Shown here one piece after another: positions 1-64,000 of a DNA stretch of 64,000 bases (the stretch's first letter is position 1; every line of letters begins with the position of its first letter). The notes beneath the pieces were generated by a model, which did not search any database, was not told where the DNA came from, and was given only the letters and a program-made list of their open reading frames with translations. Origin of the DNA: Vibrio sp. Isolate32 (GTDB lineage Bacteria > Pseudomonadota > Gammaproteobacteria > Enterobacterales > Vibrionaceae); assembly GCF_022397955.1 (NCBI RefSeq), contig NZ_JAKEUQ010000003.1, forward strand, positions 134,373-198,372, given 5' to 3'. The translations under genes and the position numbers were made by a program.

Positions 1-160
1 TTAATCACGCCATGCCAATAAAATGGTTCGAGGGGTTGGGGCTGTACTCACTAAGAGATGGGTACGAGTCACTGAAAGTATATTCGGAACCGCCGTATGC
101 GACCCACGCTTGTACGGTGGTGTGAGAGGACGGAGGCTGCGAGGCCTCCTCCTACTCGAT
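1..160 (+). mobile_element. Group II intron, 3' end (domains V and VI)
   Basis: The last 75 or so bases fold like the 3' end of a bacterial group II intron. A domain V-like hairpin lies at about 92-121 (arms CCGCCGTA and TACGGTGG around a GCG/CGC inner helix). A domain VI-like hairpin follows at 132-150 (GGAGGC/GCCTCC), then the typical ending CTACTCGAT. The rest of the intron, including the reverse transcriptase, is outside the window. Frame 3 stays open to a TGA at 123-125 and could be a tail of the intron-encoded protein or simply structured RNA. The 3' boundary falls only a few bases beyond the azlD stop codon, so insertion is at the gene end. The exact splice point (160 or 161) is uncertain. 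Confidence 0.8.
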
Positions 161-163
161 TAG

Positions 164-514
164 CTAGTGTTGGAATACATACATGAAAAAGGTAGGTATG
201 ACGTGCTGGAAAAATATCAGCGATGCAACACCACTGATTACCACCCAAATCAAATCGAAGCGCAGGCTCACAAGCGTACAAACAATTGCGGCCAATACTT
301 TTGGGTTGTGTAGATCAAATTCCATATCTGGCCCTGCACCTAATATCTCGACAGCAATAATCGCAGGTAAAACTGTAACCGGGACAAAGCGCAGCGTCTT
401 TTTTAATCGCTCCGACATCTCAAACTTACCAGCTAAACCAATCACTGAAAATCGAATAACAAAGGTCGCCGCTGCCATCGCAAGAGTAATAAGAATAAAA
501 GTCGTAGTATTCAT
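164..514 (-). CDS. azlD: AzlD-family branched-chain amino acid exporter subunit
   Basis: A 116-residue, very hydrophobic protein with about four membrane segments (near 5-25, 40-60, 66-85 and 90-112) and the AzlD-type segment RFVPVTVLPAIIAVEIL. AzlD is the small partner of the AzlC permease in inner-membrane export of branched-chain amino acids. The gene starts three bases from the azlC stop on the same strand, as expected for an azlCD operon. However, azlC upstream is reduced to a C-terminal stump, so this gene has probably lost its partner and its promoter. A group II intron ends a few bases past its stop codon. The reading frame is intact, but function is doubtful. Confidence 0.75.
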   Translation of the reverse strand: MNTTTFILITLAMAAATFVIRFSVIGLAGKFEMSERLKKTLRFVPVTVLPAIIAVEILGAGPDMEFDLHNPKVLAAIVCTLVSLRFDLIWVVISGVASLIFFQHVIPTFFMYVFQH

Positions 515-516
515 TG

Positions 517-680
517 TTATGCCAATCCACGTTCTTGAGTTACTCGGTCATTTTGCGTCGCTTCTTGTTCCGCTTGTTCAGTCGATAAGTCCATGCGGTA
601 GCCTGCGTAAACCCCAACAACGGCGGCAATTACGAGGCCGAGAGAGTAGGGAAGTTCTGCGAAAAACACCAATGGCAACA
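517..680 (-). pseudogene. azlC: azlC 3' remnant
   Basis: Reading leftward, the frame ending at TAA 517-519 encodes the last 45-50 residues of an AzlC-like permease, including a hydrophobic segment [19 protein letters not shown] followed by a polar tail. The N-terminal 180 or so residues usual for AzlC are missing. The frame runs at about 675-690 into DNA that on the other strand encodes the N-terminus of a UPF0597 protein, which marks a deletion junction. The product cannot be a working permease. The right edge of the remnant is approximate. Confidence 0.65.
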
Positions 681-1665
681 GTATAAAGAGATTTTGAATA
701 CCGTCGTGAAGCCAACGCTTGGCTGTACAGAACCCATCTCCGCAGCTTACGCTTGTTCTGTTGCGGGGACAGGAAAAATTGGCCTACCCATAGCTGCAGC
801 CGTGGGTGCGATTGGTGGGGACCCAAACGCTGGCTTGGAAGTGCTGGCGAACATCAGAGAAAAGATGTCGAAAAAGCATAAGCATTGATTGACGCAGGCC
901 AAGTCAGCGCACACCGTAAAGATGTAGACGAATTTATCTATTGCTATGCGGAAGTAGAATCGGAAGGCCAAATAGCGGCGGTGGAAATCAGCGGCGGTGG
1001 AAATCAGCGGCGATCATACTCAGATCATCAAAAAATCTTAAATGGCACCGTTCTATTTAGCTAAGATTGCGATCAAACAATACCAACGGGTTCTATCTGT
1101 GACGGAACCGATATTGATATTGATATTGGTAGCATCTACAACTTTGCCACCAGTGCAGATTTCGACGATATTGCTTTTATACTCGAAGCATTGGCTCATG
1201 CCTATGGCCTTGAAGTCGGGCGTACTATGGCACAAAGCATCCAATTAGGCCTGATGGCAGAAGACTTGATGAATAAGATCGTCATGCAAACGGCTGCCGC
1301 GTCTGATGCTCGAATGGGCGGTGCGACTCTACCTGCTATGAGTAACTTTGGTAACGGTAACCAAGGGATAGCAGCAACAATCCCTGTCGCGGTAATTGCA
1401 GAGCACTTTAAAGCGACTCAAGAGCAATTGGCGCAAGCCTTAATCATGAGTCACTTAGGTGCGATTTATATTAAGTCGCATTACCCACCATTGTCTGCAT
1501 TTTGTGGGAACACAGTCACTAGCGCTTCAGCGGCTATGGCGATGGTATATCTAGCTAAAGGATCGTTTGAGCAAGGCTGCTACGCGATTCAAAATGTCCT
1601 GGGTGATTGTTCAGGTATGGTGTGTGATGGAGCTAAGTCTACCTGAGCAATGAAAGTGAAAACCT
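676..1665 (+). pseudogene. Broken UPF0597 (CyuA/YhaM-like L-cysteine desulfidase) gene
   Basis: Several frames together spell a UPF0597 protein, a family that includes E. coli CyuA, which breaks down L-cysteine. Recognisable pieces are [13 protein letters not shown] near the N-terminus, [18 protein letters not shown], then [15 protein letters not shown] and [18 protein letters not shown] in the C-terminal half. Lesions visible are: about 35 codons missing in frame between AYACSVA and GTGKIG (near 765); a frame change near 885; a 16-bp tandem duplication at 975-1006 that shifts the frame; a further shift near 1030-1040; a TGA at 1644-1646; and loss of the last 80 or so residues, where a dauR remnant begins. 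Homologues are about 430 residues long. The number of lesions rules out a single sequencing error. Confidence 0.85.
975..1006 (+). repeat. 16-bp tandem duplication inside the UPF0597 pseudogene
   Basis: The unit GCGGCGGTGGAAATCA occurs twice in direct tandem (975-990 and 991-1006). Removing one copy restores an open frame reading QIAAVEISGDHTQIIKK, which matches the conserved GGHT-type segment of the family. The duplication is therefore the direct cause of this +1 frameshift. Confidence 0.9.
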
Positions 1666-1896
1666 CAACCCTTTGCGCGTACTAATGAAGAGATGATGCA
1701 CAGCTCAATTGAAACGGTAAGAGAACAGGTAAGTAATGACGCAGACATCGCGCCATCGAAGATGAGCCGAGAGATTGTCACTCGATTACATGAGATGGGG
1801 ATTTTCGATTTGAAAGACAGCGCCCAAATTGCGGCAAAAGGACTCGATATCTCTATCCATACCATCTACCGCTACCTACGTGAGCTAAAAGCCTAA
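1666..1896 (+). pseudogene. DauR/YheO-type transcriptional regulator, C-terminal remnant
   Basis: From about 1666 the frame reads FARTNEEMMHSSIETVREQV and then the YheO-type helix-turn-helix (SREIVTRLHEMGIFDLKDSA, followed by a YRYLREL end). Full-length DauR/YheO regulators are about 210-240 residues with an N-terminal PAS-like sensor domain. Only the last 75 or so residues remain here. The remnant abuts the truncated UPF0597 pseudogene, so one deletion probably fused the two. An internal ATG at 1693 could in principle give a 67-residue DNA-binding fragment, but nothing suggests it is used. Confidence 0.7.
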
Positions 1897-1922
1897 CGTT
1901 TGTTGGTTAGCTAAATCTCATT

Positions 1923-2720
1923 CTATTTGTTCTGGTTGTATCTAAGTGGCTGGGTAATCAGTTTATCTAGCCTTTGTTCCTTCCCATCACGTATCTCTGG
2001 CACGCCAATGCTTACCTTATCGTGACCAAGCTTGGGTTGAGCACGATACGTCTTAAACCAGATATCCCACACTGATAGGAAGAAACCAAAATTAGAGTGG
2101 TTCTCTTTGACGATGACTGAATGGTGCACTCGATGCATGTCTGGCGTGACAATCAATTTACGAAGCTGATTGTCGAACCATAAAGGTAAACGACCATTGC
2201 TGTGATTAAACATGGCACTCACATTCAGTACGACTTCAAATATCACCACCGCTAGCGCCGGCACGCCCAATATGAAAATCAATGCGACCTTAATCAACAT
2301 CGACAAAATCATCTCAATTGGGTGAAAGCGGGTACCCGTTGTTACGTCTATATCTAGATCAGCGTGATGTACGCGATGAAGCTTCCACAGAACCGGGATA
2401 CGGTGGAAGACGAGATGCTGAGTGTAAATGGCAAGATCTAGTAACACGACACAAAGGAACACGGTGATTTTAAAGGGTAGACTGATGTTATTGAACAGAC
2501 CCCATTGATTTTGTTCCGCAATCTGTGCCGCTTGAAATGCCGCAACAGGTATTAATGTCGCCAATAAAACACTGTTAAGCGCCATTAATGAGAAGTTATT
2601 TCCCCACCGAAGCCACTTGTTTTGCGTTAGTGTTTTTCTAGGTGCTTGGTATTCCCACAAAGCACACAAGACAAAAGCGGTGATAAAACAGACAAGGCGA
2701 AGTAGTGATGGGTCCTGCAT
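1923..2720 (-). CDS. Sterol desaturase / fatty acid hydroxylase family membrane protein
   Basis: A 265-residue integral membrane protein of the fatty acid hydroxylase superfamily, non-haem di-iron enzymes that hydroxylate or desaturate lipid substrates in the membrane. Histidine clusters expected for the metal centre are present: HLVFHR, then HRVHHADLD with a following FHPIE, and near the C-terminus MHRVHHSV followed by NHSNFG. Four or five membrane spans precede and separate the clusters. The start at 2720 (MQDPSLL) is chosen because AGAAGGAA lies seven bases upstream; an in-frame ATG at 2744 lacks such a site. The gene is transcribed alone and diverges from the DTW-domain gene. Substrate cannot be told from the sequence. 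Confidence 0.85.
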   Translation of the reverse strand: MQDPSLLRLVCFITAFVLCALWEYQAPRKTLTQNKWLRWGNNFSLMALNSVLLATLIPVAAFQAAQIAEQNQWGLFNNISLPFKITVFLCVVLLDLAIYTQHLVFHRIPVLWKLHRVHHADLDIDVTTGTRFHPIEMILSMLIKVALIFILGVPALAVVIFEVVLNVSAMFNHSNGRLPLWFDNQLRKLIVTPDMHRVHHSVIVKENHSNFGFFLSVWDIWFKTYRAQPKLGHDKVSIGVPEIRDGKEQRLDKLITQPLRYNQNK

Positions 2721-2798
2721 AAGAATTCCTTCTATCATTATCAAGCCACTGTAAGTACAATCGTGCCACTTTTCTAGTTCTATCTATCGTTATTGTCC

Positions 2799-3539
2799 AT
2801 GAGAATTCACGCCTTCCACCGTTTGTACCAACACCGTTTATCACTTTCTACAAAGCCGTTTAACGCGCGTGGATGTAAAGTGGTGCGATGTGAGTATTGC
2901 AAAATCAAACAAGATAGTTGTATCTGTGAGCATCAACCAGACATAGATACGAACGTCGCGACCATGTTGATCTTGTCTGATAACGAAATCTTAAAGCCAA
3001 GTAATACAGGCCGTTTGATTGTAGACACGGTGAAAGACAGCCATGTTTACCTTTGGCATCGAACTGAGCCAAACACAGAGATGCTTGATGTTCTTAAGGA
3101 CGAAAAGTATCAACCTGTGATTGTGTTCCCAGAAGACTATACCGATGACAAATCACGAGTGGTTCAAGACCTGCCACTAATGCGTGATCCAAACAAAAAG
3201 CTACTTCTGATTTTCATCGACGGTAGCTGGCGTGAAGCGAGACGTATCTTTAGACGTTCTGAGTACCTACAAGATTTACCTGTATTGTCGATTGAGCCTG
3301 AATCCGTTTCTCAATACATGATGCGAAAGTCAGACAATGAGCAACACCTTTCAACTGCAGAAGTCGCGAGCTTAGTATTAAAACAGGCTGGTGAGGAGCT
3401 AGGCGCAAAAACATTACAGCTATGGTTTGAAGCATTTCGTGAAAGCTACATGCTAAGTAAGACTCGTTACAAGTCGGATCCGACCAAACCAAGCCTGAAT
3501 GCTTTCATAGAGCACAGTAAAAATGAGACGTCACTCTAA
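2799..3539 (+). CDS. tapT: DTW-domain tRNA-uridine aminocarboxypropyltransferase (TapT-like)
   Basis: Members of this family transfer the 3-amino-3-carboxypropyl group of S-adenosylmethionine to a tRNA uridine (acp3U). The protein has the family's N-terminal zinc-ribbon-like cysteines (CEYCKIKQDSCICEH, about residues 30-45), a central LSDNEILKPSNTGRL segment, the signature IDGSWREARR (the DTW motif variant) and SKTRYKSDPTKPSLNAF near the end. Start ATG 2799 was preferred over the overlapping TTG at 2793. Length (246 residues) fits the family. It is a single gene with nagK 160 bp downstream. The symbol follows E. coli usage; which tRNA position is modified here is inferred. Confidence 0.85.
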   Translation: MRIHAFHRLYQHRLSLSTKPFNARGCKVVRCEYCKIKQDSCICEHQPDIDTNVATMLILSDNEILKPSNTGRLIVDTVKDSHVYLWHRTEPNTEMLDVLKDEKYQPVIVFPEDYTDDKSRVVQDLPLMRDPNKKLLLIFIDGSWREARRIFRRSEYLQDLPVLSIEPESVSQYMMRKSDNEQHLSTAEVASLVLKQAGEELGAKTLQLWFEAFRESYMLSKTRYKSDPTKPSLNAFIEHSKNETSL

Positions 3540-3702
3540 CCTTTAACCGCTTTGTGCTGACTTGTTGTTCAAACAGGCTCAAACACGAGATAAGTTTGTT
3601 ATCTATCACGGTTTGTAGGGGGAGTGTTATGGATAATGTTCCTCAGTTGTTTTATTTAAAGAGTTTATTCGCCCGAATTTAGGGAAAAATTGGAGAGATT
3701 TC

Positions 3703-4611
3703 ATGTATTACGGCTTCGATGTTGGCGGCACTAAAATTGAATTTGGTGCATTCAATGAGAAACTTGAGCGAGTAGCGACAGAGCGCGTTCCAACACCAAC
3801 AGATGACTATCAGTTACTGCTTGATACGATTACTGGTTTAGTAAAGAAATACGATAGCGAATTCTCTTGTGAAGGCAAAATTGGCCTTGGCCTTCCTGGT
3901 ATGGAAAACGCAGACGACGGCACTATGCTGGTTGTTAATGTTCCAGCATCAACAGGCAAGCCACTACGTAAAGATTTAGAAGCGCTAATCGGACGTAGCG
4001 TAAAAATCGAAAACGATGCGAACTGTTTCGCGCTTTCTGAAGCTTGGGATGACGAGCTAAAAGACGAACCATCGGTTGCTGGTTTAATTCTAGGTACAGG
4101 TTTTGGCGGCGGTTTAGTTTACGAAGGTAAGGTATTCTCTGGTCGTAACCACGTTGCCGGTGAGCTAGGCCATATGCGTCTGCCTTTGGATGCATGGTTC
4201 CACCTTGGTGACAACGCACCACTTTTAGGTTGTGGTTGTGGTAAAAAAGGTTGTCTAGACAGCTACCTATCGGGTCGTGGCTTCGAATTGATTTACGAGC
4301 ATTACTTTGGTGAGAAGAAGAAAGCGATTGAGATCATCCAAGCTTACAACGAAGGTGAGGCTAAAGCGGCTGAGCACGTTGACCGCTTCATGGAGCTTTT
4401 AGCGATCTGCTTTGCGAACCTGTTTACTGGCCTAGATCCACACGTTGTTGCACTGGGTGGCGGTCTTTCAAACTTCGAGCTTATCTACGAAGAAATGCCA
4501 AAGCGCTTGCCTAAATACTTACTGTCTGTTGCTAAGTGTCCGAAGATCATCAAAGCAAAACACGGTGATTCAGGCGGCGTTCGTGGTGCTGCATTTCTAA
4601 ACATCAAATAG
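3703..4611 (+). CDS. nagK: N-acetyl-D-glucosamine kinase
   Basis: A ROK-family sugar kinase of 302 residues, phosphorylating N-acetylglucosamine with ATP in the cytoplasm so that recycled or imported amino sugar enters metabolism. Visible are the N-terminal phosphate-binding [13 protein letters not shown], the [12 protein letters not shown] segment containing the catalytic Asp, [11 protein letters not shown], and the ROK zinc motif [13 protein letters not shown] (about residues 183-195). The start has AGAGATTTC close upstream. A strong two-way terminator follows. Very close to E. coli NagK in length and motifs; glucokinase is the less likely alternative. Confidence 0.93.
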
Positions 4612-4648
4612 TGATGGTTTTCAGCTAAACACATTACGCAGAATAAAT

Positions 4649-4688
4649 AAAAAATGCCGCAATCTCGAAAGAGGTTGCGGCATTTTTT
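4649..4688. terminator. Bidirectional Rho-independent terminator (nagK / DUF2960)
   Basis: AAAAAATGCCGCAA, short GAAA-type loop, then TTGCGGCATTTTTT. The stem is flanked by A and T runs, so it can end transcripts from both convergent genes. Confidence 0.92.
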
Positions 4689-4744
4689 ATTGTTTGGTGA
4701 TTAGAGCCAGTAACTCGTTATTAAGAGCGAGGATCGCTAAGAAA

Positions 4745-5011
4745 TTACTTCTTCTTTTTACCAACACCAAGGTTTTCTTTTTGCTTCAGTGTAAGCTTTG
4801 AAAAACCTAGCTTACGGAAGTAATTATCTTGGTAATTACGAACCGCTTTAGTATCTGAAATCAACTCAAGCTGCTGCTCTGTTTTTAGGTATTCAGTGAT
4901 GTCGATGCCTTCAGCATCAGCAACCGCTTCTTGGATCGTGCGGTGTTCTTGTTTTGAAAACAGTAACTCTTTTTCTTCGTCTTTGTACGTGTACAGAATG
5001 GTACGAGCCAT
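4745..5011 (-). CDS. DUF2960 family protein
   Basis: A small, highly charged cytoplasmic protein of 88 residues ending in a lysine run (GVGKKKK), without membrane or signal segments. It resembles the DUF2960 family found in Vibrio and Shewanella relatives, whose function is unknown. Start at 5011 (MARTILYTYKDEEK) is chosen over 5023 because GGAG lies six bases before it. It is monocistronic, convergent with nagK and separated from moeA by its own upstream region. The lysine-rich tail suggests nucleic acid or ribosome contact, but that is only a guess. Confidence 0.75.
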   Translation of the reverse strand: MARTILYTYKDEEKELLFSKQEHRTIQEAVADAEGIDITEYLKTEQQLELISDTKAVRNYQDNYFRKLGFSKLTLKQKENLGVGKKKK

Positions 5012-5142
5012 GATGCGCTCCAATAGAATTTTTACTTTGGGGGCACTCTACATAAAAACCGTACGTCGCTCAAGGTAATGGTAAGAAATCTTAAGATTAA
5101 CTTAGTTAATGGGTTACTTATTAAGGTTAGCTCAGAAATATA

Positions 5143-5180
5143 AAAGCCCCTTGCGACTAAACCATCGCAGAAGGGGCTTC
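5143..5180 (-). terminator. Rho-independent terminator after mobB-moeA
   Basis: Reading on the minus strand: AAGCCCCTTCTGCGA, loop, TCGCAAGGGGCTTTTAT. A long stem ending in a T run about 50 bases past the moeA stop; it closes the tup-mob operon. Confidence 0.85.
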
Positions 5181-5228
5181 GAGCGTTCGAACTTTAGTGC
5201 AATCAGACACCTTAGGCAGCTTTATTAA

Positions 5229-7046
5229 TTAAACGCGGCCTTGCAGTGGAATGATCGTCACTGTTTCACCAACTTTCACGGTATCAACCGATGGTGAAAT
5301 TTCAATTAAGCAGTTTGCTTTACTCATTGAGCGCAGAATGCCTGAACCTTGTTTACCAGTCGTCTTAACTTCAAGTACGCCAGATTCGTTCATAGTGAAT
5401 ACACCACGGATAAATTCAGTACGGCCTTGGCGAGAACGTAGTTGCTCAGTAGCTACCGCGTTCGCTTTTACTGGTGTCCAGTTTGTTTGACCTTGCAACT
5501 TGCGTATCGCTGGCTCGACAAAGTTAATAAACGACACCATTACAGCGACTGGGTTACCTGGTAAACCGAAGAATGGTTTATCTTCAATTTTACCGTAAGC
5601 AAGAGGACGGCCCGGACGCATGTTGATGCGCCAGAAGTTAATCTCACCCAGTTTATCTAGCGCGAGTTTGATGTAGTCAGCATCACCAACAGATACACCG
5701 CCAGACGTTAATACCATGTCAGTCTCTAACGACGCAGCATGAAGGACATCCAGCATCTTCTGTTCGTCATCTTCAATGATGCCGTAATCGACGATGTCAC
5801 AGCCAAGCTTTTGAAGCATACCGATAATAGTAAAACGGTTTGAATCGTATATAGAGTTTGGTTTCTGCTCGCTACCTGGTGCTTGAACTTCATCACCTGT
5901 CGAGAATACACCAACTTTCACTTTACGTAGAACAGGGCAGGTACCGAAACCCAGTGATGCCATCATGCCCATTTCTGGCGCTTCGATTCGCGTGCCACGA
6001 GTAAAGACAGGTTGGCCGATTTCAAGGTCTTCACCCGCCATACGGACATTTTGTCCTACTGAGATTTTTGCGTCTGGGAAACTAACTGTTTCACCTTCTT
6101 GAACAGCCTGCTCACGCATAACAACCACATCAACACCTTCTGGCATTGGTGCACCTGTCATGATCTTAACCGCTTCACCTTGTTGAACTGTCTTGTCGTA
6201 GCTGTGTCCTGCCATAACTTCAGCAACAACGTGGTAGCTATCCAGTTCTAAGTCTTCACTACGAATGGCGTAACCGTCCATTGCAGAGTTAGTGTTCTGA
6301 GGTACATTGATTGGCGAGATAACATTTTCAGCCAGCACGCGGCCGTAGCCTTGCAGTAATTCAACACTCTCTGTTAGAGCAATCGCGTCAATGCTATCAA
6401 CAATCTTTTGCTGACCTTGAGTGACGGTTAATCCTGCAGGAGAGAACGAATCACAACAAACAGCTGGTGTTGCGTCTTTTGAAGACGAGCATGACACGGC
6501 TTTGCCTGTTGTAGAGGCAAGGTCAAAGCACTTCGCGTAATCGATGATGAAATCACGAATCGCTTCTAAGTCGCTGATCGTCATTTGTGGCAGATCGGAT
6601 TCAACGTGTCTGTCTGCCGCGATAGCGATAATGTTGCTATCGTTCGGGTACAACCAAGGTTTACCCACTTCATCTCGGTGCAATTCAATTTTAGGGAAAG
6701 CGATATTCTTACAGCCTTCAACCAAAATCAGATCAAGCGTGTTGGTATCAAAGCGAGTCAGCAGGTAATCAAAATCAGCTTCGGCTTCTGGTGTTTCTGT
6801 CATCATTACATGACGGTTAAGCGAAGCGATCAACATTTGGTTCGCGCCCGCTTTACGTAGGCGGTAACTGTCTTTACTCGGCTTATCGACATCAAAATCG
6901 TGGTGAGCATGTTTTAACACGCCAACTTTTAAACCCGCGCCAGTCAGTAAAGGAAGCAGTGCTTCAAGTACGGTTGTTTTGCCTGTACCGCTATAAGCAG
7001 CAAAGCCCAATAGAGGAAGGTTAGGGCGTTGTTTAGAATCTTTCAT
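5229..7046 (-). CDS. moeA: Bifunctional MobB-MoeA molybdenum cofactor protein
   Basis: A 605-residue fusion of two cofactor enzymes. Residues 1-175 are MobB: Walker A YSGTGKTTVLEAL and GVLKHAHHDFDVDKPSKDS, a GTP-binding adaptor in molybdopterin guanine dinucleotide assembly. A linker rich in serine and cysteine (about 176-200) leads to MoeA at about 205-600, which inserts molybdate or tungstate into adenylylated molybdopterin. MoeA motifs include NSAMDGYA, TGAPMPEGVDVVVMRE, STGDEV, SGGVSVGDADY and GLPGNPVAVMVSF. It overlaps mobA by one base (TAATG) and lies last in the tupCBA-mobA chain, linking oxyanion import to cofactor making. MobB-MoeA fusions are known in Vibrio and relatives. Confidence 0.93.
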   Translation of the reverse strand: MKDSKQRPNLPLLGFAAYSGTGKTTVLEALLPLLTGAGLKVGVLKHAHHDFDVDKPSKDSYRLRKAGANQMLIASLNRHVMMTETPEAEADFDYLLTRFDTNTLDLILVEGCKNIAFPKIELHRDEVGKPWLYPNDSNIIAIAADRHVESDLPQMTISDLEAIRDFIIDYAKCFDLASTTGKAVSCSSSKDATPAVCCDSFSPAGLTVTQGQQKIVDSIDAIALTESVELLQGYGRVLAENVISPINVPQNTNSAMDGYAIRSEDLELDSYHVVAEVMAGHSYDKTVQQGEAVKIMTGAPMPEGVDVVVMREQAVQEGETVSFPDAKISVGQNVRMAGEDLEIGQPVFTRGTRIEAPEMGMMASLGFGTCPVLRKVKVGVFSTGDEVQAPGSEQKPNSIYDSNRFTIIGMLQKLGCDIVDYGIIEDDEQKMLDVLHAASLETDMVLTSGGVSVGDADYIKLALDKLGEINFWRINMRPGRPLAYGKIEDKPFFGLPGNPVAVMVSFINFVEPAIRKLQGQTNWTPVKANAVATEQLRSRQGRTEFIRGVFTMNESGVLEVKTTGKQGSGILRSMSKANCLIEISPSVDTVKVGETVTIIPLQGRV

Positions 7047-7630
7047 TATTGAAGCGTTCCGAATTGGGTGAGTTCTTCTGGCGTGTTGAGATTGACAAAG
7101 CAGTTAGGAGAGTCGCTAAAATCAACGTATTCGGTGACACACTCTTTGTATAGCAAGATGATTTTACGATCGCCACGTTCCAAAAACGATTCTAACTTTG
7201 GTAGGACACGCTTGTGGAATAGGGTGAATACAGGCTGCTTAAATTTGCCATCATGCGCGACAAGAATGTCGCTGTCTTCTTTAACTGCAGAACAAAAACG
7301 CTCTACAAGGTCGTCACTGATTTGTGGGCTGTCACAAGGGACAAAGCCAACCCAGTCTGTGTTCGCGTTTTTAAGGCCAGCATGAATGCCACCCAATGGG
7401 CCTGGGTAGTCAGGGAAAGAATCGGAAACAACCGGAGCAAATGCTTGGTAACTGTCTAGGTTACGATTGGCATTGATAGTAATGCTGACATCTTGTTGTG
7501 ACAGCTTGTTTATAACGTATTGAATAAGCGGAGAACCGTTGAGCTCAACGAGCCCTTTATCTTTTCCGCCCATACGGCTAGCCTGTCCACCAGCCAAAAT
7601 AACCCAACTAGTTTGCGTTGGAAGCAGCAT
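7046..7630 (-). CDS. mobA: Molybdenum cofactor guanylyltransferase MobA
   Basis: MobA transfers GMP from GTP to molybdopterin, making the guanine dinucleotide cofactor used by DMSO-reductase-family enzymes such as the formate dehydrogenase encoded further along. The 194-residue protein starts with the nucleotide-binding signature [16 protein letters not shown] (residues 12-27) and has [20 protein letters not shown] and [11 protein letters not shown]. Its first 23 bases overlap the 3' end of tupC, and its stop overlaps the mobB-moeA start. Translation of the three genes is therefore probably coupled. Confidence 0.93.
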
Positions 7631-8327
7631 AAATATTCTCTTGTGCTTTATCTTTCTGAATAACTTGCAGAAGCGGGGATTCGGTCAAAGTATTGTCTTT
7701 GATCCACCACTGCTTCTTACATAAATCGGTTAACGCGTTAGTTTGGTGACTTGTGATGACTAAACTCGCGCCTCTCTGAAGAAGATCTTCGGCCATAATC
7801 ACCAATCTTTCAATAGATTCTTTGTCTAAAGAAGCACTTGGTTCATCCATAAGCAAGATTGAAGGCTTAAGAATCCAAGCTCGAGCCATTGCTACGCGTT
7901 GACGCTCACCGCCAGACAACACAGAAATGTGCTCATCTGCCAAGGTCTCTAAACCTACCATTCTCAGTGCATTAATTATTTGAGCTCGCTTATCTTTTGG
8001 GCTCTCTTTGTTAAAGCGAATGCCATAAGCGGCATTTTGGTACACCGAACCATCAAAAAGATAGGGGGTTTGATGCAAGTAGATGATGTCTTTGAACTTG
8101 AGCCGATGAAATAATTTCTGCTGCCAACTCTGTGACGGGGACTGAATACGGCCAGAACTCGGCTGAATTAATCCAGACAAGATTTTAAGTAGGGTCGTTT
8201 TACCAACACCATTGTCTCCTTTGAGATAAATGGCATCGTTGGGGCCGATCGACAATTCGGGAATGTGGAACAAAACACGCTCTTTGTAGCGCATTGAAAT
8301 TTGCTGCGTTGTTATTTTTATACTCAT
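7608..8327 (-). CDS. tupC: Tungstate-type ABC transporter ATP-binding protein
   Basis: A 239-residue ABC ATPase that powers import through the membrane partner encoded just upstream. Walker A is GDNGVGKTT (about 36-44), the signature [14 protein letters not shown] (about 137-150) and Walker [14 protein letters not shown]. It has no C-terminal TOBE-type regulatory domain, unlike ModC, which supports the Tup type. It is ten bases downstream of tupB and overlaps mobA. Assignment to tungstate rather than molybdate rests on the TupA-like binding protein and on context; the two oxyanions cannot be separated by sequence here. Confidence 0.85.
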
Positions 8328-8337
8328 GACAGCATTC

Positions 8338-9036
8338 CTAAGTTCTTAGATAGCCTTTTCCTCTCACACTGGAAAGGAAAAAGTTAAGGGCTAATGCCAA
8401 TGCTAATAACACCATACCGAGGGCCACGCCTTGAGCGAATGCGCCTTTGTGGCTTTCCATGGCGATAGCTGTTGGGATGTTTCTTGTCATCCCCATAATG
8501 TTGCCACCGACCATCATTGAACAACCTACTTCTGTGACGATACGAGAAAAGGCGGCAATGGTTGCGGCCAATAGAGGAAAACGTGTTTCCCAAATCAAGG
8601 TACACGCCACGCGTGTTGTTGATACGCCAAGTGTGCGCGCTGTTTCTAACGCTCGGCGGTCACTGGCCTGCAGAGCACCATGCATCATCGCAACTAGAAT
8701 AGGGAAACAGATCAGCATTTGACCTAAAATCATCGCCTTTTGTGTGAACAGTAATTGCCAATCACCTAGCGGACCAGAGCGAGAAAGCATCATGTACATC
8801 AACAAACCGATAACCACGGTAGGGATCGCTTGCAGCGTGTTTATTACTGAAAGCAGAGCCCATTTCCCGGGGAACTCGGTATAAGCCAATAAGAAAGCCA
8901 TAAGGATTGCAGGAACAATCACTAACGAGATGGCGGACAAAGATACGCTAAAGGATACCGCGACGATTTGCCACAATTCGAGGTCAAAACTTACGAGTAG
9001 GTTCATTGCATCAATCGTTGTTTGCCATAGGGTCAT
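8338..9036 (-). CDS. tupB: Tungstate-type ABC transporter permease
   Basis: An inner-membrane permease of 232 residues with five or six hydrophobic segments. It carries the cytoplasmic EAA loop ALETARTLGVSTTRVACTL that docks the ATPase. The C-terminal half contains TEVGCSMMVGGNIMGMTRN, typical of TupB proteins. It is followed ten bases later by the ATPase gene and preceded, after a 210-base gap, by the binding-protein gene on the same strand. The long gap may hold an attenuating structure, but no clear hairpin was seen. Confidence 0.87.
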   Translation of the reverse strand: MTLWQTTIDAMNLLVSFDLELWQIVAVSFSVSLSAISLVIVPAILMAFLLAYTEFPGKWALLSVINTLQAIPTVVIGLLMYMMLSRSGPLGDWQLLFTQKAMILGQMLICFPILVAMMHGALQASDRRALETARTLGVSTTRVACTLIWETRFPLLAATIAAFSRIVTEVGCSMMVGGNIMGMTRNIPTAIAMESHKGAFAQGVALGMVLLALALALNFFLSSVRGKGYLRT

Positions 9037-9246
9037 GAAGTATCTCGTGTGAATCGATAATAGGGTTTTATCGGTGGTGACTAATGTTAATCATAGCCGA
9101 CACAATATATTTGAGCCTGTATTGGTCAGCTATTGTTTTTTAAGCGTGCTCATTAACTGTTTTGTTAAGTGTAGTGCTTGTTGGTTTGGACGACCACTTC
9201 AACGCTACTCTTTACTTACAACTAATGACTCATTACTTAGAACAAA

Positions 9247-10053
9247 CTATTCTGCGCTTGCAACAAACAGTTGTTTGCCGTGCAGTTTAAAGTTATTAAT
9301 CAGTTCCTGGCCCTTAGGATTAACTAACCAGTCACTGAATACTTTCGCAGCTTGATAATTGATACTTGGGTAGCGTTCTGGGTTAACAAGAATTACTTGG
9401 TAAGGGTTAAACAGGTTCTTGTCGCCTTGGAAGAGGATTTTAAGATGCAATTTGTTTTGGTAAGCCAGCCAAGTACCACGGTCTGTCATTGTGTAGCCTT
9501 GCATCTCAGACGCCATGTTAAGAGTAGGGCCCATACCTTGACCAACACTGCGGTAACCACCAAAGTTTGGTTCTATTTTAGTTTGTTCCCAAATGCCCAT
9601 CTCTTTTTTGTGAGTACCAGAGTCGTCACCACGAGATACAAATGTCACATTATTATTCGCGATCGCTTTAAACACATCAGTAACTGCTTTTTGAGATTCA
9701 ATTTTCGCGGGGTCACTTTGTGGACCGACGATGACAAAGTCGTTGTACATCAACTTACGAGGTAGAACGCCGTAACCTTTTTCTACAAAATTCTCTTCCG
9801 CTTTTGGTGCGTGAGTCATCACTAAATCGACATCGCCGTTTTCGCCCATGCGAAGGGATTTACCTGTACCAGCGGCAAGAACATCAACCTTGATGCCAGA
9901 ATCCTTTTCGAACTCAGGTAATAAGTAGTCCAATAGACCAGAGTGATAAGTACTTGTGGTTGTCGCCAACTTGATATGAGTGGTGTTTTCCGCGCTGCTA
10001 GCCGTGCAACTGACGAAAGATAAAGCTGCAATAGTTAGGGGAATTGCTTTCAT
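9247..10053 (-). CDS. tupA: Tungstate-type ABC transporter substrate-binding protein
   Basis: A periplasmic binding protein of about 268 residues. The signal sequence MKAIPLTIAALSFVSCTASSAE precedes the mature part, which opens with IKLATTTSTYHSGLLDYLLPE. The TTTST oxyanion-binding motif is diagnostic of the TupA group. LAAGTGKSLRMGENGDVDLV and FVSRGDDSGTHKKE follow, as in tungstate-binding proteins. Start 10053 gives the best signal peptide; in-frame ATGs at 10068 and 10128 are possible but less convincing. A sigma-54 type promoter lies about 115-130 bases upstream. Expected role: high-affinity capture of tungstate (possibly molybdate) for the cofactor enzymes encoded downstream. Confidence 0.88.
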   Translation of the reverse strand: MKAIPLTIAALSFVSCTASSAENTTHIKLATTTSTYHSGLLDYLLPEFEKDSGIKVDVLAAGTGKSLRMGENGDVDLVMTHAPKAEENFVEKGYGVLPRKLMYNDFVIVGPQSDPAKIESQKAVTDVFKAIANNNVTFVSRGDDSGTHKKEMGIWEQTKIEPNFGGYRSVGQGMGPTLNMASEMQGYTMTDRGTWLAYQNKLHLKILFQGDKNLFNPYQVILVNPERYPSINYQAAKVFSDWLVNPKGQELINNFKLHGKQLFVASAE

Positions 10054-10167
10054 TATTACTATGTCCATTCTGTTATAAATGAATGACATGCCTTCAGCTT
10101 TAAACGACTCAAAGAAGGGCATGTGCATAAGACGCTAATTGTTCTAATTAGAAATCTACACCTCATA

Positions 10168-10184
10168 AGCAATCTTAATGCCAA
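10168..10184 (-). promoter_or_regulatory. Sigma-54 (-24/-12) promoter of tupA
   Basis: On the minus strand the sequence reads TTGGCATTAAGATTGCT. This matches TGGCRY-N5-TTGCW exactly in both elements and spacing. Predicted transcription start is near 10156, leaving an untranslated leader of about 100 bases before tupA. Confidence 0.8.
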
Positions 10185-10272
10185 CAAATCATGCGCCGGA
10201 TCTCATTAAATTGCGGTTGTTTGGGTGAAATTTCGTCATTTAACCCATTAAAATGAAATAAAACATGAGCAA

Positions 10273-10286
10273 GGACAAAATGTCGC
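10273..10286. promoter_or_regulatory. Palindromic candidate activator site upstream of tupA
   Basis: GGACAAAATGTCGC contains the perfect palindrome GACA-AAA-TGTC (10274-10284). It lies about 95 bases upstream of the tupA -24 element, a normal distance for a sigma-54 enhancer site, and 70 bases before the response-regulator start. The same core recurs at 25026-25036 upstream of the fdh operon. It is also part of a longer inverted repeat (10269-10300, TTGTCCCTGCT as right arm, one mismatch). Confidence 0.65.
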
Positions 10287-10355
10287 ATATTGTCCCTGCT
10301 AGATAAAAGGTTAATTGGTACACTCTGTCCCAACTTTCTCTATCAACTGATCATT

Positions 10356-11819
10356 ATGTCTTTACCTAGTTCAAACGCCTCTAACCTCAATCTAAACCCC
10401 TTGACTCAATATCAGGCGTTTTCGGTCCTGGTGGTCGATGATGAAATTGGTATGCAGGCAATTTTAAAGAAAGCACTATGTAAGTACTTTGGCAAGGTGT
10501 CGAGTGCCGGTTCTGTAGAAGAAGCAGAAACGCTACGTTGCAATGATCATTTCGATCTGATTGTTCTCGATATCAACCTTCCGGGCCGCTCTGGTATTGA
10601 GTGGGAAGAAGCCTTCAGTGATAGCGACCGAAAGGCAGACGTTATCTTTATGACTGGCTATGCCGATCTAGAGATGACCATATCAGCACTCAAGCTTGGT
10701 GCCTCAGATTTCATTTTAAAGCCATTTAACTTAGGACAGATGATACAAGCTGTACTGCGTTGTATGGATAAGCGCCTTGACCAAAGAATGCAGTACGCGT
10801 TGAAGCGTGATGTCAGCCGCCACATCAAAACTGAGATCATTGGTAACTCAGATAAGACCAAACAACTTAAACTGCTTATCAGCCAATTTGCACCATCACG
10901 AGCGTCAGTTTTGGTTGAAGGTGAGTCAGGTACCGGTAAAGAGTTGGTTGCACGTGGTGTTCATGAAGCCAGTAAACGAACTGGACCATTTGTACCAATC
11001 AACTGTGGTGCGATTGCTCCAGAGCTTCTCGAAAGTGAATTGTTTGGCCATACTTCTGGTGCCTTTACTGGTGCGAAGAAGAATCGTGAAGGTTTATTCA
11101 GAGTTGCTAATGGCGGTACGTTATTCCTCGATGAAATTGGCGAAATGCCACTGCCAATGCAAGCTGCATTACTGAGAGTGCTCGAGCAACGCACCATTCG
11201 TCCAGTTGGCAGTGAGAAAGAGATCTCTGTGGATGTACGCGTTGTCGCGGCAACCAATCGAAATCTACAAGAAGAAGTCGAGAAAGGACACTTCCGTCGT
11301 GATCTATTTTACCGTCTGAATGTACTCAAGATAGACGTGACTCCGTTGAGAGAACGACCATCGGATTTGATTGAGCTTGTTCCTTACTTCACACGCTTAT
11401 TATCAAGTGAACTTGGTATGCCTATTCCAAACTGGGCTCATGAGGATATCTTGGCGATGAATGAGTACGAGTGGCCTGGCAATATTCGTGAACTTAAGAA
11501 CTTAGTTGAACGCTGCATTCTGTTAGACAAGCCACCAGCTCACTATTGGCGAGAGATTAATGGTGACCCGGTACCTGCTAACATTTCAGTGACGGCGTCA
11601 CACGAAGCAGAAGTGCCTAACTTAAATAGCAATGGCACTGTTGAGGGGTATCCAAACACATGGACGCTTAAGGAAGTTGAGAAAGCACATATAGAACAAA
11701 TTGTTAGTTTCCGCGAGGGCAATAAGTCTGCAGCGGCAAGAGATCTTGGTGTTGCTCGTAAAACCTTAGAACGCAAATACAAAGACTGGAACACAGAAGG
11801 CTCTGAATATGCCGATTAG
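10356..11819 (+). CDS. Sigma-54-dependent response regulator
   Basis: An NtrC-type regulator of 487 residues. The receiver domain (about 20-140) has the phospho-acceptor Asp at residue 72 in FDLIVLDINLPG. The AAA+ domain (about 155-390) has Walker A GESGTGKE, the sigma-54-contacting loop GAFTGA and Walker B LFLDEIGEM. The C-terminus is a Fis-type helix-turn-helix, NKSAAARDLGVARKTLERK. The start at 10356 (MSLPSSNAS) is preferred; an in-frame TTG at 10290 would add 22 residues and overlap the palindromic site. It overlaps its kinase gene by 11 bases and diverges from tupA. It is the only sigma-54 activator in the window and therefore the likely user of the three -24/-12 promoters found here. 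Confidence 0.92.
   Translation: MSLPSSNASNLNLNPLTQYQAFSVLVVDDEIGMQAILKKALCKYFGKVSSAGSVEEAETLRCNDHFDLIVLDINLPGRSGIEWEEAFSDSDRKADVIFMTGYADLEMTISALKLGASDFILKPFNLGQMIQAVLRCMDKRLDQRMQYALKRDVSRHIKTEIIGNSDKTKQLKLLISQFAPSRASVLVEGESGTGKELVARGVHEASKRTGPFVPINCGAIAPELLESELFGHTSGAFTGAKKNREGLFRVANGGTLFLDEIGEMPLPMQAALLRVLEQRTIRPVGSEKEISVDVRVVAATNRNLQEEVEKGHFRRDLFYRLNVLKIDVTPLRERPSDLIELVPYFTRLLSSELGMPIPNWAHEDILAMNEYEWPGNIRELKNLVERCILLDKPPAHYWREINGDPVPANISVTASHEAEVPNLNSNGTVEGYPNTWTLKEVEKAHIEQIVSFREGNKSAAARDLGVARKTLERKYKDWNTEGSEYAD
11589..11601. other. matS site (MatP-binding) inside the response-regulator gene
   Basis: GTGACGGCGTCAC matches the consensus GTGACRNYGTCAC at every position. MatP binding to such sites organises the Ter macrodomain; matP is encoded in this window. 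Confidence 0.85.
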
Positions 11820-13836
11820 ACGCCAGTGGTGGGCCAAGTGGGCGTTCCGTTTCAAAACTATGGTTCGCTACCGTTTACTGTTTCTCACGTCAGCCCCAAT
11901 TTTTTTAACGCTTTTTGCTCTTGTCGCTATTACTTTGTATTGGTCTGTGCACTACACGTGGCAAGGGGCTTTGACCGATGTAGATGAGCGCCTAGACGTG
12001 GCAGACAACAGTATTCATCTGATTCAAAACCAGCAAGCTTACAACGTGCGTGCGTTTGCTGAGTCTTACAATTTTCAAATGAAGCTTGCGAGCGACGTGC
12101 CTCAAGATGAACTCATCCGTTGGGTTTCAGATAACAAATCTCGATATGAACTGGATTTTTTGCGTTGGCATCGTGTCGAAAGCATGAATAAGAAACTTGA
12201 GTACCTGAATCTCACTTACAAATCTCATTTTTTCAGTGTGTTAGACAGTGATGAGCTCAATTACTTAGATCGGGATCTTGCTAAAAAGGCAGAGGTTCCG
12301 ATGCTCAATGGGTATGATGTCGAAACACGTGGCTTGGTGAGCCGCACTGTCGTATCCATTAAAGATAAACACGACCATGTGATCGGCTTTCTTGATGGTG
12401 GGATTTTGCTGAATAACAGCACTCAGTTGGTCGATCAGATCAGAAACCTGATCTATCCCCACAGAGAGGGTTTCAACCGTCATGTAGGAACGGTCACCGT
12501 ATTTCTTGATGATCTCCGCGTGAGCACCAACGTGCCATTGAGCAGTGAAGACAGTGTAGGGCGTGCGATTGGCACGCGCGTTTCTCATGAGGTTCATTCT
12601 AAAGTCTTGAACGAAGGCAAAAAGTGGCTCGACAGAGCGTATGTATACGATGCTTGGTACATTACAGCTTATCAGCCTATTCACGACCAATTTGGTAACG
12701 TGATCGGCATGCTTTATACCGGTTACCTAATTTGGCCGCTCATTGAAACCTATCTGACCAACCTAGGCGAGATCAGCATTACCATTGTACTGTTGTTGCT
12801 TGTATCAGGGTTCATCGTTTACCGAGGGGCACGCGATCTTTTCAACCCAATCGAACGCATTCATAAAGTGGTGAAGTTCGTACAGATGGGACAAGACAAG
12901 CGAATTGGTACACTAGGTTTGGATGATCAACACGAACTTACGTTACTCGCTAAGCAGTTCGACAAAATGTTAGATCTGCTGCATGAACGCAATCAAGAGA
13001 TTCAACAAGCAGCGCTATCGCTAGAGTGTAAAGTGCATTCTCGTACCGCGAGTTTAAAAGAGAAAACTGAAGAGCTCGAATTGCACATCAAACTGCTTAA
13101 TCAAGCCAGAGATAAGCTGGTGGTCAATGAAAAGCTAGCCGCATTAGGTGAATTAACGGCAGGCATTGCTCATGAGATCAATAATCCAACTGCAGTGATT
13201 CTTGGCAACGTTGAATTGATGAAGTTTGAACTAGGCGATGACGTGAGCCGTGTAGACGAAGAAGTCCACTCCATTATGGAGCAGATAGACCGAATTCGAA
13301 ACATTACGCGAAGCCTACTTCAATACAGCCGCCACGGCGGCGTGCAAGATGAGATTACGTGGCAACACATCAACCCGATCGTTGATGAAAGTATCACGCT
13401 CGTGAAAACCGGGGCGAAAAAGCGCGATATGGTTTACGTTTCGAACTTAAACGCTAAAACATCGGTTGAAGTAAATAGAAACCAACTGTTGCAGATTCTG
13501 GTTAACCTACAAATGAATGCGATTCATGCGATGGACGGACAGGGAACATTAACGATTTCGAGTGAAGACTGGGTTGAGAACGGCATATCTCATGGTGCTA
13601 TCGTGCATGTTGTAGACGAAGGTTGTGGCATTAAAGCAGAGCAATTAAAACGAATCTTCTCACCATTCTATACAACGAAACGCGACGGTACTGGCTTAGG
13701 CTTATCCGTATCTCAAAGTATCTTGAGCCAAATTGGGGGTGAGATACGCGTAGAATCAGAAGTGGGCAAAGGAAGCCGCTTTAGTATTTACTTGCAACAA
13801 AAAGCGACACCTCAATTATTGGTTTCAAACCTCTAA
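11809..13836 (+). CDS. Cache-domain sensor histidine kinase
   Basis: A membrane kinase of 675 residues, partner of the preceding response regulator. A transmembrane segment near 22-46 is followed by a large periplasmic sensor (about 47-325) of double-Cache type, containing DGGILLNNS and GMLYTGYLIWP. A second membrane segment (about 323-342) leads to a HAMP-like linker and a coiled coil (about 395-440). The dimerisation domain carries the phospho-acceptor His455 in GIAHEINNPTAV. The ATPase domain shows NLQMNAIHAM, DEGCGI and GTGLGLSV. The ligand is unknown; from the neighbours a tungstate, molybdate or formate-linked signal would be plausible, but this is inference. Confidence 0.9.
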   Translation: MPIRRQWWAKWAFRFKTMVRYRLLFLTSAPIFLTLFALVAITLYWSVHYTWQGALTDVDERLDVADNSIHLIQNQQAYNVRAFAESYNFQMKLASDVPQDELIRWVSDNKSRYELDFLRWHRVESMNKKLEYLNLTYKSHFFSVLDSDELNYLDRDLAKKAEVPMLNGYDVETRGLVSRTVVSIKDKHDHVIGFLDGGILLNNSTQLVDQIRNLIYPHREGFNRHVGTVTVFLDDLRVSTNVPLSSEDSVGRAIGTRVSHEVHSKVLNEGKKWLDRAYVYDAWYITAYQPIHDQFGNVIGMLYTGYLIWPLIETYLTNLGEISITIVLLLLVSGFIVYRGARDLFNPIERIHKVVKFVQMGQDKRIGTLGLDDQHELTLLAKQFDKMLDLLHERNQEIQQAALSLECKVHSRTASLKEKTEELELHIKLLNQARDKLVVNEKLAALGELTAGIAHEINNPTAVILGNVELMKFELGDDVSRVDEEVHSIMEQIDRIRNITRSLLQYSRHGGVQDEITWQHINPIVDESITLVKTGAKKRDMVYVSNLNAKTSVEVNRNQLLQILVNLQMNAIHAMDGQGTLTISSEDWVENGISHGAIVHVVDEGCGIKAEQLKRIFSPFYTTKRDGTGLGLSVSQSILSQIGGEIRVESEVGKGSRFSIYLQQKATPQLLVSNL

Positions 13837-14097
13837 GTTAATTAAAGTAACTGTCACTCGATATTTACTTTAAGTACTTAGGCTGTTACTTGAACTTTCA
13901 GCTCAAGCACGAAAATCCCGCACTATTAATTCAGCACCGACCAAACCTCAACCTTTACCGGTTTGACCTATACCTCTTTTTGTTATGCAATAATATGTAT
14001 ATTTATTAATCTTGATGCGTTTCATCGTGAACTGTACGAAATTTTGATAACTTGGTTCAAAATACATAATCAAGACAAATGTTAAAGTCAGTCAGCT

Positions 14098-15717
14098 ATG
14101 AAATTAAGTAATTTATCTATCAAGTTAAAACTCGCCTCAATTGTCGTCCTAGCGGTTGTATTACTGGTAATGGCATCAACATTTAATTTGATGCAACAAC
14201 GAGCCAGTTCTATGAAGGAACGGCAAGATAAGCTCAGCGCTCAAGTTGAAACGGCCGTTAGCTTAGCTAGCTATTACTACAGCCAACGCAGCTTGCTCGG
14301 TGAAGAAATCGCAAAGGAGCGTGCGCTGCAAGCGATTGAAACGCTTCGTTACGACAACACCAATTACTTCTGGGTCCTCAACCAGCAACTCAACATTATT
14401 AGCCACCCATTAAAACCAGAGTTAAACGGCACTAACGCAGGTAACTTGAAAGATGGAGCCGGAAAACACCATTGGCGTGAAATGGTGACGATCTCGCGCT
14501 CTCCTCAAGAGAAAGGCTTTCTCGATTACCAGTGGATGAGCCCTCAAGGTGAACTCGAAGATAAAATCTCTTACGTACAACTCTTCCCAGAATGGAACTG
14601 GATTATTGGTTCGGGAATACTGGTCGCTGATATTCAAGAGGCTTTCTACGCATTAGCACTGAATGAAGGCGTGGTCGAGGTTATTCTATCAGGCTTACTG
14701 TTTGCGATGGGGTATGCGATTTCGAATAACATCCTTGTCCCGCTTAACAAGCTTATCGATAACACGCATAAGATTGCCGATGGTGACCTTCGTGTTCGTA
14801 TGAACATGACACGCAAAGATGAGTTGGGCGATATGAGCCACCAGATCGATACCATGCTCGACAAACTGCAAACCACGGTTCGTACAGCAAACGAGTCTGC
14901 GGACCTGTCTAGTAATATGGCAAGTCATATCGCACAGGCCAGTGAAGAAGCAGCAACCAGCGTGAATTCACAACACGCGCAGCTTGAGTTGTTGTCGACT
15001 GCAATGACAGAGATGAGCGCGACCATTTCAGATGTCGCTATGAATGCAGAAAACACAGCCGCAAGTACCAACAAAGTAGTGGTTCACGCTAACCAAAATG
15101 ATGAAAATATGAAGGTAACGGCAACGACGATATCTCAAGTGTCTGAGAATATTTCGACGTCAAATAACTTGGTTAGAGATCTTCAATCTGGCGTCACCGA
15201 GATAAGCCAAGTGGTTGGTGTGATTCGTGATGTGTCTGAGCAAACTAATCTATTAGCATTAAACGCAGCTATTGAAGCAGCACGCGCAGGAGAGCAGGGC
15301 CGTGGGTTTGCTGTGGTTGCTGATGAAGTTCGTAATCTAGCGAGTCGCACGCAGAACTCGACTAACGAGGTACAATCAACCATCGAAAAGCTAACACAAC
15401 AAGCCGAACGCACATTTAATGCTATGCAAAGCAGCAATGAAAAAGTGGACCACAGCGTGGTTGCATCTAACGAGACACGCCAGCAACTCGATGTGATTGT
15501 AAATGAGCTACACAACGCTAATGACCTGGTCTCTCAAATTGCTGCAGTGTCTGAACAGCAGAGCACAGTAGCAACAGAGATGAGTGAGAGTGTAACTGGT
15601 ATTCATTTGGCCGCTAACGAGGTACTACAGGCTTCCCAATCGCTTGCTGAAGACAGTCAGAAGATGGCAAACACCACTGAACATCTCACTGAACAGTTGA
15701 AGTACTTTAAGGTTTAA
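14098..15717 (+). CDS. Methyl-accepting chemotaxis protein, single-Cache type
   Basis: A 539-residue chemoreceptor. Membrane segment 1 (about 11-28) and segment 2 (about 192-212) flank a periplasmic single-Cache domain (about 35-185) with [18 protein letters not shown], as in receptors for small organic acids. A HAMP domain (about 213-265) and the methylation helices follow. The conserved signalling tip is [23 protein letters not shown]. There is no C-terminal pentapeptide for CheR binding. Its position behind the formate/tungstate two-component genes hints at a shared stimulus, but it has its own 260-bp upstream region and so probably its own promoter. Confidence 0.93.
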
Positions 15718-15780
15718 CGCTGCTCACCATTAAACTCATAGAATCTTAGAACCAATAGCTGTTAAATAGGCGGCAACCAT

Positions 15781-15820
15781 AAAAACCACCTCCGAACCTT
15801 ATTCAAATGCGGAGGTGTTC
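15781..15820 (-). terminator. Rho-independent terminator of the mscS-type pseudogene
   Basis: On the minus strand CACCTCCG and CGGAGGTG pair around a loop of about 15 bases and are followed by GTTTTT. Confidence 0.75.
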
Positions 15821-15834
15821 TTGTTTCGAACAAT

Positions 15835-16736
15835 CTAGTTATCAAACTAAAGCTACGAGTGGCAGCCACTGAGATTTTAGGTGGGTTGATATTGTGTTTC
15901 TTAAACTCTTTCATGACACGAAGCGTAATGTCAGTCTCGAATAGTTTCTCATAGGCTGTATCGACCACATAAGCCTTACAGGTTAGCTGTATTGCTAGGT
16001 AGTTGTCGGTAATAGTCTGTTTCACAATACTATCACTGACTTAGGTAGGTGGATGTAACGGCTTGATGATGCCGTTTCCTGTATTAGATCACGGGCGAGG
16101 GTGATGTCCTCATCCATACCGACGTAAAACGGAATCACCACGTGCATAACCAACGCGCCATAGTTACCACTGGTGGTGACATCGTTTAAGAACTTGTTGT
16201 TAGGAATTGTGATGATGTCGTCTTTCAAAGTTCTGATACGTACCGAGCGTAAACCGATAGTAATAATGTCACCGTAGTTACCCTTGAGTGTGACACTGTC
16301 ACCTGTGTGAGGTGGTCTATCAATTATTACGGTGATGCTCGCGATGAAAGAGGCCGCCAAATCTTTTAAGGCAAAGCCAACCGACACCGCTAGGGTACCG
16401 CCAATCAGAGCCAAGATTAGGTCGTTGATGCGGAAACTCATCATGAACACGATAGAGCAGTGCTCACGTAAATAAAGAACTGCATGAACGATTGAAGCTT
16501 TTGCAACAGCATTCGATATTGAATGAACTGGCTATAGTTCGTCACCATTGAGTTAATGAGTTTCAATAATAACCACATCGCTGCAATGACGATAATAGAG
16601 AAGAACACGCCATTCCAGCGCACCAAACTCGCAATCTTAGCAATGTTTTCTACATTGGCTAATCTTCTGTCGCGTAAGTCGGGAAACTTACCGCCGTCGC
16701 TAAGCCAGCAAGTCATAGGATAAATAACTTCTTCAT
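15835..16736 (-). pseudogene. MscS-family mechanosensitive channel gene, multiply frameshifted
   Basis: Fragments in different frames add up to an MscS-type channel with a signal peptide: MKKLFIL at the start (ATG at 16736), LAGLATAVSFPTYA, membrane segments around WNGVFFSIIVIAAMWLLLKL, the pore-lining region MMSFRINDLILALIGGTLAV, GFALKDLAASF, and the beta domain with GDIITIGLRSVRIRTLKDD. Lesions: an in-frame TGA after FIL, a frameshift near 16683, another near 16445, another near 16025, and a two-base insertion near 15845 that hides the probable original stop at 15835. Each piece is well conserved, so decay looks recent. No functional channel can be made. Confidence 0.88.
16290..16302. other. 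matS site inside the mscS-type pseudogene
   Basis: GTGACACTGTCAC matches the MatP-binding consensus GTGACRNYGTCAC exactly. It survives although the host gene is dead. Confidence 0.85.
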
Positions 16737-16974
16737 TTTACTTCACCAATAAATGTTGACGGTCGAGAACGTTGGTAATGTGACGGAACTAGTGATCAGA
16801 GATTATTGGCTTATTTATCACTCCATAAATAGAAATCAAAAATGTGAGTTACCTCAAACTATGATTTAGCTAGGTTATCGCTCACTTATTAGCGTGTAAT
16901 TGCAATCAATACTTGCAGTTCAAGCACTGAACAAGTAACGTTGCGGCGTTTTTCACATTAAAAAGGTAAAGGCA

Positions 16975-18558
16975 TTGATCTCCACAGCAAATATCACCCA
17001 ACAATTCGGCGCTAAGCCACTTTTCGAAAATATTTCAGTTAAGTTCGGCGAAGGTAACCGTTACGGTTTAATCGGCGCGAATGGCTGTGGTAAATCGACG
17101 TTCATGAAGATCCTATCTGGTGAACTAGAGCCGACTTCTGGTAACGTAAGCTACGATCCAAACGAGCGCGTAGCTAAGCTAAACCAGGACCAATTTGCTT
17201 ACGAAGAATTCACGGTAATCGACACGGTTATCATGGGTCACAAAGAGCTATGGGCAATCAAGCAAGAGCGTGACCGCATTTACTCTTTGCCAGAAATGAG
17301 CGAAGAAGACGGCATGAAAGTTGCTGACCTAGAAGTTCAGTTCGCTGAAATGGACGGTTACATGGCTGAAGCGAAAGCGGGTGAGCTTCTTCTTGCTGTT
17401 GGTATTGAAGAATCACAACACTTCGGTCTGATGAGCGAAGTTGCACCAGGTTGGAAACTTCGTGTGCTTCTAGCGCAAGTTCTATTCGCAGACCCGCACA
17501 TCATGCTTCTAGACGAACCAACGAACAACCTGGACATGGACACTATCCGCTGGTTGGAAGAGACACTAAACCAACGTAACTGCACAATGATCATCATTTC
17601 GCACGACCGTCATTTCCTAAACTCTGTATGTACACACATGGCTGACCTAGATTACGGTGAGCTTCGCCTGTTCCCAGGTAACTACGATGAGTACATGACT
17701 GCAGCAACTCAAGCGCGTGAACGTCTACTGTCTGACAACGCTAAGAAGAAAGCGCAAATCGCTGAACTTCAAACGTTCGTTTCTCGTTTCTCTGCTAACG
17801 CATCTAAAGCGAAGCAAGCTACGTCTCGTGCTAAGCAAATCGATAAGATTCAGCTTGAAGAAGTGAAAGCTTCTAGCCGTCAAAACCCATTCATTCGTTT
17901 TGAACAGTCTAAAGAGCTATTCCGTAACGCACTTGTGGTTGAAAGCCTATCTCAAGGTTTTGAAGAAGACCTATTCAACAAGTTCGATGCAATCTTCGAA
18001 GTAGGTGAACGCGTAGCTATCATCGGTGAGAACGGTGTGGGTAAAACAACACTACTGAACACACTAGCTGGCGAACTTGAAGCTCGTACAGGTGAGTACA
18101 AGTGGTCTGAAAACTCAAACATCGGTTACTACGCTCAAGACCATGCTCATGACTTCGAAGAAGACATGAACCTGTTCGACTGGATGAGCCAATGGCGTCA
18201 AGAAGGTGAAGACGAGCAGGTTGTTCGTGGCTTCCTAGGTCGTATGCTGTTTGGTCAAGACGACATTAAGAAATCAGTTAAGGTAATTTCTGGTGGTGAG
18301 CAAGGTCGTATGCTTCTTGGTAAAATCATGATGCACAAGCCAAACATCCTACTTATGGATGAACCGACTAACCACATGGATATGGAATCTATCGAAGCGC
18401 TTAACTTGGCTCTTGAGAACTACAAAGGCACATTGTTCTTCGTATCTCACGACCGCGTATTCGTAGACTCTCTAGCAACACGTATTCTTGAAATCAAAGA
18501 TGGCAAGATCAATGATTTCCGTGGTACTTACGCTGAATTCCTAAAAGCACGTGGCTAA
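16975..18558 (+). CDS. ybiT: ABC-F family ATPase YbiT
   Basis: A soluble protein of 527 residues with two ABC ATPase domains and no membrane part. Walker A motifs are GANGCGKST (about 36-44) and GENGVGKTT (about 353-361). Domain 2 has the signature SGGEQGRM. The Walker B motifs both run into DEPTN ([14 protein letters not shown] and [13 protein letters not shown]). ABC-F proteins act on ribosomes in translation. The N-terminus [12 protein letters not shown] lines up with E. coli YbiT only if the TTG at 16975 is the start; AAAGG lies six bases upstream. It is a single gene ending in a strong terminator. Confidence 0.92.
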
Positions 18559-18636
18559 TTAAGACTAGTGCTTCGGACAACCGCTGTTTGTAGACATCGA
18601 TAGTCTACAGGTAACGGAAAATGTCCTTATAGAATT

Positions 18637-18676
18637 AAAACGCCCTTATCAGCATAAAGCGATAAGGGCGTTTTTT
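18637..18676 (+). terminator. Rho-independent terminator after ybiT
   Basis: AAAACGCCCTTATC, a ten-base loop, then GATAAGGGCGTTTTTT. It could also serve the convergent chemoreceptor gene. Confidence 0.92.
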
Positions 18677-18731
18677 ATTACCTGCAGTTTATTCAGAGGT
18701 GGTGATAGTCCACAACAAAGTGGAATACACA

Positions 18732-20621
18732 TCAGTATTTAAACTGAGCCACAATCTTCTCTAATTTTACACTCACGCTCGATACCTGTTCACTACAACG
18801 CACTGAACCTGATACCAGGGTATGTGTATCACTAGCTAGATGAGCGATGTCGCTGATGTTTCGGTCGATCTCCGCAGATACCATGGATTGTTCTTCAGAC
18901 GCAGTCGCTATTTGACTGTTAAGGTCAAACATCTCTCCAACTTGGAAGTGGATACCTTCAATCGCATTGACCACATCTTTAGTCTGGTGCTTAACTTGTT
19001 CGGTTTGTTCCAAGCTTGCCGACATCTTAGCGACTGTCTTCGCAATACCGGATGTCAAACCATGGATAGTCGATTCAATCTGATGAGTTGAGTCGTTAGT
19101 CATCAAAGAAAGCTCTCTCACTTCAGAGGCGACCACCGCAAAGCCTCGTCCATGATCACCTGCACGTGCAGCCTCAATTGCCGCGTTAAGCGCGAGTAGG
19201 TTAGTTTGCTCGGCAATCCCTTGAATCGTCGTCACCACTTGATTGATTTCACGACTCTGTTGTTCAAGTTGTACAATTAAGTCTTGCGACTCTGCAATGT
19301 TCTCAACCAACACATTGATACTCGCATCCGTTAAATGTGTTTCTTGTAGTGCTTGATGTGCGTTGTCTTTAATCTTCTCTGCATTAGTTGCTGCGTTTTC
19401 TATATTGGCTGTGACCTCGTTACTGGTCATCACCAATTCGTTAACTGCCGTTGCGACAGACTCCGATTGTTGTTTCTGTTTCTCTGCATTGCTCATGCTT
19501 TTGATCGCCGCTTCTTCAGAACTACATGAACTCTCTGTCAACACAGTCATAACTCCCGACAACTCTTTAATGTTGCCGTGCAGCTTGTTGATGAAGGTAT
19601 CAAACGAGTGAGCAAGTTGAGCGAGCTCGTCGTTACCTTTAGCGTTCATTCTTACGGTTAAATCACCATCGCCATTGGCAATCGACTCCATCATGACGTT
19701 AATCGCTTTAATACGCGCGAGTATGTTGCGACCAATGAACACAAACAACAACGAAAGCAGAACAACAATAGCGGCGCCAAACAGATGCAACATATTTTGT
19801 GTGTGTCTAACTGCCGCTGTAATCGCTTGGCTTATCTCATTCTGCACTTCTTCAATGGCTTGTTCCGTTTGATGGACATTGCTACGTAAGGCGCCTCTGA
19901 GCCCCAACTCCGCAGACAAACCTAGATTGCTGTTAGCAACCAACAGAGTTTCAACTGCAGCCTTATATTCGGAATAGGCTTGTTCAGTCGCAATCGAAGT
20001 TTGGGCGTAGGGTTCAAACTCAATAAGAGCATTGGTTAACGCCGCATTCGTTTGGTTATTGATATGTGCAAGGTAATGGAAGTCTTTTTCGATCAGCTCT
20101 AACAACGCAAGTTCCAGTGCCAAACTTGACTCTGATTCGATTGCTGATTTCAGCGCTGTTCTTTTTCCATCGAGAGCTGCGACAAAGCCAAAAGGTGCGG
20201 TTGTGCGTTCAATGTCATTAACTTGATTGACGACTTGGTCGAACTGTTTCTGGTACTGATGAAGGGTATCGAAGATCTTCGTCATTTGTTCGGTCAGGTG
20301 GAGCTCATGCGAAGTTAGGGTTTGGTTCAACGTCACCAATCTTTGATTCAGTGTGTCGGCGGTTTTATCGAAACGGTCTGCGTATTTTTGATCGTGTCGA
20401 GATAAGAAGTCTTTCTCATATCGCCTAAGCGTTAATAAGTCGACTGAGCTTTTAAGGTTTTCGATCGCTGCGACCTCCAATGATTCTAATTTGTCTAAGC
20501 TGAACTGCTCGTAAATCGCATAGACAGAAACAGAAACAAACAGGGTGAGGTTGATTAAAATAAACTTACTGCGAATAGAAAGAGACAGCAAACGGTGCTG
20601 AGATTTCGATGGATTGTTCAT
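18732..20621 (-). CDS. Methyl-accepting chemotaxis protein with helical-bimodular-type sensor
   Basis: A 629-residue chemoreceptor. After a first membrane segment (about 18-38) comes an all-helical periplasmic sensor of about 240 residues, rich in RRYEKDFLSRHDQKY-type heptads, as in helical bimodular (HBM) domains that sense organic acids. A second membrane segment (about 280-300), a HAMP domain and the signalling tip [23 protein letters not shown] follow. AAAGGGAAT precedes the start. Transcription is opposite to ybiT. No CheR-binding tail is present. The ligand cannot be read from the sequence. Confidence 0.92.
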   Translation of the reverse strand: MNNPSKSQHRLLSLSIRSKFILINLTLFVSVSVYAIYEQFSLDKLESLEVAAIENLKSSVDLLTLRRYEKDFLSRHDQKYADRFDKTADTLNQRLVTLNQTLTSHELHLTEQMTKIFDTLHQYQKQFDQVVNQVNDIERTTAPFGFVAALDGKRTALKSAIESESSLALELALLELIEKDFHYLAHINNQTNAALTNALIEFEPYAQTSIATEQAYSEYKAAVETLLVANSNLGLSAELGLRGALRSNVHQTEQAIEEVQNEISQAITAAVRHTQNMLHLFGAAIVVLLSLLFVFIGRNILARIKAINVMMESIANGDGDLTVRMNAKGNDELAQLAHSFDTFINKLHGNIKELSGVMTVLTESSCSSEEAAIKSMSNAEKQKQQSESVATAVNELVMTSNEVTANIENAATNAEKIKDNAHQALQETHLTDASINVLVENIAESQDLIVQLEQQSREINQVVTTIQGIAEQTNLLALNAAIEAARAGDHGRGFAVVASEVRELSLMTNDSTHQIESTIHGLTSGIAKTVAKMSASLEQTEQVKHQTKDVVNAIEGIHFQVGEMFDLNSQIATASEEQSMVSAEIDRNISDIAHLASDTHTLVSGSVRCSEQVSSVSVKLEKIVAQFKY

Positions 20622-20805
20622 GGTTAATTCCCTTTAAGCCGGTGACGTTGATATTCATCTTTAGTTTGTATTAATAGATTCATTAAATTGATGAATATGT
20701 AACTAATAGCTTATTGAGGTGTTAAATCAAGATTCATTTAAGGAAAAGCTAATTCAAGACATAATACGTGCAGGTTTAGATGGTACGAGTGCTTCATGTA
20801 GGATC

Positions 20806-20842
20806 AAAAAAGCCTCCATTCCACAGGAGAACGAAGGCTTTC
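20806..20842 (-). terminator. Rho-independent terminator after cydX
   Basis: On the minus strand AAAGCCTTCG, a loop, and GGAGGCTTTTTTG form a hairpin with T run about 85 bases past the cydX stop. Confidence 0.7.
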
Positions 20843-20924
20843 CACAAACATTAGCGGGGAATTTTCAATATATAGAAATGAAAATTGCCGACAATATGCT
20901 CGTTTGTATAAAACGAGATATCAG

Positions 20925-21029
20925 TTAATCCGTCTCATCTAGAAGGTCTGTGTTTTCTAACCATAGCGCATTAATGATGCCAAGCGCACAAGCGAGCAAG
21001 ATTCCCAGAACCCAACATAAATACCACAT
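20925..21029 (-). CDS. cydX: Cytochrome bd small subunit CydX
   Basis: A 34-residue single-span protein, MWYLCWVLGILLACALG followed by an IINALWLEN stretch and an acidic tail. This is the standard CydX pattern, a small subunit that stabilises cytochrome bd oxidase in the inner membrane. AGAGGATAA lies just before the ATG. The gene is 25 bases downstream of cydB on the same strand. It is intact although both large subunits upstream are broken, so it is an orphan here and probably non-functional unless it joins a bd oxidase encoded elsewhere. Confidence 0.92.
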   Translation of the reverse strand: MWYLCWVLGILLACALGIINALWLENTDLLDETD

Positions 21030-21054
21030 AAGTTATCCTCTTGGTTCACCTAAA

Positions 21055-21972
21055 TTAATACAGTGATGAACTGTTATCGTGAATGTATTTGCTTTCTAAT
21101 CGACCGAACATCTTGTAGTAACACCAAATTGTGTAGCCCAAGATAATAGGTATAACGATTACCGCGACAACAGAGATAATGCTTAGAGTCAGCTGACTAG
21201 AGGTTCCGTCCCACAGCGTCAAACTATGAGATAGCACCAAGGCAGATGGCATGATCATTGGAAACAAAGCGACGCCTGCCGTTGATATAATGCTTGCAAT
21301 AGATAAGCTTGAAGACGCAAAGGCTAACCCTGCACGGTTCAGTCGAGTCATTATTGCGCAGCCCAACATCCCAATGATGCCTAACGCTGGAATAATCCAA
21401 AGTACAGGATAGGTTTCGTAGTTGTGTAGAAGTAAGTCATCAAACATCACAATTATGAAGTCTGTCATCTCAATGCGCATGGTTTCGAAGTTAAACTCCG
21501 CACCAACAGGGTTTTGCATCCAACCGTTGGCCATCAAAATCCATAGACCAGAGAAGTTAGAACCCAAGGCTGTTAGCCAAGTTACAGACAAGTGCTGACG
21601 CTTAGATAACTTGTCCCAACCAAAGAAGAACATGCCAACTAAGGTGGATTCCAAGAAAAACGCAATCAAAGCTTCGATCGCGAGCGGGGCACCAAAAATA
21701 TCACCCACGTAGTGAGAGTAGTACGCTCAGTTAGTACTAAACTGGAATTCCATCGTTAAGCCGGTTGCCACACCAACCGCGAAGTTAATACCGAACAATT
21801 TACCCCAGAACTTAGTCATGTCCTTGTAGATTGTCTTATTGGCCATGATATACAGCGATTCCATCACTGCAAGTAAAAAGGAGAGGCCTATCGTTAGGGG
21901 AACGAATATAAAATGATAAAGCGCGGTACTCGCGAATTGAAACCGCGACAGATTGACGACATCTGTAAGCAT
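21055..21972 (-). pseudogene. cydA: cydA-cydB deletion fusion with a nonsense codon
   Basis: The operon for cytochrome bd quinol oxidase has collapsed. From 21972, [19 protein letters not shown] begins CydA and runs through [15 protein letters not shown], where a TGA at 21727-21729 replaces the conserved Trp of [14 protein letters not shown]. The frame continues through [16 protein letters not shown]. Near 21440 it passes in frame into the C-terminal third of CydB ([33 protein letters not shown]). About two thirds of CydA and two thirds of CydB are gone, close to 1.8 kb judged from usual family lengths. Quinol-site and haem-ligand regions are lost. Not a functional oxidase. Confidence 0.9.
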
Positions 21973-22064
21973 AAAAACTCCTTCCCGCCACGTGTGTGAC
22001 GGGTAAGATAATGGAAAAATAAAAGGATAATTAGAGAGAGTTAATTAGGAGGTTATATATAGCG

Positions 22065-22625
22065 CTATGGCGTTAGACGTAATTGAGGTTGATTACCAAC
22101 GAAGTGCTTTGTCTTGTTTTTTGAGAACTGTTTACGTAGCCAGTAATCAGCACTTACGTAGCGACCGCCACCGAAGACAAGAAGAACCAACAGCATTACA
22201 AAATAGGTGCCTGCGAACTCCATGACGTTGTTCACCATTACCGGGTCGTCAAGTTCAGTGATGTAGTTTTAGCGGCCTGGGAAGTTAACAGCCAACCACT
22301 CGATGAAACCATTCAGTCTTATGGTCGCTTCCATACCGCCAGTCGCGATTGCGTCCCAACCGTGTTTCCAGTGAACCATGGCACTTGCCACACTCATCAT
22401 GAAAATCATCGGAATTGAAATAAAACGAGTGAATAGACCCCTAATACGATACAGATACACCCCAGTACTTCGGTTGCTGCAGCTAAGAAAGCTAACAACT
22501 CAGGAAAAGGAAGGTTAAGGCCTTCATCTGCTGCCGAAGCCCCAAACCATGCAACGGTTCCTGAGAAGCCAAGTACCTTTGAACGAGCTCCGACATAAAT
22601 CACTGGAATTAAGTAAAGGCGCACC
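22065..22625 (-). pseudogene. DoxX-family membrane protein gene, broken
   Basis: Three frames together give a DoxX-type protein: STVAWFG followed by LPFPELLAFLAAATEVLGC, then ISIPMIFMMSVASAMVHWKH, and finally MEFAGTYFVMLLVLLVFGGG with RYVSADYWL. The frame shifts near 22430 and a TAA interrupts at about 22270. The N-terminus seems to be missing, because recognisable sequence begins only about ten bases beyond the fdhD stop. DoxX proteins are small four-span membrane proteins of mixed, often redox-related roles. No product is expected. Confidence 0.8.
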
Positions 22626-22632
22626 TTTACGC

Positions 22633-23463
22633 TTATTGCTCGCCTTTGACATCGAAGTCTATCTTGTCTGCACCTGTAAAGACTTGGAAGCGCAAGCCTT
22701 TAGCACGAGCAATCGTAATGATGCCAAACTTCTGCGCTAAGTCTAAACCCATTTGGGTCACGCCAGAGCGTGATAGAAGAACAGGAATTCCCATCTGCGC
22801 CACTTTGATTACCATTTCAGAGGTAAGGCGACCTGTGGTGTAGAAGATCTTGTCTGCGCCATCTTCTTTGTTGAGCCACATCTCACCCGCTAGGGTATCA
22901 ACGGCATTGTGACGACCAACATCTTCCACAAACGACAACACATGGTCATCTTTGCAAACAGCACAACCGTGCACGGCACCGGCTTTCTTGTAAGTATCGT
23001 TGTAGTGGGTCAAAGCCTCTAGAGCCTTATAGATTTCAGATTGCTTAACCTTGGTTTTAGGCACTTGGTAATCTTCCAACTGCTTCATCACATTGCCGTA
23101 CATGGTGCCTTGACCACAGCCAGACGTCACCGTCTTCTTCTTCAATGCTTGCTCCAGTTGGCTTGTGTCTTCTTTAGTGATAACCGCTGCAGAGCTGGTT
23201 TCCCAATCGATGATAATAGATTCAACGGCTTCTGGATCAGAAAGGAAGCTTTGGTTTTTTAAATAGCCTAATACTAATGACTCAGGACGAGAACCCAATG
23301 TCATTAAGGTTACGATCTCTTTCCAGTTCAGCATTACGGTAAGGGGACGCTCACACGCGATCTGTTTTGTTAGCTTTTCGCCATATTCATCAAACACTTC
23401 AACTTCGATGGTCTGAAGTGGATTCTCACTGGTTTTTATTATGTTTGGTTTTACCACAGTCAT
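22633..23463 (-). CDS. fdhD: Formate dehydrogenase sulfurtransferase FdhD
   Basis: FdhD passes sulfur from a cysteine desulfurase (IscS in E. coli) to the molybdenum cofactor of formate dehydrogenase; without it the enzyme is inactive. The 276-residue protein has the sulfur-relay cysteines in HGCAVC (about residues 165-170), followed by VEDVGRHNAVDTLAGEMW and YTTGRLTSEMVIKVAQMG, all family signatures. GTAGGAA lies directly before the ATG. It diverges from the DUF3305-DUF3306-fdh genes, consistent with a shared job. Confidence 0.95.
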   Translation of the reverse strand: MTVVKPNIIKTSENPLQTIEVEVFDEYGEKLTKQIACERPLTVMLNWKEIVTLMTLGSRPESLVLGYLKNQSFLSDPEAVESIIIDWETSSAAVITKEDTSQLEQALKKKTVTSGCGQGTMYGNVMKQLEDYQVPKTKVKQSEIYKALEALTHYNDTYKKAGAVHGCAVCKDDHVLSFVEDVGRHNAVDTLAGEMWLNKEDGADKIFYTTGRLTSEMVIKVAQMGIPVLLSRSGVTQMGLDLAQKFGIITIARAKGLRFQVFTGADKIDFDVKGEQ

Positions 23464-23782
23464 TTCCTACTTAATGAGATAGCGATTTTATGAGATAAGA
23501 AGTCAACAGGAGCAATAAAGCTCTCATTCATCAATGCGCTAGTTTGTATATATCGTTATCGTTCATGCTTCAATTATTAAACATGTGACAGCACGGCGAA
23601 GAGCGGCTGCAAATCTTATTCCAAAATAACGGGGATTCGTTAAAACATGAAGCATTAGATTAAAATAACGCAAAATATGAGAGTTCACCGAGACTAACTG
23701 TCTCAAACCAGCGCAATCGACTAACGTTATAAGGGTAACTCTACGACAAACGCACTAAAGACGCCGCAGGACTTAAGCTGTA
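23464..23782. other. Intergenic region fdhD / DUF3305
   Basis: Gene-free stretch between divergent genes. Apart from a weak 9/11 match to the fdh/tup palindrome at 23692-23702 (GAGACTAACTGTCTC, itself a perfect inverted repeat), I see no other structured element. No convincing fdhD promoter was recognised. Confidence 0.5.
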
Positions 23783-23799
23783 TTGGCGTGTTTATTGCT
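23783..23799 (+). promoter_or_regulatory. Sigma-54 (-24/-12) promoter of the DUF3305-DUF3306 genes
   Basis: TTGGCGTGTTTATTGCT matches TGGCRY-N5-TTGCW in both elements and spacing. The -12 half is part of a 13-base-period tandem repeat (TTTATTGCTATG at 23791-23802 and 23804-23815). The predicted start is near 23811, about 80 bases before the DUF3305 ATG. Confidence 0.7.
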
Positions 23800-23891
23800 A
23801 TGGTTTATTGCTATGCTAGAGGGTATATGATTATGCGAAGTACAAAATGTCCTACGTACGATCAGAATAAAGAAAATCAATTGGGTGCAGT

Positions 23892-24353
23892 ATGTCTGAG
23901 ATAAAAGAATTCCAAGAACACTATGAAAAAACAGAATCAGTTTGGCCAATAGGTGTCCAAAGAATAGAGAAAGAGATCAAAACGGGCATTTGGGTAACGA
24001 CTCAATGGGAACTCATCGGTTTTGAATTATCACCTGAAAATGAAACCCTAGACGTATGTTTGCTCCAACTACACAAAGATGAACGCACCGACTACCGCTT
24101 CAATTTAAGCTCTCAGCAACCTAAGCTATTCTTAGTTATGGATAATGTTGACTCCGGTAAACCTATTATTCAATTACTGACAGCATCACAAACGGTCGCA
24201 GGCCAATACATGGACGGAGATAACCAAGTATTGTCTTACGACATGCCTTTACCTGTACAAGCGTGGATGGAAGCCTTTATTGGTCGTCATGGTGAATTAT
24301 TAGAAGCGAGACGCAAGAAGCGCAAAGGAGCAGGTCGTTCTAATGGCAACTAA
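23892..24353 (+). CDS. DUF3305 family protein
   Basis: A 153-residue soluble protein with no signal or membrane segment. WPIGVQRIEKEIKTGIWVTT near residues 18-37 and a basic C-terminus (RRKKRKGAGRSNGN) are visible. DUF3305 genes occur almost only next to a DUF3306 gene inside formate dehydrogenase clusters of Proteobacteria, which suggests a role in making or maturing that enzyme; the molecular function is unknown. Its last 11 bases overlap the next gene. A -24/-12 promoter lies about 95 bases upstream. Confidence 0.85.
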   Translation: MSEIKEFQEHYEKTESVWPIGVQRIEKEIKTGIWVTTQWELIGFELSPENETLDVCLLQLHKDERTDYRFNLSSQQPKLFLVMDNVDSGKPIIQLLTASQTVAGQYMDGDNQVLSYDMPLPVQAWMEAFIGRHGELLEARRKKRKGAGRSNGN

Positions 24354-24990
24354 CTTTTTTAGCCGTTGGTCTCAACGAAAGCTCGATGAATCGACTGATA
24401 AAGCGCTTGAAGCTGAACAGCCTCTTGAGGAAACCTCGGTTACTTCTTCTGAGTCTGCACTTCAAATACGAACCTCTGCTGAAGAACTAGCACCAGATGA
24501 CCCAGCTTCTACTGAGCTAACTGAAGCTTTAGAAGACGCTGCTGACACTGAAGGGCCGGCATCAGAGGCTACTGAAGAGCTGTCTATGGCTCAATTATTG
24601 GTATCAGAAGCATCAGAAAGCGTAAAAAAAGCCGCATTACGTAAATTATTTCTCTCAGAAGAATTTAACGTACGTGATGGCTTAGACGATTACGATGACG
24701 ATTACAGTAATCTTAAGTCACTTTCCGAAGGTGTCGCTGAAAGCTTACGCGATTGGTTAAAAGAGAAGTCAGAAGAAGAAATGTCAAGCGAACAAGAGCA
24801 AGTCACTGAAAGTAGAGAAAAAGATTCGGTTAACAACGCTGAAGAAGCGGAATCAGATCTTGTTGAAAGTGGTGAAATTGCGGGGCAACAAAAAGGACTG
24901 TGTAAAAACACAGTATCGAATGATATCGACACTGACGCTATTGAAAATGACCCAAAAGAGGTGGAACAAAATATACCACGCAAAGAATAG
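24343..24990 (+). CDS. DUF3306 family protein
   Basis: A 215-residue, strongly acidic protein. The N-terminus NFFSRWSQRKLDE is the DUF3306 hallmark. A Glu/Thr/Ser-rich low-complexity stretch (about 20-80) follows, then a predicted helical part, RKLFLSEEFNVRDGLDDYDD, and another acidic tail. It overlaps the DUF3305 gene and shares its promoter. Function unknown; the family is a regular companion of formate dehydrogenase operons. A terminator closes the unit before the fdh operon begins. Confidence 0.85.
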   Translation: MATNFFSRWSQRKLDESTDKALEAEQPLEETSVTSSESALQIRTSAEELAPDDPASTELTEALEDAADTEGPASEATEELSMAQLLVSEASESVKKAALRKLFLSEEFNVRDGLDDYDDDYSNLKSLSEGVAESLRDWLKEKSEEEMSSEQEQVTESREKDSVNNAEEAESDLVESGEIAGQQKGLCKNTVSNDIDTDAIENDPKEVEQNIPRKE

Positions 24991-25015
24991 GTACATTTTG
25001 ACTAAACACTCAACG

Positions 25016-25052
25016 AACCGCTTGCGACAAAATGTCCCAAGCGGTTTTTTTA
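25016..25052 (+). terminator. Rho-independent terminator after DUF3306, with operator in its loop
   Basis: AACCGCTTG and CAAGCGGTT pair around a 13-base loop and are followed by a T run. The loop contains the palindrome GACAAAATGTC, so terminator and candidate activator site overlap. Confidence 0.85.
25024..25037. promoter_or_regulatory. Palindromic candidate activator site upstream of the fdh operon
   Basis: GCGACAAAATGTCC. Its reverse complement is GGACA-TTT-TGTCGC, equal to the tupA site apart from the three central bases. Its centre lies about 80 bases upstream of the fdh -24 element. A weaker copy (TACATTTTGAC, two mismatches) is at 24992-25002, about three helical turns further up. Confidence 0.6.
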
Positions 25053-25107
25053 TTATTAATATCTCTTTAAATTCAATCTAATTCTTTGAAAATATTTAAC
25101 TATTAAA

Positions 25108-25124
25108 TTGGCGTGGAATTTGCA
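25108..25124 (+). promoter_or_regulatory. Sigma-54 (-24/-12) promoter of the formate dehydrogenase operon
   Basis: TTGGCGTGGAATTTGCA matches TGGCRY-N5-TTGCW exactly. Predicted start near 25136, giving a leader of about 155 bases before the first gene. Confidence 0.82.
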
Positions 25125-25291
25125 TAAAATAGTCCACTATCGACTTTTTTGTAGATAACTCGCGTAAGCTTGACGAGTGAATGAATAGTTAACGAGACCA
25201 TAAGTTGTTAACTGATTACTCAGCAAGTTCTCCAACGTTAACTACAATGAAGATTGAACAGATTATCCATATCCAAAAATGGAACTGAGCA

Positions 25292-26959
25292 ATGCTTAAA
25301 CAATTATTAGAACAAGCAACTTCAAATAACGCAAAGGCGAGGCTGTATGCGTTTGAGAATACCGTTGAGTTAACAAACCTAATTCCACCGACAGTAAGTT
25401 ATGAAAGTGGTGGTAATACGCTAATTATTGGTCCAACTGCGATCATTGAAAGTGCTGCAGCTCAATTGCCTCATTTAACAAGCCTGACACTACTTTCAAC
25501 AGACGGTGCGAAAGCGACCAACACTGAGTCAGCGCTTTACTACGCAAATGCTGTTCAGGTTTCTGGATTCCTTGGTACGTTCGAAGTTCTGATCGAAAAC
25601 AAAGGCCTAACCAATAACCTTGCAAAAGTGGCAATCAATCATGACTGTTTTGATGTGGTTTTGGATTTATGTCTGAATAGCTGCATGACAGAAGAAGTGC
25701 CTGTTCCAGGTTATTACCCGGTAGGGCGTGGCTATCCAAAACTGGCTGAAGCGTTAGAAGAAATTCCTACGTTAATGGGCACGTTTGATAAGCCTAAGTT
25801 CTTCCGTTTGGACACTGACCTATGTGCACACAGTTCTCGTGGTGTTAAAGGTTGTGAGCGTTGTGTTGACGCTTGTCCTGCTGGCGCACTTTCAAGTGAA
25901 GGCTCTGATAAGACGGGTCACAAGATTGAGATCAACCCTTACCTATGCCAAGGCGTGGGCACTTGTGCAACGAGCTGTCCGACAGAAGCTATCTCTTACG
26001 CATTGCCTAATCCTGATGATACTCAAAAATTCATTGAACGTACGCTAGCTAACTACGAGCAAGCGGGCGGTTTGGATCCGATCGTACTTATCTGTAGCTC
26101 ACGTCATGAAACTTACAACGTGATGGCACTTAAAGCGCTACCAGACAACGTGATTCCTATTGTTGTCGAAGAGCTGCCATCTATTGGTATCGATACTTGG
26201 TTTGCAGCATTAGTTAATGGCGCGACTCAAGTTCTGTTTGCAGCATCTCGCTTTATGCCAGAAACGATCATTCGTGTTCTGAATAACGAAGTAGGGATCG
26301 CTCAAGAGTTACTAGACCAAATCGGTATTCCGAAAGAAACGATCGATATTCTGTACTTAGAATCTCTACGTGAAGGTCCTCCAACACTTTGTGTGGATTC
26401 ATTCGACCTTGCGCTTGGCGATCTTCAAGGCAACAAGCGTCAGCGTCTATTCACAGCACTTGATGCGATGTCTTCAGCTCGTATTCCTGTTGAAAATATT
26501 GTTGAGCTTCCGTCAAACGCACCTTACGGCAATGTTTCGTGTGATAGCAAAGATTGTACGTTATGTATGAGTTGTGTGGCTGTATGTCCGACACGTGCAC
26601 TTCATACCGACGGAGCTTCTCCATCACTTAAGTTTGTAGAACAAGACTGTATTCAATGTGGTCTGTGTGAAAAGGCATGTCCTGAAAATGTTCTGACTCT
26701 TACGCCTCGTATGAACTGGGTGAAAGAGGAGCGTCAGAAAGCGGTTGTGATTCATGAAGAGAAAGCAGCGGAATGTGTACGTTGCCATAAACCATTCGCA
26801 CCTCAGTCTATGATTGACATGCTACAGAACAAGTTACGCGGTCACTCTCACTTTTCAGACGAAGCAGCGATTAATCGTATTGCAATGTGTGAAGACTGCC
26901 GTGTGGTGGATATGTTTGATTCAATGGCTCAAGACCCATTGAAACAATTGAAATACTAG
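25292..26959 (+). CDS. 4Fe-4S ferredoxin-type protein of the formate dehydrogenase operon
   Basis: A 555-residue cytoplasmic iron-sulfur protein, first gene of the operon. Four classical cluster motifs are visible: CERCVDACPAG, CQGVGTCATSCPTE, CTLCMSCVAVCPTR and CIQCGLCEKACPEN. A further Cys pair, CVRCHKPF, and CEDCRVVD occur near the C-terminus. The first ~150 residues look like a globular domain without clusters. Such proteins lie upstream of torD-like and fdhA genes in Vibrio and Shewanella. A role in electron supply during assembly or as an alternative electron carrier is plausible but unproved. GGAAC lies before the ATG. The TorD-like gene follows after nine bases. Confidence 0.88.
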   Translation: MLKQLLEQATSNNAKARLYAFENTVELTNLIPPTVSYESGGNTLIIGPTAIIESAAAQLPHLTSLTLLSTDGAKATNTESALYYANAVQVSGFLGTFEVLIENKGLTNNLAKVAINHDCFDVVLDLCLNSCMTEEVPVPGYYPVGRGYPKLAEALEEIPTLMGTFDKPKFFRLDTDLCAHSSRGVKGCERCVDACPAGALSSEGSDKTGHKIEINPYLCQGVGTCATSCPTEAISYALPNPDDTQKFIERTLANYEQAGGLDPIVLICSSRHETYNVMALKALPDNVIPIVVEELPSIGIDTWFAALVNGATQVLFAASRFMPETIIRVLNNEVGIAQELLDQIGIPKETIDILYLESLREGPPTLCVDSFDLALGDLQGNKRQRLFTALDAMSSARIPVENIVELPSNAPYGNVSCDSKDCTLCMSCVAVCPTRALHTDGASPSLKFVEQDCIQCGLCEKACPENVLTLTPRMNWVKEERQKAVVIHEEKAAECVRCHKPFAPQSMIDMLQNKLRGHSHFSDEAAINRIAMCEDCRVVDMFDSMAQDPLKQLKY

Positions 26960-26968
26960 GAGTTAGCC

Positions 26969-27607
26969 TTGGAAACGAATTTGGGTCAGGCACAAGAACA
27001 GACACTAAGAACTGAGATCTATTTGGTTCTGTCTGCACTGTTTCGTAGCGCACCTTCTGAAGAGGTGATCGACTTTCTAAAAACGCTAGATATTGAAGCG
27101 TCTGAAAGCTCGATGCAGAAAGCTTGGATTGCCATTCAACAAGCAGCAACAGAATCAAACCGAGAAGCACTAGAAGATGAATATCAAGACCTGTTCATCG
27201 GCATTGGTCGCGGAGAGGTCGTTCCATTTGGTTCTTGGCATCGCACTGGCGCCATGATGGAAAAACCATTGGCTGACATTCGTCATGATTTAGATCTTTT
27301 AGGCATTGAGCGTGATGATCAAGTGAAAGAGCCAGAAGATCACGTCGCGGCGCTTTGTGAAGTGATGGCGATGCTAACGGCTGAGGAAGAAGCACTGCAA
27401 CAAACGGTATTCAATAAGCACCTTGGTCCTTGGTTTAACTCTTTCACGCGTCAGCTTGAAGAGGCAGAAAGTGCAAACTTCTACAAATCGGCCGCTCAGT
27501 TATGTGAAGCCTTCTTAACGTTAGAACAAGTGCGTTTTAGCGTGAATACAAAAAGCAGTAAGCACAAATTAAAGATTGATGTGAAAAACGTCACTGATTA
27601 CGAGTAA
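26969..27607 (+). CDS. TorD/DmsD-family molybdoenzyme chaperone
   Basis: A 212-residue, mainly helical cytoplasmic chaperone. The family motifs LEDEYQDLFIGIGRGEVVPFGS and DHVAALCEVMAML (E-P-x-D-H type, here EPEDH) are present. These chaperones bind the Tat signal of their molybdoenzyme until cofactor has been inserted; here the clients are presumably the formate dehydrogenase catalytic subunit and/or the small Tat protein encoded just after it. Start TTG at 26969 (METNLGQ) follows GGAG at a good distance. Confidence 0.9.
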   Translation: METNLGQAQEQTLRTEIYLVLSALFRSAPSEEVIDFLKTLDIEASESSMQKAWIAIQQAATESNREALEDEYQDLFIGIGRGEVVPFGSWHRTGAMMEKPLADIRHDLDLLGIERDDQVKEPEDHVAALCEVMAMLTAEEEALQQTVFNKHLGPWFNSFTRQLEEAESANFYKSAAQLCEAFLTLEQVRFSVNTKSSKHKLKIDVKNVTDYE

Positions 27608-27681
27608 TCGAGCAGTACGCGATTATATCGATAGAGGGGCATTAAGCCTCCAAAAAAGATCTACCGTAAGGTAAGGAAGCA

Positions 27682-27885
27682 ATGATGAAAGATAATAAAG
27701 ATATAAATACAAGCCGTAGGGATCTACTCAAAGGCTTGACGACTGCAGCCGTTGCTGGAGCCGTTGTCGCTGGTACAACTAAAGTGGCAACCGCTTCAGA
27801 AACAGTTGAAATTTCGAAAGAAGACGTGAAGAAGACTGGCTATCGTGAAACGCAACATATTCGCGATTACTACGACACACTTTAG
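27682..27885 (+). CDS. Small Tat-signal protein of the formate dehydrogenase operon
   Basis: A 67-residue protein that is mostly a twin-arginine signal: TSRRDLLKGLTTAAVAGAVV, then ATAS and about 28 polar residues (KKTGYRETQHIRDYYDTL). Similar small proteins precede the catalytic subunit in Vibrio and Shewanella fdh operons (there called FdhX) and are thought to assist the enzyme or be a minor subunit. GTAAGGAAG precedes a pair of ATGs (27682 and 27685). It is followed after ten bases by fdhA. Confidence 0.85.
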   Translation: MMKDNKDINTSRRDLLKGLTTAAVAGAVVAGTTKVATASETVEISKEDVKKTGYRETQHIRDYYDTL

Positions 27886-27895
27886 GAGATAACAG

Positions 27896-30751
27896 ATGAA
27901 ACTTGTCAAACGCTCCGATAGTGTGAGCAAAGAAACCAATCAGCTAGGTGTGTCTCGACGTGCCTTCATGAAAAATACTTCATTAGCTGCTGGTGGTGCA
28001 GTCGTAGGCGCAAGTCTATTTGCACCAGGCATGATGAAGAAAGCACAGGCTAAATCAGTCGATCCAGAAGCGAAAACAGAAGTAAAGCGTACTATCTGTT
28101 CTCACTGTTCTGTGGGCTGTGGCATCTACGCTGAAGTTCAAAATGGTGTTTGGACAGGTCAAGAACCTGCATTCGATCACCCATTCAACGCTGGTGGACA
28201 CTGTGCGAAAGGTGCAGCACTTCGTGAGCACGGCCACGGTGAACGTCGTCTTAAGTACCCAATGAAATTGGAAGGCGGTAAGTGGAAGAAGCTTTCTTGG
28301 GAACAAGCGATTGAAGAGATCGGTAACAAAGCGCTAGAACTTCGTAAAGAGTCTGGCCCTGATTCAGTTTACTTCCTAGGTAGTGCGAAACACAGTAATG
28401 AACAAGCTTACGCATTCCGTAAGATGGCGTCGCTTTGGGGAACGAACAACGTCGACCACCAAGCGCGTATTTGTCACTCAACCACAGTAGCCGGTGTTGC
28501 GAACACTTGGGGTTACGGTGCAATGACAAACTCGTTCAACGACATGCACAACTGTAAATCGATGCTGTTCATTGGTTCAAACCCTGCAGAAGCTCACCCA
28601 GTAGCGATGCAGCACATCTTGATCGCGAAAGAGAAGAACAACTGTAAGATCGTTGTTGCGGATCCTCGTCGCACGCGTACTGCTGCGAAATCAGATCACT
28701 ACGTTTCTCTTCGTCCTGGTTCTGACGTTGCGTTTATCTGGGGTGTGTTATGGCACGTTTTTGCAAACCAATGGGAAGACAAAGAGTTCATTAAACAACG
28801 CGTATTCGGCATGGACGAGATCCGTGAAGAAGTGGCGAAATGGAACCCAGCAGAAGTTGAACGCGTAACCGGTGTTAGTGAAAAAGATGTATACCACACA
28901 GCGAAACTACTTTCTGAAAACCGTCCGGGTTGTATCGTTTGGTGTATGGGTGGTACTCAGCACACGACTGGTAACAACAACACACGTGCTTACTGTGTAC
29001 TTGAGCTTGCGCTAGGTAACATCGGTAAATCAGGCGGCGGTGCAAACATCTTCCGTGGTCACGATAACGTACAGGGCGCAACTGACCTTGGCGTACTTTC
29101 TGACACACTTCCAGGTTACTACGGCTTGTCTGAAGGTTCTTGGCGTCACTGGTCAAAAGTTTGGGATATCGACTTTGATTGGGTGAAAGGCCGTTTCGAT
29201 GACAATGCATACGGTGGTCAAAAACCAATGAACAGTGCAGGTATTCCTGTATCTCGTTGGGTAGATGGCGTACTTGAAGACAAAGACAAGATTCGTCAGC
29301 GCGAAAATATCCGTGCCATGTTCTACTGGGGTCACGCGGTGAACTCTCAGACTCGTGGTCCAGAGATGAAAAAAGCGATGCAGAAACTGGATATGATGGT
29401 TATTGTTGACCCATACCCAACGGTTGCAGCGGTAATGAACGATCGTACCGATGGCGTTTACCTGCTACCAGCAACGACTCAATTTGAAACCTACGGCAGT
29501 GTAACGGCGTCAAACCGCTCTCTACAATGGCGTGACAAAGTCGTTGAGCCTCTATTCGAATCTAAACCTGACCACGAAATCATGTACTTGCTTTCTAAGA
29601 AGCTTGGTTTTTCTGAGCAGCTGTTCAAAAACATTCGAGTTGAGAACAACCAACCTCTTATTGAAGACATCACACGTGAATTCAACAAAGGTATGTGGAC
29701 GATCGGCTACACAGGCCAAAGCCCTGAGCGCTTGAAAGAACACCAACAGAACTGGCACACGTTCCACAAAACGTCTCTAGAAGCAGAAGGCGGTCCAGCA
29801 AATGGTGAGACTTACGGTCTGCCTTGGCCATGTTGGGGCACTCCAGAGATGAAACACCCCGGCACGCACATCCTTTACGATACGTCTAAGACGGTTGCTG
29901 ATGGTGGTGGTAACTTCCGTACTCGTTTCGGTGTTGAGTTTGAAGGTCAAAGCCTACTTGCTGAAGACAGCTACTCGAAAGGCAGTGCGATCAAAGACGG
30001 TTACCCAGAATTTAGTGACAAACTACTTAAACAACTGGGTTGGTGGGATGACCTAACTACAGAAGAGAAAGCGTCTGCTGAAGGCAAAAACTGGAAGACT
30101 GACGTTTCAGGTGGTATCCAACGTGTGGCAATTAAACACGGTTGTATCCCATTTGGTAATGCGAAAGCACGTGCGATTGTTTGGACATTCCCAGACCGTG
30201 TACCACTGCACCGTGAGCCGCTTTACACGCCACGTCGCGACCTAGTTGCTGATTATCCAACGTGGGACGACAAAGAAGCTATCTTCCGTGTTCCTACGCT
30301 TTACAAGTCGATTCAAGAGCAAGACAAATCTGGTGAATATCCGTTAGTTCTAACTTCTGGCCGTCTGGTTGAATACGAAGGTGGTGGTGAAGAAACCCGT
30401 TCTAACCCTTGGCTAGCTGAGCTACAACAAGAAATGTATGTTGAAGTGAACCCGAAAGACGCGAACGACATTGGCTTTAAAGATGGCGATGACGTTTGGG
30501 TTGAAGGTGCGGAGAAAGGCCGAATTAAGGTGAAAGCGATGGTAACACGTAGTGTGAAACCGGGTTTAGCGTTCTTGCCATTCCATTTCGGTGGGAAGTT
30601 TGAAGGCGAAGATTTGCGTTCTAAGTACCCAGAAGGCACTGATCCTTACGTTATTGGTGAAGCTGCTAACACAGCAACCACTTATGGTTACGACCCTGTC
30701 ACGTTGATGCAGGAAACGAAAGTAACCCTTTGTAATATTCGTAAAGCGTAA
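27896..30751 (+). CDS. fdhA: Formate dehydrogenase catalytic (alpha) subunit, cysteine type
   Basis: A periplasmic molybdopterin/tungstopterin enzyme of 951 residues that oxidises formate to CO2. It has the Tat signal SRRAFMK (residues 20-26). The N-terminal 4Fe-4S ligands are C68, C71, C75 and C103. The metal-binding residue is Cys193 in QARICHSTTV, where E. coli FdnG has selenocysteine. FIGSNPAEAHP, GGGANIFRGHDNVQGATD and LTSGRLVEYEGGG mark the cofactor domains. TAGGAGATAACAG precedes the start. With the Fe-S and cytochrome subunits downstream it should form a membrane-bound complex feeding electrons to quinone. Confidence 0.95.
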   Translation: MKLVKRSDSVSKETNQLGVSRRAFMKNTSLAAGGAVVGASLFAPGMMKKAQAKSVDPEAKTEVKRTICSHCSVGCGIYAEVQNGVWTGQEPAFDHPFNAGGHCAKGAALREHGHGERRLKYPMKLEGGKWKKLSWEQAIEEIGNKALELRKESGPDSVYFLGSAKHSNEQAYAFRKMASLWGTNNVDHQARICHSTTVAGVANTWGYGAMTNSFNDMHNCKSMLFIGSNPAEAHPVAMQHILIAKEKNNCKIVVADPRRTRTAAKSDHYVSLRPGSDVAFIWGVLWHVFANQWEDKEFIKQRVFGMDEIREEVAKWNPAEVERVTGVSEKDVYHTAKLLSENRPGCIVWCMGGTQHTTGNNNTRAYCVLELALGNIGKSGGGANIFRGHDNVQGATDLGVLSDTLPGYYGLSEGSWRHWSKVWDIDFDWVKGRFDDNAYGGQKPMNSAGIPVSRWVDGVLEDKDKIRQRENIRAMFYWGHAVNSQTRGPEMKKAMQKLDMMVIVDPYPTVAAVMNDRTDGVYLLPATTQFETYGSVTASNRSLQWRDKVVEPLFESKPDHEIMYLLSKKLGFSEQLFKNIRVENNQPLIEDITREFNKGMWTIGYTGQSPERLKEHQQNWHTFHKTSLEAEGGPANGETYGLPWPCWGTPEMKHPGTHILYDTSKTVADGGGNFRTRFGVEFEGQSLLAEDSYSKGSAIKDGYPEFSDKLLKQLGWWDDLTTEEKASAEGKNWKTDVSGGIQRVAIKHGCIPFGNAKARAIVWTFPDRVPLHREPLYTPRRDLVADYPTWDDKEAIFRVPTLYKSIQEQDKSGEYPLVLTSGRLVEYEGGGEETRSNPWLAELQQEMYVEVNPKDANDIGFKDGDDVWVEGAEKGRIKVKAMVTRSVKPGLAFLPFHFGGKFEGEDLRSKYPEGTDPYVIGEAANTATTYGYDPVTLMQETKVTLCNIRKA

Positions 30752-30762
30752 GGAGTCTTAAA

Positions 30763-31371
30763 ATGGCTAGAATGAAATTTCTTTGTGACACCAAGCGTTG
30801 TATCGAATGTAACGGTTGTGTCACTGCATGTAAGAATGAAAATGATGATGCTCTGGAATGGGGAATTCAACGTCGTCGCGTTGTCACATTGAACGATGGC
30901 GAACCGGGTGAAAACTCTATCTCAGTTGCGTGTATGCACTGTACTGATGCGCCATGTATGGCTGTTTGTCCTGCAGACTGTTTTGAACATACAGAAGACG
31001 GTATCGTCCTTCACAACAAAGATCTGTGTATCGGTTGTGGTTACTGTTTGTTTGCTTGTCCATTTGGCGCCCCTCAATTCCCTAAACAGGAAGCGTTTGG
31101 TGAGCGCGGTAAGATGGACAAATGTACCTTCTGTGCTGGCGGTCCTGAAACAGAACCAGGTTCTGTTGAAGAGCGTCAAAAGTACGGTGCGAACCGTATT
31201 GCCGAAGGCAAACTGCCAATGTGTGCTTCTTTGTGTTCAACTAAAGCACTGCTAGCGGGTGACGCAGAGAAAGTTTCTGATGTTTTCCGTCAACGTGTTG
31301 TTGAACGTGGTGCGAAAGGTGCTGGTTGGACAAACGGCAATGACTTGTCTTATGACGCAACTAAGAGCTAA
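30763..31371 (+). CDS. fdhB: Formate dehydrogenase iron-sulfur (beta) subunit
   Basis: A 202-residue ferredoxin-like subunit with four cysteine sets for 4Fe-4S clusters: CIECNGCVTACKNEN, CMHCTDAPCMAVCPADC, CIGCGYCLFACPFG, and CTFC with a later CASLCSTKAL. It carries electrons from the catalytic subunit to cytochrome b. There is no signal peptide, as usual for a partner exported together with the Tat-signal subunit. It lies 11 bases after fdhA and 13 bases before the cytochrome gene. Confidence 0.94.
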   Translation: MARMKFLCDTKRCIECNGCVTACKNENDDALEWGIQRRRVVTLNDGEPGENSISVACMHCTDAPCMAVCPADCFEHTEDGIVLHNKDLCIGCGYCLFACPFGAPQFPKQEAFGERGKMDKCTFCAGGPETEPGSVEERQKYGANRIAEGKLPMCASLCSTKALLAGDAEKVSDVFRQRVVERGAKGAGWTNGNDLSYDATKS

Positions 31372-31384
31372 GTAGGAGAGGCAT

Positions 31385-32458
31385 ATGCTTACACTGTTTA
31401 AGCGTCTCTTCCTTGTTGTGCTGCCAATGGTGGCAGCACTAACAATGCTTTCTCCTATGAGTCATGCATCTGAGACGAACTCATCACAAACTCAAGCAAA
31501 CTCAGCTGAAAGAGAAGTGGTTCAACTTGCTGGTGCGGATTACTGGCGACAAGTTAGAGATGGACAATCAGGTTACACCACATCTCAGTCTCCTGAGCAT
31601 GGCGTACTCATCAGTACTCCAGGTCAAACTTGGTACATCTTAAAAGAGAAGTGGATGTCACCAGCTGGTGCCGTTGCTATCTTTGGCAGTATTGCTTTTG
31701 TCACTCTGATGTACGTAGTGATTGGTCCATTGATGCTCAGTGCGCCAAGAACAGGTCGCAAGATCAAACGGTGGTCTCGACTGGATCGTGCATTACACTG
31801 GAGCATGGCGTTTACCTTTCTGACCCTAGCGTTCAGTGGTTTGATGTTGGTTTATGGTAAACACTTCTTGAAACCTTATATACCAACGGATCTATGGGGC
31901 TTCATTGTTCTACTAGCTAAGCAATACCACAACTACATAGGCCCAATTTTCTATGTGTTGTTGATGGCTGTTCTTATCAAATGGTGGCGCAAGTCTATCT
32001 TTAAGAAAGTGGATATCCAGTGGTTCTTGAAACTAGGCGGTATGGTAGGGAAGCATAAAGGCTCTCACCCATCTGCAGAGTTCTCGAATGCCGGTGAAAA
32101 AGCGCTGTTCTGGCTACTTATCGTAATGGGTAGTGTCGCTGCAATCAGTGGTTTGGTATTGGATTTCCCAATCTTTGGTCAAACTCGCCGTGATATGGAA
32201 CTTTCAAACTTAGTTCATATGTTGGCAGCTCTGATCCTAATCTGTGGCTTTGTGTTTCACATCTACATCGGCTTGTTTGGTATGGAAGGTGCACTAAAAG
32301 GCATGATAACAGGCGAAGTTGATGAGACTTGGGCGAAAGAGCACCATGACCTTTGGTATAACGAAGTGATGGAACAAGAAAAGAACGGCGTGCAGCAAGA
32401 CGCTAACGTAACAACAGAGGCAAACGAAGGGGTGAATAAGAATGAACAAACCTCATAA
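31385..32458 (+). CDS. fdhC: Formate dehydrogenase cytochrome b (gamma) subunit
   Basis: A 357-residue membrane protein. A cleavable-looking signal (residues 1-29, VAALTMLSPMSHAS) is followed by about 55 periplasmic residues, then five hydrophobic segments. Haem-ligand histidines lie in LDRALHWSMAFTFLTLAF, YHNYIGPIF, and NLVHMLAALILICGFVFHIY. It anchors the complex and hands electrons to quinone. TAGGAGAGGCAT precedes the start. The C-terminal tail is hydrophilic, and its last 17 bases overlap the next gene. Confidence 0.93.
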   Translation: MLTLFKRLFLVVLPMVAALTMLSPMSHASETNSSQTQANSAEREVVQLAGADYWRQVRDGQSGYTTSQSPEHGVLISTPGQTWYILKEKWMSPAGAVAIFGSIAFVTLMYVVIGPLMLSAPRTGRKIKRWSRLDRALHWSMAFTFLTLAFSGLMLVYGKHFLKPYIPTDLWGFIVLLAKQYHNYIGPIFYVLLMAVLIKWWRKSIFKKVDIQWFLKLGGMVGKHKGSHPSAEFSNAGEKALFWLLIVMGSVAAISGLVLDFPIFGQTRRDMELSNLVHMLAALILICGFVFHIYIGLFGMEGALKGMITGEVDETWAKEHHDLWYNEVMEQEKNGVQQDANVTTEANEGVNKNEQTS

Positions 32459-32858
32459 AGGCATTTGGGTTGCTTATATTCTAAGCTGTTTCACACCATT
32501 TACTTGTCTTATCTCTGGTGTGATCGCGATTATTTACGCAGGTTATCGTTTAGATAAAGGTGAAGATGGCGAAGTCGTTGATACGCATTACTATGGCTTA
32601 ATCCGCTCGTTCTTCTTGAACCTAACCTTCTTTGTGGTTCTTATCGTGACGGTAGCGACCTCAAACGGCGTGTTAATCGGTGTGAACGATTACTGGTATC
32701 AAAACCATATTATCGATGACATCGCTTACTACATTCCATATGTAGGTATGTTATTCGGTGGTGTTGCGATTGTGGTTTGGTTTATCCGTATGTATCAAGG
32801 CATGCAGCGTTTAAGTCAAAATCTGCCGCAAAACCTGTCTACAGGACCAAACCTGTAA
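32442..32858 (+). CDS. Small membrane protein, last gene of the fdh operon
   Basis: A 138-residue protein with three predicted membrane spans (about 8-30, 48-70 and 90-113), without cysteines or histidines arranged for cofactors. The pattern resembles DUF4870-like helical proteins, but I do not recognise a defined family. It overlaps the cytochrome gene and ends just before the operon terminator, so it is made with the complex and may be an assembly or accessory membrane factor. Confidence 0.75.
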   Translation: MNKPHKGIWVAYILSCFTPFTCLISGVIAIIYAGYRLDKGEDGEVVDTHYYGLIRSFFLNLTFFVVLIVTVATSNGVLIGVNDYWYQNHIIDDIAYYIPYVGMLFGGVAIVVWFIRMYQGMQRLSQNLPQNLSTGPNL

Positions 32859-32886
32859 CGTCAGTGCGTTAGCTATAGCTTAAAAG

Positions 32887-32920
32887 AAAAGCCCAGTGAT
32901 TATTTCGCTGGGCTTTTTGT
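32887..32920 (+). terminator. Rho-independent terminator of the fdh operon
   Basis: AAAAGCCCAG and CTGGGCTTTTT pair around a short AT-rich loop, about 30 bases after the last stop. Confidence 0.9.
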
Positions 32921-33167
32921 TTTTAAGTCTCTTGTCTAGAAATATAGCTGTCAGCGGATCTCTACCCTAAGTGTCTGCGGCCGCTTTTTGCGTTTATTGA
33001 AATCAGTCGGAGAGTTTTATTGAAAAGTTAAGTAAACGACTAGCGAGTTATGTCACAAATAGCCAATGAATTCAGTTGGCTAAGACTATGGTCTAATCCC
33101 CAAAACTATTGTTGGAATTTGAACAGTGCTAAGCTGTTACAAAGTGACATATTGAAAAGGACGTTAT
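32921..33167. other. Intergenic region before cobB
   Basis: No coding region. It contains an inverted repeat with arms TAGCCAA/TTGGCTA at 33060-33082, about 85 bases before cobB, which might be an operator. No other clear signal was seen. Confidence 0.4.
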
Positions 33168-33902
33168 ATGCATTTCCCATATCGTAATATCGTAATTCTT
33201 ACTGGTGCCGGCATTTCTGCTGAGTCGGGGATACAAACATTCCGAGCACAAGACGGGCTATGGGAAAACCATAAAATCGAAGATGTCGCCACCCCAGAAG
33301 GGTTTGCAAAAGATCCCGACTTGGTTCAAGCATTCTATAACAAGCGTCGTCATGGCTTAAAAGGTGAGAGCATTCAACCAAATTCAGCCCATAAGGCGCT
33401 AGGTGAGCTTGAAGACAAACTTGATGGCAAAGTTACAATCATAACTCAGAATATCGACAACCTGCACGAGAGAGGCGGTAGCAACAACATTATTCACATG
33501 CACGGTGAACTGTTAAAAGCACGTTGCAGCGAATCTAACCAAGTTATCGAGCATAAAGGTGACATCGAAACTGGTGAACTTTGTCACTGCTGTCAAATTC
33601 CCGCGCAAATGCGTCCACACATTGTTTGGTTTGGTGAGATGCCATTGAGAATGGGCGACATCTATTCCGCACTGGAAGAAGCCGACCTATTTATCTCAAT
33701 CGGTACATCAGGCGTAGTTTATCCAGCTGCTGGGTTTGTGCATGATGCAAAAATGCATGGCGCACATACGATCGAAATCAACCTTGAGCCAAGTGCAGTA
33801 GAGAGCGAGTTTGAAGAGAAACGTTACGGCAAAGCGAGTATCGTGGTGCCTAAACTGGTTGGCGAGTTATTATGTACAGAGAAAGGTTCTTTAACGGCCT
33901 AA
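33168..33902 (+). CDS. cobB: NAD-dependent protein deacylase CobB (sirtuin)
   Basis: A class III sirtuin of 244 residues that removes acetyl or succinyl groups from lysines using NAD. It shows the NAD-binding [12 protein letters not shown] and FRAQDGLW, the catalytic region [13 protein letters not shown] with HMHGE, the zinc-site segment CHCC, and [14 protein letters not shown]. The Tyr/Arg pair of desuccinylases lies in FYNKRRH. The start lacks the N-terminal extension of E. coli CobB. Single gene with its own terminator. Confidence 0.94.
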
Positions 33903-33945
33903 GCCTTGTCTTTGATAAAGCACGTCAGTTTCTGAATCTGAAAAA

Positions 33946-33972
33946 AATAAAGCGGCTTACGCCGCTTTATTT
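33946..33972. terminator. Bidirectional terminator cobB / potD1
   Basis: AAATAAAGCGGC, loop TTAC, GCCGCTTTATTT. A symmetrical hairpin between two convergent genes. Confidence 0.88.
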
Positions 33973-33997
33973 ACTTAACTGATTAACTAACAATAAC

Positions 33998-35035
33998 TTA
34001 GTTGTTCACTTTAAGTTTTTGGAAGTACTCGTCATAAATGACACTCGCTTCACCAACTTCATCTTGCCATACACCGTTATCCATCACTGATTGTGGTGGG
34101 AAAACGTTCTTGTCTTCAGCAAATTCTTTTGGAAGAAGAGGGTAAGCGGTTTTTACTGGGGTCGGGTAGCCGATCTCTAGAGCAATTTTTGCTGCGTTCT
34201 CTGGGCGAAGAAGGAAATCGATCATCTTATGAGCTGCTTCGATGTTCTTAGCACCAGACGGAATCGCTAGGCTGTCCATCCAGAAGATAGCACCTTTCTC
34301 TGGCCAGATAATATCAATCGTTGCGCCTTCTTGGCGTGCCATGTAAGCAGAGCCATTCCAAAGCATACCAAGTGACACTTCACCCGCTAGGTAAGGGTTA
34401 GCAGGGAAATCTGAGTTAAATACCAATACGTTTGGCATTAGCTTACGAAGTTCTTCGTACGCTTCTTTGATTTCTTCAGGGTTAGTCGTGTTTGGAGAGT
34501 AACCCAGTTTAGATAAAGCAATATGGAAAACCTCACGAGAGTCATCCATCATCATCAGTTGACCTTCCCACTGTGTATCCCACAGATCGCCCCAGTTTTT
34601 CACTGAAGACTTGTCTAGCATATCTGAGTTGATACCAATGCCCGTTGCACCCCAGATGTAAGGGATCGAGTAGTTGTTGCTTGGGTCAAATGGCTTATCT
34701 AAGTAATTTGGATCCAAATCAGCAAAGTGGCTTAGCTTAGTTTTATCAAGCTCTTGAAGCATGCCTTCTTTACGCATCTTAGAAACGAAGTAAGTAGAAG
34801 GAACCACTAAGTCATAACCCGTACCTTGAGTTTTTAACTTAGCGTACATGCTTTCGTTTGACTCGTAAGTAGAGTAATAAACCTTAATGCCCGTCTCTTT
34901 TGTGAAGTCTTCTAATACTTCATTTGGAATATATTCAGACCAGTTGTAAAAATACAGTTCTTGGTCAGCTGCGAAAGAGGGTGTAGAAAGTAAAGTAGCA
35001 GCACACAATGCGCCGGTATACAGTGTTTTTTTCAT
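33998..35035 (-). CDS. potD1: Polyamine ABC transporter substrate-binding protein, PotD1 type
   Basis: A periplasmic binding protein of 345 residues for spermidine-type polyamines. Signal peptide MKKTLYTGALCAATLLSTPSFAA is followed by ELYFYNWSEYIP. Pocket residues of E. coli PotD are kept: the WSEY segment, the aromatic PYIWGATG, DDSREVF, MLWNGSA and the IFWMDS Trp-x-Asp. The start at 35035 is favoured by GGAAC upstream. It is the last gene of potABCD2D1. In V. cholerae the corresponding distal gene is the one needed for spermidine and norspermidine uptake. Confidence 0.9.
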   Translation of the reverse strand: MKKTLYTGALCAATLLSTPSFAADQELYFYNWSEYIPNEVLEDFTKETGIKVYYSTYESNESMYAKLKTQGTGYDLVVPSTYFVSKMRKEGMLQELDKTKLSHFADLDPNYLDKPFDPSNNYSIPYIWGATGIGINSDMLDKSSVKNWGDLWDTQWEGQLMMMDDSREVFHIALSKLGYSPNTTNPEEIKEAYEELRKLMPNVLVFNSDFPANPYLAGEVSLGMLWNGSAYMARQEGATIDIIWPEKGAIFWMDSLAIPSGAKNIEAAHKMIDFLLRPENAAKIALEIGYPTPVKTAYPLLPKEFAEDKNVFPPQSVMDNGVWQDEVGEASVIYDEYFQKLKVNN

Positions 35036-35215
35036 TACTGTTCCGTTCATTTGTTTGATTTGAAGTTGGGTAGTGAGCCCAAAGTAAAAGGATTCCTAAA
35101 AATCGCGATATATTATAGCAGCGATATAATAAAATAGGCAGCCTAAGCTGCCTATTCATTGATATTGTTGTTTTTAACCAATTAACTGTCGAGTAAGACT
35201 CGTCAAATAAGCCAG

Positions 35216-36250
35216 TTATTGACCCGCTTTAAGCTTCATGAAGTAATCTTCGTACTTCACGGTCTTATCGCCGACTGCAGCTTGCCATTCAACACGATCA
35301 AGGTCTTCTTGAGACGGGAACAGAGCAGGGCTGTCTTTGAACTTCTCGTTAGACGCTTTCACTGCGGTTAGGTAACCAGTATCACGAGAGATTTGCTCAG
35401 CGATTTCAGGGCGAAGTAGGAAGTCGATCATCTTGTGAGCCGCTTCTACGTTTGTTGCACCAGAGCTGATTGCGAAGTTATCAACCCAACCGATACCGCC
35501 TTCTTTAGGGAATACCAGTTTAATTGGTAGACCTTCGTTTTGAGCCGCTGCTGCAGAGCCGTTCCAAAGCATACCAAGGCCAACTTCACCAGACATGTAT
35601 GGTGCGCCAGGGTTGTCTGAGTTAAATACTAGAACATTCGGCATTAGCTTTTGTAGCTCAGCGTAAGCTTCGTCGATCTCTTTCTCGTTAGTTGTGTTAC
35701 CTGAGTAACCTAACTTGCGTAGTGCAATGTGGAAAACTTCGCGAGTATCGTCCATCATCATCAGCTGACCTTCAAGCTCAGGCTTCCATAAGTCAGCCCA
35801 GCTTTGAAAATCTTCTGGATCGTACATGTCTGTGTTAACAGCCAAACCAGTAATAGCAACTACGTGTGGAATAGAGTAGTCGTTATTTGGGTCGTAAGGC
35901 TTATCTAGGTAGTTTGTATCTAGATTCTTAAAGTTGTTCAGCTTGGTTTTGTCGATCTTTTGAAGCATACCCTCATCACGCATCTTAGATACGAAGTAAG
36001 TCGACGGCACAACTAGGTCATAGCCTTTGTTGTGTGTTTTTAGCTTTGCGTACAGGGTTTCGTTCGACTCGTAAGTCGAGTAGATAACCTTGATACCAGT
36101 CTCATCAGTGAACTGTTCTAGAATCTCACTGTTGATGTAAGGTCCCCAGTTCATGAATACCAATTCTTTGTTATCTTTCGCAAAAGACGGTGCAGATAAC
36201 ATTGAAAGCGCACATGCACTACCAGCTAATAGAGTAGCCCATTTTTTCAT
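35216..36250 (-). CDS. potD2: Polyamine ABC transporter substrate-binding protein, PotD2 type
   Basis: Tandem paralogue of PotD1, 344 residues, with signal MKKWATLLAGSACALSMLSA and a PSFA cleavage region. GGAGC lies nine bases before the chosen ATG at 36250. Overall very similar to PotD1, but several pocket segments differ: NWGPYIN instead of NWSEYIP, and PHVVAITG instead of PYIWGATG. The DDTREVF and W-x-D (GWVDN) segments are kept. It may therefore have altered polyamine preference or weaker binding. Co-transcribed with potABC. Confidence 0.88.
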   Translation of the reverse strand: MKKWATLLAGSACALSMLSAPSFAKDNKELVFMNWGPYINSEILEQFTDETGIKVIYSTYESNETLYAKLKTHNKGYDLVVPSTYFVSKMRDEGMLQKIDKTKLNNFKNLDTNYLDKPYDPNNDYSIPHVVAITGLAVNTDMYDPEDFQSWADLWKPELEGQLMMMDDTREVFHIALRKLGYSGNTTNEKEIDEAYAELQKLMPNVLVFNSDNPGAPYMSGEVGLGMLWNGSAAAAQNEGLPIKLVFPKEGGIGWVDNFAISSGATNVEAAHKMIDFLLRPEIAEQISRDTGYLTAVKASNEKFKDSPALFPSQEDLDRVEWQAAVGDKTVKYEDYFMKLKAGQ

Positions 36251-36397
36251 TGACGTTAGCTCCAAACTAAACGTTGCCCGAAGGCAGTAGATAGAAAAAC
36301 AGAATGGCAATTTACCATTCTGTTTATGATTAACACTTTGTAGAACATGAAGTTTGTTAACTTCTTATCAAGTTAGTCTCTGTATAGAGTAGGAGAC

Positions 36398-37168
36398 TTA
36401 CTTAATTTTCTCTCTCGCTAATAACTGAGAAATAATCACCAGTACTAGCGACACCACTAACATCACTGTTGCTAGGGCGTTTACCTCTGGAGAGATACCC
36501 ACTTTAACCATAGAGTAAATCTTCAGTGGCAAGATTTCATACGTTGGACCGGTTACGAAAGAACTGATAATCACATCGTCCAGAGACAGTGTGAAGCTCA
36601 ATAACCAACCCGCAGCAACCGCAGGCTTAGCAAGAGGCAGGATGATCTGTTTTAGAATCGTCCATTCACTTGCACCTAAGTCTTTTGCTGCTTCAAGCAT
36701 TTTCACGTCGAAGCCATTCAAGCGACTGTAAACCGTTACAACAACAAACGGCAAACAGAACGTAATATGCGCAGCAAGCAGGGTAAAGAAGCCTAGTTGC
36801 ACACCCATTACTAAGAACAGAGCCAGTAACGAGATTGCCATTACGATATCTGGTGACATCATTACGATGAACAACATGCCATTGACTACGCCTTTACCTT
36901 TGAACTGGTAACGGAATAGGGCTACGGCTGTCAGGCTGCCGACAATCGTAGCAGCTGTTGCTGAAAACACCGCTACGTTAATCGAGTGCCACGCAGCCTG
37001 CATTAGGCTGTCGTTGTTAATAAGTGCGTCATACCACTTGGTGGTGAAGCCACCCCATTTCATACCAAACTTGTTGGCATTAAATGAGTTCGCAATCAAT
37101 ACGATAATAGGTAGGTATAGAAAAGCGTATACCAACGCCATAAAGCTGAACTTAACTGTGCGACCCAT
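36398..37168 (-). CDS. potC: Polyamine ABC transporter permease PotC
   Basis: A 256-residue inner-membrane permease with six hydrophobic segments and the EAA loop [21 protein letters not shown] contacting the PotA ATPase. FVTGPTYEILPLKIYSM near the C-terminus is characteristic of PotC. Its ATG overlaps the potB stop by one base. A 147-base gap separates it from potD2. Confidence 0.92.
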   Translation of the reverse strand: MGRTVKFSFMALVYAFLYLPIIVLIANSFNANKFGMKWGGFTTKWYDALINNDSLMQAAWHSINVAVFSATAATIVGSLTAVALFRYQFKGKGVVNGMLFIVMMSPDIVMAISLLALFLVMGVQLGFFTLLAAHITFCLPFVVVTVYSRLNGFDVKMLEAAKDLGASEWTILKQIILPLAKPAVAAGWLLSFTLSLDDVIISSFVTGPTYEILPLKIYSMVKVGISPEVNALATVMLVVSLVLVIISQLLAREKIK

Positions 37169-38025
37169 TAGTCTAGCTCCACCTTCTTATTCAATAGCTT
37201 GCCTGCTCGGTAGTAGGCATAAAGCATAATTGCCATCGCAACCGTCAGCGCAATACTCGTAGCCGCGCCAAACGGCCAATCTCGGGCGTTGAGTACTTGG
37301 CTCTTAATCACGTTACCAATCAGCAAGTTCTTAGCGCCGCCTAATAGGTCAGAGATGTAGAACATGCCTAACGCTGGAAGAAGTACTAATAAACAACCAC
37401 CGATAATGCCAGGCATCGTTAGCGGAAGTACAACTTTCAACAAGGTTTGAAGCTTGTTTGCGCCTAAGTCTTTTGCTGCTTCTAGGTACGTGTCATCCAG
37501 TTTTTCAATCGCTGAATACAGCGGCAGAATCATAAACGGAAGCAGGATGTACACTAAGCCGATCATTACTGAGGTTTCTGTGTACATGATACGTAACGGT
37601 TTATCGATAATATCTAGCGCTAACAGGCTTTTGTTCAAGACACCTTGAGTACCCAATACAATCTTCAAACCGTAAGTACGAATCAAAGAGTTCGTCCAAA
37701 ATGGCACAATCACTAAGAACAACATGATAGGGCGCCATTTCACCGGCATTTTTGCCACGATGTAGGCAAACGGGTAGCCAATAATTAAACACAATAGCGT
37801 CGCGATAATCGCCATATAGAAAGAGTGCATCAATACTTTAAAATACAGCGGGTCAGCCAAACGCACGTAATTATCGAGAGTGAAGGTCATCTCGATCAAG
37901 TTCGCTTCATCACGAGTTAAGAAACTAGTACCTATGATCATAATGTTTGGAATCATCACGAACAACACTAGCCAACCTGTGATCAAAGCAACAATTGCGT
38001 TTTGTAAATTAAACTTCTTGCTCAT
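37168..38025 (-). CDS. potB: Polyamine ABC transporter permease PotB
   Basis: A 285-residue permease with six membrane segments. The EAA loop is [21 protein letters not shown], and [18 protein letters not shown] is typical of PotB. The first bases overlap potA by 17 and the stop overlaps potC, so the three genes are probably translationally coupled. Together with PotC it forms the channel for imported polyamines. Confidence 0.92.
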
Positions 38026-39124
38026 CTTCTAATACCACTTCCCAGCTTTCAACCCAAGTTACTGCAACTTTTTGGCCCAGTGAGTGATCAACATCAGGGT
38101 CATCTTCGTTGAAGAATTCGCTAACCATGACACGCATACCAGATTCAAGTTCTACGACTGAATCTAACGTCATGCCTTTGTAGGTTCGCTCGACAATGTA
38201 GCCAACAATACCGCGTTGTTCAGACTCTTTGATTTCTTCGATACGAAGATCTTCAGGGCGAAGCAATACTTGCAGTTTTTGACCCGGTGTTACGTCTTTA
38301 TCGTGATAGATAATGGACTCTTCACCTTCGATTGTCGCAACAATGCGTTTTTCATCTTGACGAGATTTCGCTGTCGCTTCGAATACGTTAATTTCACCAA
38401 TGAAACGCGCTACAAATAGGTTCTTAGGCTCTTCGTAGATCTCTCTTGGTGTTCCATCTTGTTCAATCACACCATCACGCATAACAATAATACGGTCAGA
38501 CATAGACAGCGCTTCTTCTTGGTCATGCGTAACAAAAATGAACGTGATACCAAGTTGGCGTTGTAATTGTTTCAGCTCAATTTGCATCTGTTTACGCAGT
38601 TTGTAATCCAGAGCAGATAGAGATTCATCCAACAAAAGAACTTTAGGCTTATTAACGACAGCACGAGCGATTGCAATACGTTGCTGTTGACCACCAGATA
38701 GCTGGTGTGGCTTTCGTTGTGCCATTTGTTCTAGGCGCACCATTTTCAAAGCATCCATTACGCGAAATTCAATCTCGCTGTTTGGAACTTTCTGCATGCG
38801 TAAGCCAAATGCCACATTATCGAAAACGGTCATATGTGGGAATAGGGCATAGCTTTGGAATACAGTGTTTACATGCCTTTGTTCAGCAGGAACTTGGGTT
38901 ACGTTTTGTTCAGCTAATAGTATTTGACCACTATCTGCCGTTTCAAAACCCGCAATCATTCTTAGTACGGTTGTTTTACCACAACCTGATGGGCCTAAAA
39001 TCGTGAGAAACTCACCATGATTTACGTTTAGATCAAGATTGCCGATGACTTGCTTACCATCGAAGCCTTTACTAATACCAGTTAGTTGTACTACCGGTTT
39101 TCCTACTGATTTTTTAGCGTTCAA
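38009..39124 (-). CDS. potA: Polyamine ABC transporter ATP-binding protein PotA
   Basis: A 371-residue ATPase, first gene of potABCD2D1. Walker A is GPSGCGKTT (about 43-51), the signature [16 protein letters not shown], Walker [14 protein letters not shown]-terminal TOBE-like regulatory domain (about 240-360) is present. Translation apparently starts at a TTG (39122-39124, [10 protein letters not shown]): no ATG occurs nearby in frame, and GGAG lies 11 bases upstream. The TTG may limit expression. Confidence 0.92.
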
Positions 39125-39454
39125 CGTCTGTTTTTCTCCACCTTGGTTCTATTTGAGAACCTGTTGCTATACACCTTTGAGGCGCGCATCATAATCACCA
39201 AAAACGTGAAATCAAAGTATTTTTTACCATTCGAAGATAAAAAATTTCTCAGGTAAAAGTAAACATCCTTTACCATACTGTTATTTACTGGGTTTACGCC
39301 CCAATAGCTGTCTAATTATTAATCATTAAGACGCAAAAGCAAGCCTTGTTACAGATTCATATTTTAGTTTGTATCTGACATATGAGTATAATGAAGGTAA
39401 TTTTTTATCAATAAGTTAGGTCGCTTCGTTTATTTAGCGCACCTAGGTATCAAT
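39125..39454. other. Intergenic region potA / membrane-protein gene
   Basis: A 330-base AT-rich divergent promoter region. No ORF, hairpin or recognised operator stands out. TTTTTTACCATTC and TTTACCATAC are short similar motifs (39220-39280) that might be worth testing for a pot regulator. Confidence 0.35.
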
Positions 39455-40270
39455 ATGAACAACGACATCGAAAAAGATTTTAATTTGGGCGGTAGTATCA
39501 ACCGTGCACTTTCAGGCGATTATGAGCTCAAAGCTACGGCTGTATTCCAAGAAGCTTGGAAACATACGATAAGTCACTTTCTTTCGTTTTCCCCTGCGAT
39601 TGTTGCTTTAATGTTTGTGCAACTCGCTATCTTTTATATCGCACTTAAACTACAGCTTGGAGATCCAGCGGTTATCTTGGATGCGGTTGTCCACCCTGAG
39701 TCGTTTACGCCACAAATCATTGAATCGATCTTTATTGCAAATTTCAGCTATGAAGTTATCAGCGCACCTATCTATGCAGGTATCTGTTTGATGGCGATGA
39801 GTCACGCTGCTGGTCTGCAAACTAAAGTTTGCCACATTGGCAAAGGCTTACAGTTTACAATTCCTGTTATCCTTGTGACTCTGTTTAGCCTGATTCTTCA
39901 AGGTATTGCAGGCATGATCCTGCCGTTTCTGTCGATTTACTTCTCGGTTGCATTCAGCCAATCGATCCTGTTGATTTGCGATAAGAAAGTACCACCAATG
40001 CAATCGCTGCTGCTTTCTCTCCGTGCTGTAAACAAGAAAATCTTCACAGTTGCTTCTATCTACTTATTAGTAATGCTGATGTTCATTGTCGCGGCAATGA
40101 TGTACGGCATTGGTCTTATCTTCGTTTTACCTTTCTTTTTCCACGTGAAAGGCATTCTTTACCGCGAGATGTTTGGCATTAAACTTAGAGTAATTGCGTC
40201 AGACAGACCAAAGAGCGACGACGACCACAGCGGTAGCAACAACAAAGACCCACAGGTATTCGATGCATAA
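39455..40270 (+). CDS. Multi-span membrane protein of unknown function
   Basis: A 271-residue protein with about six predicted membrane segments (from about 45 to 235), a short acidic N-terminus and a polar, Ser/Asp-rich tail. No catalytic motif is recognised. It lies upstream of the Bax-like gene, whose ATG overlaps the end of this gene, so the two are translationally coupled. The pairing next to pot genes also occurs in other vibrios as far as I recall. Function unknown. Confidence 0.75.
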   Translation: MNNDIEKDFNLGGSINRALSGDYELKATAVFQEAWKHTISHFLSFSPAIVALMFVQLAIFYIALKLQLGDPAVILDAVVHPESFTPQIIESIFIANFSYEVISAPIYAGICLMAMSHAAGLQTKVCHIGKGLQFTIPVILVTLFSLILQGIAGMILPFLSIYFSVAFSQSILLICDKKVPPMQSLLLSLRAVNKKIFTVASIYLLVMLMFIVAAMMYGIGLIFVLPFFFHVKGILYREMFGIKLRVIASDRPKSDDDHSGSNNKDPQVFDA

Positions 40271-41114
40271 CAACTCGAAATCAAGCGCAAGTAAATCACT
40301 TGCGCTAAAAGTGACAGCATTAGCCCTAGTTGGCTCAATCTCGTTAGTTGGTCCAATGCTTTACCAACAAGAGGAAGAGCAAAGGCGAGCTGGTCAAGCG
40401 GCCCCAGACTCAGAACAAAAGTTTGGTGACTTGACCGTATCTTCTGACAAGCCAGATTTCGCAGCTATTGAAGGTGTAAATGAAAAGAAACGCACCTTCT
40501 TTTCTTATCTTCGCCCAAGTATCAACATCGAAAACAAGCGAATCACGAAAGAACGTGCGTTTCTAACTAAGCTTTCAGAAACAGGATTGAGCAATGTTGA
40601 TTCTGAAGACGCGTTGTACGCAAAGAGACTAGGTAAACTGTATAGCCTGCCAGTGCCTTCATCGGGTTTGGATGATGCTTGGCTGAAAGAAATGTTGAAT
40701 CGTGTAAACGTGTTACCTGAAGCGCTTGTATTAACTCAGGCGGCAAATGAATCAGCTTGGGGTACATCGCGTTTCGCGACTAAAGCGAATAACTATTTTG
40801 GTCATTGGTGTTACACCAAAGGTTGTGGCCTAGTTCCGCTACAACGTAACGAAGGTAGCTCGCATGAGGTTGCGACTTTCTCTTCGAGCCAAGAATCTGT
40901 GCATCGTTACTTCATGAATCTTAACCGAAACCTTGCTTACGCAGACCTAAGAGCGATTCGTGCAAAACTAGCGGCAAAGGGCGACGATCTGCTAACGACC
41001 CAGACCGCAACAGAGCTTACCAACGGCTTGCTAAAATATTCTGAGCGAGGTTCAGACTATGTGACTGATTTACAAGCTATGATCCGTCACAACGAGGTAT
41101 ACTGGAAAAAGTAA
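40263..41114 (+). CDS. Bax-like glucosaminidase
   Basis: A 283-residue cell-envelope protein with an N-terminal signal anchor (about 12-30, LALKVTALALVGSISLVGP) and a C-terminal glycosyl hydrolase 73-type domain (about 140-283). Family features are VLTQAANESAWGTSRFA, with the catalytic Glu, and NNYFGHWCY followed by a second Cys. Such enzymes cut the glycan strands of peptidoglycan. E. coli Bax is the closest described relative. ATG 40263 within GATGCATAA of the upstream stop is chosen; an upstream in-frame start (40194) would encode an unlikely Thr-rich leader. Confidence 0.85.
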   Translation: MHNNSKSSASKSLALKVTALALVGSISLVGPMLYQQEEEQRRAGQAAPDSEQKFGDLTVSSDKPDFAAIEGVNEKKRTFFSYLRPSINIENKRITKERAFLTKLSETGLSNVDSEDALYAKRLGKLYSLPVPSSGLDDAWLKEMLNRVNVLPEALVLTQAANESAWGTSRFATKANNYFGHWCYTKGCGLVPLQRNEGSSHEVATFSSSQESVHRYFMNLNRNLAYADLRAIRAKLAAKGDDLLTTQTATELTNGLLKYSERGSDYVTDLQAMIRHNEVYWKK

Positions 41115-41170
41115 CTCGATTTGATAGTCATTTGGTGAGCTTCAAAGGTAAGTTTGACCAAATAACATCA

Positions 41171-41203
41171 CATAAAGAGCAGCTCATTTGCTGCTCTTTA
41201 TAT
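41171..41203 (+). terminator. Rho-independent terminator after the Bax-like gene
   Basis: AAAGAGCAGC, loop TCATTT, GCTGCTCTTTATAT. Confidence 0.85.
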
Positions 41204-41236
41204 TTATAAACGCTCAACTTCGACAAGACTATAACA

Positions 41237-41887
41237 ATGAACAAGACAGCACTCGCTTTATTAGCTTCTCTAAGCCTAGGGATCTCTTTACCTGCTGCAG
41301 CGCAAGAATACATGTTTACCTATTCTAAGCTTTACACACAGCTTAAAAACAACACCAAAGAAGGGCATGATGACGTTAAAGTTGCAGTCTTCTTTGTCGA
41401 TCAGCAAGCCCAAACAACCTGCCATATCAGCAAAGCTTGGATGGAAAAAGAAGAGCACTATGAAGAGCTGAAAGTCTCTCCAGCTAACGAGCTATTGCTA
41501 CCTGTTGACCAAAACCTTCGTTCGGCAAACCCGCTTATTTTTGTGCAAACAAAAGAACAAGAGTGCGCATACTCTCTGGTTGTTATGACTAAAGCACCTT
41601 TAGCTGGAACGGTTGAGGTTGCGCAGCTGGAAAACTTGTTACCTCAGATGCAAGCAATGTTAGAAGACGTCAGCGGCATGTTCTCAAGCTGGTTCACACC
41701 GGACATACAAGGGTTAACGCTTGAGTTCGCAAACAAGCTTGAAGGTAACATCACGCTTTCTAACGGCAAGCAAATCCCTATTACCCAGGGGCGAACTAAG
41801 TTCACACTAGAAGAACTTAACGGAAGTGACAACATCATGTTACCAGAAGCCACAACCCGTGTGTTGCCTTACATTCCGGCTCAATAA
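41237..41887 (+). CDS. DUF2987-type periplasmic protein
   Basis: A 216-residue exported protein with signal peptide MNKTALALLASLSLGISLPAAA and mature start QEYMFTYSKLYTQLKNN. Two cysteines (TTCHISKAW and EQECAYS) could form a disulfide. It resembles the DUF2987 family of vibrios, with no known activity. It is transcribed alone between two terminators. Confidence 0.75.
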   Translation: MNKTALALLASLSLGISLPAAAQEYMFTYSKLYTQLKNNTKEGHDDVKVAVFFVDQQAQTTCHISKAWMEKEEHYEELKVSPANELLLPVDQNLRSANPLIFVQTKEQECAYSLVVMTKAPLAGTVEVAQLENLLPQMQAMLEDVSGMFSSWFTPDIQGLTLEFANKLEGNITLSNGKQIPITQGRTKFTLEELNGSDNIMLPEATTRVLPYIPAQ

Positions 41888-41937
41888 TGTTGAGTTAGGC
41901 GATTGACCACACGGCATTAATCTAAGTAACACATCGT

Positions 41938-41972
41938 AAAGCAGCCAACTCAAACCAAGTTTGGCTGCTTTT
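41938..41972 (+). terminator. Rho-independent terminator after the DUF2987 gene
   Basis: AAAGCAGCCAA and TTGGCTGCTTTT pair around a loop of about 12 bases. Confidence 0.85.
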
Positions 41973-42184
41973 CTGTTTCTGCAACCTGCGTAGTTTGCAC
42001 TTGTGAAGCTCATTTTTTGTTAAAGATGAGTACTTCTCACTACATAAAGTGGAATCTTTCAACCAGTCGCCTTGTTTATCCTGCCGTTACTATTTCAACA
42101 TGAAATAAAAATCCGTATAATCCACGCCCTAAAACAGTCCCACTAGCAGTCTACAGTCGGTAATACGACGGTGTGAGAGTCGCA

Positions 42185-43078
42185 ATGAACCAAAACGATA
42201 ATAGAAAAGAAGTACTAGAATTCAACAAACTTCAGAAACGCCTGAGAAGAAATGTTGGAAATGCCATCATCGACTACAACATGATCGAAGAGAATGATGT
42301 GGTAATGGCATGTATCAGTGGCGGTAAAGATTCATTTGCGATGCTAGATATTTTGCTACGTTTACGTGAAGCAGCACCAATCAAATTTGATGTTGTTGCG
42401 GTAAACCTAGATCAAAAACAACCTGGGTTCCCTGAGCACATTCTTCCTGAATACTTTGAAACGCTGAACATTCCTTACTACATCGTAGATAAAGATACGT
42501 ACTCAGTAGTTAAAGAGAAGATTCCTGAAGGTAAAACAACGTGTGGCCTATGTTCTCGTCTGCGTCGTGGTACTTTGTACTCGTTCGCTGAGAAAATTGG
42601 CGCGACTAAGATCGCTCTTGGCCACCATATGGATGACATCGTTGAAACTATGTTCCTTAACATGTTCCACGGCGCTCGTTTAAAGGCTATGCCACCTAAG
42701 CTACGTTCTGACGATGGTCGTAACGTCGTTATTCGCCCACTGACTTACTGTCGTGAAACAGACCTAATCAAATACGCTGAACACAAAGAGTTCCCAATCA
42801 TTCCTTGTAACCTATGTGGCTCGCAAGAAAATCTACAACGTCAAAGCATTAAAGCAATGCTAATTGATTGGGATAAGAAGACACCTGGCCGCGTTGAAAA
42901 GATTTTTAAATCAATTCAAAATGTTAGTCCAAGCCAGCTGGCTGACCGCGAACTGTTTGACTTCGTAAACCTTCCACTAGACCGTAGCGGCGAACGTGAA
43001 GAGTACGAGTTCCAAGAAGCTGAAATTTCATCTTCTAACATCGATGAGTCAATGTTCATTGACGTAACGAACGTATAA
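42185..43078 (+). CDS. ttcA: tRNA 2-thiocytidine(32) synthetase TtcA
   Basis: TtcA uses ATP and a 4Fe-4S cluster to thiolate cytidine 32 of some tRNAs. The 297-residue protein has the PP-loop [11 protein letters not shown] (about 45-55), cysteine pair [25 protein letters not shown] and a third cysteine region [13 protein letters not shown], as in the cluster-binding type. ATG 42185 is preceded by GAGAG; the overlapping GTG at 42173 is less likely. It lies near fnr and uspE, an arrangement also seen in other gammaproteobacteria. Confidence 0.94.
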
Positions 43079-43125
43079 ACGAACAATCGTTTTAGAGCAA
43101 TAGATGCGCCTACAACAGACAAACA

Positions 43126-43157
43126 AAAACGCCTCAAGCAATACTTGAGGCGTTTTT
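43126..43157 (+). terminator. Rho-independent terminator after ttcA
   Basis: AAAAACGCCTCAAG, short loop, CTTGAGGCGTTTTTTT. Also usable by the convergent uspE transcript. Confidence 0.92.
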
Positions 43158-43199
43158 TTATGAATTGAACTCGCAGTTAAGCTCGTCTGCTTAAACGCA

Positions 43200-44150
43200 T
43201 TAACCTTTCGAAAGGTTAGGGTCGAGTGGGCTAACGTAACCAGATGGCTTAAGAGCCAAAACATCACAGTTAATCTTATCGATAACATGCTCCGCCGTAT
43301 TACCAATAAACACCGCAGATAAGCCAGTGCGGCCAGTTGTACCTAAAATAACCATAGCCGCGTTGGTCTCAGACGCGACACGTGGAATGACATCTTCAGG
43401 CAAGCCTTGCTCAACAACGGTCTGCTCTTCACACATACCGTGCTTCTGACGCAGTGCCTTCATCGCCGTTAAGTGATGGCCGCGAACTGCATCAGTGTAA
43501 GAGGTTGGGTCAAACTCAGGCAGCTCAATTGTGATATTCGCCGGAGTTACTGGATAAGCGTTAACTAAGAAAGGTTCCGCATCTAGACGACCAGTAATCT
43601 CAAGGAGTCGATCAACCATAGTATTGTTAAGTTCTATATGCGCTTCCGTCTCTGAGCCTACGTGAACCGAAGCATAAATTTTTGCGTGTTCTGGCCAGAA
43701 ATCGTTTTTAACAAGCAGCACAGGGCTAGGGCATTTTCTCAATAAGTGCCAATCAGTCGGCGTGAAGATAACTGATTCTAAAGTATCATGCTTGCGCGTG
43801 CCCTTAATCAAAATATCGTGACCACCGCTATAAACTTCGGCAATGATGGCTTCGTAAGGGCGGTTATGCCAAACCACTTGAACATTAAATTCAATAGAAT
43901 CATCTAGGTAAGGCTGTGCGACTTTATTCATCCAGATTTCGCGCTGATGGATAACGCCTTTGCGCATCGCGTCTCTTTCATCGATAGAAAGCATGGATGT
44001 CATTTCATACGAGAAATCGTAGATAGACAAAAAGAAAGTGATATGGCTTGTTGAGGTGCTTTTCTTAGCAAGTTGGATAGCACGAACTAGAGCAGGTTGC
44101 TCATCGTGATTAATGTCTGCGACAACTAAAATTTTGTTATAGATACTCAT
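43200..44150 (-). CDS. uspE: Universal stress protein UspE
   Basis: A 316-residue cytoplasmic protein made of two Usp domains (about 1-145 and 155-310). The second ends with the nucleotide-binding type motif ILGTTGRTGLSAVFIGNTAEH. The first has a degenerate motif (DILIKGTRKHDTLESV), as in E. coli UspE. It follows fnr on the same strand after a 130-base gap, an arrangement shared with E. coli, and probably serves stress survival and motility or adhesion. Its precise biochemical activity is not known. Confidence 0.93.
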   Translation of the reverse strand: MSIYNKILVVADINHDEQPALVRAIQLAKKSTSTSHITFFLSIYDFSYEMTSMLSIDERDAMRKGVIHQREIWMNKVAQPYLDDSIEFNVQVVWHNRPYEAIIAEVYSGGHDILIKGTRKHDTLESVIFTPTDWHLLRKCPSPVLLVKNDFWPEHAKIYASVHVGSETEAHIELNNTMVDRLLEITGRLDAEPFLVNAYPVTPANITIELPEFDPTSYTDAVRGHHLTAMKALRQKHGMCEEQTVVEQGLPEDVIPRVASETNAAMVILGTTGRTGLSAVFIGNTAEHVIDKINCDVLALKPSGYVSPLDPNLSKG

Positions 44151-44282
44151 AACTAAGCCTACTTTTCAGACCGAACATATAAATAATGTAGCGTAGTTAT
44201 GGAGAGATTAAGAGAAATAAAAGAGGTTTTAGCGGAGAAACATGATGTAGCTCATTATTGAACTACATCATTGATATCTAGA

Positions 44283-45029
44283 CTATTCTTTTGAAACGCC
44301 AGCAAGTTCCATCAGCGCATCATGATCTTCGATAGTGATATATTTGCCTTTAACGCTCAGGATATCTGCTTTCTGGAAACGACCTAAGAGACGGCTAATA
44401 GTTTCAACCGTTAAACCTAGGTAGTTACCAATGTCGCCACGAGTCATCGTTAGGCGGAACTCTCGTGGGCTAAAACCACGTTGAGAGAAGCGAGTTGAAA
44501 GGTTGTAAAGGAATGCAGCAAGACGCTCTTCCGCGTTCTTCTTAGAAAGAAGCAGAATCATTTCTTGGTCGCCTTTAATCTCGTTACTCATCAGGCGCAT
44601 AATTTGCTGACGCAACTTAGGCATTTTTCCTGATAGGTCATCAAGAATCTCGTATGGGATTTCACATACCATAGAAGTTTCTAGTGCCTGTGCGAAACTA
44701 GGGTGTAGGTCACCAGTAATCGCATCAAAACCAACAAGATCGCCCGCTAGGTGGAATGCAGTAATCTGCTCGTCACCTTGCTCGGTAATCGTGTAGCTTT
44801 TGATCGTTCCAGAGCGAATAGCGTATAGCGACTTAAGCTCGTCACCAGCTTTAAATAACTCTTGGCCTTTTTGAATAGGCTTTTTTCTCTCAATGATCTG
44901 ATCAAGTTGATCAAGTTCAGATTCATTCAAAGTGAACGGAATACAAAGTTGGCTAATACTACAATCCTGGCAATGGATCGCACAACCACCAGATTGGACA
45001 CGTTTCGTTACAGGCTTTTCAGAAATCAT
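44283..45029 (-). CDS. fnr: Oxygen-sensing transcription factor FNR
   Basis: CRP-family regulator of 248 residues that dimerises through an oxygen-labile 4Fe-4S cluster under low oxygen. The ligands are visible: C20, C23 and C29 in [10 protein letters not shown], and C121 in MVCEIP; C16 is also kept. The helix-turn-helix ends with the recognition helix [11 protein letters not shown] (Glu, Ser and Arg contacting TTGAT half-sites). Its position between the cbb3 assembly genes and uspE fits control of microaerobic respiration. A near-perfect FNR box overlaps its own leader. Confidence 0.96.
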
Positions 45030-45045
45030 AACAATCTTTCACTAT

Positions 45046-45059
45046 TTGATATACGTCAA
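45046..45059. promoter_or_regulatory. FNR box in the fnr leader
   Basis: TTGAT-ATAC-GTCAA matches TTGAT-N4-ATCAA with one mismatch. It lies 17-30 bases before the fnr ATG, close to where the E. coli autorepression site sits relative to the start of transcription. Confidence 0.65.
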
Positions 45060-45115
45060 TATTTTAGCATTCCTTTATCCAGTTGGGTAGTAAAAAAACC
45101 GGATTTAAAGAATGA

Positions 45116-45790
45116 CTATACGGTATAAATAATGAGCTGCAGTGCCATATATCCAGTATAGAGACCGTAAATCAAGATTAAAATCGCACCGAGTTGGCGA
45201 AATAAGACAGCTTGTTGCAATTTCTTGAGGAAGCTAGCGCCCATACCAACCGTCAGCATAGCTGGAAGCGTTCCTAAGCCAAATGCGAGCATAATTCCGG
45301 CTCCATTATACCAACTGCCTGACACAGCCGCCCAGGTCAGCATAGAGTAGACCAAGCCACACGGTAGCCACCCCCAAATAAAACCAAACGGCAGAGCATG
45401 GCTTGGATGTTTCAGTGGAAGGAAAGACTTACCGACCGGGGCGATATAACGCCATAACTTCTGACCGACCTTTTCAAAGAACAGCAAGCCAAACCACCAC
45501 TTACCGATATACAGACCCAAAATGATCATAAAGATGGCAGCGAACAAACGAAGCCAATTAAGTAGCGCGTTGAAATCGCTAAGTTGACCAATTGAAGAGA
45601 TAGCACCGCCGATCACACCACCAATCACAGCATAGCTAAGTAGACGACCAAGGTTGTAAAGTAGGGGAATAACCGGGGAAGGTTTAGTATTGCCGATTGA
45701 AAGGAGCGACGCAATGCCACCACACATTCCAACGCAGTGGCCCGCGCCGATCAGTCCGACAACAAAGGCTCCGATCCAATCAGGCGTCAT
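45116..45790 (-). CDS. Sulfite exporter TauE/SafE-like membrane protein of the cco cluster
   Basis: A 224-residue protein with six predicted spans. The opening GAFVVGLIGAGHCVGMCGGIASLL, with its HCVGMCGG motif, is typical of the COG2836 type of TauE/SafE proteins found directly after ccoS in many cbb3 assembly operons. A role in copper handling or oxidase assembly is likely from context, not shown. It overlaps ccoS by 11 bases. Confidence 0.85.
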   Translation of the reverse strand: MTPDWIGAFVVGLIGAGHCVGMCGGIASLLSIGNTKPSPVIPLLYNLGRLLSYAVIGGVIGGAISSIGQLSDFNALLNWLRLFAAIFMIILGLYIGKWWFGLLFFEKVGQKLWRYIAPVGKSFLPLKHPSHALPFGFIWGWLPCGLVYSMLTWAAVSGSWYNGAGIMLAFGLGTLPAMLTVGMGASFLKKLQQAVLFRQLGAILILIYGLYTGYMALQLIIYTV

Positions 45791-46016
45791 CGTTCTTTTT
45801 ATCTAGGTTAGTTGGGCTTTCTATATTAGCTTTGACATTCTTTACAGGCTTGCGGTCAGAGTAGTCATGGGCTTTTTCGTCTTCATCAAACAAAATATTG
45901 TGACCTTGACGTTCCAGATCTTCAAACTGTTCGCTCTTTACCGCCCATAGAAAAATACCAACAGCGATACACACCAATACAATCGCAATGGGAATCAGGA
46001 TGTATAAACTTTCCAT
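45780..46016 (-). CDS. ccoS: cbb3 oxidase assembly protein CcoS
   Basis: A 78-residue protein with one membrane span (about 4-26, ILIPIAIVLVCIAVGIFLWAV) followed by the conserved KSEQFEDLERQGHNILFDED. CcoS is needed for cofactor insertion into the catalytic subunit of cbb3 oxidase. The acidic, polar tail is longer than in some homologues. Start overlaps the ccoI stop (46016). Confidence 0.92.
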   Translation of the reverse strand: MESLYILIPIAIVLVCIAVGIFLWAVKSEQFEDLERQGHNILFDEDEKAHDYSDRKPVKNVKANIESPTNLDKKNDDA

Positions 46017-48388
46017 TATTTACCTTGCTCTTTTAAAAGCCTTAACGAGTTAGACACAACAATAATAGAGCTTGCAGACATGCCAACAACGGCAATGTAT
46101 GGAGCAACCAAACCTGCTACAGCCAATGGAAGGATAAGTAGGTTGTATCCCAATGACCATGCTAGGTTTTCTCGGATTATCTTACGCGTTTTTAGCGCCA
46201 ATGTACGGGACTTAAGTAATCTATCAAGCTTGTCGCCCAATAAAACCATGTCTGCAGAGGCTTTTGCTACATCTGTACCGCCGCCCATCGCGACAGAAAG
46301 GTGAGCACCCGCAAGAATAGGCGCATCGTTAATACCGTCGCCAACCATCATGGTGATGTCTTTTTCATCACGAGAGTTAAGGTAAGCAAGCTTATCCTCT
46401 GGCTTAGCATTCGCAACGATGTCGGTAATACCAATTTCTTCAGCAACAGGCTTCGCGTTAATCAAGGAGTCACCAGTCAGCAGGGTAGTTTTAATGCCCG
46501 CTTCTTTGAACTTTTGGATGAACTCAGTGCTTTCTTTACGAATCGGGTCTTCATAAGTAAAGGTAGCAATATGACGTCCAGCCAACGATAAGTAGATACC
46601 GTTGCTTTGCGTCGGTTGAGCTTCACCAAGAATAAACTCACTACTACCGATCGCCACTTCTTGACCGTTCCACTCGCCAGTAATACCCGAACCAATAACG
46701 TTGTTTACGGAATTGACTTCAACATCATCGGACACGTTAGTTTTGAATGCTTTCGCAATAGGGTGGTTAGCATGCTGTTCTAGGCTCGCAGCCACTTTTA
46801 AACATGTCTCTTTATCAAGCTCTGAGAAAGTTTCCACTTGGCTAATACGAATATCACCCTCAGTCAACGTACCCGTCTTATCAATGATCAAGTGGTTAAC
46901 TTTGCATAAGGTTTCGAATACATGACCTTTACGCAGTAAAATACCAAAGTTACCCATACGGGACGTTGAACAAGTAATTGCTGTCGGTGTCGCCAGTGAA
47001 AGAGCACATGGACAAGTCGCAACCAGTACAGACAACATGATCCAGAATGCGTCTTCTGGTCGTGTTTGATGCCAGTAGAACCAAGTACCGAAGGAGATAA
47101 CTAAGATAACTGCAACAAAGTAACGAGCCACAATATCGGCAATCTCTGCAATACGAGGCTTAGATAACTGCGCTTCATCTTGCAGACGAACAATATTAGA
47201 GATCACAGAGTCCGCTTTTGATGTCATCACTTCCAGTTCAAATGACTCATCGCCATTCAATGTACCAGCGTAAACAGTATCGCCTTCGTTTTTCACAACA
47301 TGGATAGATTCGCCAGTCAGCATAGATTCATCAATATGAACTCGGCCAGAAAGTACTTTACCATCCGCAGGAATGTGTTCACCCGGAAGTACACGGATCT
47401 TGTCGCCTACTTTTAGGGTTTTCACTGGCACTTGCTCACCGTCTAGCGTTGTCGCCATAGCAGGGACGAGCTTAAGTAGGTTACCACTCGCAGCCGCTGC
47501 TTTACGACGTGCTCGCATCTCTAAGAAACGACCAAGTAGTAGGAAGAAGGTGAACATCGAGATAGATTCGAAGAAAACTTCTCCTTTCTCTGTCACGGTT
47601 GCCACCACACTTGCCACGTAGGCAAACAGCAGAGCGATCGAGACAGGTACATCCATACCCAATGTTCGACCTTTGAGGCTACGCCACGCATTGATATAGA
47701 AAGGCAATGCAGAGTAGAGCAGAACCGGTGTTGCAAAGATTAAGCTCACCCAACGGAAGTAGCTTTTGAATTCGGGCTCAAGGTTACCGAAGACTTCAAG
47801 ATACAACGCCACAGCCAGCATCATGACCTGCATGGTTGCTAAACCAGCAATACCAAGACGATAGAGATAATTCTTCATCGAACGATGATAGGCGGCTTCT
47901 TGTTGATCAGCCTCAAATGGTGCGGCTTTGTAGCCTAAGGTATGGATTGTAGACAACAGCTCGCTCAGTTTTGTCTGAGTGTTGTCCCAACTGAGCAGGG
48001 CGCGGTTAGTCGTGGTATTAACACGAATACTAACAACCCCTAACTTTGAAGAAACTTGCTTCTCAATAAGCCATGCACAAGCAGCACAAGAGATACCCTC
48101 TAGTGACAATGTCACTTCAGAGGTATTTTCAGAGTTACGGACGAACTCCAATTGAACATCTTCGTTGTCGTAATGACTGAGTGCCAGAAGTTGCTCTGGC
48201 ACGAGATCCGCTTTTTCAGCTGGGGCGGTACGATATTGGTAGTAAGAGACCAAACCGCTATCAACGATTGTCTGGGCTACGGTTTCGCAACCCGGACAAC
48301 ACATAGGTCGCACCGATCCTAAGATTTCTACTTTAAAATCCGTTTCCGCTGGTACATCTTCACCGCAGTGATAACAGGATTCACACAT
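46016..48388 (-). CDS. ccoI: Copper-exporting P-type ATPase CcoI
   Basis: A 790-residue P1B-type ATPase supplying copper for cbb3 oxidase maturation. The N-terminus has a Cys-rich zinc-ribbon-like segment (CESCYHCGE and CCPGC) and a heavy-metal domain with GISCAACAWL. The eight-span membrane part holds the CPC metal site in VATCPCALSLATPTA. The phosphorylated Asp is in IDKTGTLTEG, with TGDSLINAKPVA and MVGDGINDAPILAGAHLS further on. It is flanked closely by ccoH and ccoS. A perfect matS site lies within its coding sequence. Confidence 0.94.
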   Translation of the reverse strand: MCESCYHCGEDVPAETDFKVEILGSVRPMCCPGCETVAQTIVDSGLVSYYQYRTAPAEKADLVPEQLLALSHYDNEDVQLEFVRNSENTSEVTLSLEGISCAACAWLIEKQVSSKLGVVSIRVNTTTNRALLSWDNTQTKLSELLSTIHTLGYKAAPFEADQQEAAYHRSMKNYLYRLGIAGLATMQVMMLAVALYLEVFGNLEPEFKSYFRWVSLIFATPVLLYSALPFYINAWRSLKGRTLGMDVPVSIALLFAYVASVVATVTEKGEVFFESISMFTFFLLLGRFLEMRARRKAAAASGNLLKLVPAMATTLDGEQVPVKTLKVGDKIRVLPGEHIPADGKVLSGRVHIDESMLTGESIHVVKNEGDTVYAGTLNGDESFELEVMTSKADSVISNIVRLQDEAQLSKPRIAEIADIVARYFVAVILVISFGTWFYWHQTRPEDAFWIMLSVLVATCPCALSLATPTAITCSTSRMGNFGILLRKGHVFETLCKVNHLIIDKTGTLTEGDIRISQVETFSELDKETCLKVAASLEQHANHPIAKAFKTNVSDDVEVNSVNNVIGSGITGEWNGQEVAIGSSEFILGEAQPTQSNGIYLSLAGRHIATFTYEDPIRKESTEFIQKFKEAGIKTTLLTGDSLINAKPVAEEIGITDIVANAKPEDKLAYLNSRDEKDITMMVGDGINDAPILAGAHLSVAMGGGTDVAKASADMVLLGDKLDRLLKSRTLALKTRKIIRENLAWSLGYNLLILPLAVAGLVAPYIAVVGMSASSIIVVSNSLRLLKEQGK
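48104..48116. other. matS site inside ccoI
   Basis: GTGACAATGTCAC matches GTGACRNYGTCAC exactly. In the ccoI frame it lies within the codons for the conserved VTLSLEG stretch. Confidence 0.85.
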
Positions 48389-48393
48389 AAGCT

Positions 48394-48873
48394 TTAGTTC
48401 GTTAGTTGAGTAGGAGTATCAATAGGGAAGTTCATGCGACCTTGCACTAACCATTCAGAATCATGCGGAGAAAGCTCGATAAACCATGGACCTTGCATTT
48501 CATGGTCCAGAGTCAACGTGTAGTTGCCTCTCGCATCAGCGGTCAGTAGCTGAGTAAAATCACGGTCAGGCAGCGTTCGGTGCACGAACATTGCGCTAAT
48601 AGCAGGGAAGTGGTCTAGCTGGCCTTTGTCTAGGGTAATGATAACTGAGTTACCTTTCTCGCTAACTAAAGCTGATAGGCCAAGCTCTTTAGCAACATTT
48701 ACTTTCGAAATGTCGACATTAATACCTTTACCTTTTTTATAGTAATCTTCAGTGACAACGTTAACTGAATGGTTGGTAAGTATCGCGACTCGAACCAATG
48801 TTAGCATAGAAACGCCAACGGTTAGGAAGATCAAAAACCACGGCCAAAACTGCTTATACCAAGGTTGTTCCAT
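48394..48873 (-). CDS. ccoH: CcoH/FixH-family cbb3 oxidase assembly protein
   Basis: A 159-residue protein with an N-terminal anchor (about 10-30, FWPWFLIFLTVGVSMLTL) and a periplasmic beta-rich domain ending GPWFIELSPHDSEWLVQGR, as in FixH. It helps assemble or stabilise cbb3 oxidase together with CcoI. It starts the ccoHIS unit, about 110 bases behind the ccoP terminator. Confidence 0.9.
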   Translation of the reverse strand: MEQPWYKQFWPWFLIFLTVGVSMLTLVRVAILTNHSVNVVTEDYYKKGKGINVDISKVNVAKELGLSALVSEKGNSVIITLDKGQLDHFPAISAMFVHRTLPDRDFTQLLTADARGNYTLTLDHEMQGPWFIELSPHDSEWLVQGRMNFPIDTPTQLTN

Positions 48874-48948
48874 ATTATTATTCTCAATATATACAATGAA
48901 ATAAAACTAATTTTTACAAACACTTAAGGTTATAACTGTAAAAGAAAG

Positions 48949-48976
48949 ACAGCCCCTTAAGAAGGGGCTGTTATTA
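48949..48976 (-). terminator. Rho-independent terminator after ccoP
   Basis: On the minus strand ACAGCCCCTT and AAGGGGCTGT pair around a three-base loop, followed by a pyrimidine-rich tail. It separates ccoNOQP from ccoHIS. Confidence 0.8.
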
Positions 48977-48981
48977 TTATG

Positions 48982-49956
48982 TTACTCTTTATCTGAGTTG
49001 CTGAGGCTCCAGACGTAGGCAGAGACGAGCTGAACTTTATCCTCACCGAGGATGTCCTTCCAAGCCGGCATTACACCAGAACGTCCGTACATGACTGTTT
49101 CCGTCACATCAGCGCGAGAATCGCCGAATAGCCAGTCGCGGTCAGTCAGGTCAGGTGCGCCAACAGCAGGGTTACCCTTACCATCAGTACCGTGACACGC
49201 TGCACACACTACAAAGCGCGCTTTACCAGCCTCTGCTTCACGTGCGTTTACGCTACGACCAGAAAGGCTAAGCGTGTAGCTAACTACTTCTTTTACGCCT
49301 TCTTCGCCAAGAGCGTCTTTCCAACCTGGCATTTGACCGACACGACCATGCATGATGGTAGTCACGATAGCTTGTGGTTCACCACCATATAGCCATGCGT
49401 CATCAGTTAGGTTCGGGAAACCTTTCTGACCACGTGCATCAGAGCCGTGACACTGAGAACAGTTTTGTAGGAACAAACGTTGGCCCACTTTGATTGCATC
49501 AGCATCTGATGCAATGTCAGGGACAGAACGTAGACCATTTTCGTCGTGAGCTAGCTTTCTGAATGCTTCACCAAAGTAGGTGTCTGCATCATCAAGCTCT
49601 TTCGCGTATGCGTCTAACTGTTTGTTTGCTTGCGCAGCAGCGATTGCAGAGCGAGACTCTTCTACGCTACGAACTGTTTGGTTTGAACTCGTCCAACCTA
49701 GTAGACCTTTAAAGTTGCCAAGGCCTGGGTATAGAGCTAGATAAACAGCTGCAAACACAATTGTGCTAACGAAAAGGTATGTCCACCACTTAGGTAGCGG
49801 GTTATTAAGCTCACGAATACCATCGTATTCATGGCCCATATCCTGACCTTCTTCTACACCTGTTTTATCGTTGGAACACCAACGAAGTAAGGCTGCACAG
49901 CCAATCAACGTGCCGATTGTGATTACTGTTACCCAAATACTCCAGAATGTACTCAT
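48982..49956 (-). CDS. ccoP: cbb3 oxidase dihaem subunit CcoP
   Basis: A 324-residue, membrane-anchored dihaem cytochrome c. Two N-terminal hydrophobic stretches (about 4-22 and 57-75) are followed by haem sites NCSQCH (about residue 164) and VCAACH (about 255), with axial Met regions MPGWKDAL and MPAWKDIL. It accepts electrons and passes them to the catalytic core. Its ATG overlaps the ccoQ stop. Confidence 0.95.
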   Translation of the reverse strand: MSTFWSIWVTVITIGTLIGCAALLRWCSNDKTGVEEGQDMGHEYDGIRELNNPLPKWWTYLFVSTIVFAAVYLALYPGLGNFKGLLGWTSSNQTVRSVEESRSAIAAAQANKQLDAYAKELDDADTYFGEAFRKLAHDENGLRSVPDIASDADAIKVGQRLFLQNCSQCHGSDARGQKGFPNLTDDAWLYGGEPQAIVTTIMHGRVGQMPGWKDALGEEGVKEVVSYTLSLSGRSVNAREAEAGKARFVVCAACHGTDGKGNPAVGAPDLTDRDWLFGDSRADVTETVMYGRSGVMPAWKDILGEDKVQLVSAYVWSLSNSDKE

Positions 49957-50129
49957 TACTTCGTCACTCCTTGATTTTTATCTTTCGCAGGTGCTTCATC
50001 AGCGAACACTAGGTTTGCATCTTCGTCGAAGCGCGACTTACGATTTTTACCGAAAGCCCACCAAACGATGCCGATGAAACAAGCAAAAACAGTAACAGTC
50101 CAAACACTTTGAAATGTAATAATGTCCAT
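49956..50129 (-). CDS. ccoQ: cbb3 oxidase small subunit CcoQ
   Basis: A 57-residue single-span protein: MDIITFQSVWTVTVFACFIG, then IVWWAFGKNRKSRFDED and a charged tail. Position between ccoO and ccoP, size and the FGKNRK..FDEDA pattern identify CcoQ, which stabilises the complex. GGAATAAT lies just upstream of the ATG. Its TAA overlaps the ccoP ATG. Confidence 0.93.
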   Translation of the reverse strand: MDIITFQSVWTVTVFACFIGIVWWAFGKNRKSRFDEDANLVFADEAPAKDKNQGVTK

Positions 50130-50138
50130 AATTATTCC

Positions 50139-50759
50139 TTATTTCATTGCGTGGCCAAGCGATTGAAGGTAAGCGATGATTGCATCCATCTCTGTTTTTC
50201 CTTCAACATCTTGTTTAGCGTTAGCAATTTGTTCGTCTGTGTAAGGAACACCAAATTGATTACGGAAGATTTCAAGCTTCTGTTTAGTCAATTTGCCATC
50301 AAGTACATTCTCAGCAAGCCATGGGAAACCAGGCATGTTTGATTCAGGAACAAGTTCACGAGGGTCGATAAGGTGAACACGGTGCCACTCATCAGAGTAA
50401 CGATCACCAACACGCGCTAGATCAGGACCAGTACGCTTAGAACCCCATAGGAATGGGTGCTCCCAAACACTTTCGCCAGCTACAGAGTAGTGACCGTAAC
50501 GTTCAGTTTCAGAGCGGAAAGGACGAATCATTTGGCTGTGACATACGTTACAACCTTCGCGAATGTAGATATCACGACCTTCCATTTCCAGAGCAGAGTA
50601 AACGCGTAGATTTTCTACAGGTTCAGTTGTCTGCTTTTGGAAAATAAGCGGGGTAATTTCTACTAAAGCACCAAAACTGATAGCAATAACGATAAGAATC
50701 GCTAGTAGGCCAACGTTCTTCTCTACCAACTCATGGCGATTATTTGAATTTGAGCTCAT
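50139..50759 (-). CDS. ccoO: cbb3 oxidase monohaem subunit CcoO
   Basis: A 206-residue membrane-anchored cytochrome c. One N-terminal span (about 14-36) is followed by the haem motif EGCNVCHSQ and [14 protein letters not shown], with the axial Met in [10 protein letters not shown]. It relays electrons between CcoP and CcoN. It is 11 bases after ccoN and nine bases before ccoQ. Confidence 0.95.
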
Positions 50760-50770
50760 TCTAAATCTCC

Positions 50771-52198
50771 TTAAGCCGGTTGAGGGATAGCTTTAAGGCT
50801 ATCTTTAGGTGCAGAAACAGTTTTGTACGTGTTGTATGCCATTAAGAACATACCAGATAGGAAGATGAAACCACCTAAGAAACGTACAAAGTAGAACGGG
50901 TAAGACGCTTCTACAGATTCAACGAAGCTGTAAGTTAATGTACCGTCAGAGTTAACTGCACGCCACATCAGACCTTGCATCACGCCAGAGATCCACATTG
51001 CAACAATGTAGAAAACCGTACCAATCGTTGCCAACCAGAAGTGAACATTGATTAGAGATACAGAGTACATACGCTCTTGACCAAATAGTTTAGGAACTAA
51101 GTGGTAAACCGAACCGATAGAAACCATTGCAACCCAACCTAACGCACCAGAGTGAACGTGACCGATAGTCCAGTCCGTGTAGTGAGATAGTGCGTTAACC
51201 GTTTTGATTGCCATCATTGGGCCTTCGAAAGTCGACATGCCGTAGAATGATAGAGAAACGATTAGGAAACGTAGGATTGGGTCGTAGCGAAGCTTATGCC
51301 ACGCACCAGATAGAGTCATAATACCGTTGATCATGCCACCCCAAGATGGAGCAAACAGAACCAAAGACATAACCATACCTAGAGATTGAGTCCAGTCAGG
51401 AAGTGCAGTGTAGTGTAGGTGGTGAGGACCAGCCCAGATATACAGAGACACGAGAGCCCAGAAGTGAACAATCGACAAACGGTAAGAGTAAACAGGGCGA
51501 CCAGCTTGTTTAGGAACGAAGTAGTACATCATACCTAGGAAACCAGCTGTCAATAGGAAGCCTACCGCATTGTGTCCGTACCACCATTGCACCATTGCAT
51601 CGATCGCTCCGGAATAAATCGAGTACGATTTAAACGCAGATACAGGAACAGCTAGGCTGTTAACGATGTGCAACACGGCAACCGTGATGATGAAGGCTCC
51701 GAAGAACCAGTTTGCTACGTAAATGTGCGATGTCTTACGTTTAATCATGGTTCCGAAGAACACGATTGCATAAGCTACCCACACAAGAGTAATAGCAATA
51801 TCGATTGGCCATTCAAGTTCTGCGTATTCTTTACCAGAGGTTAAACCTAACGGTAAAGTAATTGCAGCGGACAGGATAATCGCTTGCCAACCCCAAAAGG
51901 TAAAGGCTACGAGAGGGCCACCAAAGAGACGCGTTTGACAGGTACGTTGCACAACATAATATGATGTTGCAAACAGCGCACTTGTACCGAACGCAAAAAT
52001 AACCGCATTAGTATGCAGGGGACGTAAACGACTGTACGTCAACCACGGCGTATCAAAGTTTAGCTGTGGCCAAACTAATTGAGCGGCAATCAAAACACCA
52101 ACGCCCATACCGACAATACCCCACAAAATTGTAACTAGGGTAAATTGACGGACGACCGTATAGTTGTAGTTTTGTTCAAGCTGCTTTTCTTGGCTCAT
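50771..52198 (-). CDS. ccoN: cbb3 oxidase catalytic subunit CcoN
   Basis: A 475-residue, 12-span haem-copper oxidase subunit reducing oxygen with high affinity. Metal ligands visible: low-spin haem His in [13 protein letters not shown], the CuB region [10 protein letters not shown], the His pair in [11 protein letters not shown], and [10 protein letters not shown] for the haem pair. Start 52198 (MSQEKQ) is chosen since GGAAG lies seven bases before it and only one before the alternative at 52204. It heads ccoNOQP. I did not find a convincing FNR box upstream. Confidence 0.95.
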
Positions 52199-52456
52199 TT
52201 GCATGCTTCCAATTTCTTATTTACTACACTTTACTTCCAACACGACTCACGTCGTAATGCCACCCAAATTAGAAAAGGAAATTCAGCCTATTCAGGGCTT
52301 TATTTCCACTTGCTGATTTTAAAAAAAAGTGGCATTTTCAACGCGACACTATACTTGAATTAACAAATCAATGACAGAGTAGTAACCTTACGCTTGGTCT
52401 GGAATTGGATTTTTATTTAAAAACTTTGAACTTTGTAACAAGGAGTTAAGATTATA

Positions 52457-52822
52457 ATGGCGGCACAAAAGCTAACAAAAGGCAGGCTTGTTCAAATTAT
52501 CGTCATGTTGGTTATTTTAATAGCTGCATTTACTTGGAGAACAGTGACATACGATAATAACGAAACAGTAAACTGTATCGTTTCAAAACCTTGTGAAATT
52601 AGTATTGATAATCATAATGTTTTAATTTCGGACGATAACCTAGGGTATTCGATCGAAACATCTAAAACTGGCAAATTTGTCATTAGCCATAATGGAAACG
52701 GAATTCTAGAAGAAAAAGGGGCATCAAATTGGCTGTTACAAACTAATGATAAGACCTCCTCAATAACGGTTACATTTCCACAACAGGTGAGCACGTTCTC
52801 TGTAAACCTTTCTAAAGAGTAA
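52457..52822 (+). CDS. Small membrane-anchored periplasmic protein of unknown function
   Basis: A 121-residue protein with one N-terminal span (about 10-27, LVQIIVMLVILIAAFTW) and a beta-rich, probably periplasmic part with two cysteines in NCIVSKPCEIS. AAGGAGTTAAG precedes the start. It diverges from ccoN; the two-cysteine pattern and location suggest a link with cbb3 oxidase or copper, but no family is recognised. Confidence 0.7.
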   Translation: MAAQKLTKGRLVQIIVMLVILIAAFTWRTVTYDNNETVNCIVSKPCEISIDNHNVLISDDNLGYSIETSKTGKFVISHNGNGILEEKGASNWLLQTNDKTSSITVTFPQQVSTFSVNLSKE

Positions 52823-52937
52823 CAAAGAAAAAACTGAGTCACGCCTCGGTTCTTTTGGTAGAAATATGTACCAAATCAGTGAAACACAATGCATTAAAGT
52901 GTTATAAAGAGGACATTAATAAAGTTTCCCAGAATCT

Positions 52938-54122
52938 ATGAAATTTCTATCAAAAGTCTCTTACTCCCTAGACGATAAAATCGCAGTAGATGAGTTGCTC
53001 AGCGGGGTGGAAAACCCTGAGGATATTGCTTGTCTTATTTGCTACTGCACAGAAGAGTACTCAACACTCGCTGTGCAGAGATATTTCGTAGACGCTCTCC
53101 CTAACACTCCAATACATGGTTGTACTACTTGTCACGGCATTATGACCGAAACTGGGTTTCATTCAGGTCCGGTGATTGGCGTTCTCATCATTTATGACTC
53201 GGGGATCAATGCCTATGGTACGGGCATCGAGCACTTTGGCGACTCTATAGAACAAAGCACCTTCACCGCGATCGATAAAGCACTCAAGAACGCTAACCGA
53301 GAAGGTGAAATTCCTGATCTGATCTTGCTGCATTCCACTCCAGGTAATGAAGAGAAGGTGATGGCGGCTATCGACAAAAAGTTCGGTACTGAGGTTCCGA
53401 TTATTGGTGGCAGTGCTGCAGACAATCAGGTTTCTGGAAATTGGAGCATCTTTACCGAAGAGTCGCTCTCTATCAATGGTGTGTCTTTAACCGTCGTATT
53501 TGCATCCCAGTCTATCTATTCCTCATTCAGTGCAGGTCACACGCCAACGCGCTATTCAGGCACTGTGACCAAGGTAAGGAACCGAATCTTATTGGAGATA
53601 GACCACAGGCCAGCCGTCACGGTTTATAACGAATGGACTAATTTCCACTTGGGTGGCAGTGATGATGGCTACATATTTGAAAAGTCCTCTGTCTATCCAC
53701 TGGGCAGGAAAGTCGGCTCATCATACGACTATCCGTATTTCAAATTGTCTCATTCGATCAGAGAGACAGAGTGTAATGGAATTGAGCTATTCACCGACAT
53801 AAGTGAAGGCGACACCATCTATTTGATGCAAGGTTCTAAGCAGCAGTTGATAAGCCGTGCAGCTAATATCATCCATTCCTCGTACTACAACGACATGGAC
53901 CTTGAAGAGAAATTAGGAGCAATCAATATCTTTTGTGCAGGCCCAATGTTGAACCTCAAACAAGATATGGATGAGGTTTGTGACCAAACAAATCAAGCAC
54001 TTAATGGGCTTCCGTACATATGTCCGTTCACGTTTGGTGAGCAAGGCAGGCTATCTGGTGGTGAAAACGCACACGGGAATTTAATGGTATCGTCTGCAAC
54101 GTTTTATAGGTTGAAAAAGTAA
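52938..54122 (+). CDS. nosP: FIST-domain sensor protein, NosP type
   Basis: A 394-residue soluble protein with FIST N-terminal (about 25-210) and FIST C-terminal (about 220-370) domains; IHGCTTCHGIMTETGFH and GGSAADNQVSGNW fit FIST_N and GGENAHGNLMVSS the C-terminal part. FIST proteins of the NosP group bind haem and sense nitric oxide. In V. cholerae NosP is encoded beside VpsS, whose activity it modulates; the same pairing here (TAATG overlap with the kinase gene) supports the assignment. Haem binding itself cannot be proved from the sequence. Confidence 0.8.
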   Translation: MKFLSKVSYSLDDKIAVDELLSGVENPEDIACLICYCTEEYSTLAVQRYFVDALPNTPIHGCTTCHGIMTETGFHSGPVIGVLIIYDSGINAYGTGIEHFGDSIEQSTFTAIDKALKNANREGEIPDLILLHSTPGNEEKVMAAIDKKFGTEVPIIGGSAADNQVSGNWSIFTEESLSINGVSLTVVFASQSIYSSFSAGHTPTRYSGTVTKVRNRILLEIDHRPAVTVYNEWTNFHLGGSDDGYIFEKSSVYPLGRKVGSSYDYPYFKLSHSIRETECNGIELFTDISEGDTIYLMQGSKQQLISRAANIIHSSYYNDMDLEEKLGAINIFCAGPMLNLKQDMDEVCDQTNQALNGLPYICPFTFGEQGRLSGGENAHGNLMVSSATFYRLKK

Positions 54123-55846
54123 TGAGTTCTGAAGGTCAAGAAGCGCTGCAAGAAGCTCGTATTGAACTGCAAAAACTAAAAGCCCGTGAACGAAAACTGG
54201 CTGAAGAGAACAGGGTGATCTTATCAACCATCTCTGCGATCAGTAAGGCGAGTAACATATCTGAAATATTCTCCAGCCTTGAGTTTGTACTAAAAAAATA
54301 CATTAAATTTGATGATTTTATCGTGGTATCAAGGGTAGGGAACGAAGGCAGTTTCAAAACCCTGCTAACCAATAACAAAGTCTTCGAACAGATGAATTGG
54401 AGCGATTGTGGCAAGCTATCACGAGTCATCAATGGTGAATGCGCCATCTTTTTCGAACCCAAGTCTCTTGGAGAATTCAACTCTCTGCATCCCATTATTC
54501 TCGACCAAATCAACTCCGTTCTAATTACCGGTATCGATAGCGGGCTAACACAATCTGTAATCATCTTTATTCACTCCAATACCAAGCACTTTAGCATTGA
54601 AACCAAAGCCACGCTAAACCGCTTCCGCCCGTTGATAGAGCGTGCTGTCTTTGATATTGAAAACAAAGAAAAGCTTGAAGCTACAGTTCGAGAACGCACG
54701 GCAGAACTTGTCACAGCAAGAAAAGAGGCCGAAAGAGCAAATAAGGCAAAGTCGGAATTCCTCGCGATGATGAGTCATGAATTAAGAACGCCGCTAAACG
54801 CCATCATTGGCTTAATAGACACCCTAAAATCCACATCGCTGAACGAAGAACAACAGTCTATACTGCTTAATATGAGCACATCATCTGAGCTTCTATTGGC
54901 AATTATCAGTGACGTGTTGGATTTTTCTAAGATTGAATCTGGATGTTTCTCGTTAGCGCCTCAATGGAGCAACGTAAGAGACACTGTAACTTTTGTGTTA
55001 TCTGAACAAAAGAAGACAGCAGACGATAAAGGTTTGGCGCTAACCGTAACTAGCGATATCCCTGAGAGTGAACTTCATTATCTCGACCCAAGTCGTTTGG
55101 CTCAAATCCTATTTAATCTAATTGGTAACGCCATTAAGTTCACTGAACGTGGGCATGTTCATGTTTCTATAAAGTACCAGCAGAGCTCATTCTACATAAC
55201 AGTAGAAGACACAGGGATTGGCATTAGCTCACAACAACTTTCGTCGCTGTTCAGCCCATTCGTGCAAGCTGATAGTACTATCACACGCCGATTTGGCGGT
55301 ACAGGTTTAGGCTTGGCAATCAGCAAAAGACTAGTTGAGCTGATGCATGGGCGTATATCGGTAGAGAGTGAGCCAGGAAAAGGTTCTAAATTCGAAGTAC
55401 AGCTACCAGTGCTTACCAGAGTCACGAACAATCTGGCCAACATTGAAGATAATGAGTCTTCACGAGATTTAAGAAGCCGTTATTCAGTGTTAGTTGTCGA
55501 AGACAACCCAACGAATCAAATGGTGATCAAATTAATCCTAACGCGACAAGGCCACGAAGTTTTCATCGCAAGTAACGGCGAAGAAGCAATAGTCTTTATA
55601 CAAGACAACAAAGATTCCATAGACATTATCCTGATGGACGTTTCAATGCCGGTCATGGATGGTTTAACCACAACCAAACATATGAGAAAGGCAAACATCC
55701 AAACACCAATAGTGGCTCTAACGGCGCACACATCCGTTGAAGATAAATGTTCATGTTTAGATGTTGGTATGAATGATTTCGTTACCAAACCAGTAAGAAC
55801 AAAAGAAATAACAGAAGCTATAGATAGACTGATGCTTGAGATCTAA
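54122..55846 (+). CDS. vpsS: Hybrid sensor histidine kinase, VpsS-like
   Basis: A cytoplasmic 574-residue hybrid kinase. A coiled-coil start (about 3-35) and a GAF-like region (about 40-180) come before the dimerisation domain with His219 in MMSHELRTPLNAIIG. The ATPase domain has NLIGNAIKFTERGH, EDTGIGI and FGGTGLGLAIS. The receiver (about 455-570) has Asp506 in IILMDVSMPVMDG. There is no membrane span, so the input is probably the co-translated NosP protein. In V. cholerae VpsS feeds phosphate to LuxU in the quorum-sensing and biofilm pathway; a similar output is inferred here. Confidence 0.82.
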   Translation: MSSEGQEALQEARIELQKLKARERKLAEENRVILSTISAISKASNISEIFSSLEFVLKKYIKFDDFIVVSRVGNEGSFKTLLTNNKVFEQMNWSDCGKLSRVINGECAIFFEPKSLGEFNSLHPIILDQINSVLITGIDSGLTQSVIIFIHSNTKHFSIETKATLNRFRPLIERAVFDIENKEKLEATVRERTAELVTARKEAERANKAKSEFLAMMSHELRTPLNAIIGLIDTLKSTSLNEEQQSILLNMSTSSELLLAIISDVLDFSKIESGCFSLAPQWSNVRDTVTFVLSEQKKTADDKGLALTVTSDIPESELHYLDPSRLAQILFNLIGNAIKFTERGHVHVSIKYQQSSFYITVEDTGIGISSQQLSSLFSPFVQADSTITRRFGGTGLGLAISKRLVELMHGRISVESEPGKGSKFEVQLPVLTRVTNNLANIEDNESSRDLRSRYSVLVVEDNPTNQMVIKLILTRQGHEVFIASNGEEAIVFIQDNKDSIDIILMDVSMPVMDGLTTTKHMRKANIQTPIVALTAHTSVEDKCSCLDVGMNDFVTKPVRTKEITEAIDRLMLEI

Positions 55847-56261
55847 TAAACGTATTCTTAATCGAAGATTAGGAAATATGTTTATTAGGTATTTTATGGT
55901 AAATAACCATTATGGTTAAATACACAGTATCAGTTGAGAAGAAACGAAGGCAGGGCATCAGATATCGAGCACTGCCTTATGATTATTAAATATAATTTAA
56001 CATAATATACATAATGCGCAGTATCTATGTGTGAAATCTGAGAGCTCCCTGATATATTTTACGTACAGAACCACTATTGACCACTTTTGGATTTGGCAAA
56101 ATAAACCACCTAAACAGGCTACTATTTCGTGTTTAAATTTTGATCTATCAAATAGTTATAATTAAAAATAAGGTGATTAAGCAATCAAATGCTGTGCATT
56201 TGGAGTTGCATTACCAATTAAAGTGTTAACATCAGAAAATGTTGTAAACTAGGTGTTTTAT
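55847..56261. other. Gene-free terminus region
   Basis: About 415 AT-rich bases without a gene. They hold the dif site (55995-56022) and, just before it, an inverted repeat (AAGGCAG/CTGCCTT, 55947-55978) that may end the vpsS transcript. Nothing else is recognised. Confidence 0.6.
55995..56022 (-). other. dif: dif chromosome dimer resolution site
   Basis: A 28-bp sequence in the standard XerC-6-XerD arrangement. On the plus strand the left 11 bases ATTTAACATAA are the XerD half, then TATACA, then the XerC half TAATGCGCAGT (56012-56022). From memory it differs from the E. coli site and the V. cholerae chromosome 1 site by only a few bases, mostly in the XerC half and centre. XerCD, activated by FtsK, resolves chromosome dimers here. 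It therefore marks the replication terminus of this chromosome. Confidence 0.92.
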
Positions 56262-56864
56262 ATGTTGCCTAAACTTTATAAGTTCAGATCGCTCCACGAT
56301 AGAAACATACAATCTATATCCGAGTGTTCGTTGTGGTTTGATTACGCTAAATCCTTTAATAACCCTTTTGATTCTAACCATATCTTCAGCCAATGCCTTC
56401 AAAATGATTTTAAGGTTATGTGTTTCTCACAGTCCAGCGACCACCCAATACTGTGGTCTCAGTATGGTGATAACTTCAAAGGTATGTGTATTGAGTATGA
56501 CCTTAACTGTTATGAGGGTGACGCAAACCTAAACTGCTTCGAGGTTCAATATGAAGACCATCCAAACGATATCTGTTTGCCCTTGTTAGATAATTTACCG
56601 CCATTACGCTTAGGTACCGAGCTCTTTAAGGTAAAGCACTCCAATTGGCGCTATGAACGAGAATATCGCTGGGTACTACCTAATGAAGAGCTTAAAGGCA
56701 ATAAATTGTTTCTTAACAAGCAGTGCCTGACTTCAGTCATTCTCTCAGAGCACGCTCCGGCGGATAGAAAGCTTAAACTGTTAATGACATGCCAACGCTT
56801 AGGTATTCCTGTCAAACAAGCGGTAGCCAAACAGGACTCATTCACCTTTGAAGTCGTTTGCTGA
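56262..56864 (+). CDS. DUF2971 family protein
   Basis: A 200-residue soluble protein of the DUF2971 type: YKFRSLHDRNIQSI near the start, LWFDYAKSFNNPFDSN, then HPILWSQYGDNFKGMCIEYD and HSNWRYEREYRWVLP, the usual conserved blocks. The family is patchily distributed and its function unknown; members often lie in accessory or mobile DNA. ATG 56262 with AGGTG upstream was chosen over GTG 56253. It stands alone, about 240 bases from dif, a known landing zone for integrating elements, so recent acquisition is possible. Confidence 0.8.
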   Translation: MLPKLYKFRSLHDRNIQSISECSLWFDYAKSFNNPFDSNHIFSQCLQNDFKVMCFSQSSDHPILWSQYGDNFKGMCIEYDLNCYEGDANLNCFEVQYEDHPNDICLPLLDNLPPLRLGTELFKVKHSNWRYEREYRWVLPNEELKGNKLFLNKQCLTSVILSEHAPADRKLKLLMTCQRLGIPVKQAVAKQDSFTFEVVC

Positions 56865-56926
56865 GAAGTATCCTGTGAAAATTCGTGGTTTGTCATCCTG
56901 TCACAAAGTGACAGTGCAACTTAAAC

Positions 56927-56956
56927 AAAAAGAGCCACATCAATTGTGGCTCTTTT
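56927..56956. terminator. Bidirectional terminator DUF2971 / HDOD gene
   Basis: AAAAAGAGCCACA, loop, TTGTGGCTCTTTT between convergent genes. Confidence 0.9.
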
Positions 56957-56958
56957 CA

Positions 56959-58179
56959 TTAAATCTTGTCGGTGATTTTACCTGGTCCCCTATTCTGCAT
57001 TTGCTCAATCGTCGTTACTGACATCTGAACATTCGAAAACCAATAAGGTCTGTGCTTAATATTAAAGAAGTCACTATTGCTCAGTGCTTCAAAAATTGAG
57101 AACTTTCTTCCTTGAGCCAGTGCTGCTCCGTAGAGGGTTCTTTCTAACACTGGAACATCGTTCACTTCCTCTAACAGCGCTCTCTTTATACACTGGTTGC
57201 CAGGGCTCCAATCAATAAACTCGACGAGGTTCTGAAGCAGCTTCAACTCAAGTTGCTCTACCATAGACTCTAGAAACTGAGTATTTGGAATGACTTCAGC
57301 GCAAGCGTAATATTCTTCATGTCTGTCACTGGCGTCTCGATAACCGAGCATAGTTTTCACCAAGGCATCTTCGAAAATTGAAGAAAAGTGATTACAAATC
57401 AAGAATAAAGGTAACACTCTCAAAACGCCAAGAAGGATGCCAACGTTCGGATCTTTAACGGACGTTTCTTGTAGCCTTATACGCGTAGCGTTTGAAGTCA
57501 CCACTAAGTGTTGCCAAACCTTCGGCACAATATGCTTGATATTGCCATCGTTCCACTTGATCAGCTGTTGGCTCATCAGTAACGGAAACAGCAGCCGACA
57601 GTTCTCTATACCGATTTGCCTTACTGCGACTTTAGGATCGAGTATGATTTTCGATTTCTTGCCGTATTTATCTGTAAACTCACGATTGGAAACAAATTCA
57701 ACAAGGCTAGAGCTAAGTCCCCGACTCTCTGATGAAATTTTGTGTAACTTGGAAAAGTTCAAAGACGGAGAATACGCGACACTAGCAAACTGATTGTAAT
57801 CTGGCAGCTGTGTGAACAGAGAGCTTATCAGTGTACCTTGAAGCTTCTCTAACATGAGCGCTGAAGCCGCGTCACTCACATCGTCAATAACATAACGTAG
57901 TGTTTGTTGTTTGGCCGCTACTTTCTCGCGTTTGGCGTTGACTCTATCTCGTTCACAACGCAAAAGAATGCGTTGATTATGTGAGATTCGGTCTGCCTCA
58001 TTAAATATGACGCTCTCACAATATCTATTTTCTAAGCTAAGCAGCGTGTCGACCGTGGATTGGTCGAGTTTATACTTTTCAGATATCAACCACTTAGTAA
58101 AACGAGTCTCAACGTTAATTGAAACTTTTCTAGAGATCTCTATGACTTCTGGGGTGTAATTTTTATTTGCTAACAACAA
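56959..58179 (-). CDS. HDOD-domain protein
   Basis: A 406-residue cytoplasmic protein. A charged helical N-terminal part (about 20-110, RCERDRVNAKREKVAAKQ) comes before a region (about 130-300) that looks like an HDOD domain (FTQLPDYNQF, LDPKVAVRQIGIENCRLLFPLL, HLVVTSNATRIRL), an HD-like fold without the metal ligands. HDOD proteins in vibrios are linked to signalling and motility, but the ligand or partner here is unknown. The stop codon lies three bases from the terminator stem. Its promoter region borders the small secreted-protein gene. Confidence 0.7.
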   Translation of the reverse strand: MLLANKNYTPEVIEISRKVSINVETRFTKWLISEKYKLDQSTVDTLLSLENRYCESVIFNEADRISHNQRILLRCERDRVNAKREKVAAKQQTLRYVIDDVSDAASALMLEKLQGTLISSLFTQLPDYNQFASVAYSPSLNFSKLHKISSESRGLSSSLVEFVSNREFTDKYGKKSKIILDPKVAVRQIGIENCRLLFPLLMSQQLIKWNDGNIKHIVPKVWQHLVVTSNATRIRLQETSVKDPNVGILLGVLRVLPLFLICNHFSSIFEDALVKTMLGYRDASDRHEEYYACAEVIPNTQFLESMVEQLELKLLQNLVEFIDWSPGNQCIKRALLEEVNDVPVLERTLYGAALAQGRKFSIFEALSNSDFFNIKHRPYWFSNVQMSVTTIEQMQNRGPGKITDKI

Positions 58180-58323
58180 CCGAGACTTTCCTTTGCCCTA
58201 ATCTTTTTTTGCAGCACATGCTGACTTTATAAGTGAGCTAAATATTAATAGAAATTAGAGATTGGTTCACGAAATTGTTTCATTAAAATTATAGATATTG
58301 AGTTATAGTGTATTAGGTGGTAG

Positions 58324-58635
58324 CTATTCTGATATGTGGAGACGAATATATTTCTCAGGAAAGCTGTATTTAAACTTTTTACGCTTAGGCAAGTGCTTTT
58401 TAGCCGCTTTACAGATTTTGCTATCTCCAGATGTTCTAACCTTTTTGATTTGTGCATAACCTTTGGCGTGCTTCATCTCAATCATAAGGTCACAATACCC
58501 TTCTAGCTCAATATGACTCTTGTTGAGACCTTTTAGAACGGTGGTTTTGATCTTTTTTGCGACTGGATTAATCAAAGAGTCGTCTGAAATTGCTAATAGT
58601 GGCAAACAACACAATAAAAGTACTAGATATCTCAT
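58324..58635 (-). CDS. Small exported protein with TolA C-terminal-like domain
   Basis: A 103-residue protein: signal peptide MRYLVLLLCCLPLLAIS, then a basic stretch and a domain ending with YCDLMIEMKHAKGYAQIKKV, GDSKICKAAKKHLPK and SFPEKYIRLHI. The paired cysteines and spacing resemble the C-terminal domain of TolA (which binds TolB), here without the membrane anchor and long helix. Start 58635 is favoured by GAGAACAGT. Function unknown. Confidence 0.65.
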   Translation of the reverse strand: MRYLVLLLCCLPLLAISDDSLINPVAKKIKTTVLKGLNKSHIELEGYCDLMIEMKHAKGYAQIKKVRTSGDSKICKAAKKHLPKRKKFKYSFPEKYIRLHISE

Positions 58636-58740
58636 ACTGTTCTCTATTCGTAAAAATTGAAAACAGTATAAAGACAATAGAGAGGTGTTTAGGACTAACT
58701 TAGTATGGTGTTGTATTAGACAACACGTAATTATCAGAGA

Positions 58741-59049
58741 TTACGCTTTCTTTGAGCCTTTCGATTTAAAGCGGTTATGCGGGAACACATTACGAATTCT
58801 CTGTTGAACACTCTTTGGTACATCCTTAGTGAACTTCAGATTGTAACCAGAGCGTTTCGCGTACACTTTCAGTTCACCTTTAAACGCATTATTGTGTCCA
58901 ATCTCTTGAAGGTTGTGTTTGAAACTTGGTGGTAGATGACCTTTTACTTGCTCAATAGCTCCATCATTGAATTTTATTTTTAGTACAGGCCTATCGACCG
59001 CAACCAGCCAAAATATCAACACTGCACCGATTAAGATTACATACATCAT
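58741..59049 (-). CDS. DUF3634 family protein
   Basis: A 102-residue protein with one N-terminal span (MMYVILIGAVLIFWLVAV) and a conserved polar part, GHLPPSFKHNLQEIGH, KGELKVYAKRSGYNLKFT and VQQRIRNVFPHNRFKSKGS. This is the DUF3634 family, confined to vibrios and relatives and of unknown function. GGTGACTTT precedes two adjacent ATGs; the first is used. It follows matP on the same strand after 23 bases, so it may be co-transcribed with it. Confidence 0.85.
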   Translation of the reverse strand: MMYVILIGAVLIFWLVAVDRPVLKIKFNDGAIEQVKGHLPPSFKHNLQEIGHNNAFKGELKVYAKRSGYNLKFTKDVPKSVQQRIRNVFPHNRFKSKGSKKA

Positions 59050-59072
59050 AAAGTCACCACTAATATTGATGG

Positions 59073-59528
59073 TTACTTATCGTCAGAAAGAAGCTTGCTC
59101 AAATCTTCTTTAAGGCTTGTTACCGTCTTACTCGCCTGTTCACTGCGAGATGCTTCACTTACCAGGTATTCGATGGCGTCAGACAAGGTGCACCCCAACT
59201 CATTCGCTCTTTGAGATAACTTTTCCCACACGCGGTAATCGAGGTCGATTGATTTCTTTTTTGTGTGAACCTGCTCAGCGTTAAAATGGCGTTTTCGCTT
59301 CGCTCTGATCGCTTGTTTAAGCTTATTATCGAGCTCTGGAGACATGTTGTCTGAGATCCATTCAAGTACGCCAGTTGGTTGATGCTCAAGCTTTAAGAGC
59401 GCTTGTATTGCGACCTCAGCTTCACTTGAATCAATATGGCAAGTGATCGATTCGCCTTCTTTCCATTTTTTGACCAGATAGTTCCATTTCCAACCACATT
59501 CTAAGTTTTCAAGTTGCTGATATTTCAT
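59073..59528 (-). CDS. matP: Macrodomain Ter protein MatP
   Basis: MatP binds matS sites and compacts the terminus region, delaying its segregation. The 151-residue protein has the N-terminal four-helix part MKYQQLENLECGWKWNYLVKK and a ribbon-helix-helix segment KKSIDLDYRVWEKLSQRA, followed by LSDAIEYLVSE and a coiled C-terminus for tetramer formation. It is divergent from lonH, as in E. coli. A one-mismatch matS sequence lies 25 bases upstream of its start, which suggests possible autoregulation. Confidence 0.95.
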   Translation of the reverse strand: MKYQQLENLECGWKWNYLVKKWKEGESITCHIDSSEAEVAIQALLKLEHQPTGVLEWISDNMSPELDNKLKQAIRAKRKRHFNAEQVHTKKKSIDLDYRVWEKLSQRANELGCTLSDAIEYLVSEASRSEQASKTVTSLKEDLSKLLSDDK

Positions 59529-59552
59529 GTCTAATCTCGCGAGTTAATTCTA

Positions 59553-59565
59553 GTGACAGCGTAAC
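59553..59565. promoter_or_regulatory. Near-matS sequence in the matP-lonH promoter region
   Basis: GTGACAGCGTAAC matches GTGACRNYGTCAC in 12 of 13 positions and lies 25-37 bases before the matP ATG. Confidence 0.5.
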
Positions 59566-59717
59566 CCAAAACAGGCTATTTAACAATTATTGTCTTGAAA
59601 GAATAGACCAAGATCATACTTATATTTGTCCTGTGATTGATCGCGTCGATATAGAGCTACAAGCGAGATCAGTTTTTCTATATACTCCCTACCTTATTAT
59701 CCTAATCAGAAACCTAA

Positions 59718-61370
59718 ATGACTCAAGTAGATTGGCGACATGTTACGCCTCAGTACGACGAATATAATGCTCAATTAGAGCAATTCCATGACATCTCGCC
59801 TCTCCCATTCTCAGTTATTCAACACCGATTCAGAGACGCGTTAACTCGCTTTGTCCGTTTATCTAACCTTTCACGTGTATTATTGGTGAATTCTCCGGAC
59901 AACTCGATCTATCGCCAAATGATCGTTGAATCTTTAGTTGCTGAATTAGATGACGATGCAAAGCCGGTTATCAAAACCGAATCTTTGAACGCGACCTCTC
60001 TGTTTGATCAAGTTCAATCACGTGATGGCAAAGTTGTTGCTACTAAGCCCGGTTTACTCGCTAGAGCGAACAACGGTTATCTGGTCGTGTCAGCTAATTT
60101 AATTCTTGCGAACCCAGGAAGCTGGTTGCTATTAAAGTCAGCACTGCTTGGGGAAGCTGTGGAGCCAATCAGCAGTAACCCTGAGCACTTGAATCAATCA
60201 CCAACACTTCCTCTTCCATACAATATTAAACTGATTGTCCTTGGAGACCGATCGCAACTCGGTGACCTGGATTACTTAGATAGCGATATTCAAACTGGTT
60301 TTTGTCTTTTCAGTGAAATTGAACAAGACATTAAACTATCTGAAGAAACTTTGATTCAATACCTTGGCTACCTTAAGTGGATTGTGCAACGTTTTGATCT
60401 ACCAAACATTACACAAAACGCGTTAACGGCGATTTTGACCGCTGGCGCACGAGAAACGGAAGATCAAAGTTACATTCCACTGTGTCCAATTTGGCATAAC
60501 GCATTGCTTAGCGAAGCACTGGTTGAAGCCAACCACGGCGAAATTGATATCCACCATGTCCAACAAGCTCAACAACACAAATACAATCGAGAATCATATC
60601 TTCCAGAGCGCGCTCTAGATGACATTCGCGATGGCCAAGTCATCATTGAAACCGAAGGTGAACAAGTTGGCCAAGTCAATGGTCTCACCGTCATCGACGT
60701 TCCAGGTCACCCAATCTCTTATGGTGAACCTGCACGTATTTCATGCGTTATTCACTTTGGTGATGGCGACATTTCAGATGTTGAACGTAAAGCAGAGCTT
60801 GGTGGTAACCTACATGCGAAAGGCATGATGATCATGCAGGCGTTTGTTAGCAGTGCATTAAACCTTGAAGATCCATTGCCATACGCTGCATCTGTCGTGT
60901 TTGAACAGTCGTATTGTGAAGTTGATGGCGACAGCGCTTCTCTCGCAGAGCTTTGCTCTCTAGTAAGCGCACTGTCTGGGTACCCTATCGACCAACAGAT
61001 TGCTGTAACAGGCGCAGTCGACCAGTTTGGCCGTGTACAAGCCGTTGGTGGCCTTAATGAGAAAATCGAAGGCTTCTACCATGTTTGTAAACACCAAGGA
61101 CTCACTGGTAAACAAGGTGTCATTCTGCCGAGATCGAATCTAAGGCATCTTGCTCTTAAACCAGACCTAATCGAAAGCATCAAAAACGAAGAATTTCACA
61201 TCTGGTCTGTGTCAAATGTAGACGAAGCTATTCCTCTAATTATGAACAAACCATTTAGAGACGATGAAGAAGAAAGCGTTCTTAGCAAAATCGCGGAACG
61301 TATTGAAAACTTTGAAAGACATGAGCACCCAATGGGAATTGTGGGACGCATCAAAAACTGGTTTGTCTAG
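59718..61370 (+). CDS. lonH: Lon-like protease LonH (YcbZ family)
   Basis: A 550-residue protein with a C-terminal Lon-type protease domain (about 330-500). The catalytic dyad is Ser406 in DGDSASLAEL and Lys449 in GGLNEKIEG. The N-terminal part is ATPase-like, but the place of the Walker A motif reads NSPDNSIYRQ, so nucleotide hydrolysis is doubtful, as in other YcbZ proteins. TGAVDQFGRVQAVGG is typical of S16 peptidases. It diverges from matP and is followed by fabA, the same order as in E. coli. Confidence 0.9.
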   Translation: MTQVDWRHVTPQYDEYNAQLEQFHDISPLPFSVIQHRFRDALTRFVRLSNLSRVLLVNSPDNSIYRQMIVESLVAELDDDAKPVIKTESLNATSLFDQVQSRDGKVVATKPGLLARANNGYLVVSANLILANPGSWLLLKSALLGEAVEPISSNPEHLNQSPTLPLPYNIKLIVLGDRSQLGDLDYLDSDIQTGFCLFSEIEQDIKLSEETLIQYLGYLKWIVQRFDLPNITQNALTAILTAGARETEDQSYIPLCPIWHNALLSEALVEANHGEIDIHHVQQAQQHKYNRESYLPERALDDIRDGQVIIETEGEQVGQVNGLTVIDVPGHPISYGEPARISCVIHFGDGDISDVERKAELGGNLHAKGMMIMQAFVSSALNLEDPLPYAASVVFEQSYCEVDGDSASLAELCSLVSALSGYPIDQQIAVTGAVDQFGRVQAVGGLNEKIEGFYHVCKHQGLTGKQGVILPRSNLRHLALKPDLIESIKNEEFHIWSVSNVDEAIPLIMNKPFRDDEEESVLSKIAERIENFERHEHPMGIVGRIKNWFV

Positions 61371-61388
61371 TACTGATCGGACTTGTTT

Positions 61389-61406
61389 AGCGTACACCTG
61401 TTCACT
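61389..61406. promoter_or_regulatory. FabR-type operator upstream of fabA
   Basis: AGCGTACACCTGTTCACT resembles the FabR palindrome (AGCGTACA-N2-TGTTCGCT) with one or two differences and lies 35-52 bases before the fabA ATG. FabR represses unsaturated fatty acid synthesis genes. Confidence 0.55.
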
Positions 61407-61440
61407 AATATGCACCTATCAAAAATCGGAGTAATTGATA

Positions 61441-61956
61441 ATGCAAAACAAACGTGATTCTTACACTCGCGAAGAGCTTCTAGCTTCAAGCCAAGGCGAA
61501 CTATGGCCACAAGGTCCTCAACTACCAGCACCAAACATGTTGATGATGGACCGCATCACTAAAATGTCTGAGACTGAAGGTGATTTCGGTAAAGGTTTGG
61601 TTCTTGCTGAGCTCGATATTACTCCTGACCTATGGTTCTTTGATTGTCACTTCCCTGGTGACCCTGTAATGCCTGGTTGTCTAGGTCTAGACGCTATGTG
61701 GCAGCTGGTTGGTTTCTACCTTGGTTGGGTTGGCGGCGAAGGTAAAGGCCGTGCTCTTGGTGTTGGTGAGGTTAAATTCACAGGTCAAATCCTACCTACA
61801 GCGAAAAAAGTAACTTACGAGATCCATATGAAGCGCGTTGTTAACCGTCGCCTAGTTATGGGCCTTGCAGACGGTCGCGTACTTGTTGACGGCAAAGAGA
61901 TCTATGTTGCTAAAGATTTGAAAGTTGGCCTTTTCCAAGATACGTCAGCATTCTAA
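61441..61956 (+). CDS. fabA: 3-hydroxydecanoyl-ACP dehydratase/isomerase FabA
   Basis: FabA dehydrates 3-hydroxydecanoyl-ACP and isomerises the product to the cis-3 form, the branch point to unsaturated fatty acids. The 171-residue protein shows [20 protein letters not shown] with catalytic His and Asp, and LMMDRIT near the start. ATG 61441 with CGGAG nine bases upstream was chosen rather than the TTG at 61435. A FabR-like operator lies in the promoter region and a strong terminator follows. Confidence 0.96.
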
Positions 61957-61971
61957 TTAGATAGCTAGATT

Positions 61972-62002
61972 AAAATAAAGCAGCCATTGGCTGCTTTATT
62001 TT
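61972..62002 (+). terminator. Rho-independent terminator after fabA
   Basis: AAAATAAAGCAGCC, loop ATT, GGCTGCTTTATTTTT. Confidence 0.92.
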
Positions 62003-62149
62003 TGCCTTCAAGATATTTAGTTATAGTGCATCAATACCAATTTTAAAATAAGAATATGCCAAATCCACCAGCAATGAATGAAACGTCAAGATCATAGAAA
62101 CATTGCTCTTCGCCGTTTGCAAACTTTACCTAGCCCTAAAACTAACAAG

Positions 62150-62176
62150 GCTCCATTGCATTTTAAACAATGAAGC
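62150..62176 (-). terminator. Terminator-like hairpin after rmf
   Basis: On the minus strand GGCTTCATTG and CAATGGAGCC pair (one mismatch) around a nine-base AT loop and are followed by TTGTT. The weak T run makes it less certain than the others here. Confidence 0.6.
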
Positions 62177-62203
62177 CCTGACCTTGAATTCGTTGCGCTC
62201 TAT

Positions 62204-62377
62204 CTACTTGTAGAGACCTGCTTGTTTATCATCTCTGGCATCTCGCCAGCCACCTAACCAATAAGAGCGAGAATCCATTTGGCTATATGGGCAAGCTTCT
62301 TGTGACCTACCGTTTAAACCAGCTTTATAGCCTTGAGATTGTGCTCGTTCTAGTCGATCACGCTTTTGTCTCTTCAT
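62204..62377 (-). CDS. rmf: Ribosome modulation factor
   Basis: A 57-residue basic protein that pairs ribosomes into inactive 100S dimers in stationary phase. MKRQKRDRLERAQSQGYKAG, then RSQEACPYSQ and SRSYWLGGWRDAR match the family along its whole length. ATG 62377 with AGGA seven bases upstream is chosen; an upstream in-frame start would add 14 unrelated residues. Convergent with fabA, as in E. coli. Confidence 0.96.
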   Translation of the reverse strand: MKRQKRDRLERAQSQGYKAGLNGRSQEACPYSQMDSRSYWLGGWRDARDDKQAGLYK

Positions 62378-62495
62378 AGTGCAGTCCTCATACGGGTATT
62401 TCGATTTACTAACATACAATGATTACAACTTTGCGGAGCTTTTGTGACTCCAAGTTTAAGAATCGACCAATTTTCCGATTTTCTCAAGGCGAAAC

Positions 62496-62528
62496 AAAGC
62501 CCGAGTTCAGAATTGTGAACTCGGGCTC
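62496..62528 (-). terminator. Rho-independent terminator after the DUF3466 gene
   Basis: On the minus strand AGCCCGAGTTCA, short loop, TGAACTCGGGCTTTGTTT. Confidence 0.85.
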
Positions 62529-62540
62529 AAGAGAAAAAAA

Positions 62541-64000
62541 TTATTTAAATTTTCTACGGAACCCTAACAGACCAAGTACAGTCAAAGTTAACCAACCCAG
62601 GCTACCACCTTGACGATCAACTTTCTCAGTATCAGTACTGCGAGTTTGAATATCAGCTTTGGTTGCACCAGCAATAGGAACAAGCTTAACCGCTACCACC
62701 TCTTCTACTGCGTTAGATGACGCGCCACCACAGTATGAGTTGTGAGACGTTGTATCATACGCTTGTGCCTTACCACCCACTGTACACTTAATTGCAGTAG
62801 CAGAGATAACCCCCGCATCATTAATGTCTGTTGCATCTATGATTCGGAAATAGTTATTTGCGTCAGAGTAGTCTTGACCATCGGCGTTCGCCCCATTGGT
62901 TAAGTCATCAAGCCACCAAGCTTGATTATTAAATACTGCGTCAACTCTTACATTATTTGGAGCCTCGACAGAGTAAGGGTAAATAAAACCACGATGTCTA
63001 CGTTCACTACCGTCAACTTCACGAGTCGTTTCCGCATCAATCTGGCCTACAAATTCATTGTAGTTATTTACGGCTTTAGCTTCGCCACTTGAGCCACTAA
63101 AGAAAATCCCGCCAGACAAGAAAGTTGCTGTTGGGTTTTTCGCATCCGTTACAACAAAAATCTTATTCCCTGCGCTGCCATTTTCCGGAACATAGCCATT
63201 ACGTTTGGCATAACCAACTGCGAACAAGTTGTCGTTGATATCAGTCGCGACAGAATTACTGTATCTAGCATCGTCTTTCGATGAACCAGACTTAACCTCT
63301 GCACCGCTAATCTGTGTGGTTGTCCATGTTGCGCTAGTAAGATCTAATGAACTACTCACAAATACACTAGCATTCATGTCTTGTAGATCACCATTACCAT
63401 CTGCAGTATTATAGCCAACACCATAAAAAACAGACTTTGATTCAACGATTGAACGCATACTACCTTGGGCAAAATAATCCCCTTGTCTAGCATCACCGGT
63501 GCGAATCCAATCAATTTCTTTGGTTGCCGTTCCGTCCCAAATTGCCGCCTTTGAACTAAACGTTGTATCCGAAGTACCGGTACTAGAACCTTTCGTAGAC
63601 ACACTACCTACATTGTAAACAGTGCCGTTACTTGCTTTAATCGCGTGCCACGCACGAGTTTCCGAGGTACCATCTGGAGCTACGGAATCGGTGTGAAGCG
63701 CATTATTACGAATATCACCCTCAGATTTAACCCCCAAAGGCTCAACTTCTAAGGCATCGTTAACGTAAAGTGAATTAATAACAGTATTTCTATTATCGAA
63801 TGTATCACCACCTTCAACAAACGCTTTTGCATTTACATAACTTAGGTCGTTTCTTTCTTTGCTCCAAGTATCATTCCAACGTTTTTCCGCCCAACTCTGA
63901 CAAGTTGAATACCTTAACTCTCGGTAGCAGTAGTTTTCAAAATCTATAAACTCTTGAATGTATTGAAAAGGTGCATCCATAGCGAAAGGCACTTCTTCGC
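62541..64000 (-). CDS. DUF3466-type surface/exported protein with GlyGly-CTERM tail (5' end outside)
   Basis: At least 486 residues, running off the right edge, so the start codon and probable signal peptide are not visible. It is Ser/Thr/Asn/Asp-rich with repeated segments like EAKAVNNYNEFVGQI and YFRIIDATDINDAGVISA, as in the DUF3466 family (extracellular, HAF-repeat-like). The end, RQGGSLGWLTLTVLGLLGFR then RKFK, is a GlyGly-CTERM signal recognised by rhombosortase in vibrios, which processes proteins for secretion or surface display. Two cysteines (IKCTVGG and YCGG) near the end may form a disulfide. The neighbour rmf is on the same strand. Confidence 0.85.
   Translation of the reverse strand, partial: EEVPFAMDAPFQYIQEFIDFENYCYRELRYSTCQSWAEKRWNDTWSKERNDLSYVNAKAFVEGGDTFDNRNTVINSLYVNDALEVEPLGVKSEGDIRNNALHTDSVAPDGTSETRAWHAIKASNGTVYNVGSVSTKGSSTGTSDTTFSSKAAIWDGTATKEIDWIRTGDARQGDYFAQGSMRSIVESKSVFYGVGYNTADGNGDLQDMNASVFVSSSLDLTSATWTTTQISGAEVKSGSSKDDARYSNSVATDINDNLFAVGYAKRNGYVPENGSAGNKIFVVTDAKNPTATFLSGGIFFSGSSGEAKAVNNYNEFVGQIDAETTREVDGSERRHRGFIYPYSVEAPNNVRVDAVFNNQAWWLDDLTNGANADGQDYSDANNYFRIIDATDINDAGVISATAIKCTVGGKAQAYDTTSHNSYCGGASSNAVEEVVAVKLVPIAGATKADIQTRSTDTEKVDRQGGSLGWLTLTVLGLLGFRRKFK

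Follow-up and report, generated by a model that had tools for sequence, protein, structure and literature searches.

Chromosomal dif sites are usually taken to be self-sufficient, with FtsK as their activator, and the locus described here raises the question whether the site at which Vibrio chromosomes are separated consists of more than its own 28 bp. Our data suggest that this separation site has an unrecognised helper sequence. The window, i.e. the whole stretch of 64,000 nucleotides that was analysed, is C23:134373-198372 in the draft genome of Vibrio sp. Isolate32 (4,741,850 bp, 92 contigs), and contig C23 has 351,642 bp. An earlier note on this DNA had placed a full-length XerC/XerD site with a six-base centre, read as the dif of chromosome 1, in a short gap between a kinase gene and a DUF2971 gene. 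A search with a 26-base Vibrio dif pattern (up to three mismatches) recovered it as an exact 11-6-11 match on the minus strand, in a gap of 406 bp from the stop of the hybrid kinase gene (55846) to the DUF2971 ORF (56253). The site and its neighbours are:

52938..54122, plus strand: FIST-domain sensor (NosP-like), with FIST domains
54122..55846, plus strand: hybrid histidine kinase (VpsS-like), with generic hybrid kinase domains, abutting the module described below on the XerD-arm side
55995..56022, minus strand: dif1, with XerC arm ACTGCGCATTA, centre TGTATA and XerD arm TTATGTTAAAT, the XerD arm at the low-coordinate side
56075..56096, no strand: breakpoint found by comparison with the nearest relative, L075, which has ~1.37 kb more there
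56253..56864, plus strand: DUF2971 protein, on the XerC-arm side (27 bits, cut-off 22)

In the window the site is the one match, with 0 mismatches, and shuffled windows gave 0 matches in 100. No better dif was found elsewhere on the replicon, as the site, exact to the Vibrio pattern, is also the sole match at up to three mismatches across the whole draft. We counted two mismatches to V. cholerae dif1 and three to the E. coli dif. The V. cholerae dif1 in the table of PMC3089051 has one base unlike the version used for this count. A second dif, ACTGCGTATTA-TCATTG-TTATGTTAAAT, lies on contig C89, the putative chromosome 2. Its centre differs from the TGTATA of dif1, following the rule that the dif centres of two chromosomes stay different (PMC2533119, accessible part), and a centre common to both dif sites of one genome was found in 0/37 genomes. 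Outside these 37, one 80% complete draft has two TGTATA centres (G168, contigs C171 and C58), possibly through contamination, since the draft is only 80% complete. Two single contigs, G098:C1 (3.24 Mb) and G154:C1 (4.07 Mb), each carry two dif-like sites with different centres and are possible natural chromosome fusions or misassemblies. Two reduced Vibrio genomes of 1.0-1.1 Mb, rated 99% complete (G012, G025), had no dif at two mismatches; at three mismatches G025 had one and G012 none.

The earlier note proposed that KOPS polarity should switch and GC skew invert at this site. KOPS polarity does switch: on the 351,642-bp contig GGGNAGGG occurs seven times in forward orientation, always left of dif1, and three times in reverse, always right of it, so that 10/10 point at dif1 (the relaxed patterns GGGNANGG and GGNNAGGG were noisier than GGGNAGGG). 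The skew changes sign across dif1, from +0.045 on its left to -0.063 on its right. The cumulative curve, however, peaks at window position 36083, 20 kb to the left; thus the skew inverts around dif1, not exactly there. Between window positions 36000 and 56000 the skew is mostly negative already, and many minus-strand genes lie there. With GTGACRNYGTCAC as the matS pattern, 11 sites were found genome-wide, four of them on the dif1 contig and three of those in the window. The terminus markers of the window are:

11589..11601, no strand: matS, pattern match (C23:145961)
16290..16302, no strand: matS, pattern match (C23:150662)
48103..48115, no strand: matS, pattern match, 8 kb from dif1 (C23:182475)
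54333..54340, plus strand: nearest KOPS GGGNAGGG, directed towards dif1
59073..59528, minus strand: matP, 3 kb from dif1 (NF003471, 237.8 bits, cut-off 165)

A single site with an 11-6-11 consensus match, a KOPS polarity switch (KOPS being scanned on C23 alone) and a skew of opposite signs left and right has the properties of gamma-proteobacterial dif. Because of its uniqueness, the KOPS polarity, the sign of the skew, the matS sites, the nearby matP and the distinct dif2 on C89, we assign the site to dif1; the sequence supports a full dif1 at 55995-56022, which taken alone is an ordinary finding. The earlier claim that the site fixes the replication terminus went too far, as the skew peaks 20 kb away and in V. 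cholerae, according to the accessible part of PMC6549158, the forks meet about 45 kb from dif1 and there is no fork trap. Hence dif1 marks the terminus rather than fixes it.

Relatives were compared by 20-kb stretches around one dif each from 80 genomes, picked for contig size and, mostly, a TGTATA-like centre; 64 of the 80 loci carry chromosome-1 markers, and the remaining 16 include dif2 loci because TGTATA sits on the smaller chromosome in some genomes. The closest named relatives, judged by the kinase, are V. splendidus-group genomes, and the nearest relative is L075. In 45 loci matP stands on the XerC-arm side of dif, at 0.6 to 9.0 kb, and in L105 on the opposite side; in the remaining chromosome-1 loci of the 64 it was not found within the 20-kb stretch. 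In three splendidus-group assemblies (L132, L133 and L136) the contigs break 8-17 bases past the 26-base dif1 match, as if dif1 were repeated in those genomes.

NosP and VpsS genes had been placed directly beside dif1. A FIST sensor and a hybrid kinase do adjoin it, but their names are provisional, assigned by position, and the NCBIfam NosP model scored 64 bits on the FIST sensor (cut-off 450). The kinase is present in 43 of the 80 dif loci, and in 38 it is the direct neighbour of dif on the XerD-arm side, with its centre ~1 kb away. As a landmark, the gap is short but not static: ~1.37 kb of the nearest relative is missing here, which is why dif1 and DUF2971 lie so close, and in L075 this DNA holds a broken outer-membrane-barrel-like gene (barrel judged by eye) that is intact in other relatives. 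A dif-like remnant in the dif-DUF2971 gap was not found below 11 mismatches in the window; the best in relatives had eight. The dif1 spot is variable among relatives, in agreement with dif of both Vibrio chromosomes as a prophage hotspot, several filamentous or tailless prophages carrying a dif-like motif (PMC11630473, accessible part). In L084, L063 and L111 the DNA that separates dif1 from the barrel gene or from DUF2971 contains transposase-like, reverse-transcriptase-like and antitoxin-like ORFs (by eye). Here the site stands without phage or island, as the earlier note had it, with no Zot-family gene in the genome (such genes are present in 24/64 genomes searched) and no island recombinase at E <= 1e-30.

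That note missed an inverted partner site 90 bp away, which we call P. The features on the XerD-arm side are:

55860..55870, no strand: short palindrome AATCGAAGATT upstream of P (by eye; similar words recur in Vibrio loci)
55879..55904, plus strand: P, inverted degenerate dif-like site TGTTTATTA-GGTATT-TTATGGTAAAT, on the XerD-arm side of dif1, 116 bp start to start and 90 bp between
55910..55921, plus strand: D2, second XerD-like arm TTATGGTTAAAT, with a 1-base insertion relative to TTATGTTAAAT
55947..55978, no strand: imperfect hairpin AAGGCAGGGC...GCACTGCCTT in the P-dif spacer (sequence inspection)

The XerD-like arm of P matches at 10/11 bases and its XerC arm is degenerate. TATTTTATGGTAAAT in P is nearly invariant across loci whereas the P-dif spacer diverges, and the bases of P unlike dif are themselves conserved. 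This genome has exactly two P modules, at dif1 and dif2. With up to eight mismatches, an inverted P was found in 65 of 81 dif loci (the 80 relatives and the window), in every case at -89 to -127 on the XerD-arm side, with a gap of 63-101 bp between P and dif; the chance level at this threshold was 18 of 3473 random 400-bp segments. On the XerC side, 0/80 loci had an inverted P-like site within 400 bp, and same-strand dif-like sites stood beside dif in one (left) and one (right) of the 80. P is present in all 38 kinase-abutting loci and in seven chromosome-1 loci lacking the kinase. When 22 Vibrionaceae loci were found by the kinase, 19 had a dif-like site (up to eight mismatches) near the kinase stop; in two of these, L141 and L152, dif itself was not found. 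Another of the 19, L138 (Vibrionales bacterium SWAT-3), keeps the 116-bp spacing but has the P-dif pair in the opposite orientation with respect to the kinase.

Pairing was tested on 148 of the 150 listed P rows, which cover genomes up to G094, two G067 rows being dropped as they had no listed dif. Among the matches listed, 115/148 P lay within 300 bp of a listed dif, and in 115/115 of these pairs P was on the strand opposite to dif and on its XerD side. Counted by dif, P stood within 300 bp of 115 of the 150 listed sites and was missing from that range at 35. Of the 33 unpaired P rows, 25 were read: 15 stand beside a dif missed earlier, seven are second P copies, two are island-internal, and for one no dif was found in the 2 kb fetched. 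In 55 further loci, mostly dif2, 53 have P with a dif arm within 190 bp (in L267 the XerC arm of this dif is broken) and P was not found near dif in G052 and G057, a figure that is no independent count since the loci were mostly chosen at P matches. D2 recurs as well: the best arm had up to three mismatches in 185/190 modules (taken from 218 locus ids, some repeating one place), and a control window gave 4/190 at three and none lower.

Moreover, the spacing is phased. Start-to-start distances peak near 94-96, 104-106, 115-116 and 124-127 bp, with R 0.68 at 10.5 bp for 115 pairs. The 190 modules fall into 97 spacer clusters at 75% identity, and the 93 clusters under 150 bp still give R 0.43-0.44 at 10.0-10.5 bp, a value reached by 0/5000 draws from a smooth null, in a test that is weakened because spacer clusters may share length by descent. 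Spacings of 132-190 bp also exist. The hairpin of the P-dif spacer is not a general feature: across the 97 clusters the median z was -0.19, with 25% at z < -1.5, so that a general hairpin was not supported.

P was found in 180 of 227 Vibrio genomes, with none in 47, one in 12 and two or more in 168 (a reversed control pattern gave three matches), and in 248/296 genomes from 12/13 Vibrionaceae genera when the family was scanned (13 control matches). Beyond the family, 30 dif loci from seven other families had no inverted partner, one P-like match facing the other way, and a gapped P pattern, in a test that also demands an exact XerD arm, gave 0/368 in other gammaproteobacterial genomes. Of 52 viral contigs with P, 50 have a dif at 86-190 bp from it, in the same arrangement as on chromosomes. 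Third P+dif modules lie on contigs of 64-332 kb in G047, G052, G053 and G085, which are taken to be putative large plasmids. Absence of P follows descent. On a tree of three neighbouring proteins with 44 rows (chromosome-1 loci only, some long branches), the 13 P-less rows need three changes, against 11.3-11.5 in shuffles; they form three clades, and all 13 come from genomes without P anywhere. P-less genomes contributed 20 dif loci, of which 11 lie on chromosome-2-size contigs; matches at these loci did not exceed the chance level, and no degenerate P was found. P is thus dispensable, since 47/227 genomes lack it and it is missing within 300 bp of 35/150 listed dif sites, and its joint loss at both dif sites would fit a trans-acting binder.

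We propose, with a probability of roughly 55% and judging from the sequence, that P and D2 belong to the Vibrionaceae dif as an accessory element, which XerD would probably bind and which would act in cis and in phase. In V. cholerae, XerC/XerD activated by FtsK along KOPS resolve chromosome 1 dimers at dif1. From its sequence and context, the 28-mer here would work likewise, FtsK arriving along KOPS and activating XerC/XerD on it to resolve chromosome 1 dimers. P would be an inverted, probably recombination-incompetent dif-like site, to which D2 adds a further XerD-like arm. XerD may occupy both P and D2, with XerC bound weakly or not at all in view of the degenerate XerC arm of P. A short DNA loop would then bring the complex on P into contact, in cis, with the XerCD on dif, and one rotational setting of this loop would be favoured. 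The P complex would likely serve in loading XerCD onto dif or keeping it there, or else in holding recombination back before FtsK reaches the site, in the same way on every replicon of the cell.

The main rival to this accessory-element reading derives P from a family of dif-targeting islands with three recombinase-like genes, as their end or as the site they recognise. Such islands would enter the XerD arm, bring P and a spacer with them and leave these behind when lost. We consider this unlikely. Several genomes carry a further P 16-30 kb away from dif, and the DNA in between is an island, in the order old P, old spacer, ATTTAAC junction, cargo, recombinase-like genes, dif (the junction was present in 7/7 read; the G046 island has only the first recombinase-like gene, beside IS-like genes). 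Five of eight islands read (G015, G024, G044, G046 and G309) have a P and a spacer of their own beside dif, as the rival expects, and since islands carry P, part of the spread of P may be their own. But the other three have no P between the recombinase genes and dif, two of them in P-bearing genomes (G052, G057) and one in a P-less genome (G186). Moreover, one island recombinase-like protein was found in only 11/227 Vibrio genomes at E <= 1e-30, against 180 with P; eight of the 11 have it within 4.5 kb of a listed dif, and two more, G015 and G186, within ~4 kb of a dif found later. P is also nearly invariant at island-free loci and follows the neighbouring-protein tree. The G044 island has four genes, of 478, 514, 830 and 155 aa; Phage_integrase matches were found for the first two only (8.7e-6 and 0.006), both under the cut-off. 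For comparison, the gene order of GInts is ginA, ginB, ginC, ginD.

Exchange of spacers between chromosomes also favours this rival. Here the dif1 and dif2 spacers are 97% identical, and the best same-chromosome identities are 86% and 72% among 36 other genomes; in 8/37 genomes the within-genome identity of the two spacers beats both same-chromosome bests. With spacers swapped in 8/37 genomes and shared centres in 0/37, spacer DNA moves between chromosomes and the centres stay apart. A spacer type of 188-190 bp that contains repeated CTTATGAACCTAAC-like words is shared by different species and also stands at the ends of islands; it was seen at the dif2 of G033:C1 and of G112:C2 (L324, L344) and in the G015 and G309 islands.

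A third account, rather improbable in our view, holds that P is the site of another, Vibrionaceae-specific protein that requires its site next to each dif and that some clades have lost, the dif likeness of P stemming from an ancestral duplication. It would explain why P is mostly present or absent genome-wide and not per dif (none in 47 genomes, one in 12, two or more in 168), and why P is conserved even where its bases depart from those of dif. The match of 10/11 bases in the XerD-like arm of P and the XerD-like sequence of D2 argue instead for XerD.

The pair also shares the geometry of attP1/attP2 in CTX-type phages, two inverted dif-like sites ~90 bp apart (PMC3089051, PMC4246890, accessible parts of both) that fold together in single-stranded DNA, yet we regard an attP-like module as very improbable. 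The phage sites keep the XerC arm and have a degenerate XerD arm in the partner, and in P, which is host chromosomal, the opposite arm is degenerate. Zot matches lay within 30 kb of a listed dif in 34/39 cases, 34/34 of them on the XerC side, opposite to P. Single-strand pairing of P with dif was not supported: the centre of P is not complementary and stays the same as dif centres change, so pairing is not kept. Finally, that the site is an ordinary dif1 only, with P a terminator of the kinase gene (by eye, P coincides in part with a short inverted repeat that follows the kinase stop) or a chance match, is hardly credible, since P also stands beside dif2, on smaller contigs and in seven kinase-less chromosome-1 loci, and does not decay where the kinase is missing.

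Returning to P as an accessory element, we put at about even odds the wider statement that the working Vibrionaceae dif is a two-part module, i.e. dif with an inverted, XerD-biased partner in rotational phase, common to both chromosomes and some large plasmids, which islands using dif often restore, and whose spacer passes between chromosomes as selection keeps the centres apart. A partner present at the dif of both chromosomes in the majority of the family's sampled genomes, and absent by clade, offers a direct test for an extra layer of control over Xer timing. P may also help to explain why dif stays intact despite the phages and islands that accumulate around it.

Several known systems resemble parts of this arrangement. 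The islands are alike to GInts and SEs by described content, with recombinase-like genes plus a small gene, cargo and a specific target; the accessible portions of the GInt and SE accounts do not mention dif as that target (PMC5385486, PMC10214605). Several prophages at Vibrio dif carry a dif-like motif, and P is not described in the available part of PMC11630473; nor did we find an earlier description of P in the openly accessible literature, in the parts that could be seen. Vibrio dif1/dif2 with FtsK-activated XerCD, as available from Val et al. 2008 (PMC2533119), agree with our locus in the 28-bp 11-6-11 site, the TGTATA centre, the distinct centre of dif2 and the KOPS polarity. Whereas that account, in the part available, describes the DNA next to Vibrio dif as free of conserved motifs, our locus has an inverted partner that is conserved at both dif1 and dif2. 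A parallel in layout is plasmid cer, in which, as in the module described here, a core Xer site is joined to conserved adjoining DNA with a possible cis complex. According to the accessible part of PMC5357621, cer uses ~180 bp of accessory DNA with PepA and ArgR, whereas the accessory DNA in Vibrio is chromosomal and is itself dif-like.
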